From Petroclostridium xylanilyticum (lineage in GTDB: Bacteria > Bacillota > Clostridia > SK-Y3): a DNA stretch of 64,000 nucleotides. Shown in pieces: positions 1 through 64,000 of the stretch. Position numbers and translations under genes: made by a program. How positions within the stretch are numbered: the stretch's first letter is position 1; every line of letters begins with the position of its first letter. The stretch is taken from contig NZ_NPML01000029.1 in the NCBI RefSeq assembly GCF_002252565.1, positions 248,001-312,000 on the forward strand, given 5' to 3'. A model generated the notes under the pieces. The model saw only the letters and a program-made list of their open reading frames with translations. It was not told where the DNA came from and made no database searches.

Positions 1-91
1 ATATAAATTTATAGATTTTTATAGAAAAGCATTTTATATTTAACAGCATTATGAATATTTGTAATTAATTGATAGTAAAGGGGAAAGGTAT

Positions 92-505
92 ATGCAGGTG
101 AATAGAATTAAAAAAAGTATTATATATTTATTAATTTTATTAGTATATATTTACTCTACCCAATGGTTGCTAAAGTATTTTCACAATATTAAAGGTAAAA
201 CTTTTATACACTTTCCTTATTTTTATAGCAGCATTATTATATCTATTCTTTTCGGAATGATAATTAATATAGATTATATAGTAAATGAAATTAAAAAACA
301 AGGAAAATGGAAAGTAAATTTAGAAAAGTTAGTTCTTGTGGGAATACCTTCTTTATTTCTTATATTTTATGAGACTATTTATTATTTAATGGATTTTTCT
401 TTTTTACCATCATTTTTGAAATTAATATTATATAGTGAAAGTTTTGAAATATTTACCTCAATTTTATTAGGGCATATTTTAATAACTAGCATATATAAAG
501 AATAA
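92..505 (+). CDS. Small hypothetical membrane protein
   Basis: Encodes 137 residues preceded by a good ribosome binding site (GGGGAAAGG, 5 bases before ATG). Four hydrophobic stretches, at roughly residues 9-28, 41-60, 78-99 and 104-133, are separated by short basic loops (for example NEIKKQGKWK around 65-74), so it is almost certainly an integral inner-membrane protein. I recognise no family motif. It stands alone, with a hairpin-bearing spacer before the convergent GntR gene. The composition is very AT-rich, which suits a poorly conserved or acquired gene. That it is a real gene is fairly sure; its function is unknown. Confidence 0.65.
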   Translation: MQVNRIKKSIIYLLILLVYIYSTQWLLKYFHNIKGKTFIHFPYFYSSIIISILFGMIINIDYIVNEIKKQGKWKVNLEKLVLVGIPSLFLIFYETIYYLMDFSFLPSFLKLILYSESFEIFTSILLGHILITSIYKE

Positions 506-580
506 AAGGATACGACAGAGGAGTATATCCTGTCGCATTTCTGCTTTTGTCATAGCCAATCTTAGAGTATAATTATTATT

Positions 581-616
581 GGCAAAAATAAAAGGAAGAG
601 GCAAAATACCTCTTCC
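581..616 (-). terminator. Intrinsic terminator of the GntR gene
   Basis: Read on the minus strand, GGAAGAGG (616-609) pairs with CCTCTTCC (601-594) around a 7-base loop and is followed by TTTTATTTTT. This is a classic rho-independent terminator about 100 bases after the stop codon of the GntR regulator. Confidence 0.75.
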
Positions 617-717
617 CATCATACAAATCAAGCTGTAAAATATAATTGACTAGAAAACATATAAACCAGCAAGTAAAAAATAATAGAATAAAGGCTATTA
701 CTAGCTAAGAGTTTTTG

Positions 718-1449
718 TTAGTAATCTTTTCTGTTAAAAATGCTTACTTTATAAGATAATTTATCTGACCTGTAGTAGCTTACTTCGTAAAAAAGTTCCA
801 ATCCCGTACTTGTAATACTATTACCTGATACTTTCAATAAAGGCATAGTTTTGCTTACCTGTAACAATTGATGCTCTTTCTCGGTTGGAAGTACTGCCTC
901 TATACTTAAATTGATCCGTTCAATTTTATATTGATACTGTTCAAGCAGTATTCTATATAATGAGCCGCTTAAGTCAAACCTGTCAATGTCAGGACAATAC
1001 TTTTCAGGAATAAATACTTCTTCAATTCCTATAGGAATCTCCTCCGCCTTTCTAAGCCTTTTAACCCTGTAGAATTTTGTTTCGGCTTCAACGCCAAGAA
1101 TCTTTGCAATGGCGGGGAATAGTGCATTTTTCTCAAACTCCAGTATTTCAGTGACTGGTGTAATACCTTTACTTTTAACCATTTCAGAAAAGCTCATGAT
1201 ATTCCTTTGTTCAATTTTCGATTTAGTGATATATGTACCTTTTCCTTTAAGCCGGTATAAGATACCCTCATTTACTAACTCATTGATAGCCTGTCGTACG
1301 GTCATCCTGCTGACCCTGGCCAGTGCACTGAGCTCACGTTCTGAAGGTATGGGCTGTTCCTTTTGCCATTGTCCCGATGAAATCTGGTCCAAAATATAAT
1401 TTTTCAACTGAAAGTATGCGGGAATAGGACTTTGTTTATCAATAAACAT
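718..1449 (-). CDS. GntR/HutC-family transcriptional regulator, probably NagR
   Basis: Encodes a 243-residue cytoplasmic DNA-binding repressor. The N-terminal winged helix-turn-helix (about residues 8-75) carries the family pattern SRMTVRQAINEL followed by the wing G-KGTYIT. The C-terminal part (about 90-240) matches the UTRA ligand domain of the HutC subfamily. ATG at 1449 is preferred over the upstream in-frame GTG because AAGGTGG lies 5 bases before it. The gene is divergent from nagB-nagA, whose promoter holds a DasR/NagR-type operator, so it probably senses an amino-sugar phosphate and represses nagBA. Family assignment is firm; the effector is inferred from context. Confidence 0.9.
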   Translation of the reverse strand: MFIDKQSPIPAYFQLKNYILDQISSGQWQKEQPIPSERELSALARVSRMTVRQAINELVNEGILYRLKGKGTYITKSKIEQRNIMSFSEMVKSKGITPVTEILEFEKNALFPAIAKILGVEAETKFYRVKRLRKAEEIPIGIEEVFIPEKYCPDIDRFDLSGSLYRILLEQYQYKIERINLSIEAVLPTEKEHQLLQVSKTMPLLKVSGNSITSTGLELFYEVSYYRSDKLSYKVSIFNRKDY

Positions 1450-1564
1450 AGTTACCACCTTATAATTTTAGAATAAGCTCAAATATTCATCAGCTCAATT
1501 GAATGCACCCGGTAAATACATATTTATTATTTCTATAAGTATTTAAAAAATCCTTCAAAATCTA

Positions 1565-1616
1565 TTGAGTTATTCGCTAAAAAGATATATAATATAATTA
1601 ACTGGTATAGACCACT
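1565..1616 (+). promoter_or_regulatory. nagBA promoter with DasR/NagR-type operator
   Basis: TTGAGT (1565-1570), a 17-base spacer and TATAAT (1588-1593) form a sigma-A promoter. ACTGGTATAGACCACT (1601-1616) overlaps the expected transcription start. It closely matches the known dre/NagR consensus, an inverted TGGT-CTA-ACCA palindrome bound by GntR/HutC regulators of N-acetylglucosamine use. Repression by the divergent GntR protein is the natural inference. Confidence 0.82.
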
Positions 1617-1637
1617 ATAAGTATAGGAGGGTTATCT

Positions 1638-2369
1638 GTGAATAAAATTATTTGTAAAAACTATGATGAAATGAGCAACATTGCTGCCGATATGGTTATT
1701 AGCCAGGTGAGACAAAAACCCGATTCAGTGCTGGGATTGGCTACAGGTTCAACACCTATTGGCATGTATAAAAAACTTATTCAAATGTATAAAGCCGGGC
1801 AGGCAGATTTTTCACAGGTAAAAACTTTTAATCTGGATGAGTATTATAAAATTGATAAAGATAATCCGCAGAGTTATAATTATTATATGCATGAAAATTT
1901 TTTCAAACACGTAAATATAAATCCTCAAAACATTCATATTCCTAACGGTAGCGCGGAAAATGCAGAAGAAGAATGCAGCAATTATGATAAGATGATCGAA
2001 CAGTCGGGTGGGATAGATTTACAGGTACTGGGGATTGGGGTAAACGGACATATCGGGTTTAATGAACCTGCAACAGAATTAAATTCCAAGACCCACTTAA
2101 CCCGGCTTTCTATAGATACAATCCGTGCCAATGCGAGGTTTTTTGATAGTATTGACCAGGTTCCTACCCAGGCCATTACTGTAGGAATGGCTACCATCCT
2201 CAAAGCGAAAAAAATTATACTTTTAATTAGCGGGAAGAATAAAGCGGAGATCATGGGTAAAATACTTAATGGTAAAATTACTACGAACATACCTGCTTCA
2301 TTACTTCAGTTACATCCCGATACAACAATTATTGTAGATGAGGAAGCGGCCTATAAGTTAGTATCATGA
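1638..2369 (+). CDS. nagB: Glucosamine-6-phosphate deaminase
   Basis: Converts glucosamine 6-phosphate to fructose 6-phosphate and ammonia, the last step of amino-sugar catabolism. The 243 residues are the usual length of Gram-positive NagB. Visible motifs are the phosphate loop GLATGSTPIGMY (about 35-46), the catalytic FNLDEY (about 66-71) and GIGVNGHIGFNEP (about 134-146) with the active-site histidine. The start is GTG after AGGAGGG. It is followed after 26 bases by nagA and lies behind a NagR-type operator, so the two form one operon. Confidence 0.96.
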   Translation: MNKIICKNYDEMSNIAADMVISQVRQKPDSVLGLATGSTPIGMYKKLIQMYKAGQADFSQVKTFNLDEYYKIDKDNPQSYNYYMHENFFKHVNINPQNIHIPNGSAENAEEECSNYDKMIEQSGGIDLQVLGIGVNGHIGFNEPATELNSKTHLTRLSIDTIRANARFFDSIDQVPTQAITVGMATILKAKKIILLISGKNKAEIMGKILNGKITTNIPASLLQLHPDTTIIVDEEAAYKLVS

Positions 2370-2395
2370 AATTACTAGTTGTGAGGTGAGCTGCC

Positions 2396-3586
2396 ATGCT
2401 TTTAAAAAATGCCAGCGTCCTTAATGGAGTCTTTGCCTTTTCTAATCTTGATATAGAGGTGAATAACGGTAAGATAGATAATTTATATATACAAAATGAA
2501 TATAATACAACAAATCATGATGAAGTTCTTGATTTAAGCGGGTACAGGATATTACCGGGGTTCATTGACATCCATACGCATGGATGTGCAGGATATGATA
2601 CGATGGATGCCACATATGAAGCGCTAAACAACATGTCCCGGTTTATGGCGATGAATGGAGTAACTTCATTTTTACCCACAACCATGTCAGAAACTTACCA
2701 ATCAATAAAAAATGCTTTTTTAAACATAAGAAACGCTATTGATAAAGGCGTAGAAGGTGCAGATATTGTGGGAATACACATGGAAGGACCTTATTTTTCC
2801 AAACAATACAAAGGTGCGCAGAATGAGAAATTCCTAAGGTTGCCTTCTATAACGGATGTAACTGAACTGCAGGAATTAAGCGGACGAAATATCAGGATCA
2901 TAAGTATTGCTCCAGAGATTGATGGGGCAATGGAATTTATAAAGGAAGTTTCAAAAGATAATATCGTTATTTCTTTAGCACATACAGGGGCTGATTATGA
3001 TACGGCTCTAAAGGCTATAGAATATGGTGCAAAACATGCAACCCATCTGTTTAATGGAATGGCAGGTTTGAATCACAGGGCACCAGGAATAATTGGTGCT
3101 GTACTGGACAGCGGTCTTTCAGTAGAGCTAATCTGTGATAGTATACACCTCCATCCTGCAATTATCAGGCTGGTATATAAATTGGTTGGGGCAGATAAAA
3201 TTGTATTAATAAGTGATTCCATGAGGGCTGCAGGTCTTAAAGATGATAAATATGATTTAGGTGGACAGGAGATTATTGTAAAAGATGGTGTTGCAAGAAC
3301 AAAAGATGGAAACATCGCCGGTAGTACTGTCACGCTGCTTCAATGTCTTAAGAAGGTTGTAGAGTTTGGAATAAGATTGGAAGACGCTGTAAAAATGGTT
3401 ACCATTAACCCGGCAAAGGTTATAGGGATAGACAAATGTAAAGGGAGTATACAACAGGGGAAAGATGCCGATTTAGTCGTAATAAATGATAGGTTTGAGG
3501 TGGTTTATACTTTTGTAAAAGGTAAGGTGGTAATAGGTCATTCCCCTATCCATCATAAGGATTTACGTGCACCATGCAATGCTTAA
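2396..3586 (+). CDS. nagA: N-acetylglucosamine-6-phosphate deacetylase
   Basis: Removes acetate from GlcNAc-6-phosphate and feeds NagB. It is a 396-residue amidohydrolase-fold enzyme with the metal motif DIHTHG near residue 58, the metal-binding glutamate in GIHMEGPYFS (about 126), histidines in LAHTG (about 195) and ATHLFNGM (about 215), and the catalytic aspartate in LISDSMRAAG (about 273). Second gene of the nagBA operon. Its last 41 bases overlap the end of the convergent cation-efflux gene, so the two transcripts are antisense to each other there. Confidence 0.96.
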   Translation: MLLKNASVLNGVFAFSNLDIEVNNGKIDNLYIQNEYNTTNHDEVLDLSGYRILPGFIDIHTHGCAGYDTMDATYEALNNMSRFMAMNGVTSFLPTTMSETYQSIKNAFLNIRNAIDKGVEGADIVGIHMEGPYFSKQYKGAQNEKFLRLPSITDVTELQELSGRNIRIISIAPEIDGAMEFIKEVSKDNIVISLAHTGADYDTALKAIEYGAKHATHLFNGMAGLNHRAPGIIGAVLDSGLSVELICDSIHLHPAIIRLVYKLVGADKIVLISDSMRAAGLKDDKYDLGGQEIIVKDGVARTKDGNIAGSTVTLLQCLKKVVEFGIRLEDAVKMVTINPAKVIGIDKCKGSIQQGKDADLVVINDRFEVVYTFVKGKVVIGHSPIHHKDLRAPCNA

Positions 3587-4421
3587 CATTTTTCTGGTTC
3601 CTTTCAATTGTATCATGTATTTGCTCCGCAATTTCATGGGCAGCCGCAAAAGATAAGTTTTTATCCACCGAACATTCTACGTCTACATATAATTTGTTGG
3701 CATGTATCCTTGTTTTAAGGTCATCAATCTGAATAACACCTTCCGTGTTTAGTATATCCTGCCGGATACTTTCTGTGGTTTCTGCATCCACTGCATGGTC
3801 AATTAACTGTTTTATAGCCTGCCAGTAGATATCTATGGCTACTTTGCCTATCAAAATACAAATCACCAATGAAGCTAAGGGGTCTAACGCCGGATATCCC
3901 ATGATGGCACCTGCAATTCCTATGAGTGCTCCAATGGAAGAGAAAGCATCTGAACGGTGATGCCATGCGTCTGCCAGTAAGACTGTGCTTTCTATTTGTT
4001 TAGCCCCTTTCACAGTATATTGATACATCCATTCCTTTACTACAATTGATAGTATTGCACCGTATACAGCTATTGTACCCGGGGTAGAGAAATCTCTATG
4101 TATGATGGTTTTAATGCCGGTATATCCGATAGCTCCTGCCGTAATAAACAATATGGTAGCAAGCAATTTTGCCATAATCGGTTCGATTTTTTCATGCCCA
4201 TAGGGATGATGTTCATCTTCATCCTTTTTGGATAGTTTAAGTCCGATGATGACAGCAATGGTGCTCAATACGTCGGATAGGGAATGTATTGCATCGGCAA
4301 TCATGGCACTGCTGCGGGCTATTATTCCGATGATGAGTTTTATAATGGTTAAAACTACATTAACTGCTATAGTAACTTTAGATATCCTGTTTCCAATTTC
4401 AAATCTCTTTTCATTGTCCAC
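3546..4421 (-). CDS. Cation diffusion facilitator (CDF) family metal efflux protein
   Basis: A 291-residue membrane antiporter expected to export a divalent metal (Fe, Zn, Mn or Co) in exchange for protons. About six transmembrane segments lie in residues 12-205, with the CDF metal-site motifs DAIHSLSD (about 43-50) and DAWHHRSD (about 150-157). A cytoplasmic C-terminal domain with conserved histidines (KHCMVHVNP) follows. The start is GTG after GAGGTG. A Fur-like box lies about 100 bases upstream, which points to iron as a substrate or signal, although the substrate cannot be read from sequence alone. Confidence 0.92.
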   Translation of the reverse strand: MDNEKRFEIGNRISKVTIAVNVVLTIIKLIIGIIARSSAMIADAIHSLSDVLSTIAVIIGLKLSKKDEDEHHPYGHEKIEPIMAKLLATILFITAGAIGYTGIKTIIHRDFSTPGTIAVYGAILSIVVKEWMYQYTVKGAKQIESTVLLADAWHHRSDAFSSIGALIGIAGAIMGYPALDPLASLVICILIGKVAIDIYWQAIKQLIDHAVDAETTESIRQDILNTEGVIQIDDLKTRIHANKLYVDVECSVDKNLSFAAAHEIAEQIHDTIERNQKNVKHCMVHVNPYDG

Positions 4422-4519
4422 GTCAACACCTCATTATCATTTGAAAAGTATAATAATATATAATATATGCTAAAAATATAGAATTTGCAACTATTTTTTA
4501 CAGATATTTGTTATCAATT

Positions 4520-4538
4520 GATAATGATATGCATTATT
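4520..4538. promoter_or_regulatory. Candidate Fur box
   Basis: The 19-base stretch GATAATGATATGCATTATT matches the classical Fur consensus GATAATGATAATCATTATC at 16 positions. It lies between the CDF gene (start at 4421) and the cbiA promoter (-35 at 4575). A second half-like element, TTATCATTT, lies at 4434-4442 next to the CDF start. Fur-family binding is inferred. Confidence 0.6.
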
Positions 4539-4574
4539 TGAATAGAATTTTACTATTTATATAATAATATTGCA

Positions 4575-4603
4575 TTGTTTGATTAATAGGTTCATGCTAT
4601 AAT
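4575..4603 (+). promoter_or_regulatory. cbiA promoter
   Basis: TTGTTT (4575-4580), 17 bases, then TATAAT (4598-4603) preceded by TG as in an extended -10. Transcription should start near 4610, giving a leader of only about 57 bases before cbiA. Confidence 0.6.
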
Positions 4604-4622
4604 CAAACATAAATAATATACT

Positions 4623-4650
4623 ATCCTGAACACGTTTGTTCAGGATTTTT
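4623..4650 (+). terminator. Leader hairpin with U-tract before cbiA
   Basis: ATCCTGAACA (4623-4632) pairs perfectly with TGTTCAGGAT (4637-4646) around CGTT and runs into five T residues. It looks like an intrinsic terminator placed between the cbiA promoter and its ribosome binding site. It could attenuate cbiA; no aptamer fits in the short leader. Confidence 0.6.
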
Positions 4651-4666
4651 ACTTGGAGTGGTTATT

Positions 4667-6079
4667 GTGATACTACCAAGATTAGTCATTGCCGGTGCCC
4701 AAAGTGGAGCAGGCAAGACAACCATATCCATTGGGTTGATGGCTGTACTCGCAAAACGTGGTTTGAAAGTTCAACCTTACAAAGTAGGACCCGACTATAT
4801 CGATCCGGCCTATCACACCCATGTAACGGGGAATAAATGTAGAAATCTGGATAGCTGGATGTTGGATGAGAATACAATAAGGTATTTATTTAATAGAAAT
4901 TCCCGGCAGGCGGATGTTTCTGTTGTTGAGGGTGTAATGGGACTGTATGACGGATTTGGAACTGAAAAAGACAGTGGAAGTACGGCACATATATCAAAAA
5001 TTATTAATGCTCCGGTAATATTGATCATTAACGGTAATGGCATATCAAGCAGTGCTGCTGCAATGGTGATGGGGTATAAACATTATGACCCGGATGTCAA
5101 AATTGCCGGTGTTATTATTAACAAAGTAAGCGGACAAAAACACTTTGAGCTTCTTAAGACCGTTATTGAGAAGGATACGGGAATACCTGCGGTAGGATAT
5201 ATCCCAAATAACTCTGAAATAAGTCTTTCAAGCAGGCATCTGGGACTGGTGCCCAGTGTGGAAATGGATGACTTAAATAGCAAGATAAAAAAAATCCGTT
5301 GTTTGGTTGAACAATATGTAGATATAGACAAGCTCATTGAGATATCTCATCATGTTAGTAAAATAGATGAATTCAAAAATCCGGTTGAAAGCATGCAGAA
5401 AATGAATCAAGTAAAAATTGGCATAGCATGGGATAAAGCATTTAATTTCTATTATCATGACAATCTTGAACTTCTTGAACAATTAGGAGCGGAGCTTGTT
5501 TATTTCAGTCCAATGAATGATGATAAACTTCCGGAAGGAATAGACGGATTATATTTAGGGGGAGGATTTCCGGAGGTCTTTGCCGCACAGCTGGAGCAGA
5601 ATCAATCCATGCGTCTATCCATAAAGCAGCACATTGAGAGTGGCCTTCCCGTTTATGCAGAATGTGGAGGTCTTATGTATCTTACCAAAAGCATAGAGGA
5701 TTTTGAAGGTAAAAAATATCAAATGGTTGGCGTTATTCCGGGCTGCAGTAAAATGACCGGAAAACTGCAGCGGTTTGGCTATGTAAATGTAGAGTTAAAT
5801 AGAGATTGCATCATTGGGCAAAAAGGCCTGAAATTCAGAGCCCATGAATTTCATCGGTCAATTGTAGATGCTAAAGGGGTTGAATGCTGCTATAATGTAA
5901 GTAAAATGAGAGATGGCGGATTGTTATCAACGTGGCAGTGCGGTTATGCTATGCATAATGTGGTTGCAGGATACGCTCACGTCCACTTCTGGAGTAATCC
6001 GGCAGTAGCTCAACACTTCTTAGCAAGCGCTCAAACGTATGAATTTTCCCGCACACAATCTCTCCGAACTTCGAACTAA
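4667..6079 (+). CDS. cbiA: Cobyrinate a,c-diamide synthase
   Basis: ATP- and glutamine-dependent amidation of the a and c carboxylates of (cobalt) cobyrinate in anaerobic cobalamin synthesis. The 470-residue protein has an N-terminal P-loop GAQSGAGKTT (about 9-18), a dethiobiotin-synthetase-like ATPase region, and a C-terminal class I glutamine amidotransferase domain with the nucleophile in YAECGGLMYL (about 330). GTG at 4667 is chosen because TTGGAG lies 8 bases upstream. It is followed by cbiP after 18 bases. These two genes stand about 10 kb apart from the remaining cobalamin genes. Confidence 0.95.
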   Translation: MILPRLVIAGAQSGAGKTTISIGLMAVLAKRGLKVQPYKVGPDYIDPAYHTHVTGNKCRNLDSWMLDENTIRYLFNRNSRQADVSVVEGVMGLYDGFGTEKDSGSTAHISKIINAPVILIINGNGISSSAAAMVMGYKHYDPDVKIAGVIINKVSGQKHFELLKTVIEKDTGIPAVGYIPNNSEISLSSRHLGLVPSVEMDDLNSKIKKIRCLVEQYVDIDKLIEISHHVSKIDEFKNPVESMQKMNQVKIGIAWDKAFNFYYHDNLELLEQLGAELVYFSPMNDDKLPEGIDGLYLGGGFPEVFAAQLEQNQSMRLSIKQHIESGLPVYAECGGLMYLTKSIEDFEGKKYQMVGVIPGCSKMTGKLQRFGYVNVELNRDCIIGQKGLKFRAHEFHRSIVDAKGVECCYNVSKMRDGGLLSTWQCGYAMHNVVAGYAHVHFWSNPAVAQHFLASAQTYEFSRTQSLRTSN

Positions 6080-6097
6080 ACAAGGTAGGTGAAACAT

Positions 6098-7621
6098 ATG
6101 CAAGGAAAATGCATCATGCTGCAAGGAACCGGTTCTTCTGTTGGCAAAAGCTTGCTGACAGCCGCTTTATGCAGAATTTTCAAGCAGGATGGCTATAAAG
6201 TGGCGCCCTTTAAAGCCCAAAACATGGCTTTGAACTCGTACATCACCAGTGACGGTAAGGAAATGGGCAGGGCACAGGTTGTCCAGGCGGAAGCCTGCGG
6301 GCTGGAGCCGGCAGTAGAAATGAACCCCGTCCTTTTAAAGCCGACAACCGATAAAAAAGCGCAGGTAATTGTAATGGGTGAAGTATACGGCAATATGTCG
6401 GCAGCAGAATACCACGAATTCAAACCCCAACTGGCACAAAAAGTAAAGGAGGCTTATGACAGGCTGGAGTCCCAAAATGACATCATTGTGCTTGAAGGTG
6501 CCGGAAGTCCTGCAGAAATAAATTTACGGGACAAAGATATTGTAAATATGGGGATGGCAGAGATGGCGGATGCCCCGGTTATTTTAATAGGAGATATTGA
6601 TAAAGGTGGGGTTTTTGCTTCACTTGCCGGAACAATGCTTCTGCTGACTGAAGAAGAAAGAAAAAGAGTGCAAGGCGTCATCATCAATAAATTCCGTGGA
6701 GATGTAAAAATTCTTGAACCAGGTCTAAGGATGCTGGAAGATATCATTAAGGTTCCGGTATTAGGGGTAATACCCTATGCGGATGTTAATATTGAGGATG
6801 AGGATAGTGTAAGTGAAAGATTTCACAAGAAGACCCAAGGTTCACAGGAAATACTTATTGAAATCATCAGACTACCTCATATCTCAAACTTCACTGACTT
6901 CGTTGCCCTGGAAAATCAGCCGGACGCGAGTATAAAATACGTTTCGAAACCTGAACAGATAGGGGAACCGGATGTTTTGATACTTCCTGGTTCAAAGAAT
7001 ACGATAGAAGACATGGCATATCTTAGGGAAAACGGATTTGAAAGAAAAATCAATGATCTAAGCCAAAAAGGAAAGCTTATTATAGGAATATGTGGCGGCT
7101 ATCAAATGTTGGGTAAGGAAATCAATGACCCTTTACATACCGAATCTAACCTGGATAGTATCAGAGGATTAGGATTATTAAATATGACGACAACTTTTGA
7201 AAGTAAAAAAATTACTACCAGGGTAAAGGCAAAAGTTCATGCTGCACAAAGTCCTTATCTTCAAGGGTTGGAGCAGTATGACATAGACGGTTATGAAATC
7301 CACATGGGCATTAGTGAACAGGGTAGAGGGTGTATACCTTTGATAGAGATCTATAAGAGGCTGGACAATGAAGTGATGGTCGCAGATGGATTCTGCAACA
7401 GTCAAGGCAATGTTTTTGGCACCTATATCCATGGTATTTTTGATAACACTGATTTTCTAAGAGGATTGCTCAATAATGTAAGAAAATTAAAAGGGCTGGA
7501 ACGTATTGATGGTAAACAAATGTCCTTCAAAGAGTTTAAGGAGAGAGAATACGACCGGCTTGCGCAAATAGTACGGGAAAACCTGGATATGGAAAAAATA
7601 TATGCAATCATAAAAGGGTAA
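6098..7621 (+). CDS. cbiP: Cobyric acid synthase
   Basis: Amidates the b, d, e and g carboxylates of adenosyl-cobyrinate diamide to give cobyric acid; also called CobQ. The 507-residue protein carries an N-terminal P-loop GTGSSVGKS (about 8-16) and a C-terminal glutaminase domain with [10 protein letters not shown] (cysteine near 334) and a late YIHGIFDN histidine. ATG at 6098 is preferred to an upstream in-frame GTG at 6089 because AAGGTAGG is well spaced from it. Forms a two-gene operon with cbiA, ended by a hairpin that includes its stop codon. Confidence 0.96.
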
Positions 7622-7641
7622 AGGAAGCACTTTACCCTTTT
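7612..7641. terminator. Bidirectional terminator after cbiP
   Basis: AAAAGGGTAAAG (7612-7623) pairs with CTTTACCCTTTT (7630-7641) around GAAGCA. The T-rich 3' arm serves cbiP, and the A-rich 5' arm would serve the convergent epimerase gene ending at 7649. Confidence 0.7.
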
Positions 7642-7648
7642 ATTGTAA

Positions 7649-8671
7649 TCAAATTTCCTGCACAAATATTTTACAGGTTTCTTCCCATGTTTCACCCGGT
7701 GCTAATAATTTCATCCCTGTTATTTCATCAGGAAGCTTTACATTAGGCGCATTAACCACCCAGGTTTGGGGTTCAGGACAGACAAAGCCGCTGTTGCCAT
7801 CCATATTCCACAGCATCCAGTGTTTAAAGCCTTTCCCTACTTCATAAACCAACCTAAGTCCTTTAGAAGTATCTTCAAGAATTGCTCCATGGAATTCTTT
7901 TCCGTTTATATTCAAAGGTAATACCGTATAGTGCTTATCGATAGGGTCGCCTAGTGGGGGCATGCCCTGATTTCGATATGACATCTCTTTTTCGGTGAGA
8001 GGCAAGCGTTTACCGGTAGGCAATATTCTCTCGCTTAATTCCCATCTTTCATTTACTGATACCCACATTCTATAATCCTCACCCGTGCTTTCAGGGTGAA
8101 ACGGGACACTAAAAGCTGTATGATAGCCCAAGCCCATCGGCATGGGACTGCTGCTGTTATTTGTAATGGAGATCGTCTGTTTTAAACCTGCGCTGGATAA
8201 ACGGTATAATAGTTTACATTCGAACTCATGAGGGAAATAATTATAAAAATCCGAAGTGCTGTCTGCTTTATAAGTAACTTCTACTTCTGCAATCCCCTTG
8301 GAAACAGCACCTATTTTTGTTACTTTCCATGGACGGGTATGTAAAAAACCATGGATATGATTATTGCGGTTTACTTCATTAACAGGGAAGTGATAAACTT
8401 TTCCGGCAGCCTCAAAGGTTCCATCTTCTATCCTGTTTGGTGGGAATAATACAGGAATACCATACACTTGTGGTCTGGCTTTAAAACTCTCTGCATCTTT
8501 AGGAGTTCTAAGTAAGTTTAATCCTCTAACAGTATCTTTTAACTCAATGACGTTTGCTCCTACACCAGGAATCATCAATGCTTCATAACCACCGGCACAA
8601 AAGTGTACCGCAGGTTCTCCCTGCCATGATGTCTGTTCTGCTTTTGTCTCCAAAGAATTACGTTGTTCCAT
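7649..8671 (-). CDS. Aldose 1-epimerase-family protein
   Basis: A 340-residue cytoplasmic protein of the galactose-mutarotase fold, which interconverts alpha and beta anomers of free or phosphorylated sugars. Visible family features are NRIEDGTF, the histidine segment NNHIHGFLHTRPW (about 100-113), GLGYHTAF (about 180) and the C-terminal LAPGETWEETCKI. The start ATG at 8671 lies 8 bases after AGGAG, so I drop three upstream codons. It is monocistronic and convergent with cbiP; the sugar substrate cannot be told. Confidence 0.85.
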   Translation of the reverse strand: MEQRNSLETKAEQTSWQGEPAVHFCAGGYEALMIPGVGANVIELKDTVRGLNLLRTPKDAESFKARPQVYGIPVLFPPNRIEDGTFEAAGKVYHFPVNEVNRNNHIHGFLHTRPWKVTKIGAVSKGIAEVEVTYKADSTSDFYNYFPHEFECKLLYRLSSAGLKQTISITNNSSSPMPMGLGYHTAFSVPFHPESTGEDYRMWVSVNERWELSERILPTGKRLPLTEKEMSYRNQGMPPLGDPIDKHYTVLPLNINGKEFHGAILEDTSKGLRLVYEVGKGFKHWMLWNMDGNSGFVCPEPQTWVVNAPNVKLPDEITGMKLLAPGETWEETCKIFVQEI

Positions 8672-8889
8672 GATAATCATCTCCTGTTAGAATTGTACAG
8701 TTTCTCTGTATATTTATATCATATGTTGATATAGCATATCAATAATAATTTAATGCAGGTTTTCAAGCTAAACGCTTTTTGAATGATATCATTGCAAGCG
8801 TAGATGATCCTCATTTTATAAATGCAATAAATATACGATAAAGGATTTTGGTAAAGTATTTTAGATATGATTTTTAAGAGCTGTCATGA

Positions 8890-8982
8890 GAAGAATATAT
8901 ATTCATTGCGTTAACAGGCTCTAAGCCTTTCCGCAACGTTCTTTCCATAATATTCGTCAAATATAAAATATGCACCCCAGGG
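8890..8982 (-). repeat. MITE-like dispersed repeat, family B, copy 1
   Basis: On the minus strand it carries the core GGAAAGAACGTTGCGGAAAG followed by GCTTAGAGCCTGTTAACGCA, also found at 23222 and 29745. The outer end TGCACCCCAGGG resembles the TIR end at 29807. It occupies much of the 412-base spacer 8672-9083; the rest of that spacer holds only AT-rich promoter-like sequence. Confidence 0.7.
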
Positions 8983-9083
8983 AAATAACTTGCATTGAAA
9001 ACTTCCGGTTTAATTGTTATAATTAGATGGTAAAATAATAGTAATTTATATTAATACAAAAATTATTATCGGGAGCTTGGAAA

Positions 9084-9977
9084 ATGATTCAATTATCAGA
9101 CATTACAATTGACAACAAAGAATTATTTGATAAATACTTTTCGATGAAGCAGTACGAAATTTCGGATTTTACTTTTACTAACCTGTTTATGTGGCGCAAC
9201 AGCTATAATATTAAATACGCAATTATCAATGATTTCCTTTGCATTTTTGCACAGTATAAAAATAACAATCCTTTTACATTGATGCCGGTAGGAACAGGAG
9301 ATATTACGCCGGTTATAGAAGAATTAATAACATACTTCGACAGCCAGGGGAACAAACTAATTATCAAGTCGCTTACCAATGATATGATAAGTGAAATTGA
9401 GAGCCGGTTACCCGGAAAATTTATCTTCAAACCTGAACGAAGTTTATATGACTATGTCTATTTGAGTGAGGACCTCATTTATCTTGAAGGTAAAAAATTT
9501 CATGCAAAGAGGAATCATATTAACAAGTTTTTATCCACATACGATTATACATATCATCCTCTGACGGCAGAGTTGGTAGATGAATGTATTGCAGCGGAGG
9601 AAGAATGGTGTCAAAAACGGAATTGTGACGAAAGTGAGGGTCTGGAGCAGGAAAAAGCTGCTATTATTGATGCACTGAATCATTTTGAAAGATTAAAATT
9701 TAAGGGTGGTATCATAAAGGTAAATAATAAAGTAGTGGCATTTACCTTTGGAGAACAATTTGCGAAGGATATGGCTGTTATTCATGTGGAAAAAGCAGAC
9801 CCGGATATACAGGGATCATACGCAATGATTAATCAAAAATTTTGTGAGAAAGAGTGGAGCAACGTTAAGTATATTAACCGTGAAGAAGATATGGGGATAG
9901 AAGGGTTGAGGAAAGCAAAACTTTCCTACCGGCCGGTCAGGATGATAGAAAAGTCTATAGCTGTTCTTAAAGAATGA
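9084..9977 (+). CDS. DUF2156 / phosphatidylglycerol lysyltransferase C-terminal-like protein
   Basis: A 297-residue protein of the acyltransferase-like DUF2156 family, related to the catalytic half of MprF and to Fem-type GNAT-fold transferases. Visible family features are the early YEISDFTFTNLFMWR (about 22-36), the central KFHAKRNHINKFL (about 136-148) and the C-terminal NREEDMGIEGLRKAKLSYRP. No membrane segments are seen, so it lacks the flippase part of MprF. A ribosome binding site (GGGAGC) precedes ATG. Its neighbour is a second acyltransferase-fold gene. The biochemical role is unknown. Confidence 0.85.
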   Translation: MIQLSDITIDNKELFDKYFSMKQYEISDFTFTNLFMWRNSYNIKYAIINDFLCIFAQYKNNNPFTLMPVGTGDITPVIEELITYFDSQGNKLIIKSLTNDMISEIESRLPGKFIFKPERSLYDYVYLSEDLIYLEGKKFHAKRNHINKFLSTYDYTYHPLTAELVDECIAAEEEWCQKRNCDESEGLEQEKAAIIDALNHFERLKFKGGIIKVNNKVVAFTFGEQFAKDMAVIHVEKADPDIQGSYAMINQKFCEKEWSNVKYINREEDMGIEGLRKAKLSYRPVRMIEKSIAVLKE

Positions 9978-9987
9978 TATAAAAATA

Positions 9988-10010
9988 GTGGGGAGTGGGC
10001 AGTGGGGAGT
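9988..10010. repeat. G-rich short repeat (GTGGGGAGT type)
   Basis: AATAGTGGGGAGT followed by GGGCAGTGGGGAGT lies in the spacer between the DUF2156 and GNAT genes. AAAATAGTGGGGAGT recurs at about 27924-27938, and a reverse-strand relative (CACTACCCACCACCCACTAC) lies inside cbiB at 18174-18193. Confidence 0.5.
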
Positions 10011-10090
10011 AAAATCCACCCAACCGCTCTTTAAGTTATTTTAAGAGATATTTGTGACCTGTTGAAGCGGCTTATGGAGGTTGGAATAAA

Positions 10091-11248
10091 ATGGAGATAA
10101 GATTTGCAGATGTAGAAGATAAAATCAAAGTTAAAGAAATGTGGAGTTACTGCTTTGGAGATAAAGATCCCTTTCTTTCATGGTACTTTCAGGAAAAATA
10201 TAGTGCTGCCAATACACTGGTGGTGTATGAGGATAGTGTCCCTGTATCAAGCCTTCAAATGCTGCCTTATAAATTAAATTTTCATGGGAAAGTCATAGAT
10301 ATTTCTTACATAGTAGGTGCAGCAACCCTGCCGGAGGCAAGAGGTAAAGGATATATGGAGGCGTTGCTTAAAAAGTCTATTGAAGTAATGCATAAAAGAG
10401 GAAATATCATTAATATTCTCCTCCCATTCCAATATGATTTCTATAGGAAATACGGCTGGGAAACCTGTTACTATCATAAATTTTACAAGATAGAAATGCC
10501 AGATCTCAAACCTCTAACCAAAAAGTATGGAAAATTGAGACCGGTTAATATTGATAGTGATATGGATGCTATTATGAAAATATATGCCAAATTTATCGCT
10601 GATAAAAATGGTTCCATCGTAAGGAGCGATAAAGACTGGAGAAGCATTTACACCGACCACTCCTTTGAAGGTGGGGCGGCGTACCTGGTTGAAGGTGAGG
10701 AGGGCGTACCTGAAGGATATATCCTGTATTCTATCCATTCAGGGGTATTTAACATCCATGAAATGGGATATACAAACAGGGAGGCATACAGGGGACTTTT
10801 GTGGTTTGTTTTCTCCCACTCTGCCCAGGCACAAAGGATTACCTGGAAAGCTCCGATGGACGATATGGCCTTTGTACTCCTTTCTGAGCCAAGACGTGAT
10901 ATTGTTCTGAGTCCTTTTGTAATGGCAAGAGTGTTGGATGTAGAAAAGATATTGGAATTACTTTGTGGTGTTGTTGAAGTACCAGATATAAGTATCAAGG
11001 TGCAGGACCCTTTAGCAGTATGGAACACTGGCACATTTAATATTTGTTGTGGTAAAATAGCAAATGAGGGCAATAGACAAGCTGGTTTGGAGTGTTCAAT
11101 GAATACTTTTTCACAACTGGTTATGGGTTTTATCTCTCCTGTACAAGCTTACCACCTCGGGATGCTGCAGGCACAGAGCATGAAAGATATCGAAAAAGCT
11201 AATAAATTATTTCCATTATGTAATAACTTTATAAATGATTATTATTGA
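10091..11248 (+). CDS. GNAT-family N-acetyltransferase, Eis-like
   Basis: A 385-residue acetyltransferase resembling the enhanced-intracellular-survival (Eis) group: an N-terminal GNAT domain with the acetyl-CoA loop VGAATLPEARGKGYMEALL (about 76-94), a second GNAT-like middle domain, and an SCP2-like C-terminal part (about 285-385). PFQYDFYRKYGWE (about 116-128) is typical of this group. A clear ribosome binding site (ATGGAGG) precedes ATG. The natural acceptor is unknown. Confidence 0.87.
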   Translation: MEIRFADVEDKIKVKEMWSYCFGDKDPFLSWYFQEKYSAANTLVVYEDSVPVSSLQMLPYKLNFHGKVIDISYIVGAATLPEARGKGYMEALLKKSIEVMHKRGNIINILLPFQYDFYRKYGWETCYYHKFYKIEMPDLKPLTKKYGKLRPVNIDSDMDAIMKIYAKFIADKNGSIVRSDKDWRSIYTDHSFEGGAAYLVEGEEGVPEGYILYSIHSGVFNIHEMGYTNREAYRGLLWFVFSHSAQAQRITWKAPMDDMAFVLLSEPRRDIVLSPFVMARVLDVEKILELLCGVVEVPDISIKVQDPLAVWNTGTFNICCGKIANEGNRQAGLECSMNTFSQLVMGFISPVQAYHLGMLQAQSMKDIEKANKLFPLCNNFINDYY

Positions 11249-11303
11249 TGTGTGCAAAATCTTTATGAAACTTAAATAATAAATGATATAGGGAGGGATA
11301 TAT

Positions 11304-11846
11304 ATGGTGTATATTTTCTTAGCAGATGGTTTTGAAGAGATAGAAGCTCTTACAGTAGTAGATATATTAAGACGTGCAGATATTGAGATCAGGACGGTCT
11401 CCATTAAAGACAAGTTTGTGACAGGTGGGCATGGTATTCCTGTGCTGGCAGATTGTTTAATTGAAGAGGTAAAAGCTGAGGATGCAGATATGTTCATCTT
11501 GCCGGGAGGGATGCCGGGGACGACAAACCTTGAAAAAAATGAAAAAGTACAGCAATTCTTGGAGCATGGGGTAGATAATGGGAAGTGGATTGCGGCAATT
11601 TGTGCTGCACCTATGATTCTTGGGAACAAGGGATATTTAAAAGATATAGAGGCAATTTGTTATCCGGGCTTTGAGAAATACTTACAGGGAGCAGTCGTAA
11701 AGGACAATAGGGTGAATGTATGTGGAAAATTCATTACTTCCAAGGGACCGGGAACTGCAATGGAATTTGCCTTTACCATTGTATCCATCTTAAAAAGTGA
11801 AGAAGCAGCGCAGAGACTAAAGAGGCAAATGCAATACTGTGAATAA
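11304..11846 (+). CDS. DJ-1/PfpI family protein
   Basis: A 180-residue DJ-1/YajL-type protein. It has the acidic residue in DGFEEIEAL (about 7-15) and the nucleophile-elbow cysteine in IAAICAAPMILG (about 96-107), in the arrangement of the redox-sensing or deglycase-like DJ-1 subgroup. The length is standard. It is preceded by GGGAGG and followed by a terminator-like hairpin, so it is probably transcribed alone. Its exact activity (chaperone, glyoxalase-like) cannot be decided from sequence. Confidence 0.9.
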   Translation: MVYIFLADGFEEIEALTVVDILRRADIEIRTVSIKDKFVTGGHGIPVLADCLIEEVKAEDADMFILPGGMPGTTNLEKNEKVQQFLEHGVDNGKWIAAICAAPMILGNKGYLKDIEAICYPGFEKYLQGAVVKDNRVNVCGKFITSKGPGTAMEFAFTIVSILKSEEAAQRLKRQMQYCE

Positions 11847-11910
11847 TTTGAATTAAAAGAAACGCATTCGGATAGCTAAATAAAATCATCTCAAAGGATT
11901 TCGCTGATAA

Positions 11911-11970
11911 TAGAGCCTTTTTCGAAAAAGTATATTTTTATATGCTTTTTGGGGGAGGCTTTAACTTTTT
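11911..11970 (+). terminator. Terminator-like hairpin after the DJ-1 gene
   Basis: GAGCCT (11913-11918) and AGGCTT form an outer stem, and AAAAAGTATA with TATATGCTTTTT form an inner stem, followed by TAACTTTTTA. It fits the 3' end of the DJ-1 transcript. The rest of the 306-base spacer up to 12152 is AT-rich; I see no riboswitch in it. Confidence 0.5.
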
Positions 11971-12152
11971 ATGATCACAAAATAGTAAATACAAATTATT
12001 TTAGTATGAAATATCTTTTGTATTGCAAAATTTTTTAACACTCGATTGTAACTATTATAAATTGATGATATAATTGGATATTGAGGGAATTTAATGTATT
12101 TTTTATATAAAAGCATTTACTATAAATATGTTTTACAAAAGAGGTCGTGTAC

Positions 12153-13874
12153 ATGATGAGTACTAATGAGAACGCAATAGAAATTAAGGATCTTTCATTT
12201 ACCTATAGCACCCTTGAGGATAACAAAACAAATGAACCTGCACTAACCCATATTAATTTAAATTTCAAAAAAGGTGAATTTGTTGTGATTATGGGTCCCA
12301 GTGGTGCAGGGAAATCTACGCTGGTAACGGCTTTGAACGGTCTGATTCCTCATTTTATCAGGGGAAAGCTTGAAGGAACCGTATCAGTTCTTGGCAATGA
12401 TACAAGAAAAAATAAAGTCAGTTCTTTTGCCAAAGATATAGGCTTGGTTTTTCAGGATTTTGAAGCTCAGCTCTTTTCTACAAATGTAAAGCTGGAAATA
12501 GCTTTTGCCCCCGAAAATTTTAATGTGCCCGTTGATGAAATTAATAAAAGAATTAATAATCTTTTAAAATTGATTCGGCTGGAAGGCTTTGAGGAACGTG
12601 AACCCTCTACTCTTTCAGGTGGACAAAAGCAAAGACTTGCAATAGCATCGGTAATGTCGGTAATGCCTCAAATATTATGTATGGATGAACCGACAACAGA
12701 CTTGGACCCTATTGGTAAAAGCGAGGTTTTTGAAATCGCTTCCAGGTTAAGAAAAGATGAAAATCTAACATTAATCATCATTGAACACGAAACTGAGGAA
12801 GCCCTTTATGCCGATAGGATTATATTTATGCAGGACGGTAAAGTGATTGCGGACGGAAATGCCAAGGATATGCTATCTGATGTTCAAAAGATGAAATCGA
12901 TAGGGTTAATGCCTCTACAGGTGCCTGAATTATTCCAGCGGTTAGGTTATAAGGAAGAGTTGCCCATGACACCTCAGGAAGGTTTTGAAAAAATCAACCA
13001 ACTGGGATATGTTATTGATGAAAAGCAGTATAATGAAATATTGAAATCAGACCTTAAAAGGGAAAAAGCTTACAGGGACACTCTTATTAAATTGGAGGAC
13101 GTATGCTTTTCCTATATTGAAGGATGGCCAATTTTAAAGAATGTAAACATGGAAATAAAAAATGGGGAATTTCTTGCTGTTCTCGGGCAGAACGGCAGCG
13201 GAAAAACAACCCTGGTTAAGCTGTTAAATGCATTGCTTAAACCTACCTCGGGAAATGTACAGGTGTGTGGCTTAAATACGAAAGAACACGATGTTTTTCA
13301 AATCGGAAAAAAGGTAGGGTATGTATTCCAAAACCCCGATCATCAAATCTTTGCTGAAACAGTATATGATGAAGTTGCTTTTAGCCCTAAAATAAGAGGA
13401 TTGTCCAAGGAGGAAGTTGAGCAAAGAGTAAAAGAAGCTCTGGAAGCTGTAGATTTACAGGGATATGAAAAGGAAGATCCCTTTACTCTTACAAAAGGTG
13501 AAAGGCAAAGAGTTGCTGTGGCTTCAATTTTGTCAGCCAGACCTGATGTGATTATATTGGATGAGCCTACCACAGGCCTTGATTATAGCGAGCAGCGAAG
13601 AATGATGGAATTGATAAAGCGTCTAAATGAAAACGGACATACCATTATTATCGTTACCCACAGCATGTGGGTGGTTTCAGAATATGCACACAAGGTTGCT
13701 GTAATGAAAAATGGCAATCTTATTGCATATGGAAAAACAAGAGAAATATTTAAAATGGAAGATATGCTTAAGGACTGCTTTTTGAAAGTCCCGCATATTG
13801 TTTCACTTTCAAATAAAATGGGAAATACCGTTTTATCCATTGATGAAATGATTGCTTGCTTAAGGAGGCCGTAG
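12153..13874 (+). CDS. ECF transporter double ATPase (EcfA-EcfA' fusion)
   Basis: A 573-residue energizing subunit of an energy-coupling-factor importer, holding two ABC ATPase domains in one chain as in YkoD. Domain 1 has Walker A GPSGAGKST (about 48), signature LSGGQKQRL and Walker B ILCMDEPTTDLD. Domain 2 has Walker A GQNGSGKTT (about 347), a divergent signature LTKGERQRVA and Walker B VIILDEPTTGLD. ATG at 12153 follows AGAGG by 8 bases. EcfT follows after 7 bases and an S component after that. Confidence 0.93.
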   Translation: MMSTNENAIEIKDLSFTYSTLEDNKTNEPALTHINLNFKKGEFVVIMGPSGAGKSTLVTALNGLIPHFIRGKLEGTVSVLGNDTRKNKVSSFAKDIGLVFQDFEAQLFSTNVKLEIAFAPENFNVPVDEINKRINNLLKLIRLEGFEEREPSTLSGGQKQRLAIASVMSVMPQILCMDEPTTDLDPIGKSEVFEIASRLRKDENLTLIIIEHETEEALYADRIIFMQDGKVIADGNAKDMLSDVQKMKSIGLMPLQVPELFQRLGYKEELPMTPQEGFEKINQLGYVIDEKQYNEILKSDLKREKAYRDTLIKLEDVCFSYIEGWPILKNVNMEIKNGEFLAVLGQNGSGKTTLVKLLNALLKPTSGNVQVCGLNTKEHDVFQIGKKVGYVFQNPDHQIFAETVYDEVAFSPKIRGLSKEEVEQRVKEALEAVDLQGYEKEDPFTLTKGERQRVAVASILSARPDVIILDEPTTGLDYSEQRRMMELIKRLNENGHTIIIVTHSMWVVSEYAHKVAVMKNGNLIAYGKTREIFKMEDMLKDCFLKVPHIVSLSNKMGNTVLSIDEMIACLRRP

Positions 13875-13881
13875 AAGCAAT

Positions 13882-14661
13882 ATGAATTTGTTTTTATATC
13901 TCAATAAAGATACTTATATGCACCGATTGGATCCCAGGACGAAAATAATTGTACTGATTGCCAGCTTTATAATAGGTATTTTATTTAGTTCTCCAATTTC
14001 ATTAACAGTATTCAGCCTGGCAGTGATTGTATATGGTGCAACAGGGAAGATACTGGGAAATTTAAAGAGAATATGGTTTATTCTGCTAACCATTGGTATT
14101 TTTACAATTATCATGTGGGCTTTTTTTGCACAGGGTACTACTCCATTACTTGGTCCGGTAGAACTTGAATCTTTGCTTTATGGTATTGCAATGGCAATAA
14201 AAATCGATATAATGATTATAGCAGGAATGATTTTCCTTTCATCAACGAAAATAGAGGAAATATCCCTTGGGCTTATGAAGCTGGGGTTACCCTATCAAGC
14301 TGCATTTGCGTTTTCAACGGCGATCAGGTTAGTACCCACCATTATTGCAAATTGTTATACTATCATTGAAGCTCAAAAATCAAGAGGCCTAAATGCAGAT
14401 GAAGGGAATATAATCCAGAAAATAAAAAAATTCGTACCTCTTCTTATTCCGGTTTTTTTATCCATTATAAGAAGTACCAATACCTTTGGTATGGCTTTGG
14501 AATCCAAAGGCTTTGGGGCGCAAAAATTTCGTTCTTCCATTATAGATTCTAAATTTAGCAAGATAGACTTTTTTATAATATCTCTTAGTATTATTTGTAT
14601 TGTTATTAGTGTATATCTAAGGATCATAGGTTATGGAGTTGTACAAGGTGTGATACTATAG
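13882..14661 (+). CDS. ECF transporter transmembrane subunit EcfT
   Basis: A 259-residue membrane coupling protein (CbiQ/EcfT family) linking the ATPases to the substrate-binding S component. The N-terminal LDPRTKIIVLIASF (about 17-30) is diagnostic. About five hydrophobic segments and the coupling-helix motif EAQKSRGLNADEG (about 163-175, the A-R-G type) are visible. A second such motif, ALESKGFGAQKFR, lies near 206. It is placed tightly between the ATPase and the S component in one operon. Confidence 0.92.
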   Translation: MNLFLYLNKDTYMHRLDPRTKIIVLIASFIIGILFSSPISLTVFSLAVIVYGATGKILGNLKRIWFILLTIGIFTIIMWAFFAQGTTPLLGPVELESLLYGIAMAIKIDIMIIAGMIFLSSTKIEEISLGLMKLGLPYQAAFAFSTAIRLVPTIIANCYTIIEAQKSRGLNADEGNIIQKIKKFVPLLIPVFLSIIRSTNTFGMALESKGFGAQKFRSSIIDSKFSKIDFFIISLSIICIVISVYLRIIGYGVVQGVIL

Positions 14662-14723
14662 CCTTGAGTAGTCTGTTGAAGCGAAAGAGGTTTAGTAAAT
14701 AAAATTAAGTGGAGGTCGATAAA

Positions 14724-15524
14724 ATGAAAGACGCATTACGTATGTGGAAGTACACCAAGATGGTTGTACTAACCGCCCTTTCCGCAGCAATTTATGCAGC
14801 GGTGTTAATCCCTTTTAAGGCAATTCCATTAATTCCTGGTTTCACTGAAATCAGGCCGGCAAACCTATTTCCTGTATTATTAGGGCTTCTGTTCGGACCA
14901 GCCGGTGCCTGGGGGTCAGCTATTGGAAATCTAATCGGTGACTTTTTCGGTACCTTTGGAATTGGTTCACTGTTTGGATTTGTTGGTAATTTCCTATATG
15001 CCTATATTCCTTATAAAATATGGGGTAGATATGGGATCTTGCCAGAAGATGACAAAACTCCTACCATCAATTCAGCTAAAAAGTTTGTCGAATTTGAAAT
15101 TGCAACTGTCGTAGCAAGCACTGCTTGTGCTATTGTTATTGCATGGGGACTTGATGTATTAAAAATGGTTCCTTTTGCAGCATTATCAACAATTATCACT
15201 GTCAACAATGCTATTATTTCTGCTGTATTAGGTCCTGTAGTTCTTGTACTGCTTTATCCTAGAATTAAAAAATGGGGATTGCTATGGTCAGATATCTTAG
15301 CTCCTGAAGATATTCCTGTTCCTAAGTTGCCTAAGGTTTACTCTTCATTAGTTCTAATTGGAGCTATAGGTGGTTTGGTTGTTGGCTTAATCATTTCATT
15401 AGGATTTGCTAACCAGGCAGCCTTTGCTGCAGGTTTTGCTGCCGGTGGAGCCGGTAGTATCGGCGTAGGTCTTGGCATTTTACCGTTCTTGGCAGCAATG
15501 TTCTACGGTGCTTTTAAATTATAA
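14724..15524 (+). CDS. ECF transporter substrate-binding S component
   Basis: A 266-residue polytopic protein. The N-terminal KMVVLTALSAAIYAAVLIPF, then IRPANLFPVLLGLLFGPAGA and AIGNLIGDFFGTFG, are the recognisable S-component pattern of five to six helices that bind a vitamin or metal. ATG at 14724 follows GTGGAGG. The substrate is unknown: a corrinoid or another vitamin is suggested only by the nearby cobalamin genes. An IS630 remnant begins directly after the stop codon, so the last few residues may not be the ancestral C-terminus. Confidence 0.82.
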   Translation: MKDALRMWKYTKMVVLTALSAAIYAAVLIPFKAIPLIPGFTEIRPANLFPVLLGLLFGPAGAWGSAIGNLIGDFFGTFGIGSLFGFVGNFLYAYIPYKIWGRYGILPEDDKTPTINSAKKFVEFEIATVVASTACAIVIAWGLDVLKMVPFAALSTIITVNNAIISAVLGPVVLVLLYPRIKKWGLLWSDILAPEDIPVPKLPKVYSSLVLIGAIGGLVVGLIISLGFANQAAFAAGFAAGGAGSIGVGLGILPFLAAMFYGAFKL

Positions 15525-15526
15525 GG

Positions 15527-15875
15527 AAACTATTAACAAAACCAAGGATAAACGGATATACCAGCGTTATATGGTTGTACGTTATCACCTTAAAGGATAT
15601 ATCAATATAGATATATCCAATATGGTTGACTTATGCCGGCATACGGTAGGTACTTACGTTAATAAATATAAAGAAAATGGTCTTCTTGTTTTCTTACCTC
15701 CCTATAGCCCGAAACTTAATATGATTGAAGGGCTAGGGGATGGTTGAAATCAGATGTAATTAAGAATGTCTTCTACTCCTCTGCAAAACAGATTCGTGAA
15801 GCTGTAAGGGGTTTCATTAATTCAATTAACAATGTTCCGGAGCAGGTCATAAACAGGTTATGCCTGCGAATGTAA
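15527..15875 (+). pseudogene. Degraded IS630-family transposase (internal deletion and frameshift)
   Basis: An N-terminal helix-turn-helix part, reading KTKDKRIYQRYMVVRYHLKG onward to NKYKENGL, is joined directly to the C-terminal catalytic end VFLPPYSPKLNMIEGL, so the whole DDE core is deleted. One base is then missing: restoring it gives WGWLKSDVIKNVF and onward to INRLCLRM before TAA at 15873-15875. The PPYSPxLNxIE motif with the catalytic glutamate is diagnostic of IS630. It starts 2 bases after the S-component stop codon. It cannot encode an active transposase. Confidence 0.82.
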
Positions 15876-15983
15876 AATCTTTATTGTAATATATATAGAT
15901 AACCAATTCGATATTTTTAAGTGAATAAGAAAAATATTGAATTCCCATATAGCGACAGACATCCGCGATTTCCTTCTTCTCCG

Positions 15984-16095
15984 CAATCGAAAATTTTGCC
16001 CAGGTTAAGTGATGCAAAAGGGTCAGCTTCTTAGCAGTACTTTAGTACTGCGAAAAAACTGACCTTTATTGCTTACCGGGCAAAACTTCCGATTG
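15984..16095. repeat. 112-base imperfect palindrome
   Basis: CAATCGAAAATTTTGCCC at the left pairs with GGGCAAAACTTCCGATTG at the right. Inner arms (AAAGGGTCAG with CTGACCTTT, and GCAGTACT with AGTACTGC) extend the pairing almost to the centre. The whole unit can form one long hairpin. Together with the REP element just downstream it fills the spacer between the transposase remnant and the secreted-protein gene. Confidence 0.75.
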
Positions 16096-16105
16096 ACTGC
16101 TTGTA

Positions 16106-16139
16106 GAACCGTCCCCATGTCACAGGTCCCCATGTCACA
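16106..16139 (-). repeat. REP-like GGGGACGGTTC element, copy 1
   Basis: GAACCGTCCCCATGTCACAG followed by GTCCCCATGTCACA is the reverse-strand form of the GGGGACGGTTC element that recurs at 38272 and 62997. The CCCCATGTCACA end is tandemly duplicated. Confidence 0.7.
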
Positions 16140-16279
16140 TCCTCTAAATTGCTCATAAAAAATTTTTAAAAATCTACAAATTTCTACAAAAAATTTATGA
16201 AAAGTATAGTATATTAATCTTGTGTTTTTAATGGGTCCATATAAAATATATATTATAAACAAAGGAGATGGTTTTAATT

Positions 16280-16717
16280 ATGAAACAATTTAAGTTATTA
16301 CCAATAATGTTGCTGGTTTGTTTATTTTTTATATCAATAACTGCTTATGCAAGTCCTAACGATTATGCGGTTAAAGACCAAGAAATTGTATTAGATTTAT
16401 CAATGAATTCTGATGGAGTTACTGTTACTTTTGTTAAACAGCCGGATGGCAGTTATAAATATATGTCTCAAGAAGACAAAATGCGTAGTGCGCCTTCTGA
16501 AGGGGAGATGACTAGTGCGGTCTCTCAAGTAGATGTAGTAACCTTTCATGTTGGTGTGAGAAATTGGACAAACTCACAAGCAGATTTATATTGGGAAGCG
16601 ACAAGTACTACACCAAATTTGACAGCTGTAAACGGTAACATTTATATTAAATCTACTAATATACTATTTCCGAAAACATACGCAAATGTAACTGCCATAA
16701 TACGTATTCTTCAATAG
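16280..16717 (+). CDS. Hypothetical secreted protein
   Basis: A 145-residue protein with a clear signal peptide: MKQF, a hydrophobic core at about residues 5-22, and a likely cleavage after AYA at about 25-27. The mature part is small and beta-rich in appearance, with VTVTFVKQPDGSYKYMS and FHVGVRNWTNSQADLYWEA, and no cysteines. ATG at 16280 follows AAAGGAG. I recognise no family. It lies between palindromic repeats and an orphan gene in the IS630-flanked stretch, so it may be part of an acquired segment. Confidence 0.65.
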   Translation: MKQFKLLPIMLLVCLFFISITAYASPNDYAVKDQEIVLDLSMNSDGVTVTFVKQPDGSYKYMSQEDKMRSAPSEGEMTSAVSQVDVVTFHVGVRNWTNSQADLYWEATSTTPNLTAVNGNIYIKSTNILFPKTYANVTAIIRILQ

Positions 16718-16774
16718 AAAGAATTCTTATGTCTTATAAAAAAATTTTATGGATAAAAAAATTTTTATGAATGG

Positions 16775-17503
16775 ATGGTTAAAATGTTTTTAGAAATTAA
16801 TTATGAAAAGGTGAAACATTATCCCGCAAATCATATTCCACAACATGATATAAAAGTATACAGCCGTGAAAACTCAGGGGATATAGATGTGTCTTTTATA
16901 GAAAATATCATAAGCAATAACTTAAATATTCAAATAGCATTAGCTGATCAATACTTTTTTGAGAGAGAATTTGATGCTAAAGTTGTAAGTTCAATTACGA
17001 TATCTGATAATAAATCGGTTGAAGATGAAATTAATAAGTTAACAACCATTTTTATGCGCGTAGTTGTCCCTTTTGATCAAAATGGTAGTCCATATATCAT
17101 TCAATTAAATGGTATAAATAAATTTGTAAAAGATATTTTTAAAGACATGATATTGAATGATAAAATTAATCCTATTCTTAAATTTTTTACGTTAGAAAAA
17201 TCATTTCTATGTGACTGCAATAGAACAGCTTTTTATGAATATATTGATTCTGACAAAATCAAGGATGATGAACAAGATTATAATTGCTTTAAAAATGATG
17301 AATATGTCAAATATATATTATCTGATCGAAAAAGGTTTACAAGTGCTTCTTTTATTAATGTATCCGGTTTCAGCATTGAAGAATTAAATAAAAGTGTATA
17401 CATTAAGTATTTAAAATCATTAGTGCGTAATTTGTATTTGTTTATATTCGATTGTAGTATTGATGATAAACCATACTATATAAAACAACTAAGGTGGTAT
17501 TAG
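16775..17503 (+). CDS. Hypothetical protein, possibly truncated at its 3' end
   Basis: A 242-residue AT-rich, charged, soluble-looking protein with no family motif that I recognise. It contains a small Cys pair (FLCDCNRTAFYEY, about 147-159). Start is ATG at 16775 or 16784; neither has a strong ribosome binding site. The reading frame stops exactly where the minus-strand IS630 fragment begins (about 17504), so its natural C-terminus was probably lost to an insertion. Confidence 0.5.
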   Translation: MVKMFLEINYEKVKHYPANHIPQHDIKVYSRENSGDIDVSFIENIISNNLNIQIALADQYFFEREFDAKVVSSITISDNKSVEDEINKLTTIFMRVVVPFDQNGSPYIIQLNGINKFVKDIFKDMILNDKINPILKFFTLEKSFLCDCNRTAFYEYIDSDKIKDDEQDYNCFKNDEYVKYILSDRKRFTSASFINVSGFSIEELNKSVYIKYLKSLVRNLYLFIFDCSIDDKPYYIKQLRWY

Positions 17504-17743
17504 TTGGCAATCTTTCTGAAAGTCACATTTCAACACATCCATGCCTCCAAAGATTGCTTTCTTTTTATTATTCCCTGGGGTAGGGATGCGCACCTGCTTT
17601 CCAGACGGCATCCACATCGCCCTCAAAGGAGGGAACAAATGGACATCAGATTCATCCATGAATACGACCAAATCGTCGGGTCCTGCATTCTCAATAGCCT
17701 CTCTTATGGCATTAATCTTTGCAGTAGCTTCAGAGTCTTTTTA
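17504..17743 (-). pseudogene. IS630-family transposase fragment (central DDE part)
   Basis: Read on the minus strand, this gives INAIREAIENAGPDDLVVFM, then DESDVHLFPPLRAMW, MPSGKQVRIPTPG and KKKAIFGGMDVL. That is the central catalytic part of an IS630 transposase with its second aspartate (FMDESD), lacking both ends. An in-frame stop precedes it and no start fits. It corresponds to the portion missing from the plus-strand remnant at 15527-15875, but sits in the opposite orientation 1.6 kb away. Confidence 0.78.
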
Positions 17744-17899
17744 ATTCAAAAGTAAATAATATTTATCAAATTAAATATTACCAATAATCATATAAATGTT
17801 CATTGTATCATGTCCGAACGGATGTTATAATTTTTATAAAAATCTAGAATTAAGAGTTAGCAACTGGGCTGATTTTATTGCATTAGTGGAGAGGGTTTT

Positions 17900-18901
17900 A
17901 TGGTGTATTACATATCTATTGCATATATAATTGACCTTATTATTGGTGACCCCCATTGGTTACCCCATCCTATTTGTTTTATAGGAAATCTTATTGGCAA
18001 AACAGAAAAATTCTTAAGAAATGCCATAGATAGATCCAAACAATTAAATAAAGCAAAAACAGAAAAAATAGCGGGAATATTTCTGGTAATGATCGTTTTG
18101 CTTACAGTTCTATTGATAATTAGTATACTGCTATACTTTGCGAAAAAGATAGACGTATGGGTTTTTAAACAAGCACTACCCACCACCCACTACCCATTAC
18201 TCACGATACTAACTATCTATTTCCTCTTCTCCTGCCTTGCTACCAAATGCCTGGCTGTAGAAACCAGAAAAGTATTTTTTGCCCTAAAAGATAATGATTT
18301 GCCTCAAGCGAGAAAATATTTATCATATCTTGTAGGCAGAGAAACATCAAGTTTGACGGAGAAAGAAGTAATAAGGGCTGCAGTGGAAACGGTGGCTGAA
18401 AATATCGTGGATGGGATTGTTTCACCTCTTTTTTATGCTTTTATAGGTGGTCCGGTCCTGGCTTTTATTTATAAAGCTATTAACACGATGGATTCTATGG
18501 TGGGCTATATGAATGATAGATATATCAATTTCGGTTGGGCTGCTGCTAAACTGGATGATTTGGCAAATTATATTCCTGCCAGGATTACGGGGGTGGTGAT
18601 ACCCTTTGCTTCCGGCATTATTGGATATGACATTTCAAGAGGATATAAAATTATGTGGAGAGACCGCCGGAACCATAAAAGTCCCAACTGTGCCTACCCC
18701 GAAGCAGCTGTCGCCGGGGCACTGGGAGTAAGACTGGGTGGCACCAATGTGTATTTTGGAAAAGAAGTGTATAAACCGGCGATCGGAGACGAAAAGAGAC
18801 CTCTGGAAATTGAAGATATTGCACGTGCGATTAGGATTATGTATGCTACATCTTTTTTAAGTTTAATATTGTTTGGGATAGGGTATGTACTCATTAAGTA
18901 G
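17900..18901 (+). CDS. cbiB: Adenosylcobinamide-phosphate synthase CbiB
   Basis: Integral membrane enzyme that attaches the aminopropanol (phosphate) arm to adenosylcobyric acid. The 333 residues show the family blocks IIGDPHWLPHPICFIG (about 13-28), VGRETSSLTEKEVIRAAVET (about 144-163), NTMDSMVGYMNDRY (about 194-207) and PNCAYPEAAVAGALGVRLGG (about 258-277). It has about five membrane segments. GGAGAGGG precedes ATG. Compared with Salmonella CbiB there are about ten extra residues around KQALPTTHYPLL (about 91-102), where the DNA resembles a dispersed repeat. First gene of the main cobalamin cluster. Confidence 0.95.
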   Translation: MVYYISIAYIIDLIIGDPHWLPHPICFIGNLIGKTEKFLRNAIDRSKQLNKAKTEKIAGIFLVMIVLLTVLLIISILLYFAKKIDVWVFKQALPTTHYPLLTILTIYFLFSCLATKCLAVETRKVFFALKDNDLPQARKYLSYLVGRETSSLTEKEVIRAAVETVAENIVDGIVSPLFYAFIGGPVLAFIYKAINTMDSMVGYMNDRYINFGWAAAKLDDLANYIPARITGVVIPFASGIIGYDISRGYKIMWRDRRNHKSPNCAYPEAAVAGALGVRLGGTNVYFGKEVYKPAIGDEKRPLEIEDIARAIRIMYATSFLSLILFGIGYVLIK

Positions 18902-18934
18902 CGGGAGAGCGTGAGACACAACCGCACTGTCGCA

Positions 18935-19061
18935 GATGTGTATCATCATATATGGAATGTTGCAGCCGGAAAATCGCCATGGAGGGCGATTTTAGGCTTA
19001 TCCCGGCACGGATGCCGGTATAAGCCGACGGCAAGACATGGAGTATATGATGATACACATC
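18935..19061. repeat. 127-base structured palindrome in the cobalamin operon
   Basis: GATGTGTATCATCATATATG at the left pairs with GTATATGATGATACACATC at the right. Inside are two further hairpins, AAAATCGCC with GGGCGATTTT and GGCTTATCCCGGCAC with GATGCCGGTATAAGCC, so RNA or single-stranded DNA would fold into a multi-branch structure. It fills most of the cbiB-cobD spacer. Either a MITE-like repeat or a structured RNA is possible. Confidence 0.65.
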
Positions 19062-19104
19062 CTAGTCAACAGAAAAATAATAAAGGTGGAAATGGAGATA
19101 ATTT

Positions 19105-20226
19105 ATGAACTTGCGGAAAGATGTTCATGGTGGCAACGTATACAGAGCCAGAGATGAATATGGTATAAGTATTGGAGAAATATTGGATTACAGTGCCAAT
19201 ATTAATCCACTGGGAGTGCCTGAATCTTTACAGAAAGCAATTATGAATAATATGAATCTTTTGACCCGCTATCCTGATCCTGATTATACCGGAGCCAAAA
19301 GAAGCCTTGCTGAATTCAACCATGTAAATGAGTCTAATGTTATTATGGGAAATGGTGCTACTGAAATCATCTTTTTAATAATGGAGGTTCTGAAGCCAAA
19401 AAAAGTGCTTATTCCCTGTCCAAGCTTTTCAGAATATGAACAGGCAGCGTTATTTGCCGATTGTGAGGTAGAACACTATAGGATAAAAGAGGAAGAAGAT
19501 TATATCCTTGACAGCAGGGATTTGATGGAATCTCTTACAGAAGACATTGAAATGCTTGTCCTTTGTAATCCCAATAATCCCACCAGTCAGATCATTGAAA
19601 GAAAGCCGATGAAGGATATCTTGGATTTCTGCAGGGAAAAGGGAATAACAGTAGTAATAGACGAAGCGTTTATAGACTTTGTGGATGAGGAATTTAATAT
19701 ATCGATGGTTGATGAATTGAGTGTTTACCCAAACCTGTTTATAATAAAAGCCCTTACAAAGATTTTTGCCATCCCCGGTTTAAGGTTGGGATACGGCATA
19801 GGCAGTGAAAGATTAATCAAGCGGTTGGAATTAAAAAAGCAGCCCTGGACTTTAAATAATATGGCAAGCCTGGCTGCAGAAATACTTCCTAAGGATAGGA
19901 AATATATTGAAGAAACAAAAAAATGGATTAAGGCTGAACGACTGAGATTTTTTAGTAAATTAAGCAGTATAAATGGCATAAAAGTATACGAACCCTTTTG
20001 CAATTTTATCTTAATAAAGCTGCTTGATGACCGCTTAACAAGTTACAATTTATGTGAAAAAATGGCCCAGAAGGGCATATTGGTACGAAATGCCGCCAAT
20101 TTTATTTTTCTGGATGAAAAATATATAAGAATTGCAATTAAAGATCAAAGGAGCAATGACATATTTCTGGAGAAATTTGTGAAAACACTGGAAGAGGTGA
20201 AAGCAACCGATGGAATATATACATGA
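19105..20226 (+). CDS. cobD: L-threonine-O-3-phosphate decarboxylase CobD-like aminotransferase
   Basis: A PLP enzyme of the histidinol-phosphate aminotransferase fold. In this context it should make (R)-1-aminopropan-2-ol O-2-phosphate, the arm used by CbiB. The 373 residues contain LDYSANINPLGVP (about 28-40), GNGATEIIFL (about 81-90), CNPNNPTSQ (about 153-161) and the PLP lysine in IIKALTKIFAIPGLRLGYG (about 213-231). GGAG precedes ATG. The 3' end overlaps cbiC by 17 bases. HisC activity cannot be excluded by sequence, but the operon favours CobD. Confidence 0.92.
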   Translation: MNLRKDVHGGNVYRARDEYGISIGEILDYSANINPLGVPESLQKAIMNNMNLLTRYPDPDYTGAKRSLAEFNHVNESNVIMGNGATEIIFLIMEVLKPKKVLIPCPSFSEYEQAALFADCEVEHYRIKEEEDYILDSRDLMESLTEDIEMLVLCNPNNPTSQIIERKPMKDILDFCREKGITVVIDEAFIDFVDEEFNISMVDELSVYPNLFIIKALTKIFAIPGLRLGYGIGSERLIKRLELKKQPWTLNNMASLAAEILPKDRKYIEETKKWIKAERLRFFSKLSSINGIKVYEPFCNFILIKLLDDRLTSYNLCEKMAQKGILVRNAANFIFLDEKYIRIAIKDQRSNDIFLEKFVKTLEEVKATDGIYT

Positions 20227-20839
20227 TCCTAAAGCCATAGAAGCCAGAAGTTTTGAAATTATTACGGAAACATTGGGACAAAGAGACTTTACAGACCAGG
20301 AAGCGAAAATTATTAAAAGGGTAATACATACTACTGCGGACTTTGAATATGCAGACATCCTGGAGATAAGCCAAGGGGCGGTTGAAATTGGATTAAATGA
20401 AATAAAGAAAGGCAGTAATATTATTACTGACACAAAAATGGCTTATTCAGGTATTAACAAGACGGTATTAGAAAAGTTTGGCGGGGAAGTGCACTGTTTT
20501 ATTTCTGATGAAGAGGTGGCTCACGCAGCTAAAATGAAAGGAATCACCCGGGCTATGGCTTCCATGGATGTAGCCGTGCAAAATCCAAAGAATAAGATAT
20601 TTGCAATTGGAAATGCCCCTACTGCATTATTCCGGTTAAAGGAATTGATTGAAGAAGGAAAAGCAATGCCATCCCTGATTATTGGTGTTCCCGTCGGGTT
20701 TGTAAATGTAGTAGAATCCAAGGAGGCAATAAAGGAACTGGGTATTCCTTATATTATTTCCAATGGCAGAAAAGGCGGAAGTACCGTAGCCGCTGCAATC
20801 GTTAACGCTTTATTGTATATGATGGGAGATAAGGAATAG
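20210..20839 (+). CDS. cbiC: Cobalt-precorrin-8 methylmutase
   Basis: Moves the C-11 methyl group to C-12 to give cobyrinate. The 209 residues match CbiC in length and contain IEARSFEIITE (about 7-17), the catalytic histidine in IKRVIHTTADFEYAD (about 35-49), and PSLIIGVPVGFVNVVESKE (about 150-168). The start ATG lies inside the end of cobD after GAGGTG, so translation is coupled. cbiD follows after about 20 bases. Confidence 0.95.
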   Translation: MEYIHDPKAIEARSFEIITETLGQRDFTDQEAKIIKRVIHTTADFEYADILEISQGAVEIGLNEIKKGSNIITDTKMAYSGINKTVLEKFGGEVHCFISDEEVAHAAKMKGITRAMASMDVAVQNPKNKIFAIGNAPTALFRLKELIEEGKAMPSLIIGVPVGFVNVVESKEAIKELGIPYIISNGRKGGSTVAAAIVNALLYMMGDKE

Positions 20840-20860
20840 TAGGGATAAGTGGTGAATGTC

Positions 20861-21988
20861 ATGGAATTTCAACCTTATGCAATTGTGAATGGTAAAAAGA
20901 TGCGCAGGGGTTTTACGACCGGTTCCTGTGCTGCTGCAGCCAGTAAAGCTGCAACCATGATGTTGATAGAAAATCGGGATATATATTCCATTGAAATCGA
21001 TACGCCGAGGGGTTGGCGGATCACCCTGCCAATACAACAAATAGAACGCAGCAGTAATGCGGTGAAATGTTGTGTAGTAAAAGATGGCGGTGATGATCCG
21101 GATGCAACCCATGGAATTCATATATATGCCGGTGTACGGCTTATTGATAAAGAAGGAATTGTTATAAAAGCCGGCGAAGGAATCGGAACCGTGACCCGTC
21201 CAGGTTTGCAGGTGGAAGTGGGACAACCGGCCATTAATCCTGTTCCGCGTCAAATGATATTAAAAGAAGTTGGTGAAGTACTTCCAAAGGGTAAAGGAGT
21301 AGAGATTACCCTTAGCATCCCTGAGGGAGTGGAAGTAGCAAAAAAAACCTTCAATCCGCGGTTAGGAATATCAGGGGGAATTTCGATACTGGGAACCTCT
21401 GGGATTGTAGAGCCTATGTCAGAGGAGGCATGGAGAGAGTCGCTGGCGCTGGAACTAAGCATGCTGGCAGCTGCAGGCCATAAGAAGGTTGTTCTGGTAC
21501 CGGGCAACTATGGAGAACAGCTGGCTATAGAAAGTTTACATATTCATAAAGATATTATTGTAAGGACAAGTAATTTTATTGGATATATGCTGGAGAAATG
21601 TGTTGAGTATGGATTCGAGAAAGTACTTCTGATAGGACATTTGGGCAAATTGGTTAAGGTTGCAGCCGGTATCTTTTATACCCATAGCCATATGGCTGAT
21701 GCACGGGCAGAGATCATGACGGCTTATGCTGCTGCACAGGGAGCAGACCGGGACACGGTAAAGGCGTTATTAAACTCAAATACCACTGAAGAAGCAGTGC
21801 AATTACTGGAGCAGGCAGGAATTACAGGAATATATGGTATGATTGCGAGACGAGTCAGTGAACGGTGCAGGCAGAAAAGCGGCTGCAAGCTGCAAATGGG
21901 TACAGTGATATTTACTCTTGAAAAAGGTATTCTTGCCATGGATGACACTGCGAAGAGCATTTTACAGGAGTTGAAACAGTATGAATAA
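20861..21988 (+). CDS. cbiD: Cobalt-precorrin-5B C1-methyltransferase
   Basis: SAM-dependent methylation of C-1 during the anaerobic corrin ring contraction sequence. The 375-residue protein shows the CbiD hallmarks RRGFTTGSCAAAASKAA (about 15-31), KDGGDDPDATHG (about 74-85), ISGGISILGTSGIVEPMSEE (about 169-188) and LIGHLGKLVKVAAG (about 260-273). ATG at 20861 follows GGTGA; upstream in-frame GTG codons are alternatives. Its end overlaps cbiE by 8 bases. Confidence 0.95.
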   Translation: MEFQPYAIVNGKKMRRGFTTGSCAAAASKAATMMLIENRDIYSIEIDTPRGWRITLPIQQIERSSNAVKCCVVKDGGDDPDATHGIHIYAGVRLIDKEGIVIKAGEGIGTVTRPGLQVEVGQPAINPVPRQMILKEVGEVLPKGKGVEITLSIPEGVEVAKKTFNPRLGISGGISILGTSGIVEPMSEEAWRESLALELSMLAAAGHKKVVLVPGNYGEQLAIESLHIHKDIIVRTSNFIGYMLEKCVEYGFEKVLLIGHLGKLVKVAAGIFYTHSHMADARAEIMTAYAAAQGADRDTVKALLNSNTTEEAVQLLEQAGITGIYGMIARRVSERCRQKSGCKLQMGTVIFTLEKGILAMDDTAKSILQELKQYE

Positions 21989-22607
21989 AGTATATGTACT
22001 GGGAGTAGGACCTGGTTCGCCGGATTATGTACTGCCAATTGTGACAAAAATTGTTGGACAATCGGAAGTAGTGGTTGGTGGGCAAAGGAATCTGGACATA
22101 TTTGATACCAGGGGCAAGCAAACCATGATAATAAAAAATAATCTTCGGGAAGTAGTTGACTTTATTAAGGCGAAAAAAGATACCCATAAAGTTGCGGTAC
22201 TTGTTTCGGGAGATCCCGGATTTTATAGCATGTTAAATTATTTGTCCGGCTATTTTAGCAGAGAGGAATTGGAAGTAATTCCTGGAATCAGTTCCATACA
22301 ATATCTCATTTGTAAAATGAAGACATGGTGGCAGGATGCCTATGTAACCAGTTTACACGGCAGGATGGATGAGAATTTTATTAATATTGTAAAAAATAAT
22401 TCAAAAGTAGCATTGCTTACTGATTATAAGCTTTCTCCTGATGCAATTGCCCGGTATCTGATAGCAAACGGTATAAAGGACAAGAAAGTAACAGTGGGAG
22501 AGAACCTCAGCTATGAGGATGAGAGAATTGTAGAGGGAAGCCTGGAAGAAATCTCTCAAATGAATAATTTTAAAATGAGTGTGATGGTGATTGAAAATGA
22601 GTCATAG
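21981..22607 (+). CDS. cbiE: Cobalt-precorrin-7 (C5)-methyltransferase subunit CbiE
   Basis: SAM-dependent tetrapyrrole methylase adding the C-5 methyl. The 208 residues begin with VYVLGVGPGSPDYV (about 4-17), carry VLVSGDPGFYSML (about 74-86) and the VIPGISSIQYL binding loop (about 98-108). CbiE and CbiT are separate here, whereas aerobic CobL fuses them. It overlaps the end of cbiD and the start of cbiT, so all three are coupled. Confidence 0.94.
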   Translation: MNKVYVLGVGPGSPDYVLPIVTKIVGQSEVVVGGQRNLDIFDTRGKQTMIIKNNLREVVDFIKAKKDTHKVAVLVSGDPGFYSMLNYLSGYFSREELEVIPGISSIQYLICKMKTWWQDAYVTSLHGRMDENFINIVKNNSKVALLTDYKLSPDAIARYLIANGIKDKKVTVGENLSYEDERIVEGSLEEISQMNNFKMSVMVIENES

Positions 22608-23220
22608 AAATGATAAAGTGTGGAATTATACAACTTCCGGTATTCCTGATGATTTATTCATTCGCGGGGAAGTGCCCATGACAAAGCAGGAAGCCAGAGT
22701 AATTACCCTATCCAGGCTAAGGCTGACAGAAGATATGACAGTATGGGATATCGGAGCAGGCACCGGTTCTATTTCCATTGAAATGGCTCTTCAATGCAAA
22801 AGGGGAAAGGTATACGCAATAGAGAGAAATCCCGAAGGAATCGAATTAATTACTAAAAACATGGAAAAGTTCCAGGTATACAACATCGAAGTAATAGAAG
22901 GCAGTGCTCCTGAAGTGTTGGATAAGTTGCCTGTTCCCGACAGGATTATGATAGGAGGGGCAGGAGAGCAGTTGGAAGAAATACTGGATTATTCCGATAA
23001 GGTATTGAAAGTCAACGGCCTGATTGTAACAAACTGTATTACCATAGAAACGGTCTATGACACTTTAAATTGGCTGGAGAAGCATGAATATGAGGACATA
23101 GATGTAGTATGCGTATCGGTGGCAAGAGCGAAAAAAGTGGGTAAAAGACATATGTTTCAAGGATTGAATCCCATATATGTTATATCCGGCAGGAAAGGTT
23201 ACGCATATAATTTAAGTTGA
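22597..23220 (+). CDS. cbiT: Cobalt-precorrin-6B C15-methyltransferase (decarboxylating)
   Basis: Rossmann-type SAM methyltransferase that methylates C-15 and decarboxylates the C-12 acetate. The 207 residues contain PDDLFIRGEVPMTKQEARV (about 14-32), the SAM loop WDIGAGTGSISIEMALQ (about 51-67) and DRIMIGGAGEQLEEIL (about 118-133). ATG at 22597 lies within the cbiE reading frame. A MITE-like repeat separates its stop codon from cbiL. Confidence 0.94.
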   Translation: MSHRNDKVWNYTTSGIPDDLFIRGEVPMTKQEARVITLSRLRLTEDMTVWDIGAGTGSISIEMALQCKRGKVYAIERNPEGIELITKNMEKFQVYNIEVIEGSAPEVLDKLPVPDRIMIGGAGEQLEEILDYSDKVLKVNGLIVTNCITIETVYDTLNWLEKHEYEDIDVVCVSVARAKKVGKRHMFQGLNPIYVISGRKGYAYNLS

Positions 23221-23221
23221 T

Positions 23222-23312
23222 GAATATTATGGAAAGAACGTTGCGAAAAGGCTTAGAGCCTGTTAACGCAGCGAAGGAAAAGCCGCATCAACTAAAAAAT
23301 ATACACCTGTAG
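23222..23312 (+). repeat. MITE-like dispersed repeat, family B, copy 2
   Basis: GAATATTATGGAAAGAACGT, then TGCGAAAAGGCTTAGAGCCT and GTTAACGCA, match the copies at 8890 and 29707. The end AAAAATATACACCTGTAGG resembles the 29797 end. It is inserted between cbiT and cbiL, inside the operon; the cbiL ribosome binding site directly follows it. Confidence 0.72.
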
Positions 23313-23327
23313 GAAAGGGGAAATTTT

Positions 23328-24035
23328 GTGAAAGGAAAATTTTATGGTATAGGTGTTGGCCCGGGGGATGCCGAGCTTGTTACTTTAAAAGCAAAAAGGC
23401 TGCTGGATGAATGTGAAATCATCGTAGCTCCTAAGACAGCAATGGAAAAGCAAAGTGTGGCCTTAAATATTGTAAAGCCTTTGTTAGCTGATCATAAAAA
23501 AATTATTGAACTTATCTTTCCAATGACCTATGATGAAAGTGAGTTAAGTAAGCATTGGGATGATGCAGCAAAACAGATATGCAGCATGTTGGATAAGAAT
23601 TTAAATGTTGTTTTCCTAACCCTGGGTGATCCCATGGTTTATAGTACATATATTTATATTTTTAGGAGAATTAAAGATAAAGGCTATGAAGCGGAAACAG
23701 TGCCGGGCATCACATCCTTCTGTGCTGCGGCGAGCCGGATAGATGTACCCCTTGCAGAAGGAAAAGAAACAGTAGCTATTATCCCATCTGCCTATGAATG
23801 CGAAAACCTGGATAAAATTTTGGTTGATTTTGATAATATAGTACTCATGAAGGTTTCAAGAAATTATGAACAGCTGGTGGAAGTGCTTGAACGTCACCGA
23901 CTAAAGGAAAAATCCGTATTGGTTAGCAGGTGTGGATTGGACGAAGAAATTATAGAATATGATTTAGATAAATTCATAGGGCAGAAGGTAAATTATTTGT
24001 CTATGATAATAGTGAAAAAGTCAATACAGAATTAA
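23328..24035 (+). CDS. cbiL: Cobalt-factor II C20-methyltransferase
   Basis: SAM-dependent methylation of C-20 of cobalt-factor II. The 235 residues have the tetrapyrrole methylase start FYGIGVGPGDAELVTLKA (about 4-21), FLTLGDPMVYSTYIY (about 95-109) and ETVPGITSFCAAAS (about 124-137). The start is GTG after AGGAAAGGGG. It restarts the operon after the repeat. cbiF follows after about 35 bases. Confidence 0.94.
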   Translation: MKGKFYGIGVGPGDAELVTLKAKRLLDECEIIVAPKTAMEKQSVALNIVKPLLADHKKIIELIFPMTYDESELSKHWDDAAKQICSMLDKNLNVVFLTLGDPMVYSTYIYIFRRIKDKGYEAETVPGITSFCAAASRIDVPLAEGKETVAIIPSAYECENLDKILVDFDNIVLMKVSRNYEQLVEVLERHRLKEKSVLVSRCGLDEEIIEYDLDKFIGQKVNYLSMIIVKKSIQN

Positions 24036-24069
24036 TAGATGCAGAATGATTAAAGGAGAGAGACAAAGT

Positions 24070-24822
24070 ATGGTGTATTTTATCGGTGCGGGGCCGGGAG
24101 ACCCCGAACTAATTACTATAAAAGGACAGAGACTTATAAAAGAGGCGGATGTTATTATATATGCCGGATCACTGGTGAATAGAGAAGTCCTGAATGGTGC
24201 AAAAGAAAATGTAGAGATATATAATAGTGCAGGAATGACATTGGAAGAAGTTTTGGAGGTAATGAGGAAAGCTGAGGCAGAGGATAAAACGGTTGCCAGG
24301 GTACATACCGGTGACCCAAGTATATATGGAGCAATACGGGAGCAGATGGATGCCCTGGATGAAATGGGAATCCGGTACGAAGTTGTTCCTGGGGTAAGTT
24401 CATTTGTTGCGGCAGCAGCGGCTCTAAAGAAAGAATTTACGCTGCCCGGTGTTTCACAAACTGTCATACTTACCCGCCTGGAGGGAAGGACGGAAGTGCC
24501 GGAAGGTGAACAGCTGCGAAATCTTGCACGACATGGTGCGTCCATGGCTATTTTCTTAAGTGTGGGAATGATTGATAGAGTTGTAGAGGAACTATTGGAG
24601 GGATATCCGCCTGATACCCCGGCAGCAGTCGTTCAAAAGGCATCATGGCCTGACCAGAAAATCGTCATGGGCACTTTAAAAGATATAGCACAAAAAGTAA
24701 AGAATGAGAATATTACAAAGACAGCACAAATTGTCGTAGGAGATTTCCTGGGAAATGATTATGAGTTATCAAAGCTGTATGATAAGACATTCAGCCATGA
24801 ATTCAGGAGTGCAAAGGAATGA
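24070..24822 (+). CDS. cbiF: Cobalt-precorrin-4 C11-methyltransferase
   Basis: SAM-dependent methylation of C-11. The 250-residue protein begins VYFIGAGPGDPELITIKG (about 2-19) and has YAGSLVNREVL (about 33-43), VARVHTGDPSIYGAIREQ (about 75-92) and YEVVPGVSSFVAAAAAL (about 101-117), all typical of CbiF/CobM. ATG at 24070 is chosen because AAAGGAGAG lies upstream at good spacing; an earlier in-frame ATG at 24046 has none. Its stop overlaps cbiG as ATGA. Confidence 0.95.
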   Translation: MVYFIGAGPGDPELITIKGQRLIKEADVIIYAGSLVNREVLNGAKENVEIYNSAGMTLEEVLEVMRKAEAEDKTVARVHTGDPSIYGAIREQMDALDEMGIRYEVVPGVSSFVAAAAALKKEFTLPGVSQTVILTRLEGRTEVPEGEQLRNLARHGASMAIFLSVGMIDRVVEELLEGYPPDTPAAVVQKASWPDQKIVMGTLKDIAQKVKNENITKTAQIVVGDFLGNDYELSKLYDKTFSHEFRSAKE

Positions 24823-25871
24823 GGACCGCTGTTATTGCTTTGACATTGGGGGGCAGCAAACTGGCAGCAAAACTGGCTGAAACAACAGGTGCCCATCTTT
24901 ATCTTCCCGAAAAATTTTGCAGCGATAAAAATAAATGTTACCCTATTAAAAGTAAACTGCTTGAACTGATGGAAACAATTTTTTATCAATACGATGCTCT
25001 TGTATTTATTATGGCGGCAGGAATCGTGGTAAGAACTATTGCACCATTTATAAAAGACAAACGGACTGATCCGGCAGTGGTGGTGATGGATGAAAAAGGT
25101 ACGAATGTCATCAGCCTTTTGTCCGGACATCTTGGAGGCGCGAATCAATTGACACTTGAAATTGCACGGATAACAGGGGCAAACCCTGTAATAACAACAG
25201 CAAGTGATGTGAATAATACCCTCGCAGTGGATTTATTTGCTCAAAGGCTAGGGTGTGGTATCGAAAACGATCAATTTCTTACTGCCGTGACTGCAGCTAT
25301 CGTAAACGGCAAAAAAGTTGCATTTTACAGTGAGTATGATAATTTTTTTGATTTACCTGATAATGTTATTAGCGTTGATAGTATTACAGGGATAGATTCA
25401 ACTTATGGAGGTGCGATTTTTCTCACCCATTATATTTTCGAAGACTATTCTATTCCAAGTGTTTACCTAAGACCTAAAAGTATAATTTTAGGAATTGGTT
25501 GCAGAAGGGGGATAACAAAGCAAAAAATAGCAGAAGCAGTAAAGGAATGTCTGGAGGATTTACATATCAGTAAAAAATGTATTCAACATATTGCAACTGT
25601 AGATGTAAAACAAGATGAACAAGGATTGGTCCGGTTTGCGCAAGAACTGCAAGTTCCTCTAAAAATAATTGCCAGAAAAGATATTCAGAAAATTGAACAC
25701 CAGTTTGAATGTTCGCAGTTTGTGAAAGACACCATAGGGGTCGGCTGTGCAGCAGAACCGGCTGCAATATTGTCGGGAAAAAATGCAAGATTGATAGGAA
25801 GTAAGTATAAAAAAGATGGGGTAACAGTTGCGGTGGCAGCGGAGAGAGAATTGAGGGAGGTTTGTAAATGA
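24819..25871 (+). CDS. cbiG: Cobalt-precorrin-5A hydrolase
   Basis: Opens the delta-lactone and releases acetaldehyde, extruding C-20 in the anaerobic pathway. The 350 residues show an N-terminal domain (ALTLGGSKLAAKLA, about 7-20), the central AAGIVVRTIAPFIKDKRTDP (about 66-85), VISLLSGHLGGANQLT (about 96-111), and a C-terminal CbiG domain with LGIGCRRGITKQKIAEA (about 226-242). It starts within the ATGA overlap with cbiF and overlaps cbiH by 4 bases. Confidence 0.94.
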   Translation: MRTAVIALTLGGSKLAAKLAETTGAHLYLPEKFCSDKNKCYPIKSKLLELMETIFYQYDALVFIMAAGIVVRTIAPFIKDKRTDPAVVVMDEKGTNVISLLSGHLGGANQLTLEIARITGANPVITTASDVNNTLAVDLFAQRLGCGIENDQFLTAVTAAIVNGKKVAFYSEYDNFFDLPDNVISVDSITGIDSTYGGAIFLTHYIFEDYSIPSVYLRPKSIILGIGCRRGITKQKIAEAVKECLEDLHISKKCIQHIATVDVKQDEQGLVRFAQELQVPLKIIARKDIQKIEHQFECSQFVKDTIGVGCAAEPAAILSGKNARLIGSKYKKDGVTVAVAAERELREVCK

Positions 25872-26602
25872 AAGGCAAAATCTATGTAGTCGGCCTAGGT
25901 CCTGGAAGTTACGAACATATGACCTTCCGGGCGGTGCAGGCTATTGAGGAATCGGAAGTAATTGTGGGATATAAGACCTATATCAGTTTCATAGAAAATT
26001 TAATACAAGGTAAGGAAATAGAAAGCTCGGGTATGAGAAAAGAAGTTGACCGGTGCCGGTTTGCCCTGGAAAAGGCTCTGGAGGGTAAAACCGTTTCCCT
26101 TGTCAGCAGTGGAGACGCGGGTGTATATGGAATGGCAGGGATCATGCTTGAGGTGGTAAAAGAATCACAGCAGCCAATAGAGGTTGAAATTATTCCCGGT
26201 ATTTCGGCTGTGAATGCAGCAGCCACCGTATTAGGTGCTCCCATTATGCATGACTTTGCTGTTATCAGTTTAAGCGATCTTTTAACACCGTGGGAACTTA
26301 TTGAAAAGAGACTGGAGCATGCTTCGCAAGGAGATTTTATCATTGCTTTATATAACCCGAAAAGCCACGAGAGGACAGAACAAATTAAAAAAGCACGGGA
26401 GATTATGTTACAATATAAATCCCCGGCTACACCCGTAGGAATTGTAAAAAACGCCCGGAGGAACGGGCAGCAGGTACAGGTTACTAACCTTCAAGAAATG
26501 CTTAACTATGAGATTGACATGCTTTCATTGGTTATTATAGGGAATTCTGCCACTTATATTGACAATGGCAAAATGATCACCCCAAGAGGGTATCAATTAT
26601 GA
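25868..26602 (+). CDS. cbiH: Cobalt-factor III C17-methyltransferase
   Basis: SAM-dependent methylation at C-17 with ring contraction. The 244 residues begin IYVVGLGPGSYEHMTFRA (about 5-22) and contain VSLVSSGDAGVYGMAG (about 75-90), VEIIPGISAVNAAATVLG (about 102-119) and FIIALYNPKSHERTEQ (about 157-172), which is diagnostic for CbiH/CobJ. GGGAGG precedes ATG. It overlaps cbiG and cbiJ by 4 bases each. Confidence 0.95.
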   Translation: MKGKIYVVGLGPGSYEHMTFRAVQAIEESEVIVGYKTYISFIENLIQGKEIESSGMRKEVDRCRFALEKALEGKTVSLVSSGDAGVYGMAGIMLEVVKESQQPIEVEIIPGISAVNAAATVLGAPIMHDFAVISLSDLLTPWELIEKRLEHASQGDFIIALYNPKSHERTEQIKKAREIMLQYKSPATPVGIVKNARRNGQQVQVTNLQEMLNYEIDMLSLVIIGNSATYIDNGKMITPRGYQL

Positions 26603-27363
26603 TACTGGTATTGGCGGGAACGCAGGACGGAAGGGAAATAGCCTGCCAATTGGGGCTCCAGGGCTACGATGTGACAGTATCGGTTGCTTCGGAATATGGG
26701 GCTGCACTTGTACAGCAGGCTGAAAATGTTAAAGTTATTCAGGGAAAGTTACAGCTGGCGGATATGAAAAAATTTATTATGACGATGGGGATTTCTGTTG
26801 TTGTAGATGCTACCCATCCTTTTGCAAAAAACGTATCTGAAAATGCTATTCAAGCTTGCAGAGAAACGTCCATCCATTATTTAAGGTATGAAAGAGATAG
26901 TGCGAACGTGGAAGGATATTCAAACGTAGTCCTTGTAGATTCCTACCATGAGGCAGTTGAGAAAGTCAATGAAATGGACGGGATGGTATTTCTTACGACA
27001 GGCAGCAACAGCCTTGATATTTTCATAAATGGGATAAATGACAGGACAAGAATTGCAGCCCGTGTACTTCCCGGTGTACAGGTCATGAATAAATGTATCG
27101 GGCTTGGACTGCAGCCATCACAAATCATTGCGATGCAGGGACCGTTCAGCCGGGAATTAAATAGAGAAATGTTTAAGCATTACAATACTGCCGTAGTAGT
27201 TACGAAAGAAAGCGGAAATATTGGAGGGATTGAAGATAAAATATTAGCAGCCCGGGATATAGGCATTCCCATCATCGTTATTACACGGCCCGGTATAGAT
27301 TACCCGTTAGTGGTCGGAACTTTTGAGCAAGTATTGGAGAGAATTGAGCAATGGGAAAAATAA
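26599..27363 (+). CDS. cbiJ: Cobalt-precorrin-6A reductase
   Basis: NAD(P)H-dependent reduction of the corrin macrocycle. The 254-residue protein begins ILVLAGTQDGREIACQL (about 2-18) and carries VVDATHPFAKNVSENAIQAC (about 72-91), YLRYERD (about 98), VFLTTGSNSLDIF (about 134-146) and VVVTKESGNIGG (about 200-211), all CbiJ/CobK features. It overlaps cbiH at ATGA and cobU by 13 bases. Confidence 0.94.
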   Translation: MILVLAGTQDGREIACQLGLQGYDVTVSVASEYGAALVQQAENVKVIQGKLQLADMKKFIMTMGISVVVDATHPFAKNVSENAIQACRETSIHYLRYERDSANVEGYSNVVLVDSYHEAVEKVNEMDGMVFLTTGSNSLDIFINGINDRTRIAARVLPGVQVMNKCIGLGLQPSQIIAMQGPFSRELNREMFKHYNTAVVVTKESGNIGGIEDKILAARDIGIPIIVITRPGIDYPLVVGTFEQVLERIEQWEK

Positions 27364-27911
27364 TATTAGTTACCGGAGGTGCCAGAAGCGGGAAGAGCAC
27401 CTTCGCGGAAAATCTGGTTTCCAGACTGGGGACAAAAATTTTATATATTGCCACTTCTATTCCCTTTGACGACGAAATGAAGGATAGGATCCGAAAGCAT
27501 AGAGAACAAAGGCCCTCTTTTTGGGATACGCTGGAAGCCTATAAAAATCTGGACATAAAGATAAAAGAGATATATAAAGGACATCAGGGCATACTTTTAG
27601 ATTGCATTACAATCATGATTTCCAATATTCTATTCAGTAATGGGGATATAGATTGGAATACTTGTAATATGGATAAAGTTAATGGACTGGAACTGCAGGT
27701 TAAAGAAGAAATCAATAAGCTTATAAAGGTGTCTGGGGAAATCAATGTACCTGTTGTGGTGGTTACCAATGAGCTGGGCATGGGGATTGTCCCTGAAAAC
27801 CGGTTAGCCAGGATCTTCAGGGATATCGCCGGCAGGGTAAACCAGCAGTTGGCAGCAGCGGCAGAAGAAGTATATCTGGTGGTAGCGGGGATACCGGTAA
27901 GAATTAAATAA
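27351..27911 (+). CDS. cobU: Adenosylcobinamide kinase / adenosylcobinamide-phosphate guanylyltransferase
   Basis: Activates adenosylcobinamide (phosphate) to the GDP derivative for nucleotide loop assembly. The 186 residues contain the P-loop VTGGARSGKSTFAENL (about 7-22), ILYIATSIPFDDEM (about 30-43), IRKHREQRP with the guanylated histidine (about 47-55), LLDCITIMISNILF and VVVTNELGMGIVPENRLAR (about 136-154). It overlaps cbiJ by 13 bases. A 100-base spacer with a G-rich repeat separates it from cobS. Confidence 0.95.
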   Translation: MGKIILVTGGARSGKSTFAENLVSRLGTKILYIATSIPFDDEMKDRIRKHREQRPSFWDTLEAYKNLDIKIKEIYKGHQGILLDCITIMISNILFSNGDIDWNTCNMDKVNGLELQVKEEINKLIKVSGEINVPVVVVTNELGMGIVPENRLARIFRDIAGRVNQQLAAAAEEVYLVVAGIPVRIK

Positions 27912-28011
27912 TCTGCTAATATGAAAATAGTGGGGAGTTATTTGAATTCAGAATTGAGAATTAAGAATTAGTGCGGCTATATAGAAATAGGCATAAGTAG
28001 ATGGAGGTTGT

Positions 28012-28752
28012 ATGATAAAGCGTATCATTCTAATGACACAATTTCTAACCCGAATTCCCATCCCCATAACTTTAGATGTAACAGAAGAAGACTTTGGCAA
28101 GGGGTTGGCTTTTGCACCATTGGTAGGAATGCTCATTGGTGGATTAATGGCAGCAGTATATTATGGAGCAAGTTATATCACTCAGGGCATATTTCCCGCA
28201 GTTGCTGCCGTTATTTTTTATGCCTTTATTACAGGCGGATTGCATATTGACGGTCTTGGTGACACCTTTGACGGGCTTTTCAGCAACCGTTCCAGGGACA
28301 GGATGCTGGAAATCATGAGGGACAGCAGGGTGGGGACCAATGCCGTAATTACTATCGTATCTGTATTTTTGTTAAATATAGCATGTATAGACGCTATTTC
28401 AAAAGAAGCAGCATTTAAAGCAGTGTTTTTCATGCCTGCTATAGGGCGGCTAGGTTCCGTCTGTTCTGCAGGAATGGCTACCTATGCAAGAAGCGGACAG
28501 GGGCTGGGAAAAGCATTTATTGATATATGCGGCATCAATGAAATAATCATTGGAACCATGATTTCTTTGCTGGCAGCTTTTACATTATTCAATATAAAAG
28601 GCTTTATTTTTGTAGGTGCAGCGATACTATTTACCTATCTGTTTGTAAAATTTGTAACGTCCAAAATTGGAGGGATGACCGGAGATACCTGCGGGGCCGC
28701 ATGTGAATTAAACCAAACTATTTTTCTGGTGTTAATGTTAGTATTAAAATAG
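28012..28752 (+). CDS. cobS: Adenosylcobinamide-GDP ribazoletransferase (cobalamin synthase)
   Basis: Integral membrane enzyme that joins adenosylcobinamide-GDP and alpha-ribazole (phosphate). The 246 residues have about six membrane segments, with the family motifs HIDGLGDTFDGLFS (about 76-89), IMRDSRVGTNAVI (about 100-112) and GGMTGDTCGAACELNQ (about 221-236). GGAGG precedes ATG. cobC follows after about 30 bases. cobT, needed to make alpha-ribazole phosphate, is not in the window. Confidence 0.95.
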   Translation: MIKRIILMTQFLTRIPIPITLDVTEEDFGKGLAFAPLVGMLIGGLMAAVYYGASYITQGIFPAVAAVIFYAFITGGLHIDGLGDTFDGLFSNRSRDRMLEIMRDSRVGTNAVITIVSVFLLNIACIDAISKEAAFKAVFFMPAIGRLGSVCSAGMATYARSGQGLGKAFIDICGINEIIIGTMISLLAAFTLFNIKGFIFVGAAILFTYLFVKFVTSKIGGMTGDTCGAACELNQTIFLVLMLVLK

Positions 28753-28783
28753 TGGAAAGATTATTGAATGGGGTGAATGTTGT

Positions 28784-29377
28784 ATGCTTGAACTAATTTT
28801 AATACGCCACGGAGAAACAGATAGCAATATTAAAGGTACGCATTTAGGCTGGACGGATATACCGCTTAATGAGCAGGGGATTAAACAAGCAGAGCACATT
28901 GCAAATCTTTTAAAAAATGAGCCAATTGACCAGGTATATTCAAGCCCTTTAAAACGGGCAATGCAAACTGCACATGCAATCAATAAATACCATGGAAAAA
29001 ATATTATTAATTTAGATGCAATAAAAGAGCGGAATTTTGGAATATGGGAAGACCTTATTTATGATGAAATAAAGGAAAAGCATAGAGAACTTCATGACAA
29101 GTGGGTTAAGGACTGGATTGACTTTAAGATTCCAAAAGGCGAGAGTGCCAGAGAAACCTTTGAAAGGGTAACAGCAGCAGTAGATGAAATTATTAATAAG
29201 CATCAGGAAGGTAAAGTTGTAATTGTGACCCACCTTGGAAGCATAAGAAATATTATTGCTTATTTATTAGGTATGACCATTGAAGGCAGCTGGCGCTTTA
29301 GAGTATTGAACGGGAGTGCTGCCAGAATCCAGATAAGTGATGGTTACGCGGTTTTAACATCACTTAATGAGAAATAG
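28784..29377 (+). CDS. cobC: Alpha-ribazole phosphatase (histidine phosphatase family)
   Basis: Removes the phosphate from alpha-ribazole 5'-phosphate or cobalamin phosphate. The 197 residues belong to the phosphoglycerate-mutase-like superfamily, with the phosphohistidine motif LILIRHGETDSN (about 3-14), VYSSPLKRAMQTA (about 51-63), ERNFGIWE (about 83-90) and the second catalytic histidine in VIVTHLGSIRNI (about 146-157). Its position directly after cobS supports CobC over a general phosphatase. Confidence 0.88.
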   Translation: MLELILIRHGETDSNIKGTHLGWTDIPLNEQGIKQAEHIANLLKNEPIDQVYSSPLKRAMQTAHAINKYHGKNIINLDAIKERNFGIWEDLIYDEIKEKHRELHDKWVKDWIDFKIPKGESARETFERVTAAVDEIINKHQEGKVVIVTHLGSIRNIIAYLLGMTIEGSWRFRVLNGSAARIQISDGYAVLTSLNEK

Positions 29378-29535
29378 GTGTATAATAATCTGTAAAGAAT
29401 AGCAGAAAATAAAGAAATAAAGCAGCTTTGAAGAGTAAAAATTTTTCGAGTTAATAAGCCTCATCAACACAAGGATTTTGATAAAATAGAAATAGACGTA
29501 AATAACTATTTTATCGTAAAGGGGCTAAAAAGATA

Positions 29536-29664
29536 ATGACAAGAAAAGAAAAAAGACAGTTAAGTACAGAGAGTAAAGCTTTCAGATGCCATAAGGTACA
29601 AGGATACTATTTTAGCAAGCCGTTACCCTATGAGGAAGTATTGAAGTTTCTACGGGAACACTGA
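29536..29664 (+). pseudogene. Remnant of an EAL-domain c-di-GMP phosphodiesterase (C-terminal end)
   Basis: An open stretch of 42 codons ends in HKVQGYYFSKPLPYEEVLKF followed by LREH and a stop. KVQGYYFSKPLP is the signature near the end of EAL domains. The upstream sequence (29400-29535) gives no matching EAL catalytic motifs, so this is the tail of a deleted gene. It may by chance have a start codon (ATG 29536), but it has no catalytic residues. Confidence 0.6.
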
Positions 29665-29706
29665 GACTTTAACAGAGAAACTACATATAACTAAAAAGTT
29701 GAAGCA

Positions 29707-29816
29707 CGGGGGATGGGCGCATTTAATATTTTTGAAGAATATTATGGAAAGAACGTTGCGGAAAGGTTTAGAGCCTGTTAATAATATTCTTCAAAAATAA
29801 AATATACGCCCTGGGG
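29707..29816 (+). repeat. MITE-like dispersed repeat, family B, copy 3 (with terminal inverted repeats)
   Basis: The left end GGGCGCATTTAATATTTTTG, then AAGAATATTA, is the inverted complement of the right end TAATATTCTTCAAAAATAAA followed by ATATACGCCCT. The conserved core TGGAAAGAACGTTGCGGAAA, then GGTTTAGAGCCTGTTA, lies between them. It is the most complete of the three copies. Confidence 0.78.
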
Positions 29817-29843
29817 GTATTTCTGTGCTTTTATGATGTCATT

Positions 29844-32015
29844 TTATCTCTGCAAGTAATTATAAATCATTACAGCAGCTTCAGCTCTGGTTAATTTATC
29901 CTTGGGGTTAAAATAGCCATTGTTTCCATTTATTATTTTAAGCCCGTTGGCAATTACAACATATCCAATCAAATCAGCATTTATTTTATCTGCATCTTTG
30001 AAGTTGCAATAGTAAATTCCTTTAATATCAGCAACCTTATCATATTTTAAGGCCCTTATGATAAACTTGACACTGTCTTCTCTGGTTAACGTTGAATCAG
30101 GAGATTTCTCATTTTCTTTTACAATACCTTCTCTAATTAAAAAACTGTACATTTCATCTATATCTTTATTGCTGCCATTAGAGGCCGGGTACGGTCCGTA
30201 ATAATTCAATGTTTTTGAAAGAAGGCGGAAAAAATCTTTCTGACTAACCTCCTGGTCAGGCTTAAATTCCGTACCTTCCAGTGCAATACCATATTCAGCC
30301 AGTGCTATTATCTGCTTTTCAGCGAAACTGCCGGAAATATCCGTGTACTCAACAGGTTTATTTTCTTTATAGGGCTTTCCATCATAATCCAGTATTATAC
30401 CTGTATTCGCATCAAACAATAAAGGTTTATCTTGTTTTACACTGTATACAAGCTTTACTTCAGTTTTTCGGTTTGAATAGTCGGGAGGAACAATTTTTGA
30501 AGTTAACTCATCAGTATATGTTACTTTATACTGCAGTTCCAGGCCGATTTCTTTAAACATTTTCTCATATACATGATCTAAAGAAACAGCTTTATCTACT
30601 GATGGAAAGTCCAAGTCAAACCAGGTCATGTCAAAATTGATAATTTTTCCGTTTACAGCATCGTAGCTTACCATTATCGAATTGTTAGGGAACAGGACAC
30701 CGTTCACTTTTCTTGTATATCTAAAGCTGTACTGGGTAGGTTTTTCATTCGCCGCATAAGGGATATAACGATTAATATCACTGTCATCATATTCAACAGT
30801 GCTGAATTTGTCAGGATAGAGCTCCTTTAAGAATTTCTCAACAGCTGCTTTGGAAGCTGCTTCATCAAATTTTGCTGCATCGCCATCCTTGTAAGAGGTA
30901 TTCCTATAAAAGCCTCTAATTTCACCGGTTCTGGCATCAAGCCTGACACTTAAGTATTGATATTCATCATTTTTATCTTTTGGTTCTTTAACAAAATGAA
31001 GATACCACGTGAAATCTTTTTTTAATGGCCAATCTCGTGAAAGATTTGCGTTGTTTAATTTAAAATCATCGGTTAATTCCAATATTTTATAACTTCTCGT
31101 TTTTCTTTCGGCATCTTCTTTGCTGAGCAATTTAGAAATTTCTTCAACTGCCTTTAGTTCTTCAGGAGAGAGTGCTGGCTGTTCTGCCTTGGCTTCAGAT
31201 GCCATTTTCCTCTTCATATTATATTCGGCGCCGCCGCGGCCATCTGCATAGTAGTAAATAGGGCTGATATTTATTTTTTCTCCTGTGAAAGCATCTATAC
31301 AGTAGTTGGAATTGTATTTGGGTGCATAGGCAGCATAAGCCTTTACCATGTCACTGTCAACGGTATAATCATATATAAGTCTCAGGCCTAGTTTTTCTTT
31401 ATAGGCTTTCTGTGCTTCTTCAAGTGATATTGCTTTATCAGCGGCAGGGAAAGCCAAATTCTTTAACCAATTATATTGATAGCCTTGTACATCTCCGGTT
31501 TCACGGTTTACTTCCACAAATATATTATTAGCATCAAAAGGGATGCCGTTTACCATTCTAATAAAATTGAAGTAATAGGCAACTTCCATCAGCGAGTTTT
31601 GTTGATGATTATCTACAAGCTTTACCTGAGACAAAGCATCAGGATTAATCTTTTTGATAAATTCTTCTGCTTTAACCTTGGCTTCCTGTCTGCTTACCGC
31701 AGGGAGTTTTCTTTGATTATAATCATAAGGTCTGTAATAATAGTAACTTAATATAGTTCCCTGGTCGTCTATTCTGACACTTATACTGCCGTCATTCCCG
31801 TTTTTACTGTTCCAACTTAAATACCAAACCTGTCTGTCGTCTTCAGTAATGACGTTATAGTTAAATTCAGTAAAACTGTCAGGAATAGAGAGCTTTCCTT
31901 TAGCAGCTTTAATGGCCTCTTGCAGGCCTTTGTCACCTTCCGCAAAAACTTGAGAAGGTATTAGTACGGTAACTAAAATGAATAGTGTTACAAATAGGGC
32001 AATTTTTCTCTTCAA
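29844..32015 (-). CDS. Secreted SLH-domain surface protein with YcdB/YcdC repeats
   Basis: A 723-residue exported protein. The signal peptide KRKIALFVTLFILVTVLIPS ends at QVFA (about residue 25). Two similar halves (about 30-265 and 300-560) carry PepSY-like YcdB/YcdC units, each with a DFP/LAFPSVDKAVSLE-type block and GEIRGFYR/GDVQGYQY motifs. Two C-terminal SLH-type units (about 580-720) with FKPDQEVSQKDFFRLL and GYFNPKDKLTRAEAAVMIYN anchor it to the cell wall. TTG at 32015 is preferred, as AGAGGTG lies just upstream. Its function is unknown beyond surface localisation. Confidence 0.88.
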   Translation of the reverse strand: MKRKIALFVTLFILVTVLIPSQVFAEGDKGLQEAIKAAKGKLSIPDSFTEFNYNVITEDDRQVWYLSWNSKNGNDGSISVRIDDQGTILSYYYYRPYDYNQRKLPAVSRQEAKVKAEEFIKKINPDALSQVKLVDNHQQNSLMEVAYYFNFIRMVNGIPFDANNIFVEVNRETGDVQGYQYNWLKNLAFPAADKAISLEEAQKAYKEKLGLRLIYDYTVDSDMVKAYAAYAPKYNSNYCIDAFTGEKINISPIYYYADGRGGAEYNMKRKMASEAKAEQPALSPEELKAVEEISKLLSKEDAERKTRSYKILELTDDFKLNNANLSRDWPLKKDFTWYLHFVKEPKDKNDEYQYLSVRLDARTGEIRGFYRNTSYKDGDAAKFDEAASKAAVEKFLKELYPDKFSTVEYDDSDINRYIPYAANEKPTQYSFRYTRKVNGVLFPNNSIMVSYDAVNGKIINFDMTWFDLDFPSVDKAVSLDHVYEKMFKEIGLELQYKVTYTDELTSKIVPPDYSNRKTEVKLVYSVKQDKPLLFDANTGIILDYDGKPYKENKPVEYTDISGSFAEKQIIALAEYGIALEGTEFKPDQEVSQKDFFRLLSKTLNYYGPYPASNGSNKDIDEMYSFLIREGIVKENEKSPDSTLTREDSVKFIIRALKYDKVADIKGIYYCNFKDADKINADLIGYVVIANGLKIINGNNGYFNPKDKLTRAEAAVMIYNYLQR

Positions 32016-32352
32016 TTTTATCACCTCTTGATAAATTTTATAATTTACACATATAGACTTAGATATTCTCAAAAAGTTCCATTATATAGCTGAATTTTTT
32101 AATGCAAAACCAAATTACCAGTAAAAAATTTTATTCTATCTGTCGAAGGCTGTCGAACAAAAGTTTGGGTTTTAAGAAGGAAATTTTATACATATGTAGA
32201 ATTTTAATATATAATAGGGATTTGTAGGTGCTGAACAAAGATTATGCAAGATATGTACCATAAATTAACATAAAAATTTTTGAATTGGTTAGCAGGAATA
32301 GATATGAAAAAAGAAAAGCGTAAAGAAATTCTCTTTATCAATATCTAATAGA

Positions 32353-32571
32353 TGGGGGTGGTCTGATATTCCTGAAAATAAAGAAAAGTTATATCCTCTT
32401 ATAATCCTTGAGCAGCATAAAGAAGAATTATTGAGGTGGAGTAGACTTAATATTAGGCCAAAAGAAATTTCCAGAAGATTGCGGGCGTATGGAATAGAAA
32501 TATCTCCTATGACAATAAAATATTGGCTTAAATTAAAAAAAAGTAAAAATCTCCCGGATTTAAAGAAGTAA
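32353..32571 (+). pseudogene. Fragment with helix-turn-helix-like sequence
   Basis: A 72-codon frame with no good start reads WGWSDIPENKEKLYPLIILE and later IRPKEISRRLRAYGIEISPM followed by TIKYWLK, a pattern like a homeodomain-type or terminase-small-subunit-like DNA-binding unit. A separate frame just upstream (ATG 32304, MKKEKRKEI) stops at a TAA immediately before it, as if a frameshift split one gene. The rest of the 876-base spacer 32016-32891 holds a TA-dinucleotide run at 32643-32659 and the repeat at 32670. Confidence 0.35.
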
Positions 32572-32669
32572 TTTTAGTTTTACTTTACAAAAAATAAATC
32601 ATTAAAGTGAATATTTATAGATTTGTTTGAGGTAAAATGGGTATATATATATATATATAAAGATTAAGA

Positions 32670-32792
32670 ATTATATATTTACTGATAATGATTTTACATG
32701 GCAGATAAAGTCAATAAGTTCACGGTTCACAGTAAAAGCTGTTAAATCGTTTACTACTGTGAACTGAGAACTGTTAACTGTGAACTATATAG
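32670..32792 (+). repeat. GTTCAC-rich dispersed repeat, family A, copy 1
   Basis: It runs from ATTATATATTTACTGATAATG to CTGTGAACTATATAG. The interior holds GTTCACGGTTCACAG, and CTGTGAACTGAGAACTGTTA with AACTGTGAAC, in inverted orientation. The whole unit, including its non-palindromic left part, recurs reverse-complemented at 48460-48603. It lies just upstream of pflB. Confidence 0.82.
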
Positions 32793-32891
32793 TTAAGAGA
32801 TTAGACTTAATTGCAATTTAACCTTTTTATTTAAACTTTTTTTAAATTTTAACATTAATAGAAGATGACTGGTAGATGGGGTGAAAATTTT

Positions 32892-35120
32892 ATGGACGCT
32901 TGGAAAGGTTTTAATAAAGGAAATTGGAATTCTGAGATTGATGTTAGAGATTTTATTATTAAAAATGTAACTCCTTATGAAGGAGATGACAGTTTTCTTG
33001 TCGGGCCTACTGGAAAGACAAAAAAAATTTGGACCAAGATCACCGAGTTGTTGGAAGAAGAAAGGAAAAGAGGTGGGACATTGGCGGTAGATGGACATAC
33101 AATATCTACCATTACCTCTCATCGACCTGGGTATATTGACAAAGAAAATGAAATAATTGTCGGATTGCAGACGGATGCACCGTTAAAAAGAGCCATTATG
33201 CCTTTTGGGGGGATAAGGATGATTCTTAAAGGGTGCGAGGCATATGGATGTGAAATAGATCCGGATGTTATAGAAATTTTTACGAAATATAGAAAAACTC
33301 ATAATGATGCGGTTTATGACGTATATACTCCCGAAATGAGAAGAGCGAAGAAGGCTGGCATTATTACCGGATTGCCCGATGCCTATGGTAGAGGAAGAAT
33401 CATTGGTGACTACCGCAGGGTTCCATTGTACGGTGTAGATTTTCTTATCAAGGAAAAAGAAGAAGAAAAAGCAATGATGGAATACGACTTTTTTGATGAA
33501 AAAGCTACCCGGGAAAGGGAAGAGGTAACCGAACAGATAAAAGCTCTCCATGAGTTAAAAGAAATGGCAAAAAGCTATGGATTTGATATATCCATGCCGG
33601 CAGCCAATGCAAAAGAAGCGGTACAGTGGCTATATTTGGCTTATCTTGCAGCAGTAAAAGAACAAAACGGTGCCGCTATGAGCTTGGGAAGAGTTTCTAC
33701 TTTCCTTGACATATATATTGAAAGGGATTTAAAAGAAGGAAAAATAACCGAAGAAGAAGCGCAGGAACTCATTGACCAATTTGTTATCAAGCTGAGGATT
33801 GTAAGGTTCTTACGTACTCCAGAGTATGACAGGCTGTTTAGCGGAGATCCTACCTGGGTAACTGAATGTATTGGCGGTATGGGCCTTCATGGAAAAACTC
33901 TGGTGACCAAAACATCCTTCAGATTTTTGAATACATTATATAATTTAGGCCCTGCACCCGAACCGAATATGACTGTACTCTGGTCAGTAAATCTGCCGGA
34001 GAATTTCAAAAAATTCTGTGCCAAGGTGTCTATAGATACCAGTTCCATCCAATATGAAAGTGATGACATTATGAGAAGGCATTACGGAGACGACTATGGA
34101 ATTGCCTGCTGTGTATCAGCGATGAGATTGGGTAAACAGATGCAGTTCTTTGGGGCAAGGTGTAATCTTGCAAAGGCATTGCTATATGCAATTAACGGCG
34201 GCCGTGATGAAATGACCGGTATTCAGGTGGGACCAAAGTTTGCTCCCATTAAGTCGGAATACCTGGATTATGATGAAGTGATGGAGAGATTTAATACAAT
34301 TTTGGATTGGGTAGCAAGGTTATACATCAATACACTCAATATGATCCATTATATGCATGATAAATATGCCTATGAGAGAATACAGATGGCATTACATGAT
34401 CGAGAAATTTTAAGGACAATGGCTTGTGGAATAGCAGGGTTATCCGTTGTTACTGATTCTTTAAGCGCAATCAAATATGCAAAAGTAAAAACCATTAGAA
34501 ATGAAGAAGGTATTGTGGTAGACTATGAAGTGGAAGGAGATTACCCCAAGTTTGGAAATAACGATGAGCGTGTAGACAGCATAGCGACCTATGTGGTTAA
34601 AATGTTTATGAATAAATTAAGAAAACAGAGGACCTACAGGGATTCCATACCTACATTGTCTATTTTGACAATTACATCTAATGTTGTTTACGGTGAGAAA
34701 ACCGGAAATACTCCAGACGGAAGAAAAGCGGGTGAACCCCTTGCGCCAGGAGCAAATCCTATGCACGGCAGGGATATAAAAGGTGCTTTGGCAGTATTAA
34801 GCTCTATTGCAAAGCTGCCCTATGAATATGCGCAGGATGGTATCTCCTATACCTTCTCCATTATTCCAAAAGCGCTGGGTAAAAATACAGAAGATAGAAT
34901 TGGCAATCTTAAAGCCTTGTTGGACGGATATTTCAGCAAAGGCGGACATCATATCAATGTAAATGTATTTGAAAGAGAAATGTTACTGGATGCAATGGAA
35001 CACCCTGAGAAATATCCGCAACTTACTATAAGAGTTTCCGGATATGCGGTGAATTTTATAAAGCTGACAAGAAAGCAGCAGTTGGATGTAATTAACAGGA
35101 CGTTTCATCAGAAGATTTAA
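32892..35120 (+). CDS. pflB: Formate C-acetyltransferase (pyruvate formate-lyase)
   Basis: Cleaves pyruvate with CoA to acetyl-CoA and formate using a glycyl radical. The 742-residue protein aligns from its first residues with E. coli PflB ([10 protein letters not shown] and [11 protein letters not shown] near 3-36). It contains the catalytic Cys-Cys pair in [10 protein letters not shown] (about 406) and the radical glycine in [13 protein letters not shown] (about 714-726). ATG at 32892 follows GGGGTG. pflA follows after about 64 bases. This marks anaerobic fermentative metabolism. Confidence 0.97.
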
Positions 35121-35184
35121 TTAATGGGGAACTATTCTTTAAAGCTAAAATATACGCCCATTCATATCACGTGGGGGTGAAAAT

Positions 35185-35916
35185 ATGAGTGAACCAATCA
35201 AAGGTAGAATACATTCTATAGAAACTTTCGGTACCGTTGACGGTCCGGGGATTAGATTCGTTGTCTTTATGCAGGGGTGTCCTTTGAGGTGTTTGTACTG
35301 TCATAATAGGGATACATGGAACCCCAAAGGCGGTAGGGAAGTTACAGTAGATGAAATCATTGAAGATTTAAAAGGATATATGGAATTTATAAAATTCTCT
35401 GGAGGCGGTATTACTGTTACCGGTGGAGAACCAACACTCCAGGCACAGTTTGTAACAGAGTTATTCAAAAGATGTAAAGAGCTTGGAGTGCATACTGCAT
35501 TGGATACTTCCGGTTTTGCAAATATAGAGAAGGTAAAGGAACTTTTACAGTATACCGACTTAGTGCTGCTGGATATAAAGCAGGCTATTGGAGACAAGCA
35601 CAAAGTGCTTACCGGTGTAGGTAATGAAAAAATTCAAGCTTTTGCGCGATACCTTTCCGAACAGGGTATTGCTGCATGGATAAGGTATGTTTTGGTACCC
35701 GGCTATACCGATGGAGAAGACGATCTTGCAGCAGCAGCTGACTTCATAGGGGAATTGAAGAATGTTAAAAGAATAGATGTGCTTCCATACCACTCGATGG
35801 GAGAATACAAGTGGGAGAAGCTCGGGGAAAAATATCCCCTGCATGGTGTAGAATCGCCTAGCCAGGAACAGGTAGAGAGGGCAAAGAAAATTTTGGAGAG
35901 CAAGCTTTACTTTTAG
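35185..35916 (+). CDS. pflA: Pyruvate formate-lyase activating enzyme
   Basis: A radical SAM enzyme that installs the glycyl radical on PflB. The 243 residues contain the [4Fe-4S] motif CPLRCLYCHN (CX3CX2C, about 31-40), the SAM-binding GGGITVTGGEPTLQ (about 73-86) and DTSGFA (about 110). GGGGGTG precedes ATG. Tightly placed after pflB, as is usual. Confidence 0.97.
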   Translation: MSEPIKGRIHSIETFGTVDGPGIRFVVFMQGCPLRCLYCHNRDTWNPKGGREVTVDEIIEDLKGYMEFIKFSGGGITVTGGEPTLQAQFVTELFKRCKELGVHTALDTSGFANIEKVKELLQYTDLVLLDIKQAIGDKHKVLTGVGNEKIQAFARYLSEQGIAAWIRYVLVPGYTDGEDDLAAAADFIGELKNVKRIDVLPYHSMGEYKWEKLGEKYPLHGVESPSQEQVERAKKILESKLYF

Positions 35917-36047
35917 GTGTATAAATTAAAAGTGAAGAATATTATTCCTAATTTCCTTTGTTTTCATTAAATACGCCCTTTACTTTTGATATGAGATTAT
36001 ATATTATATAGTAAAGTGAACAAATGATGAACAGGTAGGAAAGGGGC

Positions 36048-36572
36048 GTGGGCATTGTGGAAGAAATCCTAAAGGAAATTTTGAATAAAATTTCTGGCTT
36101 GGAACAAAGATTTGATGGCCTAGAACAAAGATTTGATGGCCTAGAACAAAGATTGGATGGCCTAGAACAAAGATTTGATGGCCTAGAACAAAGATTGGAT
36201 GGCCTAGAACAAAGATTTGATGGCCTAGAACAAAGATTTGATGGTCTAGAACAAAGATTTGGCGGCTTGGAGCAAAGAATTGATGGTCTGGAACAAAGGT
36301 TTGGCGGCTTAGAGCAGGAGGTTGGGGGACTAAAACAGGAAGTTGGAGACTTAAAGCAGCAAGTAGATGATAGGTTTAGAGAGGTTAATGCACGTTTGGA
36401 CAAGCTGGATAAGAACATGCAGGCAGTTTATGAACAGGTGGCGGATAATACAGAGCGGCATACAGAAACAATGGAAAAACTTACGCAGATCGAACGGGCT
36501 GTAGATTTTTTAGCAAATAAGGAATTTGAGAATGAAAAAGAAATATTCTTTATTAAACGCAGGATGGGATAG
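36048..36572 (+). CDS. Heptad-repeat coiled-coil protein
   Basis: A 174-residue, highly charged protein. After a short start (VEEILKEILNKIS) come 13 consecutive heptads at about residues 17-107, the first ten being GLEQR-(F/L/I)-(D/G), then a less regular coiled coil to about 150 and a basic end FFIKRRMG. The pattern predicts a long parallel coiled coil. GTG at 36048 follows AGGAAAGGGG. Similar proteins with GLEQR/LEQR repeats are common in Clostridia and of unknown function. The gene is monocistronic and is ended by a hairpin at 36580. Confidence 0.82.
   Translation: MGIVEEILKEILNKISGLEQRFDGLEQRFDGLEQRLDGLEQRFDGLEQRLDGLEQRFDGLEQRFDGLEQRFGGLEQRIDGLEQRFGGLEQEVGGLKQEVGDLKQQVDDRFREVNARLDKLDKNMQAVYEQVADNTERHTETMEKLTQIERAVDFLANKEFENEKEIFFIKRRMG
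36096..36368. repeat. 21-base tandem repeats encoding heptads
   Basis: Thirteen in-frame 21-base units. The first eight are almost identical at DNA level (GGCCTAGAACAAAGATTTGA type), with a 42-base higher-order unit where units 3 and 5 carry TTGGAT instead of TTTGAT. Units 9-13 are diverged. The near-identity of the first half shows recent unit amplification. Confidence 0.92.
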
Positions 36573-36579
36573 ATGTGAT

Positions 36580-36605
36580 AAGGCAGTGGTTTTATTCACT
36601 GCCTT
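36580..36605. terminator. Shared terminator hairpin
   Basis: AAGGCAGTG (36580-36588) pairs with CACTGCCTT (36597-36605), followed by TAAAATTT. It lies between the coiled-coil gene and the convergent dehydrogenase gene, whose stop codon touches it, and could serve both. Confidence 0.6.
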
Positions 36606-37828
36606 TAAAATTTAAAAGCGACCTTAAGACATTCATTGTTCTTTTTATCAATAGCTGTCCTTATACCCTGCCTATAATCATCGATTCTAAAGATATGGGT
36701 GACCATATTTCTTACATCAAGTTTTCTGTCCCTTAAAAAATTCAAGGCAATTTTATAAGCCTTTTCTGTTTTTCCGTCTTGGTAAAGTTCTGTGCTATAA
36801 TACATGGAACCGGTTACTTTCAATTCTTTAAACCATACAGGAGTCCAATCTACTTTTTTAGGGTAGCTGGCCAATCCCACCAAAATCATGGTTCCTCTGG
36901 CACGGGTAAATTTCAATGACTCATCTATCGATGAAGAAGAACCAACGCAATCAAAAACTTTATCGAATCCGCCCAGCATAAACCGTTTGCCCAGGATAGG
37001 CTGATATAATTCGCCATTGGTAATTTTCTTGAATTCATCATAATAATCCGTATTTCTGGTGTATATAATTCTATCTGCTCCCATTTTCTGCGCTATTTTT
37101 CCTTGAAAAGGGTATTTTGCCATAACTGTAATATCACATTTGCTTCCTAAAGCACGTATACAGCCAATCACCAGCAATCCTATCACTCCGCTGCCCACAA
37201 CCAATACTTTTTCATTATCGCCAGGGAAATTATTCATTACCGGGTGTAAGGCGGAACAGATGGGATCTATCATTACTGCTTCTTCATTTGTTACATGATC
37301 AGGAACCTTATACAGATGGGACTGGTGGGCAACATAGTATTCTCCCCAGCTTCCACCCGTATCCCTGCAGAACCCAATACTGATTCCCGGAGCAACAGGC
37401 GGTTTAGTAATGTTTTCACATAAAGAATAGTTTCCCTTTTCACAGTTTGTACACGGTTGGGAGACTTGTCTGGTGTCACAGGATAGCAAAGGATCTGCCA
37501 CCACCCTATCTCCAATGTCAAATCCCTTTACATTTTTTCCTTTTTCTACAATAATGCCAAGGTTTTCATGCCCTATTACGAAAGGAAAAGATACAAAGGG
37601 AGATGTAGAAGGACTATCATGCAATAGTATCATATTTAAATCGCTTCCACAGATGCCGCCGTAAAGGGTTTTAATTTTTACCCAATCTTCACTGGGCAAA
37701 GCAGGAGCGTCAATTTCTTTTAATGCAATGCAGGATAGGGGAGAATGATAAAGGTCTTTATGGATGGCTCCCAATACCATTGTTGTCAAATACTTTGGAA
37801 TAGATGCATCAAACACAACTGCTTTCAT
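36605..37828 (-). CDS. Zinc-dependent alcohol dehydrogenase (MDR superfamily)
   Basis: A 407-residue medium-chain dehydrogenase. It has catalytic zinc ligands in GGICGSDLNM (about 57-66) and GHENLG (about 85-90), a structural zinc cluster in CDTRQVSQPCTNCEKGNYSLC (four cysteines near 115-135), and a Rossmann fold VVGSGVIGLLVIG (about 211-223). ATG at 37828 follows AAAGGAGG. Substrate unknown; a secondary alcohol, polyol or threonine-type substrate is possible. A small gene lies 13 bases upstream on the same strand. Confidence 0.87.
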   Translation of the reverse strand: MKAVVFDASIPKYLTTMVLGAIHKDLYHSPLSCIALKEIDAPALPSEDWVKIKTLYGGICGSDLNMILLHDSPSTSPFVSFPFVIGHENLGIIVEKGKNVKGFDIGDRVVADPLLSCDTRQVSQPCTNCEKGNYSLCENITKPPVAPGISIGFCRDTGGSWGEYYVAHQSHLYKVPDHVTNEEAVMIDPICSALHPVMNNFPGDNEKVLVVGSGVIGLLVIGCIRALGSKCDITVMAKYPFQGKIAQKMGADRIIYTRNTDYYDEFKKITNGELYQPILGKRFMLGGFDKVFDCVGSSSSIDESLKFTRARGTMILVGLASYPKKVDWTPVWFKELKVTGSMYYSTELYQDGKTEKAYKIALNFLRDRKLDVRNMVTHIFRIDDYRQGIRTAIDKKNNECLKVAFKF

Positions 37829-37841
37829 CAAAGTGCCTCCT

Positions 37842-38048
37842 TTAGAACTCAGAGTCGGGAACCCCTTCAAGAATTTTTACCACTTTAAACTTCTTTTTAT
37901 TTTTCATTTCATATTCTTCAAACTCTTTTAGAGCTTCATATAAAGAAGTTGCTTTATCAGAAGCAAAAAGTAAAGTATATGTTTTTGGTTTTTCATCGTG
38001 CTGGAAATCTTCATAACCCATAAAATAAAACTTAGCGTTTGTTTTCAT
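37842..38048 (-). CDS. Small conserved-looking hypothetical protein
   Basis: A 68-residue acidic/basic soluble protein beginning MKTNAKFYFMGYEDFQHD, with EALKEFEEYEMKNKKKFKVV in the middle. AGGTGA lies before ATG on the minus strand. It is 13 bases upstream of the zinc dehydrogenase gene and is probably co-transcribed with it. I recognise no family; its regular codon use and signals suggest a real gene. Confidence 0.6.
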   Translation of the reverse strand: MKTNAKFYFMGYEDFQHDEKPKTYTLLFASDKATSLYEALKEFEEYEMKNKKKFKVVKILEGVPDSEF

Positions 38049-38271
38049 AGAATCACCTGCTTATTTACTACTATGATATTATTTTAAAACATTCTAAGTG
38101 AGAATGTAATTGTGATAATACATCAAACTTATATCATATTTTTAACAAAAATGTAGAGAAATAGACGTGATTAAGACAATATTTATGCAATATTACCATT
38201 TTTTTAGCGACTTGCCTGCTATATGAAACACACTAAAAACATTACATACGGGCACGTAAGAAGGAATACGG

Positions 38272-38296
38272 CTTGGGGACGGTTCGTCTGTCGCAT
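38272..38296 (+). repeat. REP-like GGGGACGGTTC element, copy 2
   Basis: CTTGGGGACGGTTCGTCTGT followed by CGCAT matches the element at 62997 and the reverse form at 16106. It lies in the 402-base spacer 38049-38450, whose other recognisable content is the nadA promoter. Confidence 0.7.
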
Positions 38297-38374
38297 TTCT
38301 GGCCAGTCGTGTAAAATACTTAGTGTGTTCTATATAATATAACATATTATTAAAGCGTCTTGGATAATTTAACA

Positions 38375-38429
38375 TTGAAATATAACGCAAAGTGTTATAT
38401 TATAGTATATACATGTGTAAATACATGTG
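38375..38429 (+). promoter_or_regulatory. nadA promoter and candidate NAD-repressor operator
   Basis: TTGAAA (38375-38380), 17 bases, TATTAT (38398-38403). The spacer holds the palindrome TATAAC-GCAAAGT-GTTATA. The start region holds ACATGTGTAAATACATGTG (38411-38429), a pair of ACATGT half-sites. Firmicutes usually control nad operons through the repressor NiaR; either palindrome could be its site, which is inferred from position only. Confidence 0.5.
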
Positions 38430-38450
38430 AATAGACAAGGGGAGTTTATT

Positions 38451-39356
38451 ATGAAGGAAATCATAAATAGGATAGAGTGCCTAAAAAGACAGAAAAACGC
38501 GGTTATCCTGGCGCATAACTATCAGATTCCGGAAGTACAAGATATTGCGGATTTTGTAGGAGATTCCTTTGCGCTTAGCAAGAAAGCAAAAGAAATGACA
38601 TGCGATATAATTGTGTTTTGTGGAGTCCATTTCATGGCTGAGAGTGCAAAAATTTTAAGTCCGGAAAAAACTGTGTTATTGCCTGCCCGGGATGCGGGAT
38701 GTCCTATGGCTGAAATGATAACTGCTGAGGATGTGGCAGAGTTAAGAAAACAATACCCCGATGCAGCAGTAATTTGTTATGTAAATTCTTCAGCAGAAGT
38801 GAAGGCAGTTAGTGATATATGCTGTACTTCATCCAACGCATTAAAGGTGGTACGGTCGGTGCCTAACAGAAGAATTATTTTTATTCCTGATGAGAATTTG
38901 GGAAATTATGTAGCACAGCAGGTTCCGGATAAAGAAATAATCTTATTCAATGGTTTTTGCACAACTCATAAAAGGGTAAAGGTAGATGAGGTAGATGCAG
39001 CAAAGAGGGTGCTGCCAGATGCAAAACTGCTTATTCATCCTGAATGTACACCAGAAGTTGTTAAAAAAGCTGACTTTGTGGGAAGTACTGCACAGATCAT
39101 AGATTATGCAACCAACTCCGATGACAAAGAATTTATTATTGGCACCGAACAAGGGATTATGCATTGGCTGCAAAAAAATAATCCCGGCAAGAAATTCTAT
39201 CTTCTTTCACAAAAACTAATATGCCCAAACATGAAAAAGACAACACTGAAAGAAGTGCTAAATTCTTTGGAGAATATGACATATGAAATAAAGCTTAGCC
39301 AAGAGGAAATAAGCAGGGCATATAGCTCTCTTAATAAAATGTTAAATGTAGGCTAA
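38451..39356 (+). CDS. nadA: Quinolinate synthase
   Basis: A [4Fe-4S] enzyme condensing iminoaspartate with dihydroxyacetone phosphate to quinolinate. The 301 residues contain [20 protein letters not shown] (about 16-35) and the three cluster cysteines, in [16 protein letters not shown] (about 57-72), [11 protein letters not shown]-type sequence (about 124) and [10 protein letters not shown] (about 196-205). ATG at 38451 follows AAGGGGAG. First of nadA-nadB-nadC, though a 222-base repeat-bearing spacer separates it from nadB. Confidence 0.96.
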
Positions 39357-39366
39357 GTATGTTATC

Positions 39367-39408
39367 TATATATAACACTAAATATATAACACTAAATATA
39401 TAACACTA
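39367..39408. repeat. Three 14-base tandem repeats (AATATATAACACTA)
   Basis: TATATATAACACTA, AATATATAACACTA and AATATATAACACTA follow each other directly after nadA. The TATAACACT core is also present (inverted) as AGTGTTATA in the nadA promoter spacer at 38391-38399. Confidence 0.75.
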
Positions 39409-39432
39409 AGTATGTTACATTATTGTTATTTT

Positions 39433-39502
39433 GTTCACGGTTCACAGTTCTCAGTTCACAGAAATTAGCCAAGAAAATCCTGTGAACCGTGAACTGTGAA
39501 CT
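39433..39502. repeat. GTTCAC-rich dispersed repeat, family A, short copy
   Basis: GTTCACGGTTCACAG at the left and CTGTGAACCGTGAAC at the right form a perfect 15-base inverted repeat around about 33 bases, followed by a further TGTGAACT. It lacks the ATTATATATTTACTG flank of the long copies. It lies between nadA and nadB. Confidence 0.78.
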
Positions 39503-39578
39503 AAAATAGACAATGTAAAGTACTTAGTAATACTTATATAGATTAAAAGGTTAATAAATAATTTTAGGAGAGAGAGCC

Positions 39579-41135
39579 GTGAGAAGATTTGCATTCTATG
39601 GTAAAATAGAAGCATTAGAAAAGGTTTATTGTGATGTTGTAATCATAGGAAGTGGAATTGCCGGACTTTATACTGCATTCAATATTGATGGCAAATTGTC
39701 TTGTACTGTTTTGTCCAAAGGGAAAATAGACGGCTGCAGTTCGTATCTTGCACAGGGGGGGATTGCGGCAGTGGTGCAGGATGATGATAAGTTTGAACTT
39801 CATTATAATGATACGTTATATGCCGGTGCAGGAATATGTAACGCAGAAGCTGTAAAAGTACTTGTAAGTGAAGGACCGCAGGATATTCAGAGGCTGATAT
39901 CTGCCGGGGTTCATTTTGATGCTGATGATAGCGGCCGTTTGCACGCAACAAGGGAAGGCGGACATACAAAAAACAGAATTCTCCACTGCGGAGGAGATTC
40001 TACAGGCCGGGAAGTTGAAAAAACACTTTTTTCTCTTGTTGCAACCAAATCAAATGTAACTTTGAAAGAGAATACTTTTTTAGTTGATATTGTTACCCAT
40101 GAAGGAAAGGCTGCCGGGGTAGTAGTATATGATGAGGGTTATAAATTATATATATCACCCAATGTAGTGATATGCTCGGGTGGGATCGGGCAGGTTTATA
40201 AATATACCACCAACCCTGCAGGGGCAACAGGGGATGGAATCGCAGCGGCAATAAGAGCCGGAGCCCGGGTTGAAAATATGGAGTTTGTGCAGTTCCATCC
40301 TACCGCTTTATTTCATCAGGGTACAGGTGAGAGATATTTTCTTATTTCCGAAGCGGTTAGAGGGGAAGGGGGAATATTACGGAACCAGAGGGGCGAGCGC
40401 TTTATGCCTGCGCGGCATCCTATGGGAGACCTGGCGCCAAGGGACATTGTAGCCAGGGAAATATTCAGGGAAATCAGAAAAAGTAGTATTCCCTATGTTT
40501 ATTTAGATATCACTTCCAAGTCCCAGCAGTATCTTTCACAGCGTTTTCCAACCATATACAAGGAATGCGAAAGACGGGGGATAGATATGGCCAAGCAGTT
40601 TATCCCGGTGTGTCCGGTACAGCACTATTTTATGGGAGGGATCAGGACAGATTTAAATGGAATGAGTAGTATCCCAGGATTATATGCATGCGGGGAAGCT
40701 GCATGCACAGGAGTACATGGGGCAAACCGCTTGGCAAGCAACTCATTGCTCGAATGTTTAGTTTTTGGGAGAAGATGTGCAGAGCATATCAACGGTACCC
40801 AGCGGGATATGCCGGACTATCCGGTAAACTTTGAAGAAAAGTATGAATATAAAGAAATAAATGTTTCTGACATAAAAGAAAAGATAAAAGATACCATGAA
40901 TGAAAAGGGAGGTATTATCAGAAATAAAAAAGAGCTTGAGACAGGATTGGAAGTAATAGATGAAATATTACTGCAGCTTCAAAATATATATTTACCTACA
41001 CAAGAGCACATAGAAATATTTAATATGGCTATAGTAGCACAACATATACTGGCTGCGGCATTGAAGAGAAAAGAATGTATAGGAGCTCATTATAGAGATG
41101 ATGTTATAAATCATGAGGAGGTTAAAATATGTTAA
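39579..41135 (+). CDS. nadB: L-aspartate oxidase
   Basis: A flavoenzyme oxidising L-aspartate to iminoaspartate for NadA; in an anaerobe fumarate is a likely electron acceptor. The 518 residues carry the FAD dinucleotide fold VVIIGSGIAGLYTAFN (about 20-35), SSYLAQGGIAAV (about 54-65), VEKTLFSLV, MEFVQFHPTALF (about 233-244), PRDIVAREIFREI (about 287-299) and GANRLASNSLLECLVFG (about 380-396). GTG follows AGGAGAGA. It overlaps nadC by 7 bases. Confidence 0.96.
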   Translation: MRRFAFYGKIEALEKVYCDVVIIGSGIAGLYTAFNIDGKLSCTVLSKGKIDGCSSYLAQGGIAAVVQDDDKFELHYNDTLYAGAGICNAEAVKVLVSEGPQDIQRLISAGVHFDADDSGRLHATREGGHTKNRILHCGGDSTGREVEKTLFSLVATKSNVTLKENTFLVDIVTHEGKAAGVVVYDEGYKLYISPNVVICSGGIGQVYKYTTNPAGATGDGIAAAIRAGARVENMEFVQFHPTALFHQGTGERYFLISEAVRGEGGILRNQRGERFMPARHPMGDLAPRDIVAREIFREIRKSSIPYVYLDITSKSQQYLSQRFPTIYKECERRGIDMAKQFIPVCPVQHYFMGGIRTDLNGMSSIPGLYACGEAACTGVHGANRLASNSLLECLVFGRRCAEHINGTQRDMPDYPVNFEEKYEYKEINVSDIKEKIKDTMNEKGGIIRNKKELETGLEVIDEILLQLQNIYLPTQEHIEIFNMAIVAQHILAAALKRKECIGAHYRDDVINHEEVKIC

Positions 41136-41962
41136 ATATAGGCATGGTAGATGAAATCATTTCAAAAGCGTTGTCTGAAGATATTGGTACAGGAGATATT
41201 ACCACCGCAAGCACTATACCGAAGGATCAAAAAATAAGTGGGAAATTTATAGCAAAAGAAGCCGGTGTTATATGCGGGCTGGAGGTAGTAAAAAAAGTAT
41301 TTGAAAAGATAGATGGGGAAATCATTATGATTCCTCATGTAACTGATGGAGAGAGGGTAAATAAAGGGGATTTGATTGCAGAGATAAAAGGCCCGGCGGT
41401 AGGTGTTCTGACTGGAGAACGGGTGGCACTTAATTTTCTTCAAAGATTATCCGGGATTTCTACTAAGACTGCACAGTTGCTTGAAGAGGTCAAAGGAACA
41501 AAAGCAAAAATTACTGATACAAGAAAGACTACCCCAGGCCTTAGGGTGTTAGAAAAATATGCAGTAAGAGTAGGAGGAGGGGTCAATCACCGGTTTAATC
41601 TTTCCGATGGTATATTAATAAAAGATAACCATATCAAGGCTGCCGGAAGCATAACAAATGCAATTGCTGCAGCGAGAAAAAATGCTCCTCATACTTTAAA
41701 AATAGAAGTAGAGGTGGAGAGTATGGAACAAATAGAAGAGGCACTGGAGGCAGGAGCAGACATTATCATGCTGGATAATATGGGCACGGAAGAGATGAAG
41801 AAAGCAGTCGCCAGAATTAATGGCCGTGCATTGGTTGAGGCCTCCGGAAATATGGGTGAAAAAGATTTAAGAGAAGTTGCCGATACAGGGGTGGACTTAA
41901 TTTCCGTTGGTGCATTAACCCACACCGTAAAGGCGATGGACATAAGTTTAAGGTTTGAATAA
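41129..41962 (+). CDS. nadC: Nicotinate-nucleotide pyrophosphorylase (carboxylating)
   Basis: Converts quinolinate and PRPP to nicotinate mononucleotide. The 277 residues contain EDIGTGDITTAS (about 17-28), LTGERVALNFLQRLSGIST (about 94-112), DTRKTTPGLRVLEKYAV (about 130-146), GGGVNHRFNLSDGILIKDNH (about 149-168) and IMLDNM (about 215). ATG lies in the end of nadB after GAGG. This completes the de novo NAD set. Confidence 0.96.
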   Translation: MLNIGMVDEIISKALSEDIGTGDITTASTIPKDQKISGKFIAKEAGVICGLEVVKKVFEKIDGEIIMIPHVTDGERVNKGDLIAEIKGPAVGVLTGERVALNFLQRLSGISTKTAQLLEEVKGTKAKITDTRKTTPGLRVLEKYAVRVGGGVNHRFNLSDGILIKDNHIKAAGSITNAIAAARKNAPHTLKIEVEVESMEQIEEALEAGADIIMLDNMGTEEMKKAVARINGRALVEASGNMGEKDLREVADTGVDLISVGALTHTVKAMDISLRFE

Positions 41963-42125
41963 ATAAAATTTTTTTCCTCGCTTGCAATCATCCGGCAGCA
42001 TCTGGACAGGCAAAATATTGAATACTTCTATCAATTGCCTGATAATATATGGAATATTTCAGATTCTATGATTTCATCACTGATATAAATATGATAAATA
42101 ATATTAGAAATGGAGAGTGTAACAT

Positions 42126-42347
42126 ATGGAATTTGTGGTTGACTGTCTGGGAGATATCTGTCCTATTCCAAGTATTAAGGCATATGAAAAATTTAAAGCA
42201 ATTAATAAGAATGATACGATAAAGATTATTACGGATCACAGCTGCTCTTGTAAAAACATAATAGAAAGGTTTCAGAACCTAAATTGTATAATTTCTCAGA
42301 CAGAACCAATCCCCGGCGTATGGGAAATCTATATCACTAAAACCTAG
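42126..42347 (+). CDS. TusA/SirA-family sulfur carrier-like protein
   Basis: A 73-residue protein of the TusA/YeeD/YedF family, small persulfide carriers. The motif DCLGDICPIPSIKAYEKF (about 5-22) has the conserved CPxP cysteine; a second Cys pair (HSCSCKNI, about 38-45) is in the C-terminal half. GGAGAG precedes ATG. It is convergent with the LysR gene and close to a second TusA-like gene and two YeeE-like membrane proteins, which suggests a shared sulfur-trafficking job. Confidence 0.88.
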   Translation: MEFVVDCLGDICPIPSIKAYEKFKAINKNDTIKIITDHSCSCKNIIERFQNLNCIISQTEPIPGVWEIYITKT

Positions 42348-42354
42348 GTTCGTT

Positions 42355-43260
42355 TTAGCAAAAGCTTTCCCTGCCGTATTTTTTTATGTATTCAATAAAA
42401 CTGTTTACATATTTTTCTTTTTCCTTAGCTTTCTGATATATCATTGAAAACTGGCACGTAAGTTCAACATCTTTAAGATATATTATTTTCAATATCCCGG
42501 CGTACAGTTCTTTTTTTACTGAAACATAGGGAAGGACTGCCATGCTTTGACCAGCTATTACAGATGATTTAATGGATTCGATAGATTCCAGTTCTATTTC
42601 TACATTTAATTCTGCAGGTTTTATTCCAATTGAGCTTATAGCTTCGTTAAAGACTTTTCTAATGCTGCAGATATTAGGTGTTAGTATAAGGGGCAGTGGT
42701 TTTAGCTGATGTAGACCAATTTCATGAATATGACTAAACTTAGAGTTGACGGCACATACAAGGACAAGCTTGTTTTCAGCTATCGGGTCACAAGCTATAT
42801 TAGGTACATTTGTATATCCCTCAATAAAGCCTAAATCGGCGGTTTTATTCTGAATATCAGTTATGACACTGTCAGTATTGGTGCTTTTAACAGATATTTT
42901 TACATCATTGTGCTGTTTTTTGTAAATATACAGGGTGCAAGGAAGAGAATACAGGGCAACACTGGCGCAGGAAGAGATTTTTATCTCATGAATATTTGAT
43001 TTTTGCAGCACAGAGAGCTCGTTATTCATGTTTTCATAAAGAGATAAAAAAGTTTCTGCATACTTATAGACGATTTTACCTGCTTCGGTTAGATTTACCC
43101 CTTTATTGCTTCTAATAAGCAGCTGAGTACCAATATTTTTCTCCAGTGCTTTCAGCTGCTGGCTTAGTGCTGACTGGGTAAGGTGCAAGGTCTTTGCAGC
43201 TTGAGATACGCTACTTAATAAAACGGTTTGGTAAAAGGATTTCAAATACTCAATATTCAC
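42355..43260 (-). CDS. LysR-family transcriptional regulator
   Basis: A 301-residue regulator with an N-terminal winged HTH, SQAAKTLHLTQSALSQQLKA (about 17-36), and a LysR substrate-binding domain (about 88-290). GTG at 43260 lies 10 bases after GGGAG; a TTG two codons upstream is the alternative. It is divergent from the yeeE-tusA-yeeE-trxB-like genes, which it probably controls, perhaps in response to a sulfur compound as CysB/CysR-like LysR proteins do. The effector is unknown. Confidence 0.9.
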   Translation of the reverse strand: MNIEYLKSFYQTVLLSSVSQAAKTLHLTQSALSQQLKALEKNIGTQLLIRSNKGVNLTEAGKIVYKYAETFLSLYENMNNELSVLQKSNIHEIKISSCASVALYSLPCTLYIYKKQHNDVKISVKSTNTDSVITDIQNKTADLGFIEGYTNVPNIACDPIAENKLVLVCAVNSKFSHIHEIGLHQLKPLPLILTPNICSIRKVFNEAISSIGIKPAELNVEIELESIESIKSSVIAGQSMAVLPYVSVKKELYAGILKIIYLKDVELTCQFSMIYQKAKEKEKYVNSFIEYIKKYGRESFC

Positions 43261-43525
43261 AAGCAATTTTCTCCCTTCAATGGCATATTGCTACAAATAC
43301 ATTATATCTCTTTACTTGATTTATATCAATTAAATTATTATTTATAGATAAATAATAATTTAATTGATATTTTTATTAGTTTTTTTGCTAATATTAAATA
43401 GTCTAATGCAGTATTAATATATCTAATGACTTTTCTGGTATGTTTTCATGTATAATAAAAATGTAAATGTACTTAAGTGCGCACGAGTATGTTATTATTT
43501 TAACAATTATTTGGGGGGTGAAAGT

Positions 43526-44227
43526 ATGGTAGAGGTATCCACCACGACATCAATTAGAAGGCCAGCAAGAAAGATTAAAAAAAACCAGCTGCCTTATGGA
43601 ATTATTTTACTAGTCGTTCTTGTTGGAATAGGTATAGGTTTAGCAGCAGTTTCAACAAAGGTAGCAACGTTCTGGGTTTTTGGTATCGCTTTTGGCTTCA
43701 CACTTCAAAGAGCACGGTTCTGTTTCACAGCTTCTTTACGTGATCCGATGCTCACAGGGAGCACATCTCTTACAAGGGCGGTTATTATTGCATTTGTGAT
43801 AGCAACTATAGGTTTTACGGCAATCCAATACGCTGCAGTTTCCAAAGGAGCTCCGCCACCAGGAAATATAAGCCCTGTAGGTATTCACATAGTTATTGGT
43901 GCCACTATGTTTGGTATTGGCATGGTTATTGCGGGAGGATGTGCTTCCGGTACTTTAATGAGAGTTGGAGAAGGCTTTGCTATGCAGATGCTTTCACTGG
44001 TGTTCTTTTGTATAGGATCATTGTGGGGGGCTCATGATTTTGGTTGGTGGAAGACAGTTTCCATTTCAAAATCTAAGCCTGTGTTTCTTCCAGATATTTT
44101 CGGATGGATGGGTGCGCTGTTTATACAGTTGATTGTATTAGGTGCGTTGTATATTTTAGCGGACTGGTTTGAAAACCGCAAAAGAATGAAAGAAAATTTA
44201 GAGAATAATAATTCAACGAAAGGATGA
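43526..44227 (+). CDS. YeeE/YedE-family membrane protein (first half-transporter)
   Basis: A 233-residue membrane protein of the YeeE/YedE sulfur-transport family. Segments at about 20-45, 50-70, 84-105, 118-140, 148-170 and 190-215 are hydrophobic. The conserved cysteine motifs are QRARFCFTASLRDP (about 59-72) and GGCASGTLMRVGEG (about 134-147). In TsuA, the characterised thiosulfate importer, such cysteines line the path. ATG at 43526 follows GGGGGGTG. A TusA-like gene follows 5 bases on, then a second half-protein. Confidence 0.88.
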   Translation: MVEVSTTTSIRRPARKIKKNQLPYGIILLVVLVGIGIGLAAVSTKVATFWVFGIAFGFTLQRARFCFTASLRDPMLTGSTSLTRAVIIAFVIATIGFTAIQYAAVSKGAPPPGNISPVGIHIVIGATMFGIGMVIAGGCASGTLMRVGEGFAMQMLSLVFFCIGSLWGAHDFGWWKTVSISKSKPVFLPDIFGWMGALFIQLIVLGALYILADWFENRKRMKENLENNNSTKG

Positions 44228-44232
44228 TTTAA

Positions 44233-44460
44233 TTGGCTGAATATAAATTAGACTGTTTAGGGGAAGCTTGTCCCGTACCTTTGATCAAAACACAGAAGAA
44301 AATTGCAACATTAAATATAGGAGATGTACTTGTCGTACATATTGATCATAGCTGTGCAATGAAGAATGTACCTGAATGGGCCAGAAAAGAAGGGTATAAC
44401 GTTGAACTGGAAGAGGTAGATGACGGAGAATGGGAAGTGTATATTGAAAAGACAAAATAA
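44233..44460 (+). CDS. TusA/YeeD-family sulfur carrier-like protein
   Basis: A 75-residue protein with the family motif DCLGEACPVPLIKTQKKI (about 7-24), including the CPxP cysteine expected to carry a persulfide. A second cysteine lies in DHSCAMKNVP. The start is TTG after AAAGGATG. It sits 5 bases after the first YeeE-like gene and directly before the second, which matches the TsuA-TsuB (YeeE-YeeD) pairing where the TusA-like partner is needed for thiosulfate uptake. Confidence 0.9.
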   Translation: MAEYKLDCLGEACPVPLIKTQKKIATLNIGDVLVVHIDHSCAMKNVPEWARKEGYNVELEEVDDGEWEVYIEKTK

Positions 44461-44496
44461 AAGTATTTGTTAGATATTATAACTGGGGGGGACAGC

Positions 44497-45030
44497 GTGA
44501 AGATTCAGGAGAATATTTATTATAAAAAATTTTTGAAGGATCCTTGGTCCTACACGGCAGGAGCAGTTATACTGGCTTTGCTGAATATTACTCTGTTTGC
44601 TTTTTCAGGAAAGCCCTGGGGTGTTACGACAGCTTTTTCGTATTGGGGAGCATGGGTTTATCAAACACTTGGTGGGAAAGTAAATGATTGGGTGTATTTT
44701 AACAATACTGCTCATGGGAAGGCGCTTGCCGAAGGTTTTATGGCAGATGCCGGTTCATGGCAAAACATTGGAATCATACTAGGAGCCTTATTAGCTACTC
44801 TTTTAGCATCTCAATTTAAATTCAAAATGATTAAATCATACAAACAGGTTATAGCAGCAATACTTGGAGGATTGCTAATGGGGTATGGCGCTAGAATTGC
44901 TTTTGGATGTAACGTTGGGGCATTTTTCAGTGGCGTTGCATCTATGTCTCTGCACGGATGGGTATATACTGTATTTATTTTTGCAGGTGCATGGATTGGA
45001 AGTAAGCTTCTGGTTAAATATTTTATGTAA
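44497..45030 (+). CDS. YeeE/YedE-family membrane protein (second half-transporter)
   Basis: A 177-residue membrane protein with about four hydrophobic segments (about 19-38, 81-98, 112-133, 145-170). The YeeE motif AFGCNVGAFFSGVASMSLHG (about 138-157) holds a conserved cysteine. It starts at GTG after GGGGGG. Together with the first half-protein and the TusA-like gene between them it would reconstitute a full-length YeeE-type sulfur importer. A strong hairpin follows. Confidence 0.87.
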   Translation: MKIQENIYYKKFLKDPWSYTAGAVILALLNITLFAFSGKPWGVTTAFSYWGAWVYQTLGGKVNDWVYFNNTAHGKALAEGFMADAGSWQNIGIILGALLATLLASQFKFKMIKSYKQVIAAILGGLLMGYGARIAFGCNVGAFFSGVASMSLHGWVYTVFIFAGAWIGSKLLVKYFM

Positions 45031-45036
45031 TATATT

Positions 45037-45061
45037 TTGAGGCGGCCTAAAGCCGCCTCAA
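45037..45061 (+). terminator. GC-rich hairpin between the second YeeE gene and the reductase gene
   Basis: TTGAGGCGGC (45037-45046) pairs perfectly with GCCGCCTCAA (45052-45061). No T-run follows, and the next gene's ribosome binding site (AAAGGGG) is 7 bases away. It may be an mRNA-stability or partial-termination element rather than a full terminator. Confidence 0.5.
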
Positions 45062-45082
45062 ATATTGAAAGGGGTCATAAAA

Positions 45083-46315
45083 GTGGATAAAAAAGTAGAA
45101 CAATTTGACGTTGTGGTTATTGGCGGGGGAGCAGCAGGTATGACCGCTGCTATATACTGTGGGAGAGCGAGACTTAAAACTTTACTTATAGAAAAATCTT
45201 TACTGGGAGGCCTAGCTACTTATACGAACGAGATAGAAAACTATCCCGGATTCCCGGAAGGACAGACAGGGCTTGGATTAATGAAGTTATTTGAACAGCA
45301 GGCAAAAAAATTTGGCGTAAAAATTAAGCTGACTGATGTAAAGGGAGTGCAATTGGAAGGAAAGACGAAAATAGTTGAGACTTTTCGCGTAAACTATGAA
45401 GCAAAAGCTGTAATTATAGCGACAGGAGGAAAGCCGAGGCTGACCGGTGCTATTAATGAGCAAAAATTCTTATTTGATAAGGGGATTTCTTTCTGTGCCA
45501 CTTGCGATGCAGCTAGATTTACCGATAAGGAAGTATTAGTTGTGGGAAGCGGAGATGCTGCTATAGAAGAAGGAATGTTTTTGACAAAGTTTGCCAAAAA
45601 GGTTAGAGTATCAGTTATCCACGATGAAGGTATTATGGATGCGAATAAAATTGCGCAAGAACAGGCGTTAAAGAATCCAAAGATGGAATTTATATGGAAT
45701 ACTATGGTGGATGAATATGTTGGAGAAGATATACTAGAACAGGTTATCCTTAAAAATGTCAAGACAGGTGAAAAGATACCTGTTCGGGTAGATGGGTGTT
45801 TTCTCTTTATTGGATATATTCCTAATACCGAGATTTTTAAAGGTCAGATTAATATGTCCAAAGGCGGGTATATCATTACAAATGAAAATATGGAAACCAA
45901 TATTCCGGGGGTGTTTGCTGCAGGAGACGTAAGAGAAAAGTTTCTTAAGCAGGTCGCTACGGCAGTAGGGGATGGAGCCATTGCCGGAGTGGGGGCGGAA
46001 AAATATATTGCAGAGACAGAGATATTTGAAAATGAGATTTTAAGGAAAGATCTCCCCGGGATGGTCTATCTATGGTGCGCTACTGATGAAAAATGCAGAA
46101 AGCTTTTGACTTTAATAGAACAAGTTGAACAGGAGAATAATCATAGGCTATGTGTAAATAAAATAGATATATACAAAAAAATGAGTATGGCTGAGAGATT
46201 AGGAGTAGTGGATGCACCTTGTTGTGTGTTTATAAAAGAGGGAAAAGTTGTAAAAATACTAAAAGAAGATATCTCCAAAGAAACGATTGATAGTATTCTA
46301 CAGGAGATTGTGTAG
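45083..46315 (+). CDS. Thioredoxin reductase-like flavoprotein with C-terminal thioredoxin-fold domain
   Basis: A 410-residue protein. Residues 1-305 are a thioredoxin reductase, with FAD loop VVVIGGGAAGMTAAIY (about 9-24), redox motif FCATCDAA (about 136-143, CxxC), NAD(P) loop VVGSGDAAIEEG and GVFAAGDVREKFLKQVATAV. Residues 310-410 look like a thioredoxin fold, but its usual CxxC is replaced by WCATDEKC; DAPCCVFIKEGK is the cis-Pro region. GTG follows AAAGGGG. Placed after the YeeE/TusA genes, it may reduce persulfides or disulfides on those carriers. Confidence 0.87.
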   Translation: MDKKVEQFDVVVIGGGAAGMTAAIYCGRARLKTLLIEKSLLGGLATYTNEIENYPGFPEGQTGLGLMKLFEQQAKKFGVKIKLTDVKGVQLEGKTKIVETFRVNYEAKAVIIATGGKPRLTGAINEQKFLFDKGISFCATCDAARFTDKEVLVVGSGDAAIEEGMFLTKFAKKVRVSVIHDEGIMDANKIAQEQALKNPKMEFIWNTMVDEYVGEDILEQVILKNVKTGEKIPVRVDGCFLFIGYIPNTEIFKGQINMSKGGYIITNENMETNIPGVFAAGDVREKFLKQVATAVGDGAIAGVGAEKYIAETEIFENEILRKDLPGMVYLWCATDEKCRKLLTLIEQVEQENNHRLCVNKIDIYKKMSMAERLGVVDAPCCVFIKEGKVVKILKEDISKETIDSILQEIV

Positions 46316-46337
46316 GATTTGTAAGTACTATTTGATT

Positions 46338-46365
46338 TGACTGCCGCAACTGGCAGTCATTTTTT
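46338..46365 (+). terminator. Intrinsic terminator after the reductase gene
   Basis: TGACTGCC (46338-46345) pairs with GGCAGTCA (46352-46359) and is followed by TTTTTT. It closes the YeeE-TusA-reductase transcription unit. The remainder of the spacer to 46577 is AT-rich without other signals. Confidence 0.85.
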
Positions 46366-46577
46366 GTAAGATTAAAAAATTAATTGTATCTTAAAAGCAT
46401 AATAACATGGAAAGATTTAGGGTGAGAGATTCGAAATTTGCCATCCTTAAAAGTTAAATTTTTATAGAAAGCAAAAAACATAAGTTCAGATATATTGCAT
46501 AAATGTATAAGTTTTAATGTTTTTTTGTTTGAGACTCTGAAAAGTTTTAAAAATGTATAATATTTTCAAGTTTACAA

Positions 46578-48152
46578 TCACGCATCTATATCGTTATGTA
46601 AAGGAGGACTGAAAATCCTGAGCAGTTTGTTCAAAAAAGAATAAGGGATACTGCCAAGCAAAACAAATGTAATAAACAGTACCATTAACCCTATGGTTAT
46701 AGCTATAATTAGTGATAAACCATAAGCAATTTTATAATTTGTAAGTACGAGGTATAAAAGCCGAACCACTAAAGCCATTAATAACGATGCTAGTCCAGGT
46801 TTTATAAACCAATTGGAAAATTGTGGTTTTAACCTAGTTACCTGAACGACGGTAATAAAATTAAGCACGGATACCAAAATACTGTTTGCAATAAAGCCAA
46901 TGATAAATCCATAAATCCCAAAGCTGGGGTGTGCCACCAGAAAATAAGTGCAGATAATTTGGATCACATCTCCTATAGTAGAATGAACTGCGGCACGAGC
47001 CTGCTTCCCCAACCCATTGAGGATATTCCCTAAGCTATAGTCCAGGCAGAGAAAAATTGTAGAAAATGCCAGTGGGGTTAAAAGATTACCAACATCGGGT
47101 TGATCATAAAGAACAATGCCGATGGGGTGTGCTAAAGGGACTAATAAGGCCATAGTGGGAAAAGCAGTCAAACATGTAATCAGTATGCTTTTTGATATCT
47201 TATCGCGGATATTAGACCAATTTTTAAGTATTACATTTTCAGAAAGGTTGGGAATTAATATTACCGATAAAGCGCTGATTAAAGCAAAAGGAAAAAATAG
47301 AAGAGGCATGACCATGCCTGAAATAATTCCATAAGTTCCGATGGCTTCACTGCTTGTCATACCTCCCGCTGCCAACCTTCGCGGTATCAGGATAGAATTG
47401 GCAGCTCCCATAGATGAACCGATAAGGCGTGTCAATGTAATAGGAAGAGCAATGCCAAGTATGGTTTTAGATATTCGCACTACCGATGGTGTTTCTTTAG
47501 ATTTGGAATAGTTTTTTACCGACTGATGATAACTGTAATGCAAGTACAAAAGGCCGGCTAATTCTCCCATGACCATACCAAATACCGCAATTGCTGCTGA
47601 TGTTTGCTCATTTAATGATGGAATGCATGATAGAATAACTGATACCAGTATCATTCGTATAATCTGTTCTGCGATTTCAGCAAAAGCGGGTGGGTGGATG
47701 TCCCTTAATCCGTAGAAATAGCCTTTAAATACTGCAGCAAGACCGGTGATTAAGATACACGGAAAAAAAATAAATAGTGCCGGACGAATTCTGAAATCCT
47801 GAAGAAGGTTAACGGTGATTTGATCTATATTTAATACAAAAAAAGCAGACAGGCAAATGGATACTATTGTTATCAGACAAAGGGATATAATAACTGTCCG
47901 TACAATACCACGCTCGTCCCCAATAGCTTTTCGTTCTGCAACCAGACGGGAAACGGCGATAGGAATACCCGAGGCAGTTACAGTTATGCTTACCATATAA
48001 AGGGGAAAAACCAGTTGAAAAAGCCCCATACCTTCAGGGCCAATCATCCTGCTTAAGAATATTCTATAAATGAACCCTAATAAGCGTACAATAAAATTTG
48101 CTGCAGTTAAAACAAAAGTTCCATATAGCAAAGATTTTGTATTTAATTTCAA
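46578..48152 (-). CDS. SpoVB-like polysaccharide/lipid flippase (MOP superfamily)
   Basis: A 524-residue protein with about 14 membrane segments. It opens SLLYGTFVLTAANFIVRLLG, with FIYRIFLSRMIGPEGMGLFQ near 27-46, the hallmark of stage V sporulation protein B and related MurJ/MATE-type flippases for cell-wall or spore-cortex precursors. TTG at 48152 follows GGAGGAA and removes ten upstream codons. Monocistronic. It supports a spore-forming Firmicute, though non-sporulation paralogues are common. Confidence 0.9.
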   Translation of the reverse strand: MKLNTKSLLYGTFVLTAANFIVRLLGFIYRIFLSRMIGPEGMGLFQLVFPLYMVSITVTASGIPIAVSRLVAERKAIGDERGIVRTVIISLCLITIVSICLSAFFVLNIDQITVNLLQDFRIRPALFIFFPCILITGLAAVFKGYFYGLRDIHPPAFAEIAEQIIRMILVSVILSCIPSLNEQTSAAIAVFGMVMGELAGLLYLHYSYHQSVKNYSKSKETPSVVRISKTILGIALPITLTRLIGSSMGAANSILIPRRLAAGGMTSSEAIGTYGIISGMVMPLLFFPFALISALSVILIPNLSENVILKNWSNIRDKISKSILITCLTAFPTMALLVPLAHPIGIVLYDQPDVGNLLTPLAFSTIFLCLDYSLGNILNGLGKQARAAVHSTIGDVIQIICTYFLVAHPSFGIYGFIIGFIANSILVSVLNFITVVQVTRLKPQFSNWFIKPGLASLLMALVVRLLYLVLTNYKIAYGLSLIIAITIGLMVLFITFVLLGSIPYSFLNKLLRIFSPPLHNDIDA

Positions 48153-48459
48153 AGCAAATTCCTCCATTTTATAATTAACCAACTTTAAAACTAAATATTG
48201 TAATTTTAAAGTTGATTAATTTCATTGATAACTACATTAATTTATTTTTAACTTTAATATTGGTTATCGATATAAACCTTTGTTACTAATTTTATTCATA
48301 GAAGTGAAGTGATAGAAGGGTAAATTTTGGGCTCTCATTTCCTGAACAGCAGCCTTCATTTCTTATTCGTAGCTCTTATTTCCCATTTTTCAACAAAATC
48401 CGTAAAAATATTTAAAAGCTGTTGAAAATTTTTACAATTTATTATATAATCCAACTTAT

Positions 48460-48603
48460 CTATATAGTTCACAGTTAACAGCTCTCAGTTCACAGTAATA
48501 AACGATTTAATAGCTTTTACTGTGAACTGTGAACCGTGAACCGTGAACTGTGAACTTATTGACTTTATCTTCCATGTAAAATCATTATCAGTAAATATAT
48601 AAT
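48460..48603 (-). repeat. GTTCAC-rich dispersed repeat, family A, copy 2
   Basis: This is the reverse complement of the unit at 32670-32792 over its full length: CTATATAGTTCACAGTTAAC at the left, and AGTAAATATATAAT at the right after a shared GACTTTATCT-CCATGTAAAATCATTATC stretch. It is about 21 bases longer because the TGAACCG/TGAACTG unit is repeated more often (GTGAACTGTGAACCGTGAAC, then CGTGAACTGTGAAC). It fills part of the 843-base gene-poor spacer 48153-48995, where I see no other convincing gene. Confidence 0.85.
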
Positions 48604-48955
48604 AATATCATTTAAGGAAAATTGCTCTCCAATATTGCATTTGAGTTAACTATTTTATATAATTATAAATAGTCCAAAAGTCATATCAACTATAGGAGTA
48701 GAGTTTGATATGCATTGGCAGCAGGTGTTTTTATTGCGCACATGAAAAGGCAAACTTATCGAAGGTGATAAGACAAAACGCAGTTAATATTGATATGCAA
48801 GATGTAAATCTGCTGACAGAAAATAATCTGGTGATAAAAGGTATCCAATATGAACCTCCTAATCTGTCAATACCACGTTATTTAAAGAATGGTCAGAGTG
48901 TGTAGTCGTGGTCTGATATTTTGGGGTTCGGGGAATTTGTGAAAAATATAAACTA

Positions 48956-48982
48956 AGGCTGTAGACATTCTGTCAACAGCCT
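48956..48982 (-). terminator. Intrinsic terminator of the ABC importer genes
   Basis: On the minus strand AGGCTGTTGAC pairs with GTCTACAGCCT (one mismatch) around AGAAT, followed by TAGTTTATATTTTTC. It lies 13 bases after the stop codon of the ABC permease gene. Confidence 0.75.
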
Positions 48983-48995
48983 CTTGCAATTATAT

Positions 48996-49832
48996 TTATT
49001 GTTTCCATTTTAAATAGTTGCTTTCCACCCATGCTACTCCCTGGTACATAAGCGCGGCTATGACAGCAAGAATGATTACACTGGTCATTACCAGGTCTAG
49101 TTTAAATACTTGCCCGCCGTAAACGATAAGATACCCAAGTCCGGCTTTAGATACCAGAAATTCACCTACAATAACCCCAACCCAGGATAAACCTACATTA
49201 ATCTTAACTGCAGAGATGATGGTGGGGACACTTGCAGGAAGAATTACTTTTGTGAGCACTTGCCATTTGGTTGCTCCGAAAGTCTTAAGAAGTTTTATCT
49301 TGTCTTCATCAACTTCCAGAAACCCGCTCAGCACACCCAGGATAGTTACTACAAATGAGATGAAAAGTGCCATGACAATAATTGCAGGCTGGCCGGCTCC
49401 CACCCATACAATGATAATAGGGCCCAGGGCGGTTTTAGGCAAACTGTTTAATACTACCAGGTAGGGGTCTAACACTTTAGTCAGGAAGTTTGACCACCAC
49501 ATGAGCATCGCTACACCGGTACCCAGCAATGTTCCCAGGACAAAGCCGATAATGGTTTCGTAGGTAGTTATTAATGTATGAATATATAGCGAACCATCTT
49601 GGTGCAATGTCACTAAAGTTTTCCATATCCTTGATGGCTGGCTGGCGATAAAAGGGTCGATGATTTTCAAAGTTCCTGCAACTTCCCATAATACAATAAA
49701 TGCAAGAAGTATGGCGAATCTTGTAATGTGTATCATCATCTGCCGCTGTTTGATTTTTTTCAACCATTGAAGATGTTCTGACGAAATATTTTCAGTTTGT
49801 AAATCTTTTTTATGGTTATTTAACATGTACAT
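48996..49832 (-). CDS. ABC transporter permease (SsuC/TauC/NrtB-like)
   Basis: A 278-residue BPD-type permease with about six membrane segments. The EAA-type coupling loop KLLKTFGATKWQVLTKVILP is near residues 177-196; LNSLPKTALGPIIIVW (about 127-142) and VGVIVGEFLVSKAGLGYLI (about 219-237) are typical of the nitrate/sulfonate/taurine/thiamin-precursor group. The start is ATG 49832 or 49826 after GGAG. It overlaps its ATPase gene by 17 bases. No substrate-binding protein is adjacent. Confidence 0.9.
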   Translation of the reverse strand: MYMLNNHKKDLQTENISSEHLQWLKKIKQRQMMIHITRFAILLAFIVLWEVAGTLKIIDPFIASQPSRIWKTLVTLHQDGSLYIHTLITTYETIIGFVLGTLLGTGVAMLMWWSNFLTKVLDPYLVVLNSLPKTALGPIIIVWVGAGQPAIIVMALFISFVVTILGVLSGFLEVDEDKIKLLKTFGATKWQVLTKVILPASVPTIISAVKINVGLSWVGVIVGEFLVSKAGLGYLIVYGGQVFKLDLVMTSVIILAVIAALMYQGVAWVESNYLKWKQ

Positions 49833-50592
49833 CCAGCTCCTTCCATATTTTATTGAAGTAATGCCTGAATTCGGGAGCCTCTCTTCTACCTAAAGGAGTA
49901 CATTTTTCACAGGTAAGCTGAATTTTATGTATATTTTTAATGGTAGCAGGACGTTGGGAAAGTACGACTACGCTATCGGCCATCGAAATAGCTTCTGCTA
50001 TGTCATGAGTGACCATAATCGCTGTCTTGTTTTCTTTTTTCAGTATGGTATAAACCTCATCTGCGACTGCCAGCCGGGTTTGATAATCCAATGCAGAAAA
50101 AGCTTCATCCAGTAGAAGGATTTCAGGTTTTACTGCAAGAGTTCGAATGAGAGCAGCTCTTTGCCGCATACCTCCCGACAACTGACGGGGATAATGGTTT
50201 TGGAAATCTCCCAAGCCATAAGTTTTCAACAGTTCAATGGCATAATTTTTTGTTTCTTCGGTAAGCTTATTCTGTATCTCCAGACCAAGAGTAACATTTT
50301 GAAGTATGGTTCTCCACTCAAAAAGATGGTCTTTTTGCAGCATATACCCTACCTTTGAGGATGTTCCCTTTACTTCTTCGTTCTCTATAAATACTTTTCC
50401 TGAGGAAGGTTGAAGCAGACCGGAGATAATGGATAACAGCGTGGATTTACCACACCCGCTGGGTCCTACGATGCTTACAAATTCACCTTTAAGCACTTCC
50501 AGGTCAATAGCCGCCAAAGCACTAATTTCTCCTTCAAGAGAGTGATATTTCATAGATACATTTTGTATTTTAACTGCACAATCTTTTACCAA
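49816..50592 (-). CDS. ABC transporter ATP-binding protein (SsuB/TauB-like)
   Basis: A 258-residue ATPase with Walker A GPSGCGKST (about 42-50), Q-loop YMLQKDHLFEW, signature LSGGMRQRAAL (about 140-150), Walker B ILLLDEAFSALD (about 165-176) and H-loop VTHDIAEA. It starts with TTG after GGAG. A late Cys pair (CEKCTPLGRREAPEFR) follows the core. First gene of a two-gene minus-strand unit, divergent from the cupin-ferredoxin pair. Substrate unknown; the group imports sulfonates, nitrate, taurine or pyrimidine precursors. Confidence 0.92.
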   Translation of the reverse strand: MVKDCAVKIQNVSMKYHSLEGEISALAAIDLEVLKGEFVSIVGPSGCGKSTLLSIISGLLQPSSGKVFIENEEVKGTSSKVGYMLQKDHLFEWRTILQNVTLGLEIQNKLTEETKNYAIELLKTYGLGDFQNHYPRQLSGGMRQRAALIRTLAVKPEILLLDEAFSALDYQTRLAVADEVYTILKKENKTAIMVTHDIAEAISMADSVVVLSQRPATIKNIHKIQLTCEKCTPLGRREAPEFRHYFNKIWKELDVHVK

Positions 50593-50760
50593 TATTTATC
50601 AACTCCAATCCCTAATTTTTTAGTATTGATTGTTTAGCTATAATTGGTTACTGATTGGAATGTGGGCCTTTATATTATCAGTATATTCTACAAGTACATG
50701 GAATGTGAAAATACGCCATTGAGTACTAAAACAACATGAAAGTCCTAAGAAAAGGGAAAA

Positions 50761-50778
50761 CTGTGATTAGCATCACAG
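50761..50778. promoter_or_regulatory. CRP/FNR-family-type operator
   Basis: CTGTGATTAGCATCACAG is an 18-base palindrome (6+6 arms around TTAGCA) that fits TGTGA-N6-TCACA exactly. It lies 60 bases upstream of the cupin start. In anaerobes CRP/FNR-family regulators such as HcpR commonly use such sites; which protein binds here is inferred. Confidence 0.65.
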
Positions 50779-50837
50779 TAATATATAGATAGTTGTGGTA
50801 ATATAAACTCAAAGATAATAAAAAGGAGAGGATTGCA

Positions 50838-51188
50838 ATGAATAACAATGAACATTTTATTAAAAACATTGAATTTGCAAAAGTACTTGACCTGGAATCG
50901 CTGGTAGAGTATCAAGAAGGGCAGGTGGTCAGCAGGACGCTGGCACAGGGAAAACCTGTAAGTGTTACATTATTTGCTTTTGATAAAGGTGAAGAAATCA
51001 GTTCTCATTCTTCTACCGGCGATGCCATGGTTTATATTTTGGACGGTGAGGCAGAGGTCACTGTGGGAGAAGAAAAATTCTTATTGAAAAAGGGTCAAAC
51101 AATTATAATGCCTGCCAATATACCTCATGCACTTCTGGCAAAAGAAAAGTTTAAAATGTTGTTAGTAGTTGTTTTTAGTCTTACTTAA
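50838..51188 (+). CDS. Cupin-domain protein
   Basis: A 116-residue single-domain cupin with the two family motifs: motif 1 around GEEISSHSSTGDAMVYILDGEAEV (about 51-74) and motif 2 around KKGQTIIMPANIPHALLA (about 83-100). Only one histidine of motif 1 is present, so metal binding may be weak or altered. AAGGAGAGG precedes ATG. It is followed after about 20 bases by a ferredoxin gene. Such small cupins often accompany nitrosative-stress genes in Clostridia; the role here is inferred. Confidence 0.88.
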   Translation: MNNNEHFIKNIEFAKVLDLESLVEYQEGQVVSRTLAQGKPVSVTLFAFDKGEEISSHSSTGDAMVYILDGEAEVTVGEEKFLLKKGQTIIMPANIPHALLAKEKFKMLLVVVFSLT

Positions 51189-51208
51189 AAAAGAAGGAAG
51201 AGATGTCT

Positions 51209-51397
51209 ATGAAGGCTTTTATTGAACGGGATGGATGTATAGGATGCGGTTTATGCCCTGCAACATGCCCTGAAGTATTTAGAATGGCAGATGATGCTCT
51301 AGCAGAAGTATATGTAGATGAAGTACCAAAGGAAGTGGAAGATAAGGCCAAAGAAGCAGAAGCTGGATGTCCTGTTTCTGTCATAACTATAGAATAA
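51209..51397 (+). CDS. Ferredoxin, single [4Fe-4S] cluster
   Basis: A 62-residue electron carrier with cluster ligands in DGCIGCGLCPATCPEVF (CX2CX2CX3C, about 8-24) and the last cysteine in AGCPVSVITIE (about 52-62). Only one complete cluster motif plus the distant cysteine is present, as in Thermotoga/clostridial monocluster ferredoxins. ATG at 51209 is 8 bases after AAGGAAG; an ATG at 51203 is too close. Second gene of the cupin operon. Confidence 0.9.
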   Translation: MKAFIERDGCIGCGLCPATCPEVFRMADDALAEVYVDEVPKEVEDKAKEAEAGCPVSVITIE

Positions 51398-51413
51398 CAA
51401 AGATTAATAAAGT

Positions 51414-51456
51414 AACCTGTAGATGCCAAATATAACGTCTACAGGTTGTTTTATTT
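51414..51456 (+). terminator. Intrinsic terminator after the ferredoxin gene
   Basis: AACCTGTAGATG (51414-51425) pairs with CGTCTACAGGTT (51436-51447), followed by GTTTTATTT. It closes the cupin-ferredoxin unit. Confidence 0.85.
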
Positions 51457-51993
51457 CTATTAAGGAAATAGCTTGAGCAAAAAAAGTGGACAAAGTTGCG
51501 CAATTGTGAAACCCGCAAGGATTATTTTCCTACTGCACCTTTTTTTCGATAAAATACTACAAAATTTTCAAATAATATTGAAAGATTGATAAAATTTTCA
51601 TATACTGTATATTAGACTATAAATGCTTCACTTGGCATTATAATATTAATCAAAATATCAATTTTTGTTGAATTTTATCGTAAAATTTTGTAAAATCATG
51701 AGTAAAAGTAGAAATAATTCTGTGGTCCTATGTTATATGAATTTTATAGGTCTTGTGGACTATTGAAATCATTTCAATATAAATATTGTTTAAGTTTTGA
51801 AATCAAACAATAAAGTGTGATGGCATCCTACTTATCGAAAAATAAGTTATAAATTTATAGCCAGGGAAAGTGTATTTTATTATGTTTCTCAGCTTGGCTT
51901 AGATATAAATTATTAAAGTAGTTTATAAGCTCTCCATTTTAATCATTAAGATTATTTTTAAATAATTAGATTTTCATCTTTAGGAGGACTAAT
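51457..51993. other. Long AT-rich spacer before the CBS-GGDEF operon
   Basis: About 540 bases without a gene. The only structure I see is near 51845-51920, where ATAAATTTATAGCCAGG and CTTGGCTTAGATATAAATT form an imperfect long-range stem, and a small GC-richer stretch at 51490-51540. I looked for c-di-GMP riboswitch hallmarks because of the downstream GGDEF gene and did not find them. A long 5' leader is possible. Confidence 0.35.
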
Positions 51994-52344
51994 ATGGAAA
52001 CAAAGTATGAACAATCAAAAAGCGCCGATATATCAATTAAATTTTGTGAGTTTGAGATGCCGCCTATGCAGGACCTTTTGATTGTTGGTAGATCTGCACC
52101 TATTGGACCGGAAGCTGCCCGGAGAATGGCAGACATATTATCTCCAGACCAATACGATATTATTAGGCTGGAACATGATAAAATTGAAGCAATAGTAGCT
52201 AGAAAAACAGTTTTGCGGATGATACCAACTGAAAAGCTTTTATCGATAATTTTAGATGAAGTTGATAAGTTTGTTAGCGAAAACTCTGTATATAAAGCTA
52301 ATATTGATATTGTAATTAACGTAAAGAGGTCGATTGAAATATGA
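51994..52344 (+). CDS. Hypothetical protein coupled to a diguanylate cyclase
   Basis: A 116-residue soluble protein with no recognised family. It has a conserved-looking centre FEMPPMQDLLIVGRSAPIGP (about 19-38) and an acidic/hydrophobic C-terminal half. TAGGAGG precedes ATG. Its stop codon overlaps the start of the CBS-GGDEF gene by 4 bases (ATGA), so the two proteins are translationally coupled and probably act together. Confidence 0.75.
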   Translation: METKYEQSKSADISIKFCEFEMPPMQDLLIVGRSAPIGPEAARRMADILSPDQYDIIRLEHDKIEAIVARKTVLRMIPTEKLLSIILDEVDKFVSENSVYKANIDIVINVKRSIEI

Positions 52345-53180
52345 TTATTGACGGGATAATGACACGTCAGCCACTAACAATAGATATTTTAAGTGGGGTA
52401 AAAAAGGCAGAACAAATTATGAGGGATAACAAAATAGGTGGTTTGCCTGTGGTGGAAAATGGGCGGCTGGTTGGGATAATAACTTCCAGAGATATCAGGC
52501 AGGCCAATCCTAACAGGATTATTGCAGATGTTATGTCTAGAAATGTTATAGTCCTAGAACCCCATAATACCTTATGGGAAGCAAAAGAGTTAATGGAAAA
52601 ATATGATATTGAAAGGCTGGTAATAGTCGATAAAGAAAGAATAGTAGGTATTTTAACAAAAATGGTCTTATATACGGAGATTGGGAAATATACAGACAAC
52701 TTAACCGGAATGTATAAAAAGGAGTACCTGCTGTCTAAAGCCTCAATGCTACTAAAGAATAATAAACCTTTTTCGTTTATTTTCATAGATATAGATAAAT
52801 TTGGGCAAATGAACAAGGATTTTGGACATGAGACTTGTGATAAAATTATCATTCAAATTAGTAATCTCCTACAGATGTATGAAAATTTGAATACTTGGGT
52901 GTGCAGGTTCGGAGGGGATGAATTTGTTTTGCTGCTGGACGGTAATAAGGTGAATGCTATTCATTTAGCAAAAGAGATTATTAATGAATTTAAATTCAAA
53001 AAATGGATTAATAATTTAGAAGTACTACCTTCTATTGGGATTGCTTTTATGGATGCGCAAAGCAAAAGAGATTGTTCCTCGGAACACAATTTTATAATTA
53101 CCCAGTTGTTAAATAATGCAAGTTTGGCTTCCACCACTGCAAAAAAACTGCCTGAAAAGTACACAATTGTAGAATGCTGA
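52341..53180 (+). CDS. CBS-domain diguanylate cyclase (CBS-CBS-GGDEF)
   Basis: A 279-residue cytoplasmic protein expected to make c-di-GMP under control of an adenine nucleotide or similar ligand. Two CBS motifs span about 1-115 (IMTRQPLTI, GGLPVVENGRLVGIITSRDI; VMSRNVIVL, RLVIVDKERIVGILTK). A GGDEF domain spans about 120-275, with TGMYKKEYL, FIDIDKFGQMNKDFGH and the intact active site CRFGGDEFVLLL (about 190-201). No inhibitory RxxD is evident five residues before GGDEF. ATG overlaps the upstream small gene. Confidence 0.9.
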   Translation: MIIDGIMTRQPLTIDILSGVKKAEQIMRDNKIGGLPVVENGRLVGIITSRDIRQANPNRIIADVMSRNVIVLEPHNTLWEAKELMEKYDIERLVIVDKERIVGILTKMVLYTEIGKYTDNLTGMYKKEYLLSKASMLLKNNKPFSFIFIDIDKFGQMNKDFGHETCDKIIIQISNLLQMYENLNTWVCRFGGDEFVLLLDGNKVNAIHLAKEIINEFKFKKWINNLEVLPSIGIAFMDAQSKRDCSSEHNFIITQLLNNASLASTTAKKLPEKYTIVEC

Positions 53181-53293
53181 GAAATTGGTTTTATATGGAG
53201 AGTGTGAGAGCAAGAGCCGGTTGATTGTTAAAAACAAAATACCTTGTATAGTAAATTTTGCTGAGACCGTAGGGGGAGAAGATATTATGAAAT

Positions 53294-53322
53294 AAAAACT
53301 GCTGTGTATAACAGCAGTTTTT
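53294..53322. terminator. Bidirectional terminator
   Basis: AAAAACTGCTG (53294-53304) pairs perfectly with CAGCAGTTTTT (53312-53322). The A-run and T-run on either side suit both the CBS-GGDEF gene and the convergent mecA gene, whose stop codon overlaps the right arm. Confidence 0.85.
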
Positions 53323-53953
53323 ATTTGCAAAAATAATTACTTAACACTTCTATTGCATTATTTTCAACGATTTTAGTTGCGTGTTCGTTCAAAAAACCTT
53401 CTTGAATAGAAGGATGACTGATTTTTTGTCCATAGTCGCTTAATATAGTTTCGATAGATTCAGGATAGCTATTTATAGTGCAATTTCTAGTCAGAGTCAG
53501 GTAATAATACTGCTTATACTTATACAAGGTACTTTCTCCATCGTAAATATCTATCAGCCGTGCACTTGCGGAACAAACATCTTCAAAACTGGAGAACATA
53601 TATAGCATCAAAGTCGAACTTATCTTTTTATTTTTTCTTTTTACCCTAAGTTCAGATTTTCGGAACTTATTCTTAATATACTTATGGATAGATTCAAAAT
53701 CATCTTCTTCATCAACTCTTGTTATAATAATAACAAATCCTTCTGATTGTAAAGGCATAGCTTCCACAATGAGTTGTGAGTCATCTACATAAAAGCCTGT
53801 TTCTGTTTCTGCCCGCTTCATCATATTCCAAAACATTTCTTGGGTTTCTGGAGAATTGTACGACAAATTCTCAATGTCAATGTTCCATTGTTCAAGATCG
53901 TCAATTGAAAGAGTAACTTTAATCTTGTTGTGGCTTATTCTTTCTATCTTCAT
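53321..53953 (-). CDS. mecA: MecA-family adaptor protein
   Basis: A 210-residue adaptor that in Bacillus hands substrates such as ComK to ClpC-ClpP. The N-terminal MKIERISHNKIKVTLSIDDL (1-20), then FWNMMKRAETETGF (about 41-54) and EAMPLQSEGFVIIITR (about 64-79), match the MecA pattern; the C-terminal ClpC-binding domain follows an acidic linker. ATG at 53953 follows GGTGGTG. The paralogue question (MecA versus YpbH) cannot be settled here. Monocistronic and convergent with the CBS-GGDEF gene. Confidence 0.88.
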   Translation of the reverse strand: MKIERISHNKIKVTLSIDDLEQWNIDIENLSYNSPETQEMFWNMMKRAETETGFYVDDSQLIVEAMPLQSEGFVIIITRVDEEDDFESIHKYIKNKFRKSELRVKRKNKKISSTLMLYMFSSFEDVCSASARLIDIYDGESTLYKYKQYYYLTLTRNCTINSYPESIETILSDYGQKISHPSIQEGFLNEHATKIVENNAIEVLSNYFCK

Positions 53954-54176
53954 AATTATCACCACCGTGTTATTATTTATGACTTACCTTACTATATATT
54001 ATACTGTCATAGATGCTATTTGAGAAGTATAAAATTATGTAAAAATTATAATCTCATAAAAATTTTTCTGATACAGGTAAAGTTATGGATTGGTAGAAAC
54101 ATAAGGCATAGTATTTATTTGTGGATAAGCAAAGAATAATAATAAAAAAGATCTAAGCCATAATGGAGGAATCACA

Positions 54177-55082
54177 ATGGATGAAAATCAATCCTTAATC
54201 AATATTGGCGATAGTGAAGAATTATCTGTAAAAGATATAGATGATAATGCAGTGACTTATAATACTGAAAAAGACTTTTATGTTGGAGCACAAGGAGAGC
54301 TAAGATTAAAAGCAGAAGGATTGTTCAAAAAAGCCAGAGAAAAGGGGATATCTATCGAAGATATACAAGTTATGACACTGAAAGAAAATAGAGCAGAATT
54401 CCCTGGAATTGGTATGGTAGAGTTATCCACGTTTATTGCTAAAGTAAAAGGGAGGCTGTTAAAAACCGGACAAACAATCACTGACGGCAAGCAGATAGAC
54501 TATTACAACCGCTACCAGAAATATATCGCAAAGAAGATTGAACAGAAAAATATAATGAGAGATGAAAATGGAAAAATAATATGGGAAGAGGGAAGGCCAA
54601 AGATCAAACCCAATCCTGATTTGTTTTTAACAGAATGGGAAAGGTTTGAAATAGGAAAAGCGTTGGTGGAAGATAAGGAGTTCGGATTGGAAAAGACCAT
54701 AACAGGGGCCTGTGACAGGGTAATTAGGAAGTTAATGGGGGAAAATGACTGGCTTTACCCTGGAGAAGCAGCCTTGTTAGATGAAGAGTTTGAGGAAGTA
54801 CAGGAAAGGATTAAAAGCAATAAAGAGGAAAAGCAGGCTAAAGAGGGTGCAGCGCCAATCCGGAAGGCATCTGAACGGCAAATAAACTTTTTCAAATCCA
54901 AAATAAGAAATGCAGGTTTGGATGCTGAAAATGATCAAGTTATCAGTGCAATAATGGAAGAAATGGGATATAAAGATAAAGACATTCAAGATCTAAGTGT
55001 AGGACAGATGAGCAAGGCGATTGATAGCATATACCAGATAATTCCAAACGTAAAAGAAAAATTGAGTAAAAGATTACAGTAG
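54177..55082 (+). CDS. Hypothetical protein with a phage-like C-terminal segment
   Basis: A 301-residue soluble, highly charged protein. Residues about 225-300 (KASERQINFFKSKIRNAGLD, then SVGQMSKAID) resemble the small C-terminal module often found on phage recombination or replication-associated proteins. The N-terminal 220 residues give no motif I know. ATGGAGGA precedes ATG. It stands alone, ended by a perfect 18-base-pair terminator. There are no phage structural genes around it, so it may be a domesticated or plasmid-derived gene. Confidence 0.7.
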   Translation: MDENQSLINIGDSEELSVKDIDDNAVTYNTEKDFYVGAQGELRLKAEGLFKKAREKGISIEDIQVMTLKENRAEFPGIGMVELSTFIAKVKGRLLKTGQTITDGKQIDYYNRYQKYIAKKIEQKNIMRDENGKIIWEEGRPKIKPNPDLFLTEWERFEIGKALVEDKEFGLEKTITGACDRVIRKLMGENDWLYPGEAALLDEEFEEVQERIKSNKEEKQAKEGAAPIRKASERQINFFKSKIRNAGLDAENDQVISAIMEEMGYKDKDIQDLSVGQMSKAIDSIYQIIPNVKEKLSKRLQ

Positions 55083-55106
55083 GACATAGGTTGTATTTAA
55101 TGAAGT

Positions 55107-55148
55107 AAAGAATAATATCCGGCAAATCTGTGCCGGATATTATTCTTT
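55107..55148. terminator. Strong bidirectional terminator
   Basis: AAAGAATAATATCCGGCA (55107-55124) and TGCCGGATATTATTCTTT (55131-55148) form a perfect 18-base-pair stem around a 6-base loop, with A- and T-rich ends. It separates the 301-residue gene from the convergent AraC-type regulator. Confidence 0.88.
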
Positions 55149-55154
55149 TACTGA

Positions 55155-57599
55155 TTAATCTATTTCTGTACCAATTTTTTCTGTTTGATTGTAAAGTATA
55201 ATTTTTCGATACTGGTTCGGTGTAATGCCGTAAAATTTTTTATACGCAGTATAAAAATAGGTGCTATTAGAATAACCGATAGAATTGGATATTTCACTTA
55301 CTGTTAAATTGGTCGTTTCCAGAAGATGCCTTGCTTTTTTCAACCTGTATTCGTTTATGAAAGCAGATAAAGATTCATTTTTCACTTCTTTAAATATTGA
55401 CCGCAAATAGTTTGGTGAAATATTAACATAATCAGCAATTAATTCAGGAGATAAAGATGGGTTAGAATAATTATATTCAATATAATCAATAGCCGCATTC
55501 ACTATCTCTTCTTTTCTATTTGATTTTTTTTCTTCCCGCTGCTGAATCGTATTTGTATACAAATCTAATAGCCAATGTTTTATTTCTTCTATATTCTCAA
55601 ACATTTCCAGGTTTTTTCTAAAGGATCTGATATCAATATATATATTTTCATGGTCTATATTGTATAACACCTTTAGCAATTTTTTCGAATTTATTGTTAA
55701 CTGTGTTATTGCCAGCAGCATATCTTTATACGAATATTGCTTAATTTCATTAAGCATTTCCGATAAAGCACACTCTACATCTTTCAGATGACCTAATTTG
55801 AGTGCATTAAAGATATTTGTCTCTTTTTCTTCAGGATATCTATAATCTTCATTAATATCATTTACAATTTTATCGTGGAATAAAATTGATTTTGGGCCAT
55901 ATTTAAATCTGTAATGAGTATAGTCATAAGCAGTTTTATAAGAAAGAGATGCATCGGTTAAATCTTTAACCCAATTTCCGATACCTGCCGTGACCGAAAC
56001 CTCAAGATACTGGGAAACAGCATTTTGAATTTCTTCTATAGAGTTTAACAGTATATTCATTGTCTGAGGATACTCTTTTTCGCTAACATTTAATATTACT
56101 GCTATATGGTCATCTCCCATATCTACAGTATCACATGGATAGTTCCTGGATGTTATTTCTGAAGCTATGTTCCCTATGGCGAACCTCAGTAAATCCATGT
56201 TTTCTTTTGAATATTTTGAATAGAACTCCTTGTATGAATCTATTCTCAGTACATATACAAAGAGATTCTGGGGAGTAATGTTTATATTTAATTCGGTAAA
56301 TTTAATATCTAAGTCTTTTATTTGGTTTGAAGTATTCAACAATACCCCCTTTAATAACTGCTGTTTTACAAAATTTATATCAATCTGGGATAAATTTTCA
56401 AGTGATAAAGTGTGATGAAGTAATCCATCAAGTACATTTGACAGATAATCCAGTTCATCTATTCTGTTATTTTCTATAGAAGTATTTTTATTCTTTTGCT
56501 TTGATAAATGCTCCTGTATATTCTTTACTATTTTATGAATAGGAAAATATATTCGTTTAGAGAAAAAGTATGACAATAGAATCCCTATTATGAGCAATAT
56601 GATTGATATTATAATAGTCAGATGCGTCATAGCATTTAAATCTTTTAACAAGCTATTATAAGGGATAACACTTATAAATTTTAAATCAAGTTTTTCTGAA
56701 GTAACATAGGTAATCAGGGATTTTTTACCATCCACTACGTCAATAAGATATCCTCTGTTTTTCTTTGCGGACAAAATATTTTTTATATGTTTATGCTCCG
56801 AAACATTTTGCATAAACATTTGAGGGTCGGAATGGGATACAATGTTTCCTGCACCGTCAATAATAAAAATATCAGAATTTTTAGGTGATATATTTTTGAA
56901 AACGTTTTGAATCTCTCTTGCGTCCAGATTCAGTATCAAAGCTCCATCGTCAAGCCCGTCCTGGACAGGATAGTCCGATATAATAATTGTAAGGATATTG
57001 CCCTTATAACTTAGCCCTTTCAATCCATCTACAGAGAAAAAAACCTTTCTTGGAATCAATCTTGTGTTTGCATATTGTTTTCTATTCTCTAATAATGAAA
57101 TTATTTCCCTGTCATAAAAGTCACGAAGATAGGTTGGCTCGCTTATAGATGAGTAAAATATCTTATTTACGCCATTGTAAACATATATGGAATGGGTAAA
57201 AGGAATTACCGGAATGGAAAGATTCAGCTTTCTTTTGCCAACAACTTCATCCGTGTAACTTATTTTTTTGCCATACATTAAATTAAAAATATCTGTATCT
57301 CTATATAAATGACGGCCGGAGGTTGCAGTCCAGTTTACCAGGTAATCAGTAAAATAGTTAGTCTGGACAAGAAGTTTCTCTGACACGTTGTTAATTTGTT
57401 GGAGGACCTTGTTTCTGTAACTCATATAAAGCGTCACTGTTGATAAACTCAGTATAACTGCTGCAAGAATAAGATAAGAAAGAATGAGCTTCGTAAAAGT
57501 ACTTTTAAAGTTAATATTACTTTTAATTCTGGGGATATAGGAGTACTTGTCTATGGTATTTTTGACACGCAGATAAAAAGAAGAAAAAAATTTTTTCAT
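55155..57599 (-). CDS. Membrane-bound AraC-family sensor-regulator
   Basis: An 814-residue protein with a transmembrane segment near 37-60, an extracytoplasmic sensor region of the Cache type (about 62-315), a second transmembrane segment (about 320-345, LTIIISIILLIIGILLSYFF), a HAMP-like linker, a long cytoplasmic middle region, and a C-terminal AraC DNA-binding domain (about 710-805) with NPSLSPELIADYVNISPNYL and SEISNSIGYSNSTYFYTAYK. ATG at 57599 follows GGTGG. It is divergent from a sugar ABC operon it probably senses for and activates. No response-regulator receiver domain is seen. Confidence 0.9.
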   Translation of the reverse strand: MKKFFSSFYLRVKNTIDKYSYIPRIKSNINFKSTFTKLILSYLILAAVILSLSTVTLYMSYRNKVLQQINNVSEKLLVQTNYFTDYLVNWTATSGRHLYRDTDIFNLMYGKKISYTDEVVGKRKLNLSIPVIPFTHSIYVYNGVNKIFYSSISEPTYLRDFYDREIISLLENRKQYANTRLIPRKVFFSVDGLKGLSYKGNILTIIISDYPVQDGLDDGALILNLDAREIQNVFKNISPKNSDIFIIDGAGNIVSHSDPQMFMQNVSEHKHIKNILSAKKNRGYLIDVVDGKKSLITYVTSEKLDLKFISVIPYNSLLKDLNAMTHLTIIISIILLIIGILLSYFFSKRIYFPIHKIVKNIQEHLSKQKNKNTSIENNRIDELDYLSNVLDGLLHHTLSLENLSQIDINFVKQQLLKGVLLNTSNQIKDLDIKFTELNINITPQNLFVYVLRIDSYKEFYSKYSKENMDLLRFAIGNIASEITSRNYPCDTVDMGDDHIAVILNVSEKEYPQTMNILLNSIEEIQNAVSQYLEVSVTAGIGNWVKDLTDASLSYKTAYDYTHYRFKYGPKSILFHDKIVNDINEDYRYPEEKETNIFNALKLGHLKDVECALSEMLNEIKQYSYKDMLLAITQLTINSKKLLKVLYNIDHENIYIDIRSFRKNLEMFENIEEIKHWLLDLYTNTIQQREEKKSNRKEEIVNAAIDYIEYNYSNPSLSPELIADYVNISPNYLRSIFKEVKNESLSAFINEYRLKKARHLLETTNLTVSEISNSIGYSNSTYFYTAYKKFYGITPNQYRKIILYNQTEKIGTEID

Positions 57600-58066
57600 A
57601 TAAATTTCCACCTTTTACAAAAATATCATATTCGTTTGGATTTATTTGATTTATAATTCCAATGTTTCAGATACGGTATTTCGAAATATTTTATATTTTG
57701 TATGTTTCATTATAAAAGTTTTTTTACAATCTTTCAATGTTAGATATTGGAATTTTATGAAAAATTCATAAAAAAATATATATAAAAAAATCACTGTTTT
57801 ATTAAAATTCAAATAAATTGTTAAAAATTAAAGTCTATTTTTTATAATTTTTCAGAGTAATTTTTTGAATTTGAAGTTTTATTTTGTGGGGACTTGTAGT
57901 AGCATTAGTGATGTGAACATTGCAGGTGTGCATTGCACCGGGCAAACTATTAAAGCTCATGATATCAGGAGGTGTTGCTTCTTAATTAAAAGTAAAAAAT
58001 TATTTTCTAATCTCTTTATACCATTCTAAATTCCATAAAATGAAAATGTTAAGGAGGAATTCAAAA
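57600..58066. other. Divergent regulatory region of the sugar-transport operon
   Basis: About 467 bases between the AraC-type gene and the binding-protein gene. It is very AT-rich apart from 57890-57990, which holds GGTGTGCATTGCACC (a GGTG/CACC hairpin) preceded by a partial direct repeat of CATTGCA. That GC-richer part is the best candidate for a regulator site, but I cannot assign it. Confidence 0.4.
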
Positions 58067-59089
58067 ATGTCAAAAAAAATTATGAAAATTGTAAGCCTGA
58101 TCTTAGTTGTTGGTTTATTGTCTTTTGCTATGATTGGATGTGCTCAAAAAGAAACACCAAAGGAAACGCCAAAAGAAACTCCTAAAGCGGAAACGCCAAA
58201 AGAAACAACTGATAAACCTGCTGACAAGAAGCTGCAAATAGCCTTGATTCCAAAAACCTTAAATAATCCTTTCTTTATTTCTATGGAAGAGGGAGCCAAA
58301 AAAGCGGCAGGCCAATTAGGTGTAGATTTGATTGTTCAGGCAGCAGAGAGAGAAGTTGACGTTGAAAAGCAAATGCAGATCATGGAGAACATGATTACAA
58401 AGAAAGTAGATGCTATCCTTATTTCACCTTCCGGTTCCAAAGAAATCGTTCCGGCTGTTAAGAAAGCCAATGAGGCAGGCATACCGGTGCTGATTGTTGA
58501 TACAAAGCTTGATGAAGCGGCAGCCAAAGCTGAAGGGGCTAAAACTGCTACTTTCATAGGCTCTGACAACTATAATGGTGGTCAGATTGCAGCGATGTAC
58601 ATGGCTGAACAATTGAAAGGAAAAGGGAAGATAGCAGTTATAGAAGGAATTGCAGGACATGAAACCAGTGATGCCCGTGTAGGCGGCTTTAAGGATAAAC
58701 TTAAAGAAATAGCTCCTGACATTCAGATTGTTGCATCCCAGACGGCACAATGGGAAAGAGATAAGGGATATGATGTATTTCAGAATATTTTAACAGCTAA
58801 TCCGGATGTACAAGGTGTTTTTGCGGCAAATGACCTGATGGCTCTTGGTGCGGTAGAAGCTATTGCCCAGGCTGGCAAAACAGGACAAATTATTGTTTTA
58901 GGATTTGATGCCAGCGATGATGCCAAAACTGCAATCAAGGAAGGAAAAATGCATGGTTCTGTTGCCCAGTATCCAAGCGAAATGGGTAGATTGGGAGTAG
59001 AAAAAGCTGTAGAACTACTTAAAGGCGGCAATATAGAAAACTATATTCCTACAAAGGTTGAATTAATTACTAAAGATAAGATTCAATAA
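58067..59089 (+). CDS. Sugar ABC transporter substrate-binding lipoprotein (RbsB-like)
   Basis: A 340-residue periplasmic-binding-type lipoprotein. The lipoprotein signal peptide ends SFAMIGC (lipobox cysteine near residue 25). It is followed by a Pro/Lys/Glu/Thr linker of repeated KETP units, then a Peripl_BP_4 domain from about 51 (LQIALIPKTLNNPFFISMEE, DAILISPSGSKEIVPAVKKA, VFAANDLMALGAVEAIAQAG). AAGGAGG precedes ATG. It binds ribose, inositol or a similar sugar; the neighbouring dehydrogenase hints at a cyclitol. Confidence 0.92.
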   Translation: MSKKIMKIVSLILVVGLLSFAMIGCAQKETPKETPKETPKAETPKETTDKPADKKLQIALIPKTLNNPFFISMEEGAKKAAGQLGVDLIVQAAEREVDVEKQMQIMENMITKKVDAILISPSGSKEIVPAVKKANEAGIPVLIVDTKLDEAAAKAEGAKTATFIGSDNYNGGQIAAMYMAEQLKGKGKIAVIEGIAGHETSDARVGGFKDKLKEIAPDIQIVASQTAQWERDKGYDVFQNILTANPDVQGVFAANDLMALGAVEAIAQAGKTGQIIVLGFDASDDAKTAIKEGKMHGSVAQYPSEMGRLGVEKAVELLKGGNIENYIPTKVELITKDKIQ

Positions 59090-59115
59090 TATTTAAACAT
59101 TTATTGTTCAGGTGA

Positions 59116-59190
59116 TATAGTTCACGGTTCACAGCCTGCATGCAAAAAAACTTTAAGGCCGTGAACTGTGAACTATTAACCGTGAACCTG
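59116..59190. repeat. GTTCAC-rich dispersed repeat, family A, divergent copy
   Basis: TATAGTTCACGGTTCACAG at the left, and GTGAACTGTGAACTATTAAC followed by CGTGAAC at the right, form inverted arms around a CTGCATGCAAAAAAACTTTA centre. It lies in the 127-base gap between the binding-protein gene and its ATPase gene, within the operon. As a hairpin it may stabilise the upstream message. Confidence 0.72.
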
Positions 59191-59216
59191 GATTATCCAA
59201 GAAAGGAGTAGAGTGG

Positions 59217-60707
59217 ATGTACGATGATACCGTTGTAAAAATGGAAAATATAACGATGGAATTCCCTGGAGTAAAGGCCTTGGATAATGTCAATTTTGAA
59301 ACCCGTAAAGGCGAAGTACATGTATTATTAGGAGAAAACGGGGCAGGAAAATCAACTTTGATGAAGATTTTGACAGGGGTTTACAAACAAACCAGCGGCA
59401 AAATATTTCTAAAAGGACAGCCTTATGAAATCCACAGCATAAAGGATGCGGAAGAGAAAGGCGTCAGTATGATATTCCAGGAGTTAAATCTGGTCCCATA
59501 CTTAAGTGTGGCAGAAAACATTTTTTTAGGACGCGAGCCGAGAATAGGTATTCAAATTGACTGGGGAAAAATTAACCGTGACGCACAAGTACTTTTAAAT
59601 AACCTGGGAGTGAATATAGACGCAAGGACCATCGTAAAAAATTTAACCATTGCACAGCAACAGATGGTGGAAATTGCAAAAGCACTATCCTTTAACCCGG
59701 ATGTAATCATCATGGATGAGCCTACATCATCCCTTACAGAGAGAGAAATAGAAGAACTTTTTAAAACCATAAGGGATTTAAAGGCTAAAGGGGTATGTAT
59801 CATATATATATCACACCGAATGGAAGAGCTGTTAACAATTGGTGACCGCGTAACCGTATTGAGAGATGGACAATATGTTGGTACAGTGAATGTGAAAGAC
59901 ACCACTATTGACCAACTTATTCAAATGATGGTGGGAAGGAGCTTAAAAGAGAAATTTCCCAAAGAGTATGCGCCGGTTGGGGAAGAATCCATAAGAGTGT
60001 GCAACCTCAGCCAGGGGAAACGGTTAAAAGATGTTTCCTTTTATGCAAGAAAGGGAGAAGTTGTAGGTTTTGCAGGGTTGATGGGAGCAGGCAGGACCGA
60101 ATTAATGCGTGCGATATTCGGGGCAGATCCTATCGATAAAGGAGACATTTACATTCATGGTACAAAAGTTAACATAAAATCACCTAAAGATGCAATCAAA
60201 TGTAAAATTGGTTTTCTCACGGAAGATAGGAAACATCAAGGCTTGGTATTAAAGCTGGATGTAAAACAGAACATTACACTTTCTAACTTAGAAAAAATAA
60301 CTAAAAATACTGCTATTAGCTTTAAGAAGGAAAAAGAATTATGTGAAAAATTGGTAAATAATTTAAATATTAAAACGCCAAGTTTATTCCAAAAAGTAAA
60401 GTTCTTAAGCGGTGGCAATCAACAAAAGGTAGTTTTGGCGAAATGGCTTGCTACTCAATCCGACATATTAATCATAGATGAGCCTACCCGGGGTATTGAT
60501 GTAGGGGCGAAAGTAGAAATATATAAGCTGATGAACCAGTTGACTAAAAATGGAGCTACAGTCATTATGGTTTCATCAGAGCTGCCGGAAGTCCTGGGCA
60601 TGAGTGATAGGGTTTACGTAATGCATGAGGGTAAAATTACCGGTGAATTAACAAGAGATGAAGCAACACAGGAAAAAATATTACATTTTGCTACAGGAGG
60701 GAAATAA
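59217..60707 (+). CDS. Sugar ABC transporter ATP-binding protein (RbsA-like)
   Basis: A 496-residue double ABC ATPase of the carbohydrate-uptake-2 type. Domain 1 has Walker A GENGAGKST (about 38-46) and Walker B VIIMDEPTSSLT. Domain 2 has the usual degenerate Walker A GLMGAGRTE, signature LSGGNQQKVVLAKWL (about 396-410) and ILIIDEPTRGIDVGAK (about 416-431). AAGGAG precedes ATG. The permease gene follows after 6 bases. Confidence 0.94.
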   Translation: MYDDTVVKMENITMEFPGVKALDNVNFETRKGEVHVLLGENGAGKSTLMKILTGVYKQTSGKIFLKGQPYEIHSIKDAEEKGVSMIFQELNLVPYLSVAENIFLGREPRIGIQIDWGKINRDAQVLLNNLGVNIDARTIVKNLTIAQQQMVEIAKALSFNPDVIIMDEPTSSLTEREIEELFKTIRDLKAKGVCIIYISHRMEELLTIGDRVTVLRDGQYVGTVNVKDTTIDQLIQMMVGRSLKEKFPKEYAPVGEESIRVCNLSQGKRLKDVSFYARKGEVVGFAGLMGAGRTELMRAIFGADPIDKGDIYIHGTKVNIKSPKDAIKCKIGFLTEDRKHQGLVLKLDVKQNITLSNLEKITKNTAISFKKEKELCEKLVNNLNIKTPSLFQKVKFLSGGNQQKVVLAKWLATQSDILIIDEPTRGIDVGAKVEIYKLMNQLTKNGATVIMVSSELPEVLGMSDRVYVMHEGKITGELTRDEATQEKILHFATGGK

Positions 60708-60713
60708 AATAGA

Positions 60714-61664
60714 ATGAGTATTGAGGTTAAAAAATTTGACAAATTTCAGATATTTAGTATAAGGGACTTTGCTACTTTAATAGGATTGGCACTCATGTGT
60801 ATTGTTATAAGCATTTTATCGCCGGTTTTTCTTACGGCCAACAATCTAATCAATGTAGTGATGCAATCATCCATTAATGCAATTATAGCCATAGGTTTAA
60901 CTTTTGTTATACTTACAGGAGGAATTGATTTATCGGTAGGTTCTATTGTTGCCCTGGCGGGAGTAATTATGGCGAGTTCCCTGCAGGCAGGCCATCCTCT
61001 TCCGGTCAGTCTGGTCATTGCTCTTGTAATAGGAGTACTGTGCGGATATATCAATGGATTTTTGATTACAAAAGGTAAATTACCTCCCTTTATTGCAACT
61101 TTAGGGATGATGAGCATAGCAAGGGGGCTTGCACTGGTATACACCAACGGCCGGCCCATCTCAGGTTTCAGCCCGGCATTTAGATGGTTCGGGACAGGTA
61201 CTTTTTTGGGAATCCCATCTCAGATCATTATGACAGTAATATTATATGCTATTGCTTACTATATCTTAAAGTATACAAGATTGGGAAGATATACTTATGC
61301 CATTGGCGGTAATGAAGAAGCCACCAGGTTATCAGGTATAAATGTTAACAGGTATAAAGTTGTAATTTATTCTATAAGCGGATTAATGGCAGCAATAGGC
61401 TCAATCGTATTAACAGCAAGATTAAATTCTGCCCAGCCTATTGCAGGAATCAACTATGAACTTGATGCAATTGCAGCAACAGTAATTGGGGGTACAAGTA
61501 CTGTAGGTGGAGAAGGTAAAATTACAGGAACACTTATTGGCGCATTAATTATGGGTGTTCTTAGAAATGGATTGAATATCCTGAATGTATCTTCCTATTT
61601 ACAACAGGTAATCATTGGTGCAGTTATCGTAATTGCTGTATTAATTGACAAATATAGAAAATAA
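60714..61664 (+). CDS. Sugar ABC transporter permease (RbsC-like)
   Basis: A 316-residue membrane permease of the BPD_transp_2 family with about nine or ten membrane segments. The family motifs VILTGGIDLSVGSIVALAGV (about 64-83) and YAIGGNEEATRLSGINV (about 194-210), with AATVIGGTSTVGGEGKITGT near 257-276, are clear. Third gene of the transport operon. A 125-base spacer separates it from the dehydrogenase gene. Confidence 0.94.
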   Translation: MSIEVKKFDKFQIFSIRDFATLIGLALMCIVISILSPVFLTANNLINVVMQSSINAIIAIGLTFVILTGGIDLSVGSIVALAGVIMASSLQAGHPLPVSLVIALVIGVLCGYINGFLITKGKLPPFIATLGMMSIARGLALVYTNGRPISGFSPAFRWFGTGTFLGIPSQIIMTVILYAIAYYILKYTRLGRYTYAIGGNEEATRLSGINVNRYKVVIYSISGLMAAIGSIVLTARLNSAQPIAGINYELDAIAATVIGGTSTVGGEGKITGTLIGALIMGVLRNGLNILNVSSYLQQVIIGAVIVIAVLIDKYRK

Positions 61665-61789
61665 TTAACACCTCTGTTATTGGAATAGCATTCTTCAAAT
61701 TCAGAAAATGCACCCATTTGATAATCAAAAACTTGACGAATAATTTTGACTTATAAATTCATAAAAAGTGAGGAGAGATTCAGTATATT

Positions 61790-62806
61790 ATGAAAAAGAT
61801 TAAAATAGGAGCTGTAGGTCTTGGAAGATTGGGAAGAAAGCATGCAGAGAATATTGCATTTAGAATACCAAATGCAGAGTTAACGGCAGTATGCAGCCTT
61901 ATACAGGAAGAAGTAGATGATGTAGTAAGAAGTTGGGATATTCCTTACGGATATACCGATTTTAATCAAATGCTCAAAAATAAAGAGTTGGATGCAATTG
62001 CAATATCTTCCTCATCTACAGAACATTGCAAACAAATTGAGGCAGCACTGGATGCCGAGTTCCATGTATTCAGTGAAAAACCTTTAGGAGTTAACCTGGA
62101 AGAATGCAAAATTGCAGAAAAAGCTGTAGAAAGACATCCTGACAAGGTCTTTTTCTTAGGTTTCATGAGACGTTATGATGACTCTTACGCTTATGCGAAG
62201 AAGAAGATAGAAGAAGGCGCAATCGGCAAACCTATCCTTATAAGATGTTATGGCTTGGACCCTGTAAAGGCAGTAAAAGGTGCTATTGCCTTTGCTGAAA
62301 AGAGCGGTGGGTTATTCCTGGATATGGCTATACATGATATTGACCTGGCAAGATGGTATTTAGGTTCCGAGGCAAAAAGCATATATGCCGTTGGAGGATG
62401 CTATGCCTATGAAGAATTCAAGAAATATAACGATGCCGACAATGGAGCTGCATTGATACAGTTTAAGAATGGTGCAATAGGAATGTTTTATGCAGGCAGA
62501 ACCTGTGCTCATGGATATCATATAGAAACGGAGATTGTCGGGACTGAAGGAAGCTTAAGAATAGGCACTATCCCGGAAAAAAATCTTGTTACTGTATTTA
62601 ATGATAACGGTGTGGTTAGGGAGTGTGTTTCCGGGTTCCTGGAAAGATTTGAAAAGGCCTATTTAAATGAAATGCAGGAATTTGTAAACTGCATCGTTGA
62701 AAACAGAAGACCGGATGTAACTGTTTATGATGGTACGAATTCTACAATTATTGCTTATGCATGCAAAGAATCTTTTGAAAATAATAAGCTTGTTACTTTA
62801 GAATAA
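61790..62806 (+). CDS. Gfo/Idh/MocA-family oxidoreductase, inositol 2-dehydrogenase-like
   Basis: A 338-residue NAD(P)-dependent dehydrogenase. The nucleotide fold GAVGLGRLGRKHAENI (about 7-22), FSEKPLGV (about 93-100, EKP motif) and GGLFLDMAIHDIDLARWYLG (about 169-188, with the catalytic Asp/His) match myo-inositol 2-dehydrogenase (IolG) and close relatives. GAGGAGAG precedes ATG. Its position after a ribose/inositol-type ABC operon and before a LacI regulator suggests a cyclitol or sugar catabolic locus; the substrate is inferred. Confidence 0.88.
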   Translation: MKKIKIGAVGLGRLGRKHAENIAFRIPNAELTAVCSLIQEEVDDVVRSWDIPYGYTDFNQMLKNKELDAIAISSSSTEHCKQIEAALDAEFHVFSEKPLGVNLEECKIAEKAVERHPDKVFFLGFMRRYDDSYAYAKKKIEEGAIGKPILIRCYGLDPVKAVKGAIAFAEKSGGLFLDMAIHDIDLARWYLGSEAKSIYAVGGCYAYEEFKKYNDADNGAALIQFKNGAIGMFYAGRTCAHGYHIETEIVGTEGSLRIGTIPEKNLVTVFNDNGVVRECVSGFLERFEKAYLNEMQEFVNCIVENRRPDVTVYDGTNSTIIAYACKESFENNKLVTLE

Positions 62807-62844
62807 ACAACCTGCTATTATATAAACATACGGGGATAGGTTTA

Positions 62845-63068
62845 AATCACTGAAAAAGTCGAGTTGTGCTGCGAAAGAGGGTGAGACTTAGGGACATTCC
62901 ACGTCGTAAAGCGCTATTTGCAAGTTTTGCACTAACAAGTGGTGTGTCCGAAACCACTGAAAAAGTCCGGTTCAGCAGGAAGAAGGGCTGCGACTTGGGG
63001 ACGGTTCATCTGTCGAATGCGCTTTTCATGCGACTGAGGAACCGTCCCCATGTCGAAGCCCTTTTTTG
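62845..63068. repeat. Tandem pair of REP/REPIN elements (GGGGACGGTTC family, copy 3)
   Basis: Two diverged units follow each other: the first from AATCACTGAAAAAGTCGAGT (62845), the second from AACCACTGAAAAAGTCCGGT (62952). The second ends in a strong inverted repeat, GGGCTGCGACTTGGGGACGG (from 62986) against CCGTCCCCATGTCGAAGCCC (to 63061), followed by a T-run that could terminate the dehydrogenase transcript. This explains most of the 484-base spacer 62807-63290; the rest is AT-rich. Confidence 0.8.
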
Positions 63069-63233
63069 TAAAAATCGCTGTATTTAGCATGTGCATATTA
63101 TAACTCTAATGTAAAATTATTATCATTTCATATATATATGTGTGCTATGTTGCATTAAAAAATTTACATATTATTTTTTATACATATTAAACAAAATGAT
63201 ATATATTTTATTATAAAAAATTATTAAAAAATA

Positions 63234-63287
63234 TTGACACTATCTTAAATCATAAGATATAATATCCTTAGTAACGTGCCCGAGCAC
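63234..63287 (+). promoter_or_regulatory. Promoter and palindrome of the LacI-family gene
   Basis: TTGACA (63234-63239), 18 bases, TATAAT (63258-63263), a near-consensus sigma-A promoter. GTGCCCGAGCAC (63276-63287) is a small palindrome around the expected start, just before the ATG, and is a candidate autoregulatory LacI operator. Confidence 0.62.
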
Positions 63288-63290
63288 TTA

Positions 63291-64000
63291 ATGGAGGAGA
63301 AGGTTATAGTTACTATAAGATCAATAGCTGAAGCTGCAAATGTATCGAGGGGAACTGTTGATAAAGTTTTAAATAATAGGCCGGGCGTAAGCCAGGAAGT
63401 GAGAGAAAGGGTAAAGAGAATAGCAGAAGAAATGGGTTATAAACCCAATCTTGCTGGCAAAGCGTTGGCCTTTCAAAAAAAACCATTAAGAATCGGAGTT
63501 ATAATTCTAAACAAAGATGACCCTTTATTTCAAGAAGTCTATGAAGGTGTGAAAAAAGCTTCTCATGAACTGAAGGGATTTGGTATTACTGTGGAATGCT
63601 GCGTTATGGGCAGTGTGAATGTACAGGAGCAATTAATGTGCATCAGAGAATTATATAGTAAAAATATATCTGCATTGGCTTTATCTCCACTAGATGAAGA
63701 AATAATAAGAAATGAACTTAAAAAACTTACTGAAGAAAATATAAAAATTGTAACCTTCAACACTGATATAACTGGTATAGAGCGGGTGTGCTTCGTAGGC
63801 CAGGATTTGAAAAAGAGTGGAAGAGTTGCTGGAGACCTGATTGGAAAGCTACTTCCGGATGGGGGAAATGTATTAGTAATTACCGGACCGGAGAAAATTA
63901 AAGCTTTACAGGAAAGGGTTGCAGGCTTTAAGGAAATAATCGAAAAGGAATATCCCGCGATAAAAATTATCGATGTCCTACAAAATATACATGATAACGA
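63291..64000 (+). CDS. LacI-family transcriptional regulator (3' end beyond window)
   Basis: At least 236 residues visible. The N-terminal HTH is TIRSIAEAANVSRGTVDKVL (about 8-27), with the NNRPGVS hinge lead, followed by a periplasmic-binding-like ligand domain (RIGVIILNKDDPLFQEVYEG from about 67). ATG at 63291 is in frame but overlaps the GGAGGAG ribosome binding site, so the real start may be a non-standard codon near 63306. It probably controls the adjacent sugar/cyclitol genes. It is cut by the window edge. Confidence 0.85.
   Translation, partial: MEEKVIVTIRSIAEAANVSRGTVDKVLNNRPGVSQEVRERVKRIAEEMGYKPNLAGKALAFQKKPLRIGVIILNKDDPLFQEVYEGVKKASHELKGFGITVECCVMGSVNVQEQLMCIRELYSKNISALALSPLDEEIIRNELKKLTEENIKIVTFNTDITGIERVCFVGQDLKKSGRVAGDLIGKLLPDGGNVLVITGPEKIKALQERVAGFKEIIEKEYPAIKIIDVLQNIHDN

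Follow-up and report, generated by a model that had tools for sequence, protein, structure and literature searches.

The locus and its fold

The window (the whole 64-kb stretch of DNA analysed here) carries, on its + strand, cbiB (open reading frame 17900–18901; PF03186, E 2e-108) and, downstream of it, an open reading frame at the cobD position (19105–20226; PF00155), whose product has an aminotransferase fold and is by position an L-threonine-phosphate decarboxylase; cbiC (PF02570) comes after it. Between the first two genes, where the preliminary description had placed it, lies a 127-base branched palindrome (18935–19061) in which an outer stem encloses two inner hairpins, and its bounds fall within two bases of a match to the TwoAYGGAY RNA element of Rfam (RF01731; 18934–19063, + strand; model positions 15–155 of 168; cmscan 54 bits, the gathering score being 43; E 4.4e-06). 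The cbiB stop codon lies 32 nt 5' of this match and the cobD start 41 nt 3' of it; the element itself is non-coding, with no open reading frame of 80 aa or more across 18934–19063.

That the palindrome is real is evident from its perfect arms and from the folding energy of positions 18900–19100, which on the + strand is -84.6 kcal/mol, as against -48.0 (sd 4.2) for 200 shuffles (z -8.8), and on the - strand -80.1 kcal/mol (z -8.95), with no shuffle as good in either case. The outer arms (18935–18952 and 19044–19061) are 100% complementary over 18 nt and make up the terminal inverted repeats of the window element, the 3' arm being further supported by covariation among 18 copies from the same genome. 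On the + strand, the long stem leads into an internal loop, where GGA at 18954–18956 stands opposite GGA at 19040–19042 in what we infer from the fold to be a tandem-GA-like arrangement, and from there into two hairpins. Hairpin 1 (18970–18993) has the stem AAAATCGCC/GGCGATTTT and the hexaloop AUGGAG, of the CsrA-type ANGGAN class, with its GGA at 18981–18983; hairpin 2 (18995–19026) has the apex CCGGCA-CGGA-UGCCGG, with the loop A-CGGA-U and its GGA at 19010–19012. Both hairpins come from the fold and recur in the comparison of 50 genomes described below.

A TwoAYGGAY RNA in a dispersed repeat

RF01731 is the sole gathering-level Rfam match in the 64-kb window. The two loops on a common stem form an AYGGAY-type pair, save that the final letter of the first is G and not Y. 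In the table of Weinberg et al. 2010, the entry for TwoAYGGAY is scored ‘y’ as probably RNA and ‘n’ as cis-regulatory (PMC2864571); the Rfam record assigns it the type Cis-reg and clan CL00106. A 2014 paper (PMC4333381) states that the TwoAYGGAY hairpins fit a CsrA-binding motif, and proposes CsrA-binding sRNAs in Clostridia, the validation of which was then under way. The CsrA-binding proposal is thus already in print; in our searches of the open-access literature, we found neither an account of TwoAYGGAY mobility, nor of the match to flagellin leaders that we describe below, nor an experimental test of the element as a CsrA ligand.

In its own genome (3.86 Mb, 41 contigs) the palindrome has 30 BLAST matches at E<=0.001. 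The best 18 of these cover at least 106 bases of the 147-base query at 82–100% identity, the other 12 being shorter fragments; the RF01731 covariance model finds 12 matches at E<=0.001, 10 of them over the cut-off. At this threshold all 29 other BLAST matches lie outside the window, such that the earlier remark that nothing similar is seen elsewhere in it holds, but the idea of a ‘solitary MITE’ stands only in its second word: a solitary element is ruled out by the further matches, whilst a dispersed MITE-like repeat agrees both with the genome-wide matches and with the duplications seen in other genomes. The preliminary description had also taken many unrelated genomic copies as a sign of a MITE and not an RNA switch. 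Such copies are present, yet so is covariation, which together with the RF01731 match upholds its alternative suggestion of a structured RNA; the element is both at once, a structured RNA within a mobile-looking repeat; it belongs to RF01731 and is at the same time one of the copies of a MITE-like family.

By eye, the flanks of the own-genome copies fall into two main kinds: type A, found in the window copy and at least L002–L004, L006 and L007, and type B, with far longer arms (TATATAAATAACACTAAATATATTACAT...). The left flank of the window copy (18902–18933, + strand) resembles that of the type A copies (..GGAG..GYGAGACACAA..; compared by eye with L001–L004, L006 and L007), and element-related sequence seems to begin directly 3' of the cbiB stop codon. 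A script search found no consistent target-site duplication among the 18 own-genome copies, and we therefore call the element of this genome only ‘MITE-like’.

Following the type B end pattern through the genome reached no transposase but did reveal a second repeat family, in which type B-like ends sit on a different inner palindrome. One such element lies in the window near 39367–39541, with the ends TATATAACACTAAGTATGTTACATT / AATGTAAAGTACTTAGTAATACTTATATAG and the inner palindrome GTTCACGGTTCACAG...; short tandem units of TAACACTAAATATA lie 5' of it. An end pattern (<=3 mismatches) has 41 occurrences genome-wide, including at the ends of type B TwoAYGGAY copies. A search of the genome for an IS630-type (DDE_3) parent transposase found none, returning two weak fragments below the curated cut-off. 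These pieces, the sole DDE_3 matches in the genome at E<=0.001, both lie in the window, at 15640–15735 (+ strand; DDE_3 positions 94–125) and 17531–17668 (- strand; DDE_3 positions 2–47); on opposite strands, they bracket two open reading frames (16268–16717 and 16775–17503) that have no Pfam match at E<=0.001.

Bacterial MITEs include the Correia/NEMIS elements and, reportedly, MITEAba12. The element resembles such MITEs in being dispersed, palindromic, non-coding and short, and in two lineages (G037 and G407, below) also by its target-site duplications; it differs in that the part common across TwoAYGGAY lineages is an internal RNA-like module and not the ends. Set against the TwoAYGGAY RNA as previously described, the likeness is close (the score exceeds the curated threshold, the strand agrees and there are two AYGGAY-type-loop hairpins), but the descriptions that we found present an RNA or candidate CsrA-binding sRNA, whereas what we see is a high-copy, lineage-specific MITE-like repeat.

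Copies in other genomes

At E<=0.001, RF01731 has matches in 27 of the 291 genomes sampled from the window's class, 19 of which exceed the cut-off; for the phylum (class and phylum being probably Clostridia-like Bacillota) the figures are 51 of 398 and 34. At most six to nine candidates were scored per genome in these runs; full scoring of nine hand-picked other genomes gave 18, 10, 4, 18, 23, 11, 55, 11 and 28 matches. The family is often multi-copy in both class and phylum. For closer comparison we retrieved 100 regions and put together a set of 114 copies from 27 genomes, made up of 102 of the 112 class-run matches outside the own genome and 12 own-genome copies; of the ten omitted, some were incomplete or ran into contig ends and the others were not retrieved. 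In several genomes (e.g. G037, G219) the copies are near-identical at unrelated sites, and between genomes the sequences diverge.

In G037, direct repeats of 8–10 bp flank the same element ends in five of nine copies, and possible duplications of the same length accompany three of eight copies in G178. In G407, both ends could be recognised in 36 of 40 copies, of which 25 are flanked by a duplication of 17–29 bp (<=1 mismatch), two more by one of 8 or 12 bp and nine, by script, by none. In many cases the duplicated sequence in G407 is a whole terminator-like hairpin, and this suggests that insertion there involves an extruded hairpin that is cut at its base. Outside G037 and G407 the script returned chance-like groupings of one to three copies per genome, and the groupings in G219, and probably those in G056 and G464, lie inside the element. 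The same ends also bound shorter elements in G407, as pairs 111–116 bp apart; four of these were read off coordinates and one (115 bp, L324) was read fully, the latter having no TwoAYGGAY arm and being flanked by near-duplicated terminator-like hairpins.

Terminator-like hairpins stand on both sides of G407 copies (L246–L285; e.g. L264, L266 and L284), and the 17–29 bp duplication tracks the hairpin, unlike a target duplication of fixed length. Of a different character are the copies in G464 (L286–L296), where 18 of the 23 listed matches are core-only (~65 nt, model positions 46–112), with the core hairpins kept and the outer arms off-model. In G201 (18 matches; L043, L069, L076–L082, L297–L303), in contrast to the near-identical copies of G037 and G219, there are many stem differences, with pairing and loops mostly kept as judged by eye; the G201 copies are possibly an older, functionally maintained set.

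With respect to the neighbouring open reading frames, the 114 copies are arranged ++ in 25 cases, -- in 35, +- in 28 and -+ in 15, with one neighbour missing in the remaining 11. The neighbours here are simple open reading frames; the bias between ++ and -- is not significant (p 0.25). The gene context of the 40 G407 copies (+- 17, ++ 12, -- 10, -+ 1) is one of gene ends and not of divergent promoters. A general 5'-UTR regulator finds no support in these unbiased counts. Among the 12 own-genome copies, 10 come after a co-directional open reading frame.

Conservation of the RNA structure

When each of the 114 copies was folded, exactly two GGA-loop hairpins appeared in 97, one in 13 and three in 4. 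We then compared 50 genomes (the 27 of the class and those 23 of 47 further phylum genomes that had a usable locus), taking the first two-hairpin copy in each; a copy with exactly two GGA-loop hairpins is present in 49 of the 50, although both the Rfam hits and the choice of copy partly select for the loops. At stem levels 3–6 of both hairpins, GC, CG, AT and TA pairs are all seen in this set, with the apical C-G/A-U pairs and the A(N)GGA nearly constant.

The 18 own-genome copies, having been found by BLAST, are free of this loop selection. Among them 95.3% of cells are paired, two-sided pair changes number 10 as against 6.2 in shuffles (7 of 500 as high), and covariation is 0.209 as against 0.126 (0 of 500 as high). 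Nine of the ten two-sided changes fall in the outer stem, and since such changes can also arise through template-switch correction of palindromes, they do not by themselves prove selection on an RNA. In the same copies, the loop GGA columns show no more conservation than other columns do (pairwise difference 0.108 and 0.098, respectively), i.e. we found no post-insertion selection on the loops, and individual copies therefore seem to drift neutrally; most of them may be inert. The six loop columns of G407 are invariant in all 40 copies, although not significantly so when compared with random inner columns (P 0.18). As the loops are kept across lineages whilst copies drift within the genome, we suggest that selection acts on a few active or source copies and not on every insertion.

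A proposed connection with CsrA

CsrA is described as having the SELEX consensus RUACARGGAUGU and a preferred loop of ANGGAN, with CsrB repeats of CAGGA(U/A/C)G, and most SELEX hairpins as having at most four contiguous pairs (PMC7652899). For the most part, the TwoAYGGAY loops of both the 114-copy and the 50-genome set have the sequence CA(N)GGA(N)G, on stems longer than those of most of the SELEX hairpins.

In the own genome, csrA adjoins fliW and flagellin, and the flagellin leader contains AAAATCA-TGGA-TGATTTT 5' of its Shine-Dalgarno site. We examined 44 csrA loci (32 from genomes bearing the family and 12 from genomes without it), several of which end early at contig ends, and could recognise the flagellin start in 22. 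Of these leaders, 20 have an A(N)GGA-loop hairpin 5' of the Shine-Dalgarno site, compared with 63 of 1100 shuffled leaders and one of nine leaders of other open reading frames; the hairpin is present in 11 of 13 genomes with the TwoAYGGAY family and in 9 of 9 without it. The element and the CsrA site of the flagellin (hag) leader thus have hairpin loops of the same class, A(N)GGA; the leader site differs in being a single hairpin plus a Shine-Dalgarno site on an mRNA leader. In the own genome the likeness goes further, in that the stem core AAAATCA/TGATTTT is also found in hairpin 1 of most copies. Saying this, a second genome (G055) has the same flagellin leader but no such stem likeness to its TwoAYGGAY hairpin, and the shared stem core may therefore be a matter of chance.

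The distribution of the family follows that of csrA. In the class sample 23 of the 27 carriers of the family have csrA, as do 71 of the 264 non-carriers (p 3.6e-9; 20 of 21 and 66 of 216 if only good-quality genomes are counted, p 4.8e-9); in the phylum sample the figures are 49 of 51 and 236 of 347, respectively (p 4.1e-6). The overlaps rest on a tally of the tables by eye, and the p values ignore phylogeny and motility. Four positive genomes are common to both samples, and without them the phylum count is 45 of 47 (p 2.0e-5); among genomes over the Rfam cut-off only, csrA is found in 16 of 19 (class) and 33 of 34 (phylum). The six family-bearing genomes that have no csrA also have no fliW (0 of 6, as against 8 of 8 others tested); four of them are 75–88% complete and two 94–95%, the absence reflecting either a lost system or a missing contig. 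In the csrA-less carriers that we looked at (G178, G219, G258 and G276), most loops are intact.

In having GGA-loop hairpins the family recalls the sRNAs CsrB/CsrC and RsmX/Y/Z, which titrate CsrA, although for TwoAYGGAY titration is only proposed. It departs from them in being spread over many copies at scattered sites, each with two hairpin loops; the number of promoter-like sites around the element is close to that expected by chance (9, as against 6.4, sd 2.3). A single CsrB sRNA, by comparison, contains 22 GGA sequences (PMC7652899).

A probable decoy cargo on a mobile-looking element

Synthesising these observations, we consider it probable that a non-autonomous, dispersed MITE-like repeat carries the palindrome, itself a copy of the TwoAYGGAY RNA, as CsrA-decoy RNA cargo, with no role specific to cobalamin. 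In such a model, the repeat would spread as DNA to intergenic sites, the window copy having presumably inserted just past the cbiB stop codon. Once transcribed (in the window, by read-through from cbiB towards cobD), a copy would yield an RNA with a long stem ending in two A(N)GGA-loop hairpins, each of them the kind of site to which a CsrA dimer binds with one of its faces, and of the same type as that found in flagellin (hag) leaders. The copies could then act mainly as distributed CsrA decoys, with an effect on the host transcript that would be modest at most. Binding CsrA as scattered decoys is the likeliest function of the family.

The strongest challenge to this proposal is that the element is a plain MITE, with a palindrome kept because a transposase recognises the DNA or a single-stranded hairpin and with GGA loops that are landmarks for that enzyme, having no function as RNA. 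The drift of the own-genome loops, which show no extra conservation, would fit such an element, as would the target-site duplications in G037 and G407, the want of orientation bias and the mostly intact loops of csrA-less genomes. Against it, the same ends are found 111–116 bp apart in G407, including the L324 element that lacks the TwoAYGGAY arm, and the type B ends of the own genome also enclose a different inner palindrome; the arm thus seems not to be needed for spread. It is, moreover, the loops that are common across lineages, whilst ends and duplications differ, and these loops match the hairpin of flagellin leaders in a family that tracks csrA. On balance we regard a plain MITE as unlikely, though it deserves to be kept in mind.

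Returning to the decoy-cargo proposal, we also put forward, tentatively and as a possibility that we ourselves find doubtful, that one and the same RNA cargo, namely a two-hairpin mimic of the flagellin-leader CsrA site, has been acquired or retained several times over by unrelated miniature transposons of the phylum (probably Bacillota), such that the copy number of a selfish element sets the level of CsrA. Were this so, each carrier genome would hold many mobile CsrA decoys, their copy number governing flagellin and the rest of the regulon, and the family would be an RNA counterpart to FliW that has spread by transposition. Dedicated sRNA antagonists of CsrA were, according to the 2014 paper, known only in Gammaproteobacteria (PMC4333381); elsewhere CsrA is restrained by the protein FliW and, in Campylobacter, also by the flaA mRNA (PMC4894983). 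A mobile, high-copy decoy would mean a global regulator that can be tuned by transposon load. The likeness to the flagellin leader, together with the co-occurrence with csrA, makes the CsrA-ligand proposal directly testable.

The cobalamin context

The preliminary description had suggested, as one possibility, control of the downstream cobalamin genes, and here the evidence goes the other way. Among the five other genomes of the window's family in the collection, just one (G156) has a close CobD, 70% identical; its cbiB stop codon lies 278 nt 5' of the presumed CobD start, a TTG. At E<=1 the cbiB-cobD locus of G156 is free of RF01731 matches, and the class-wide search, with its stricter filters, likewise found none in this genome. 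The other own-genome copies adjoin unrelated genes, with no common function that could be discerned by eye, and over the larger sets there is no significant orientation bias. From the absence of the element from the G156 spacer, and from its dispersal in the own genome, we conclude that its location between cbiB and cobD is one of chance and not that of a cobalamin switch: its place among B12 genes appears incidental, and a part for the window copy in the control of cobalamin genes is improbable. More generally, annotators should not take an RF01731 match next to a gene as a sign that the gene is under its control.

There are grounds, nonetheless, on which a local role might be argued, in which CsrA or some other factor binds the window copy and so sets translation or polarity within the cbiB-cobD operon. 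The copy is co-directional with cobD and stands 41 nt 5' of its start; the Shine-Dalgarno region of cobD also contains GGA (GGTGGAAATGGAG; GGA at 19088 and 19094); Rfam types the family as Cis-reg; and a co-directional open reading frame lies upstream of 10 of the 12 own-genome copies. This last bias is absent both over the 114 copies and in the 40 copies of G407 (12 as against 10), however, the neighbours of copies have no common function by eye, the element is missing from cbiB-cobD of G156, and the tabulated score for cis-regulation in Weinberg 2010 is, as noted, negative (PMC2864571). Such a cis-regulator of cobD strikes us as quite improbable.

A cobalamin-sensing riboswitch of a new kind we find scarcely credible: the element does sit in a cobalamin operon, and no known cobalamin riboswitch is present in the window at the gathering score, but its copies lie throughout the genome at unrelated genes, and an RF00174 match near the CobD homologue of a relative (G110), below threshold and clipped by the end of the locus (27.8 bits, cut-off 31.5), hints at control by an ordinary riboswitch in the family. 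As to known cobalamin riboswitches, the earlier impression that none is visible was borne out, with no RF00174 match at gathering in the window and none at E<=5 in 18700–19300; this candidate too was rejected, on these searches and on those of the loci in the relatives. The CobD-homologue locus of G110 also contains, at L151 414–495, a Clostridiales-2 RNA (RF02937; 70.7 bits, over the cut-off).
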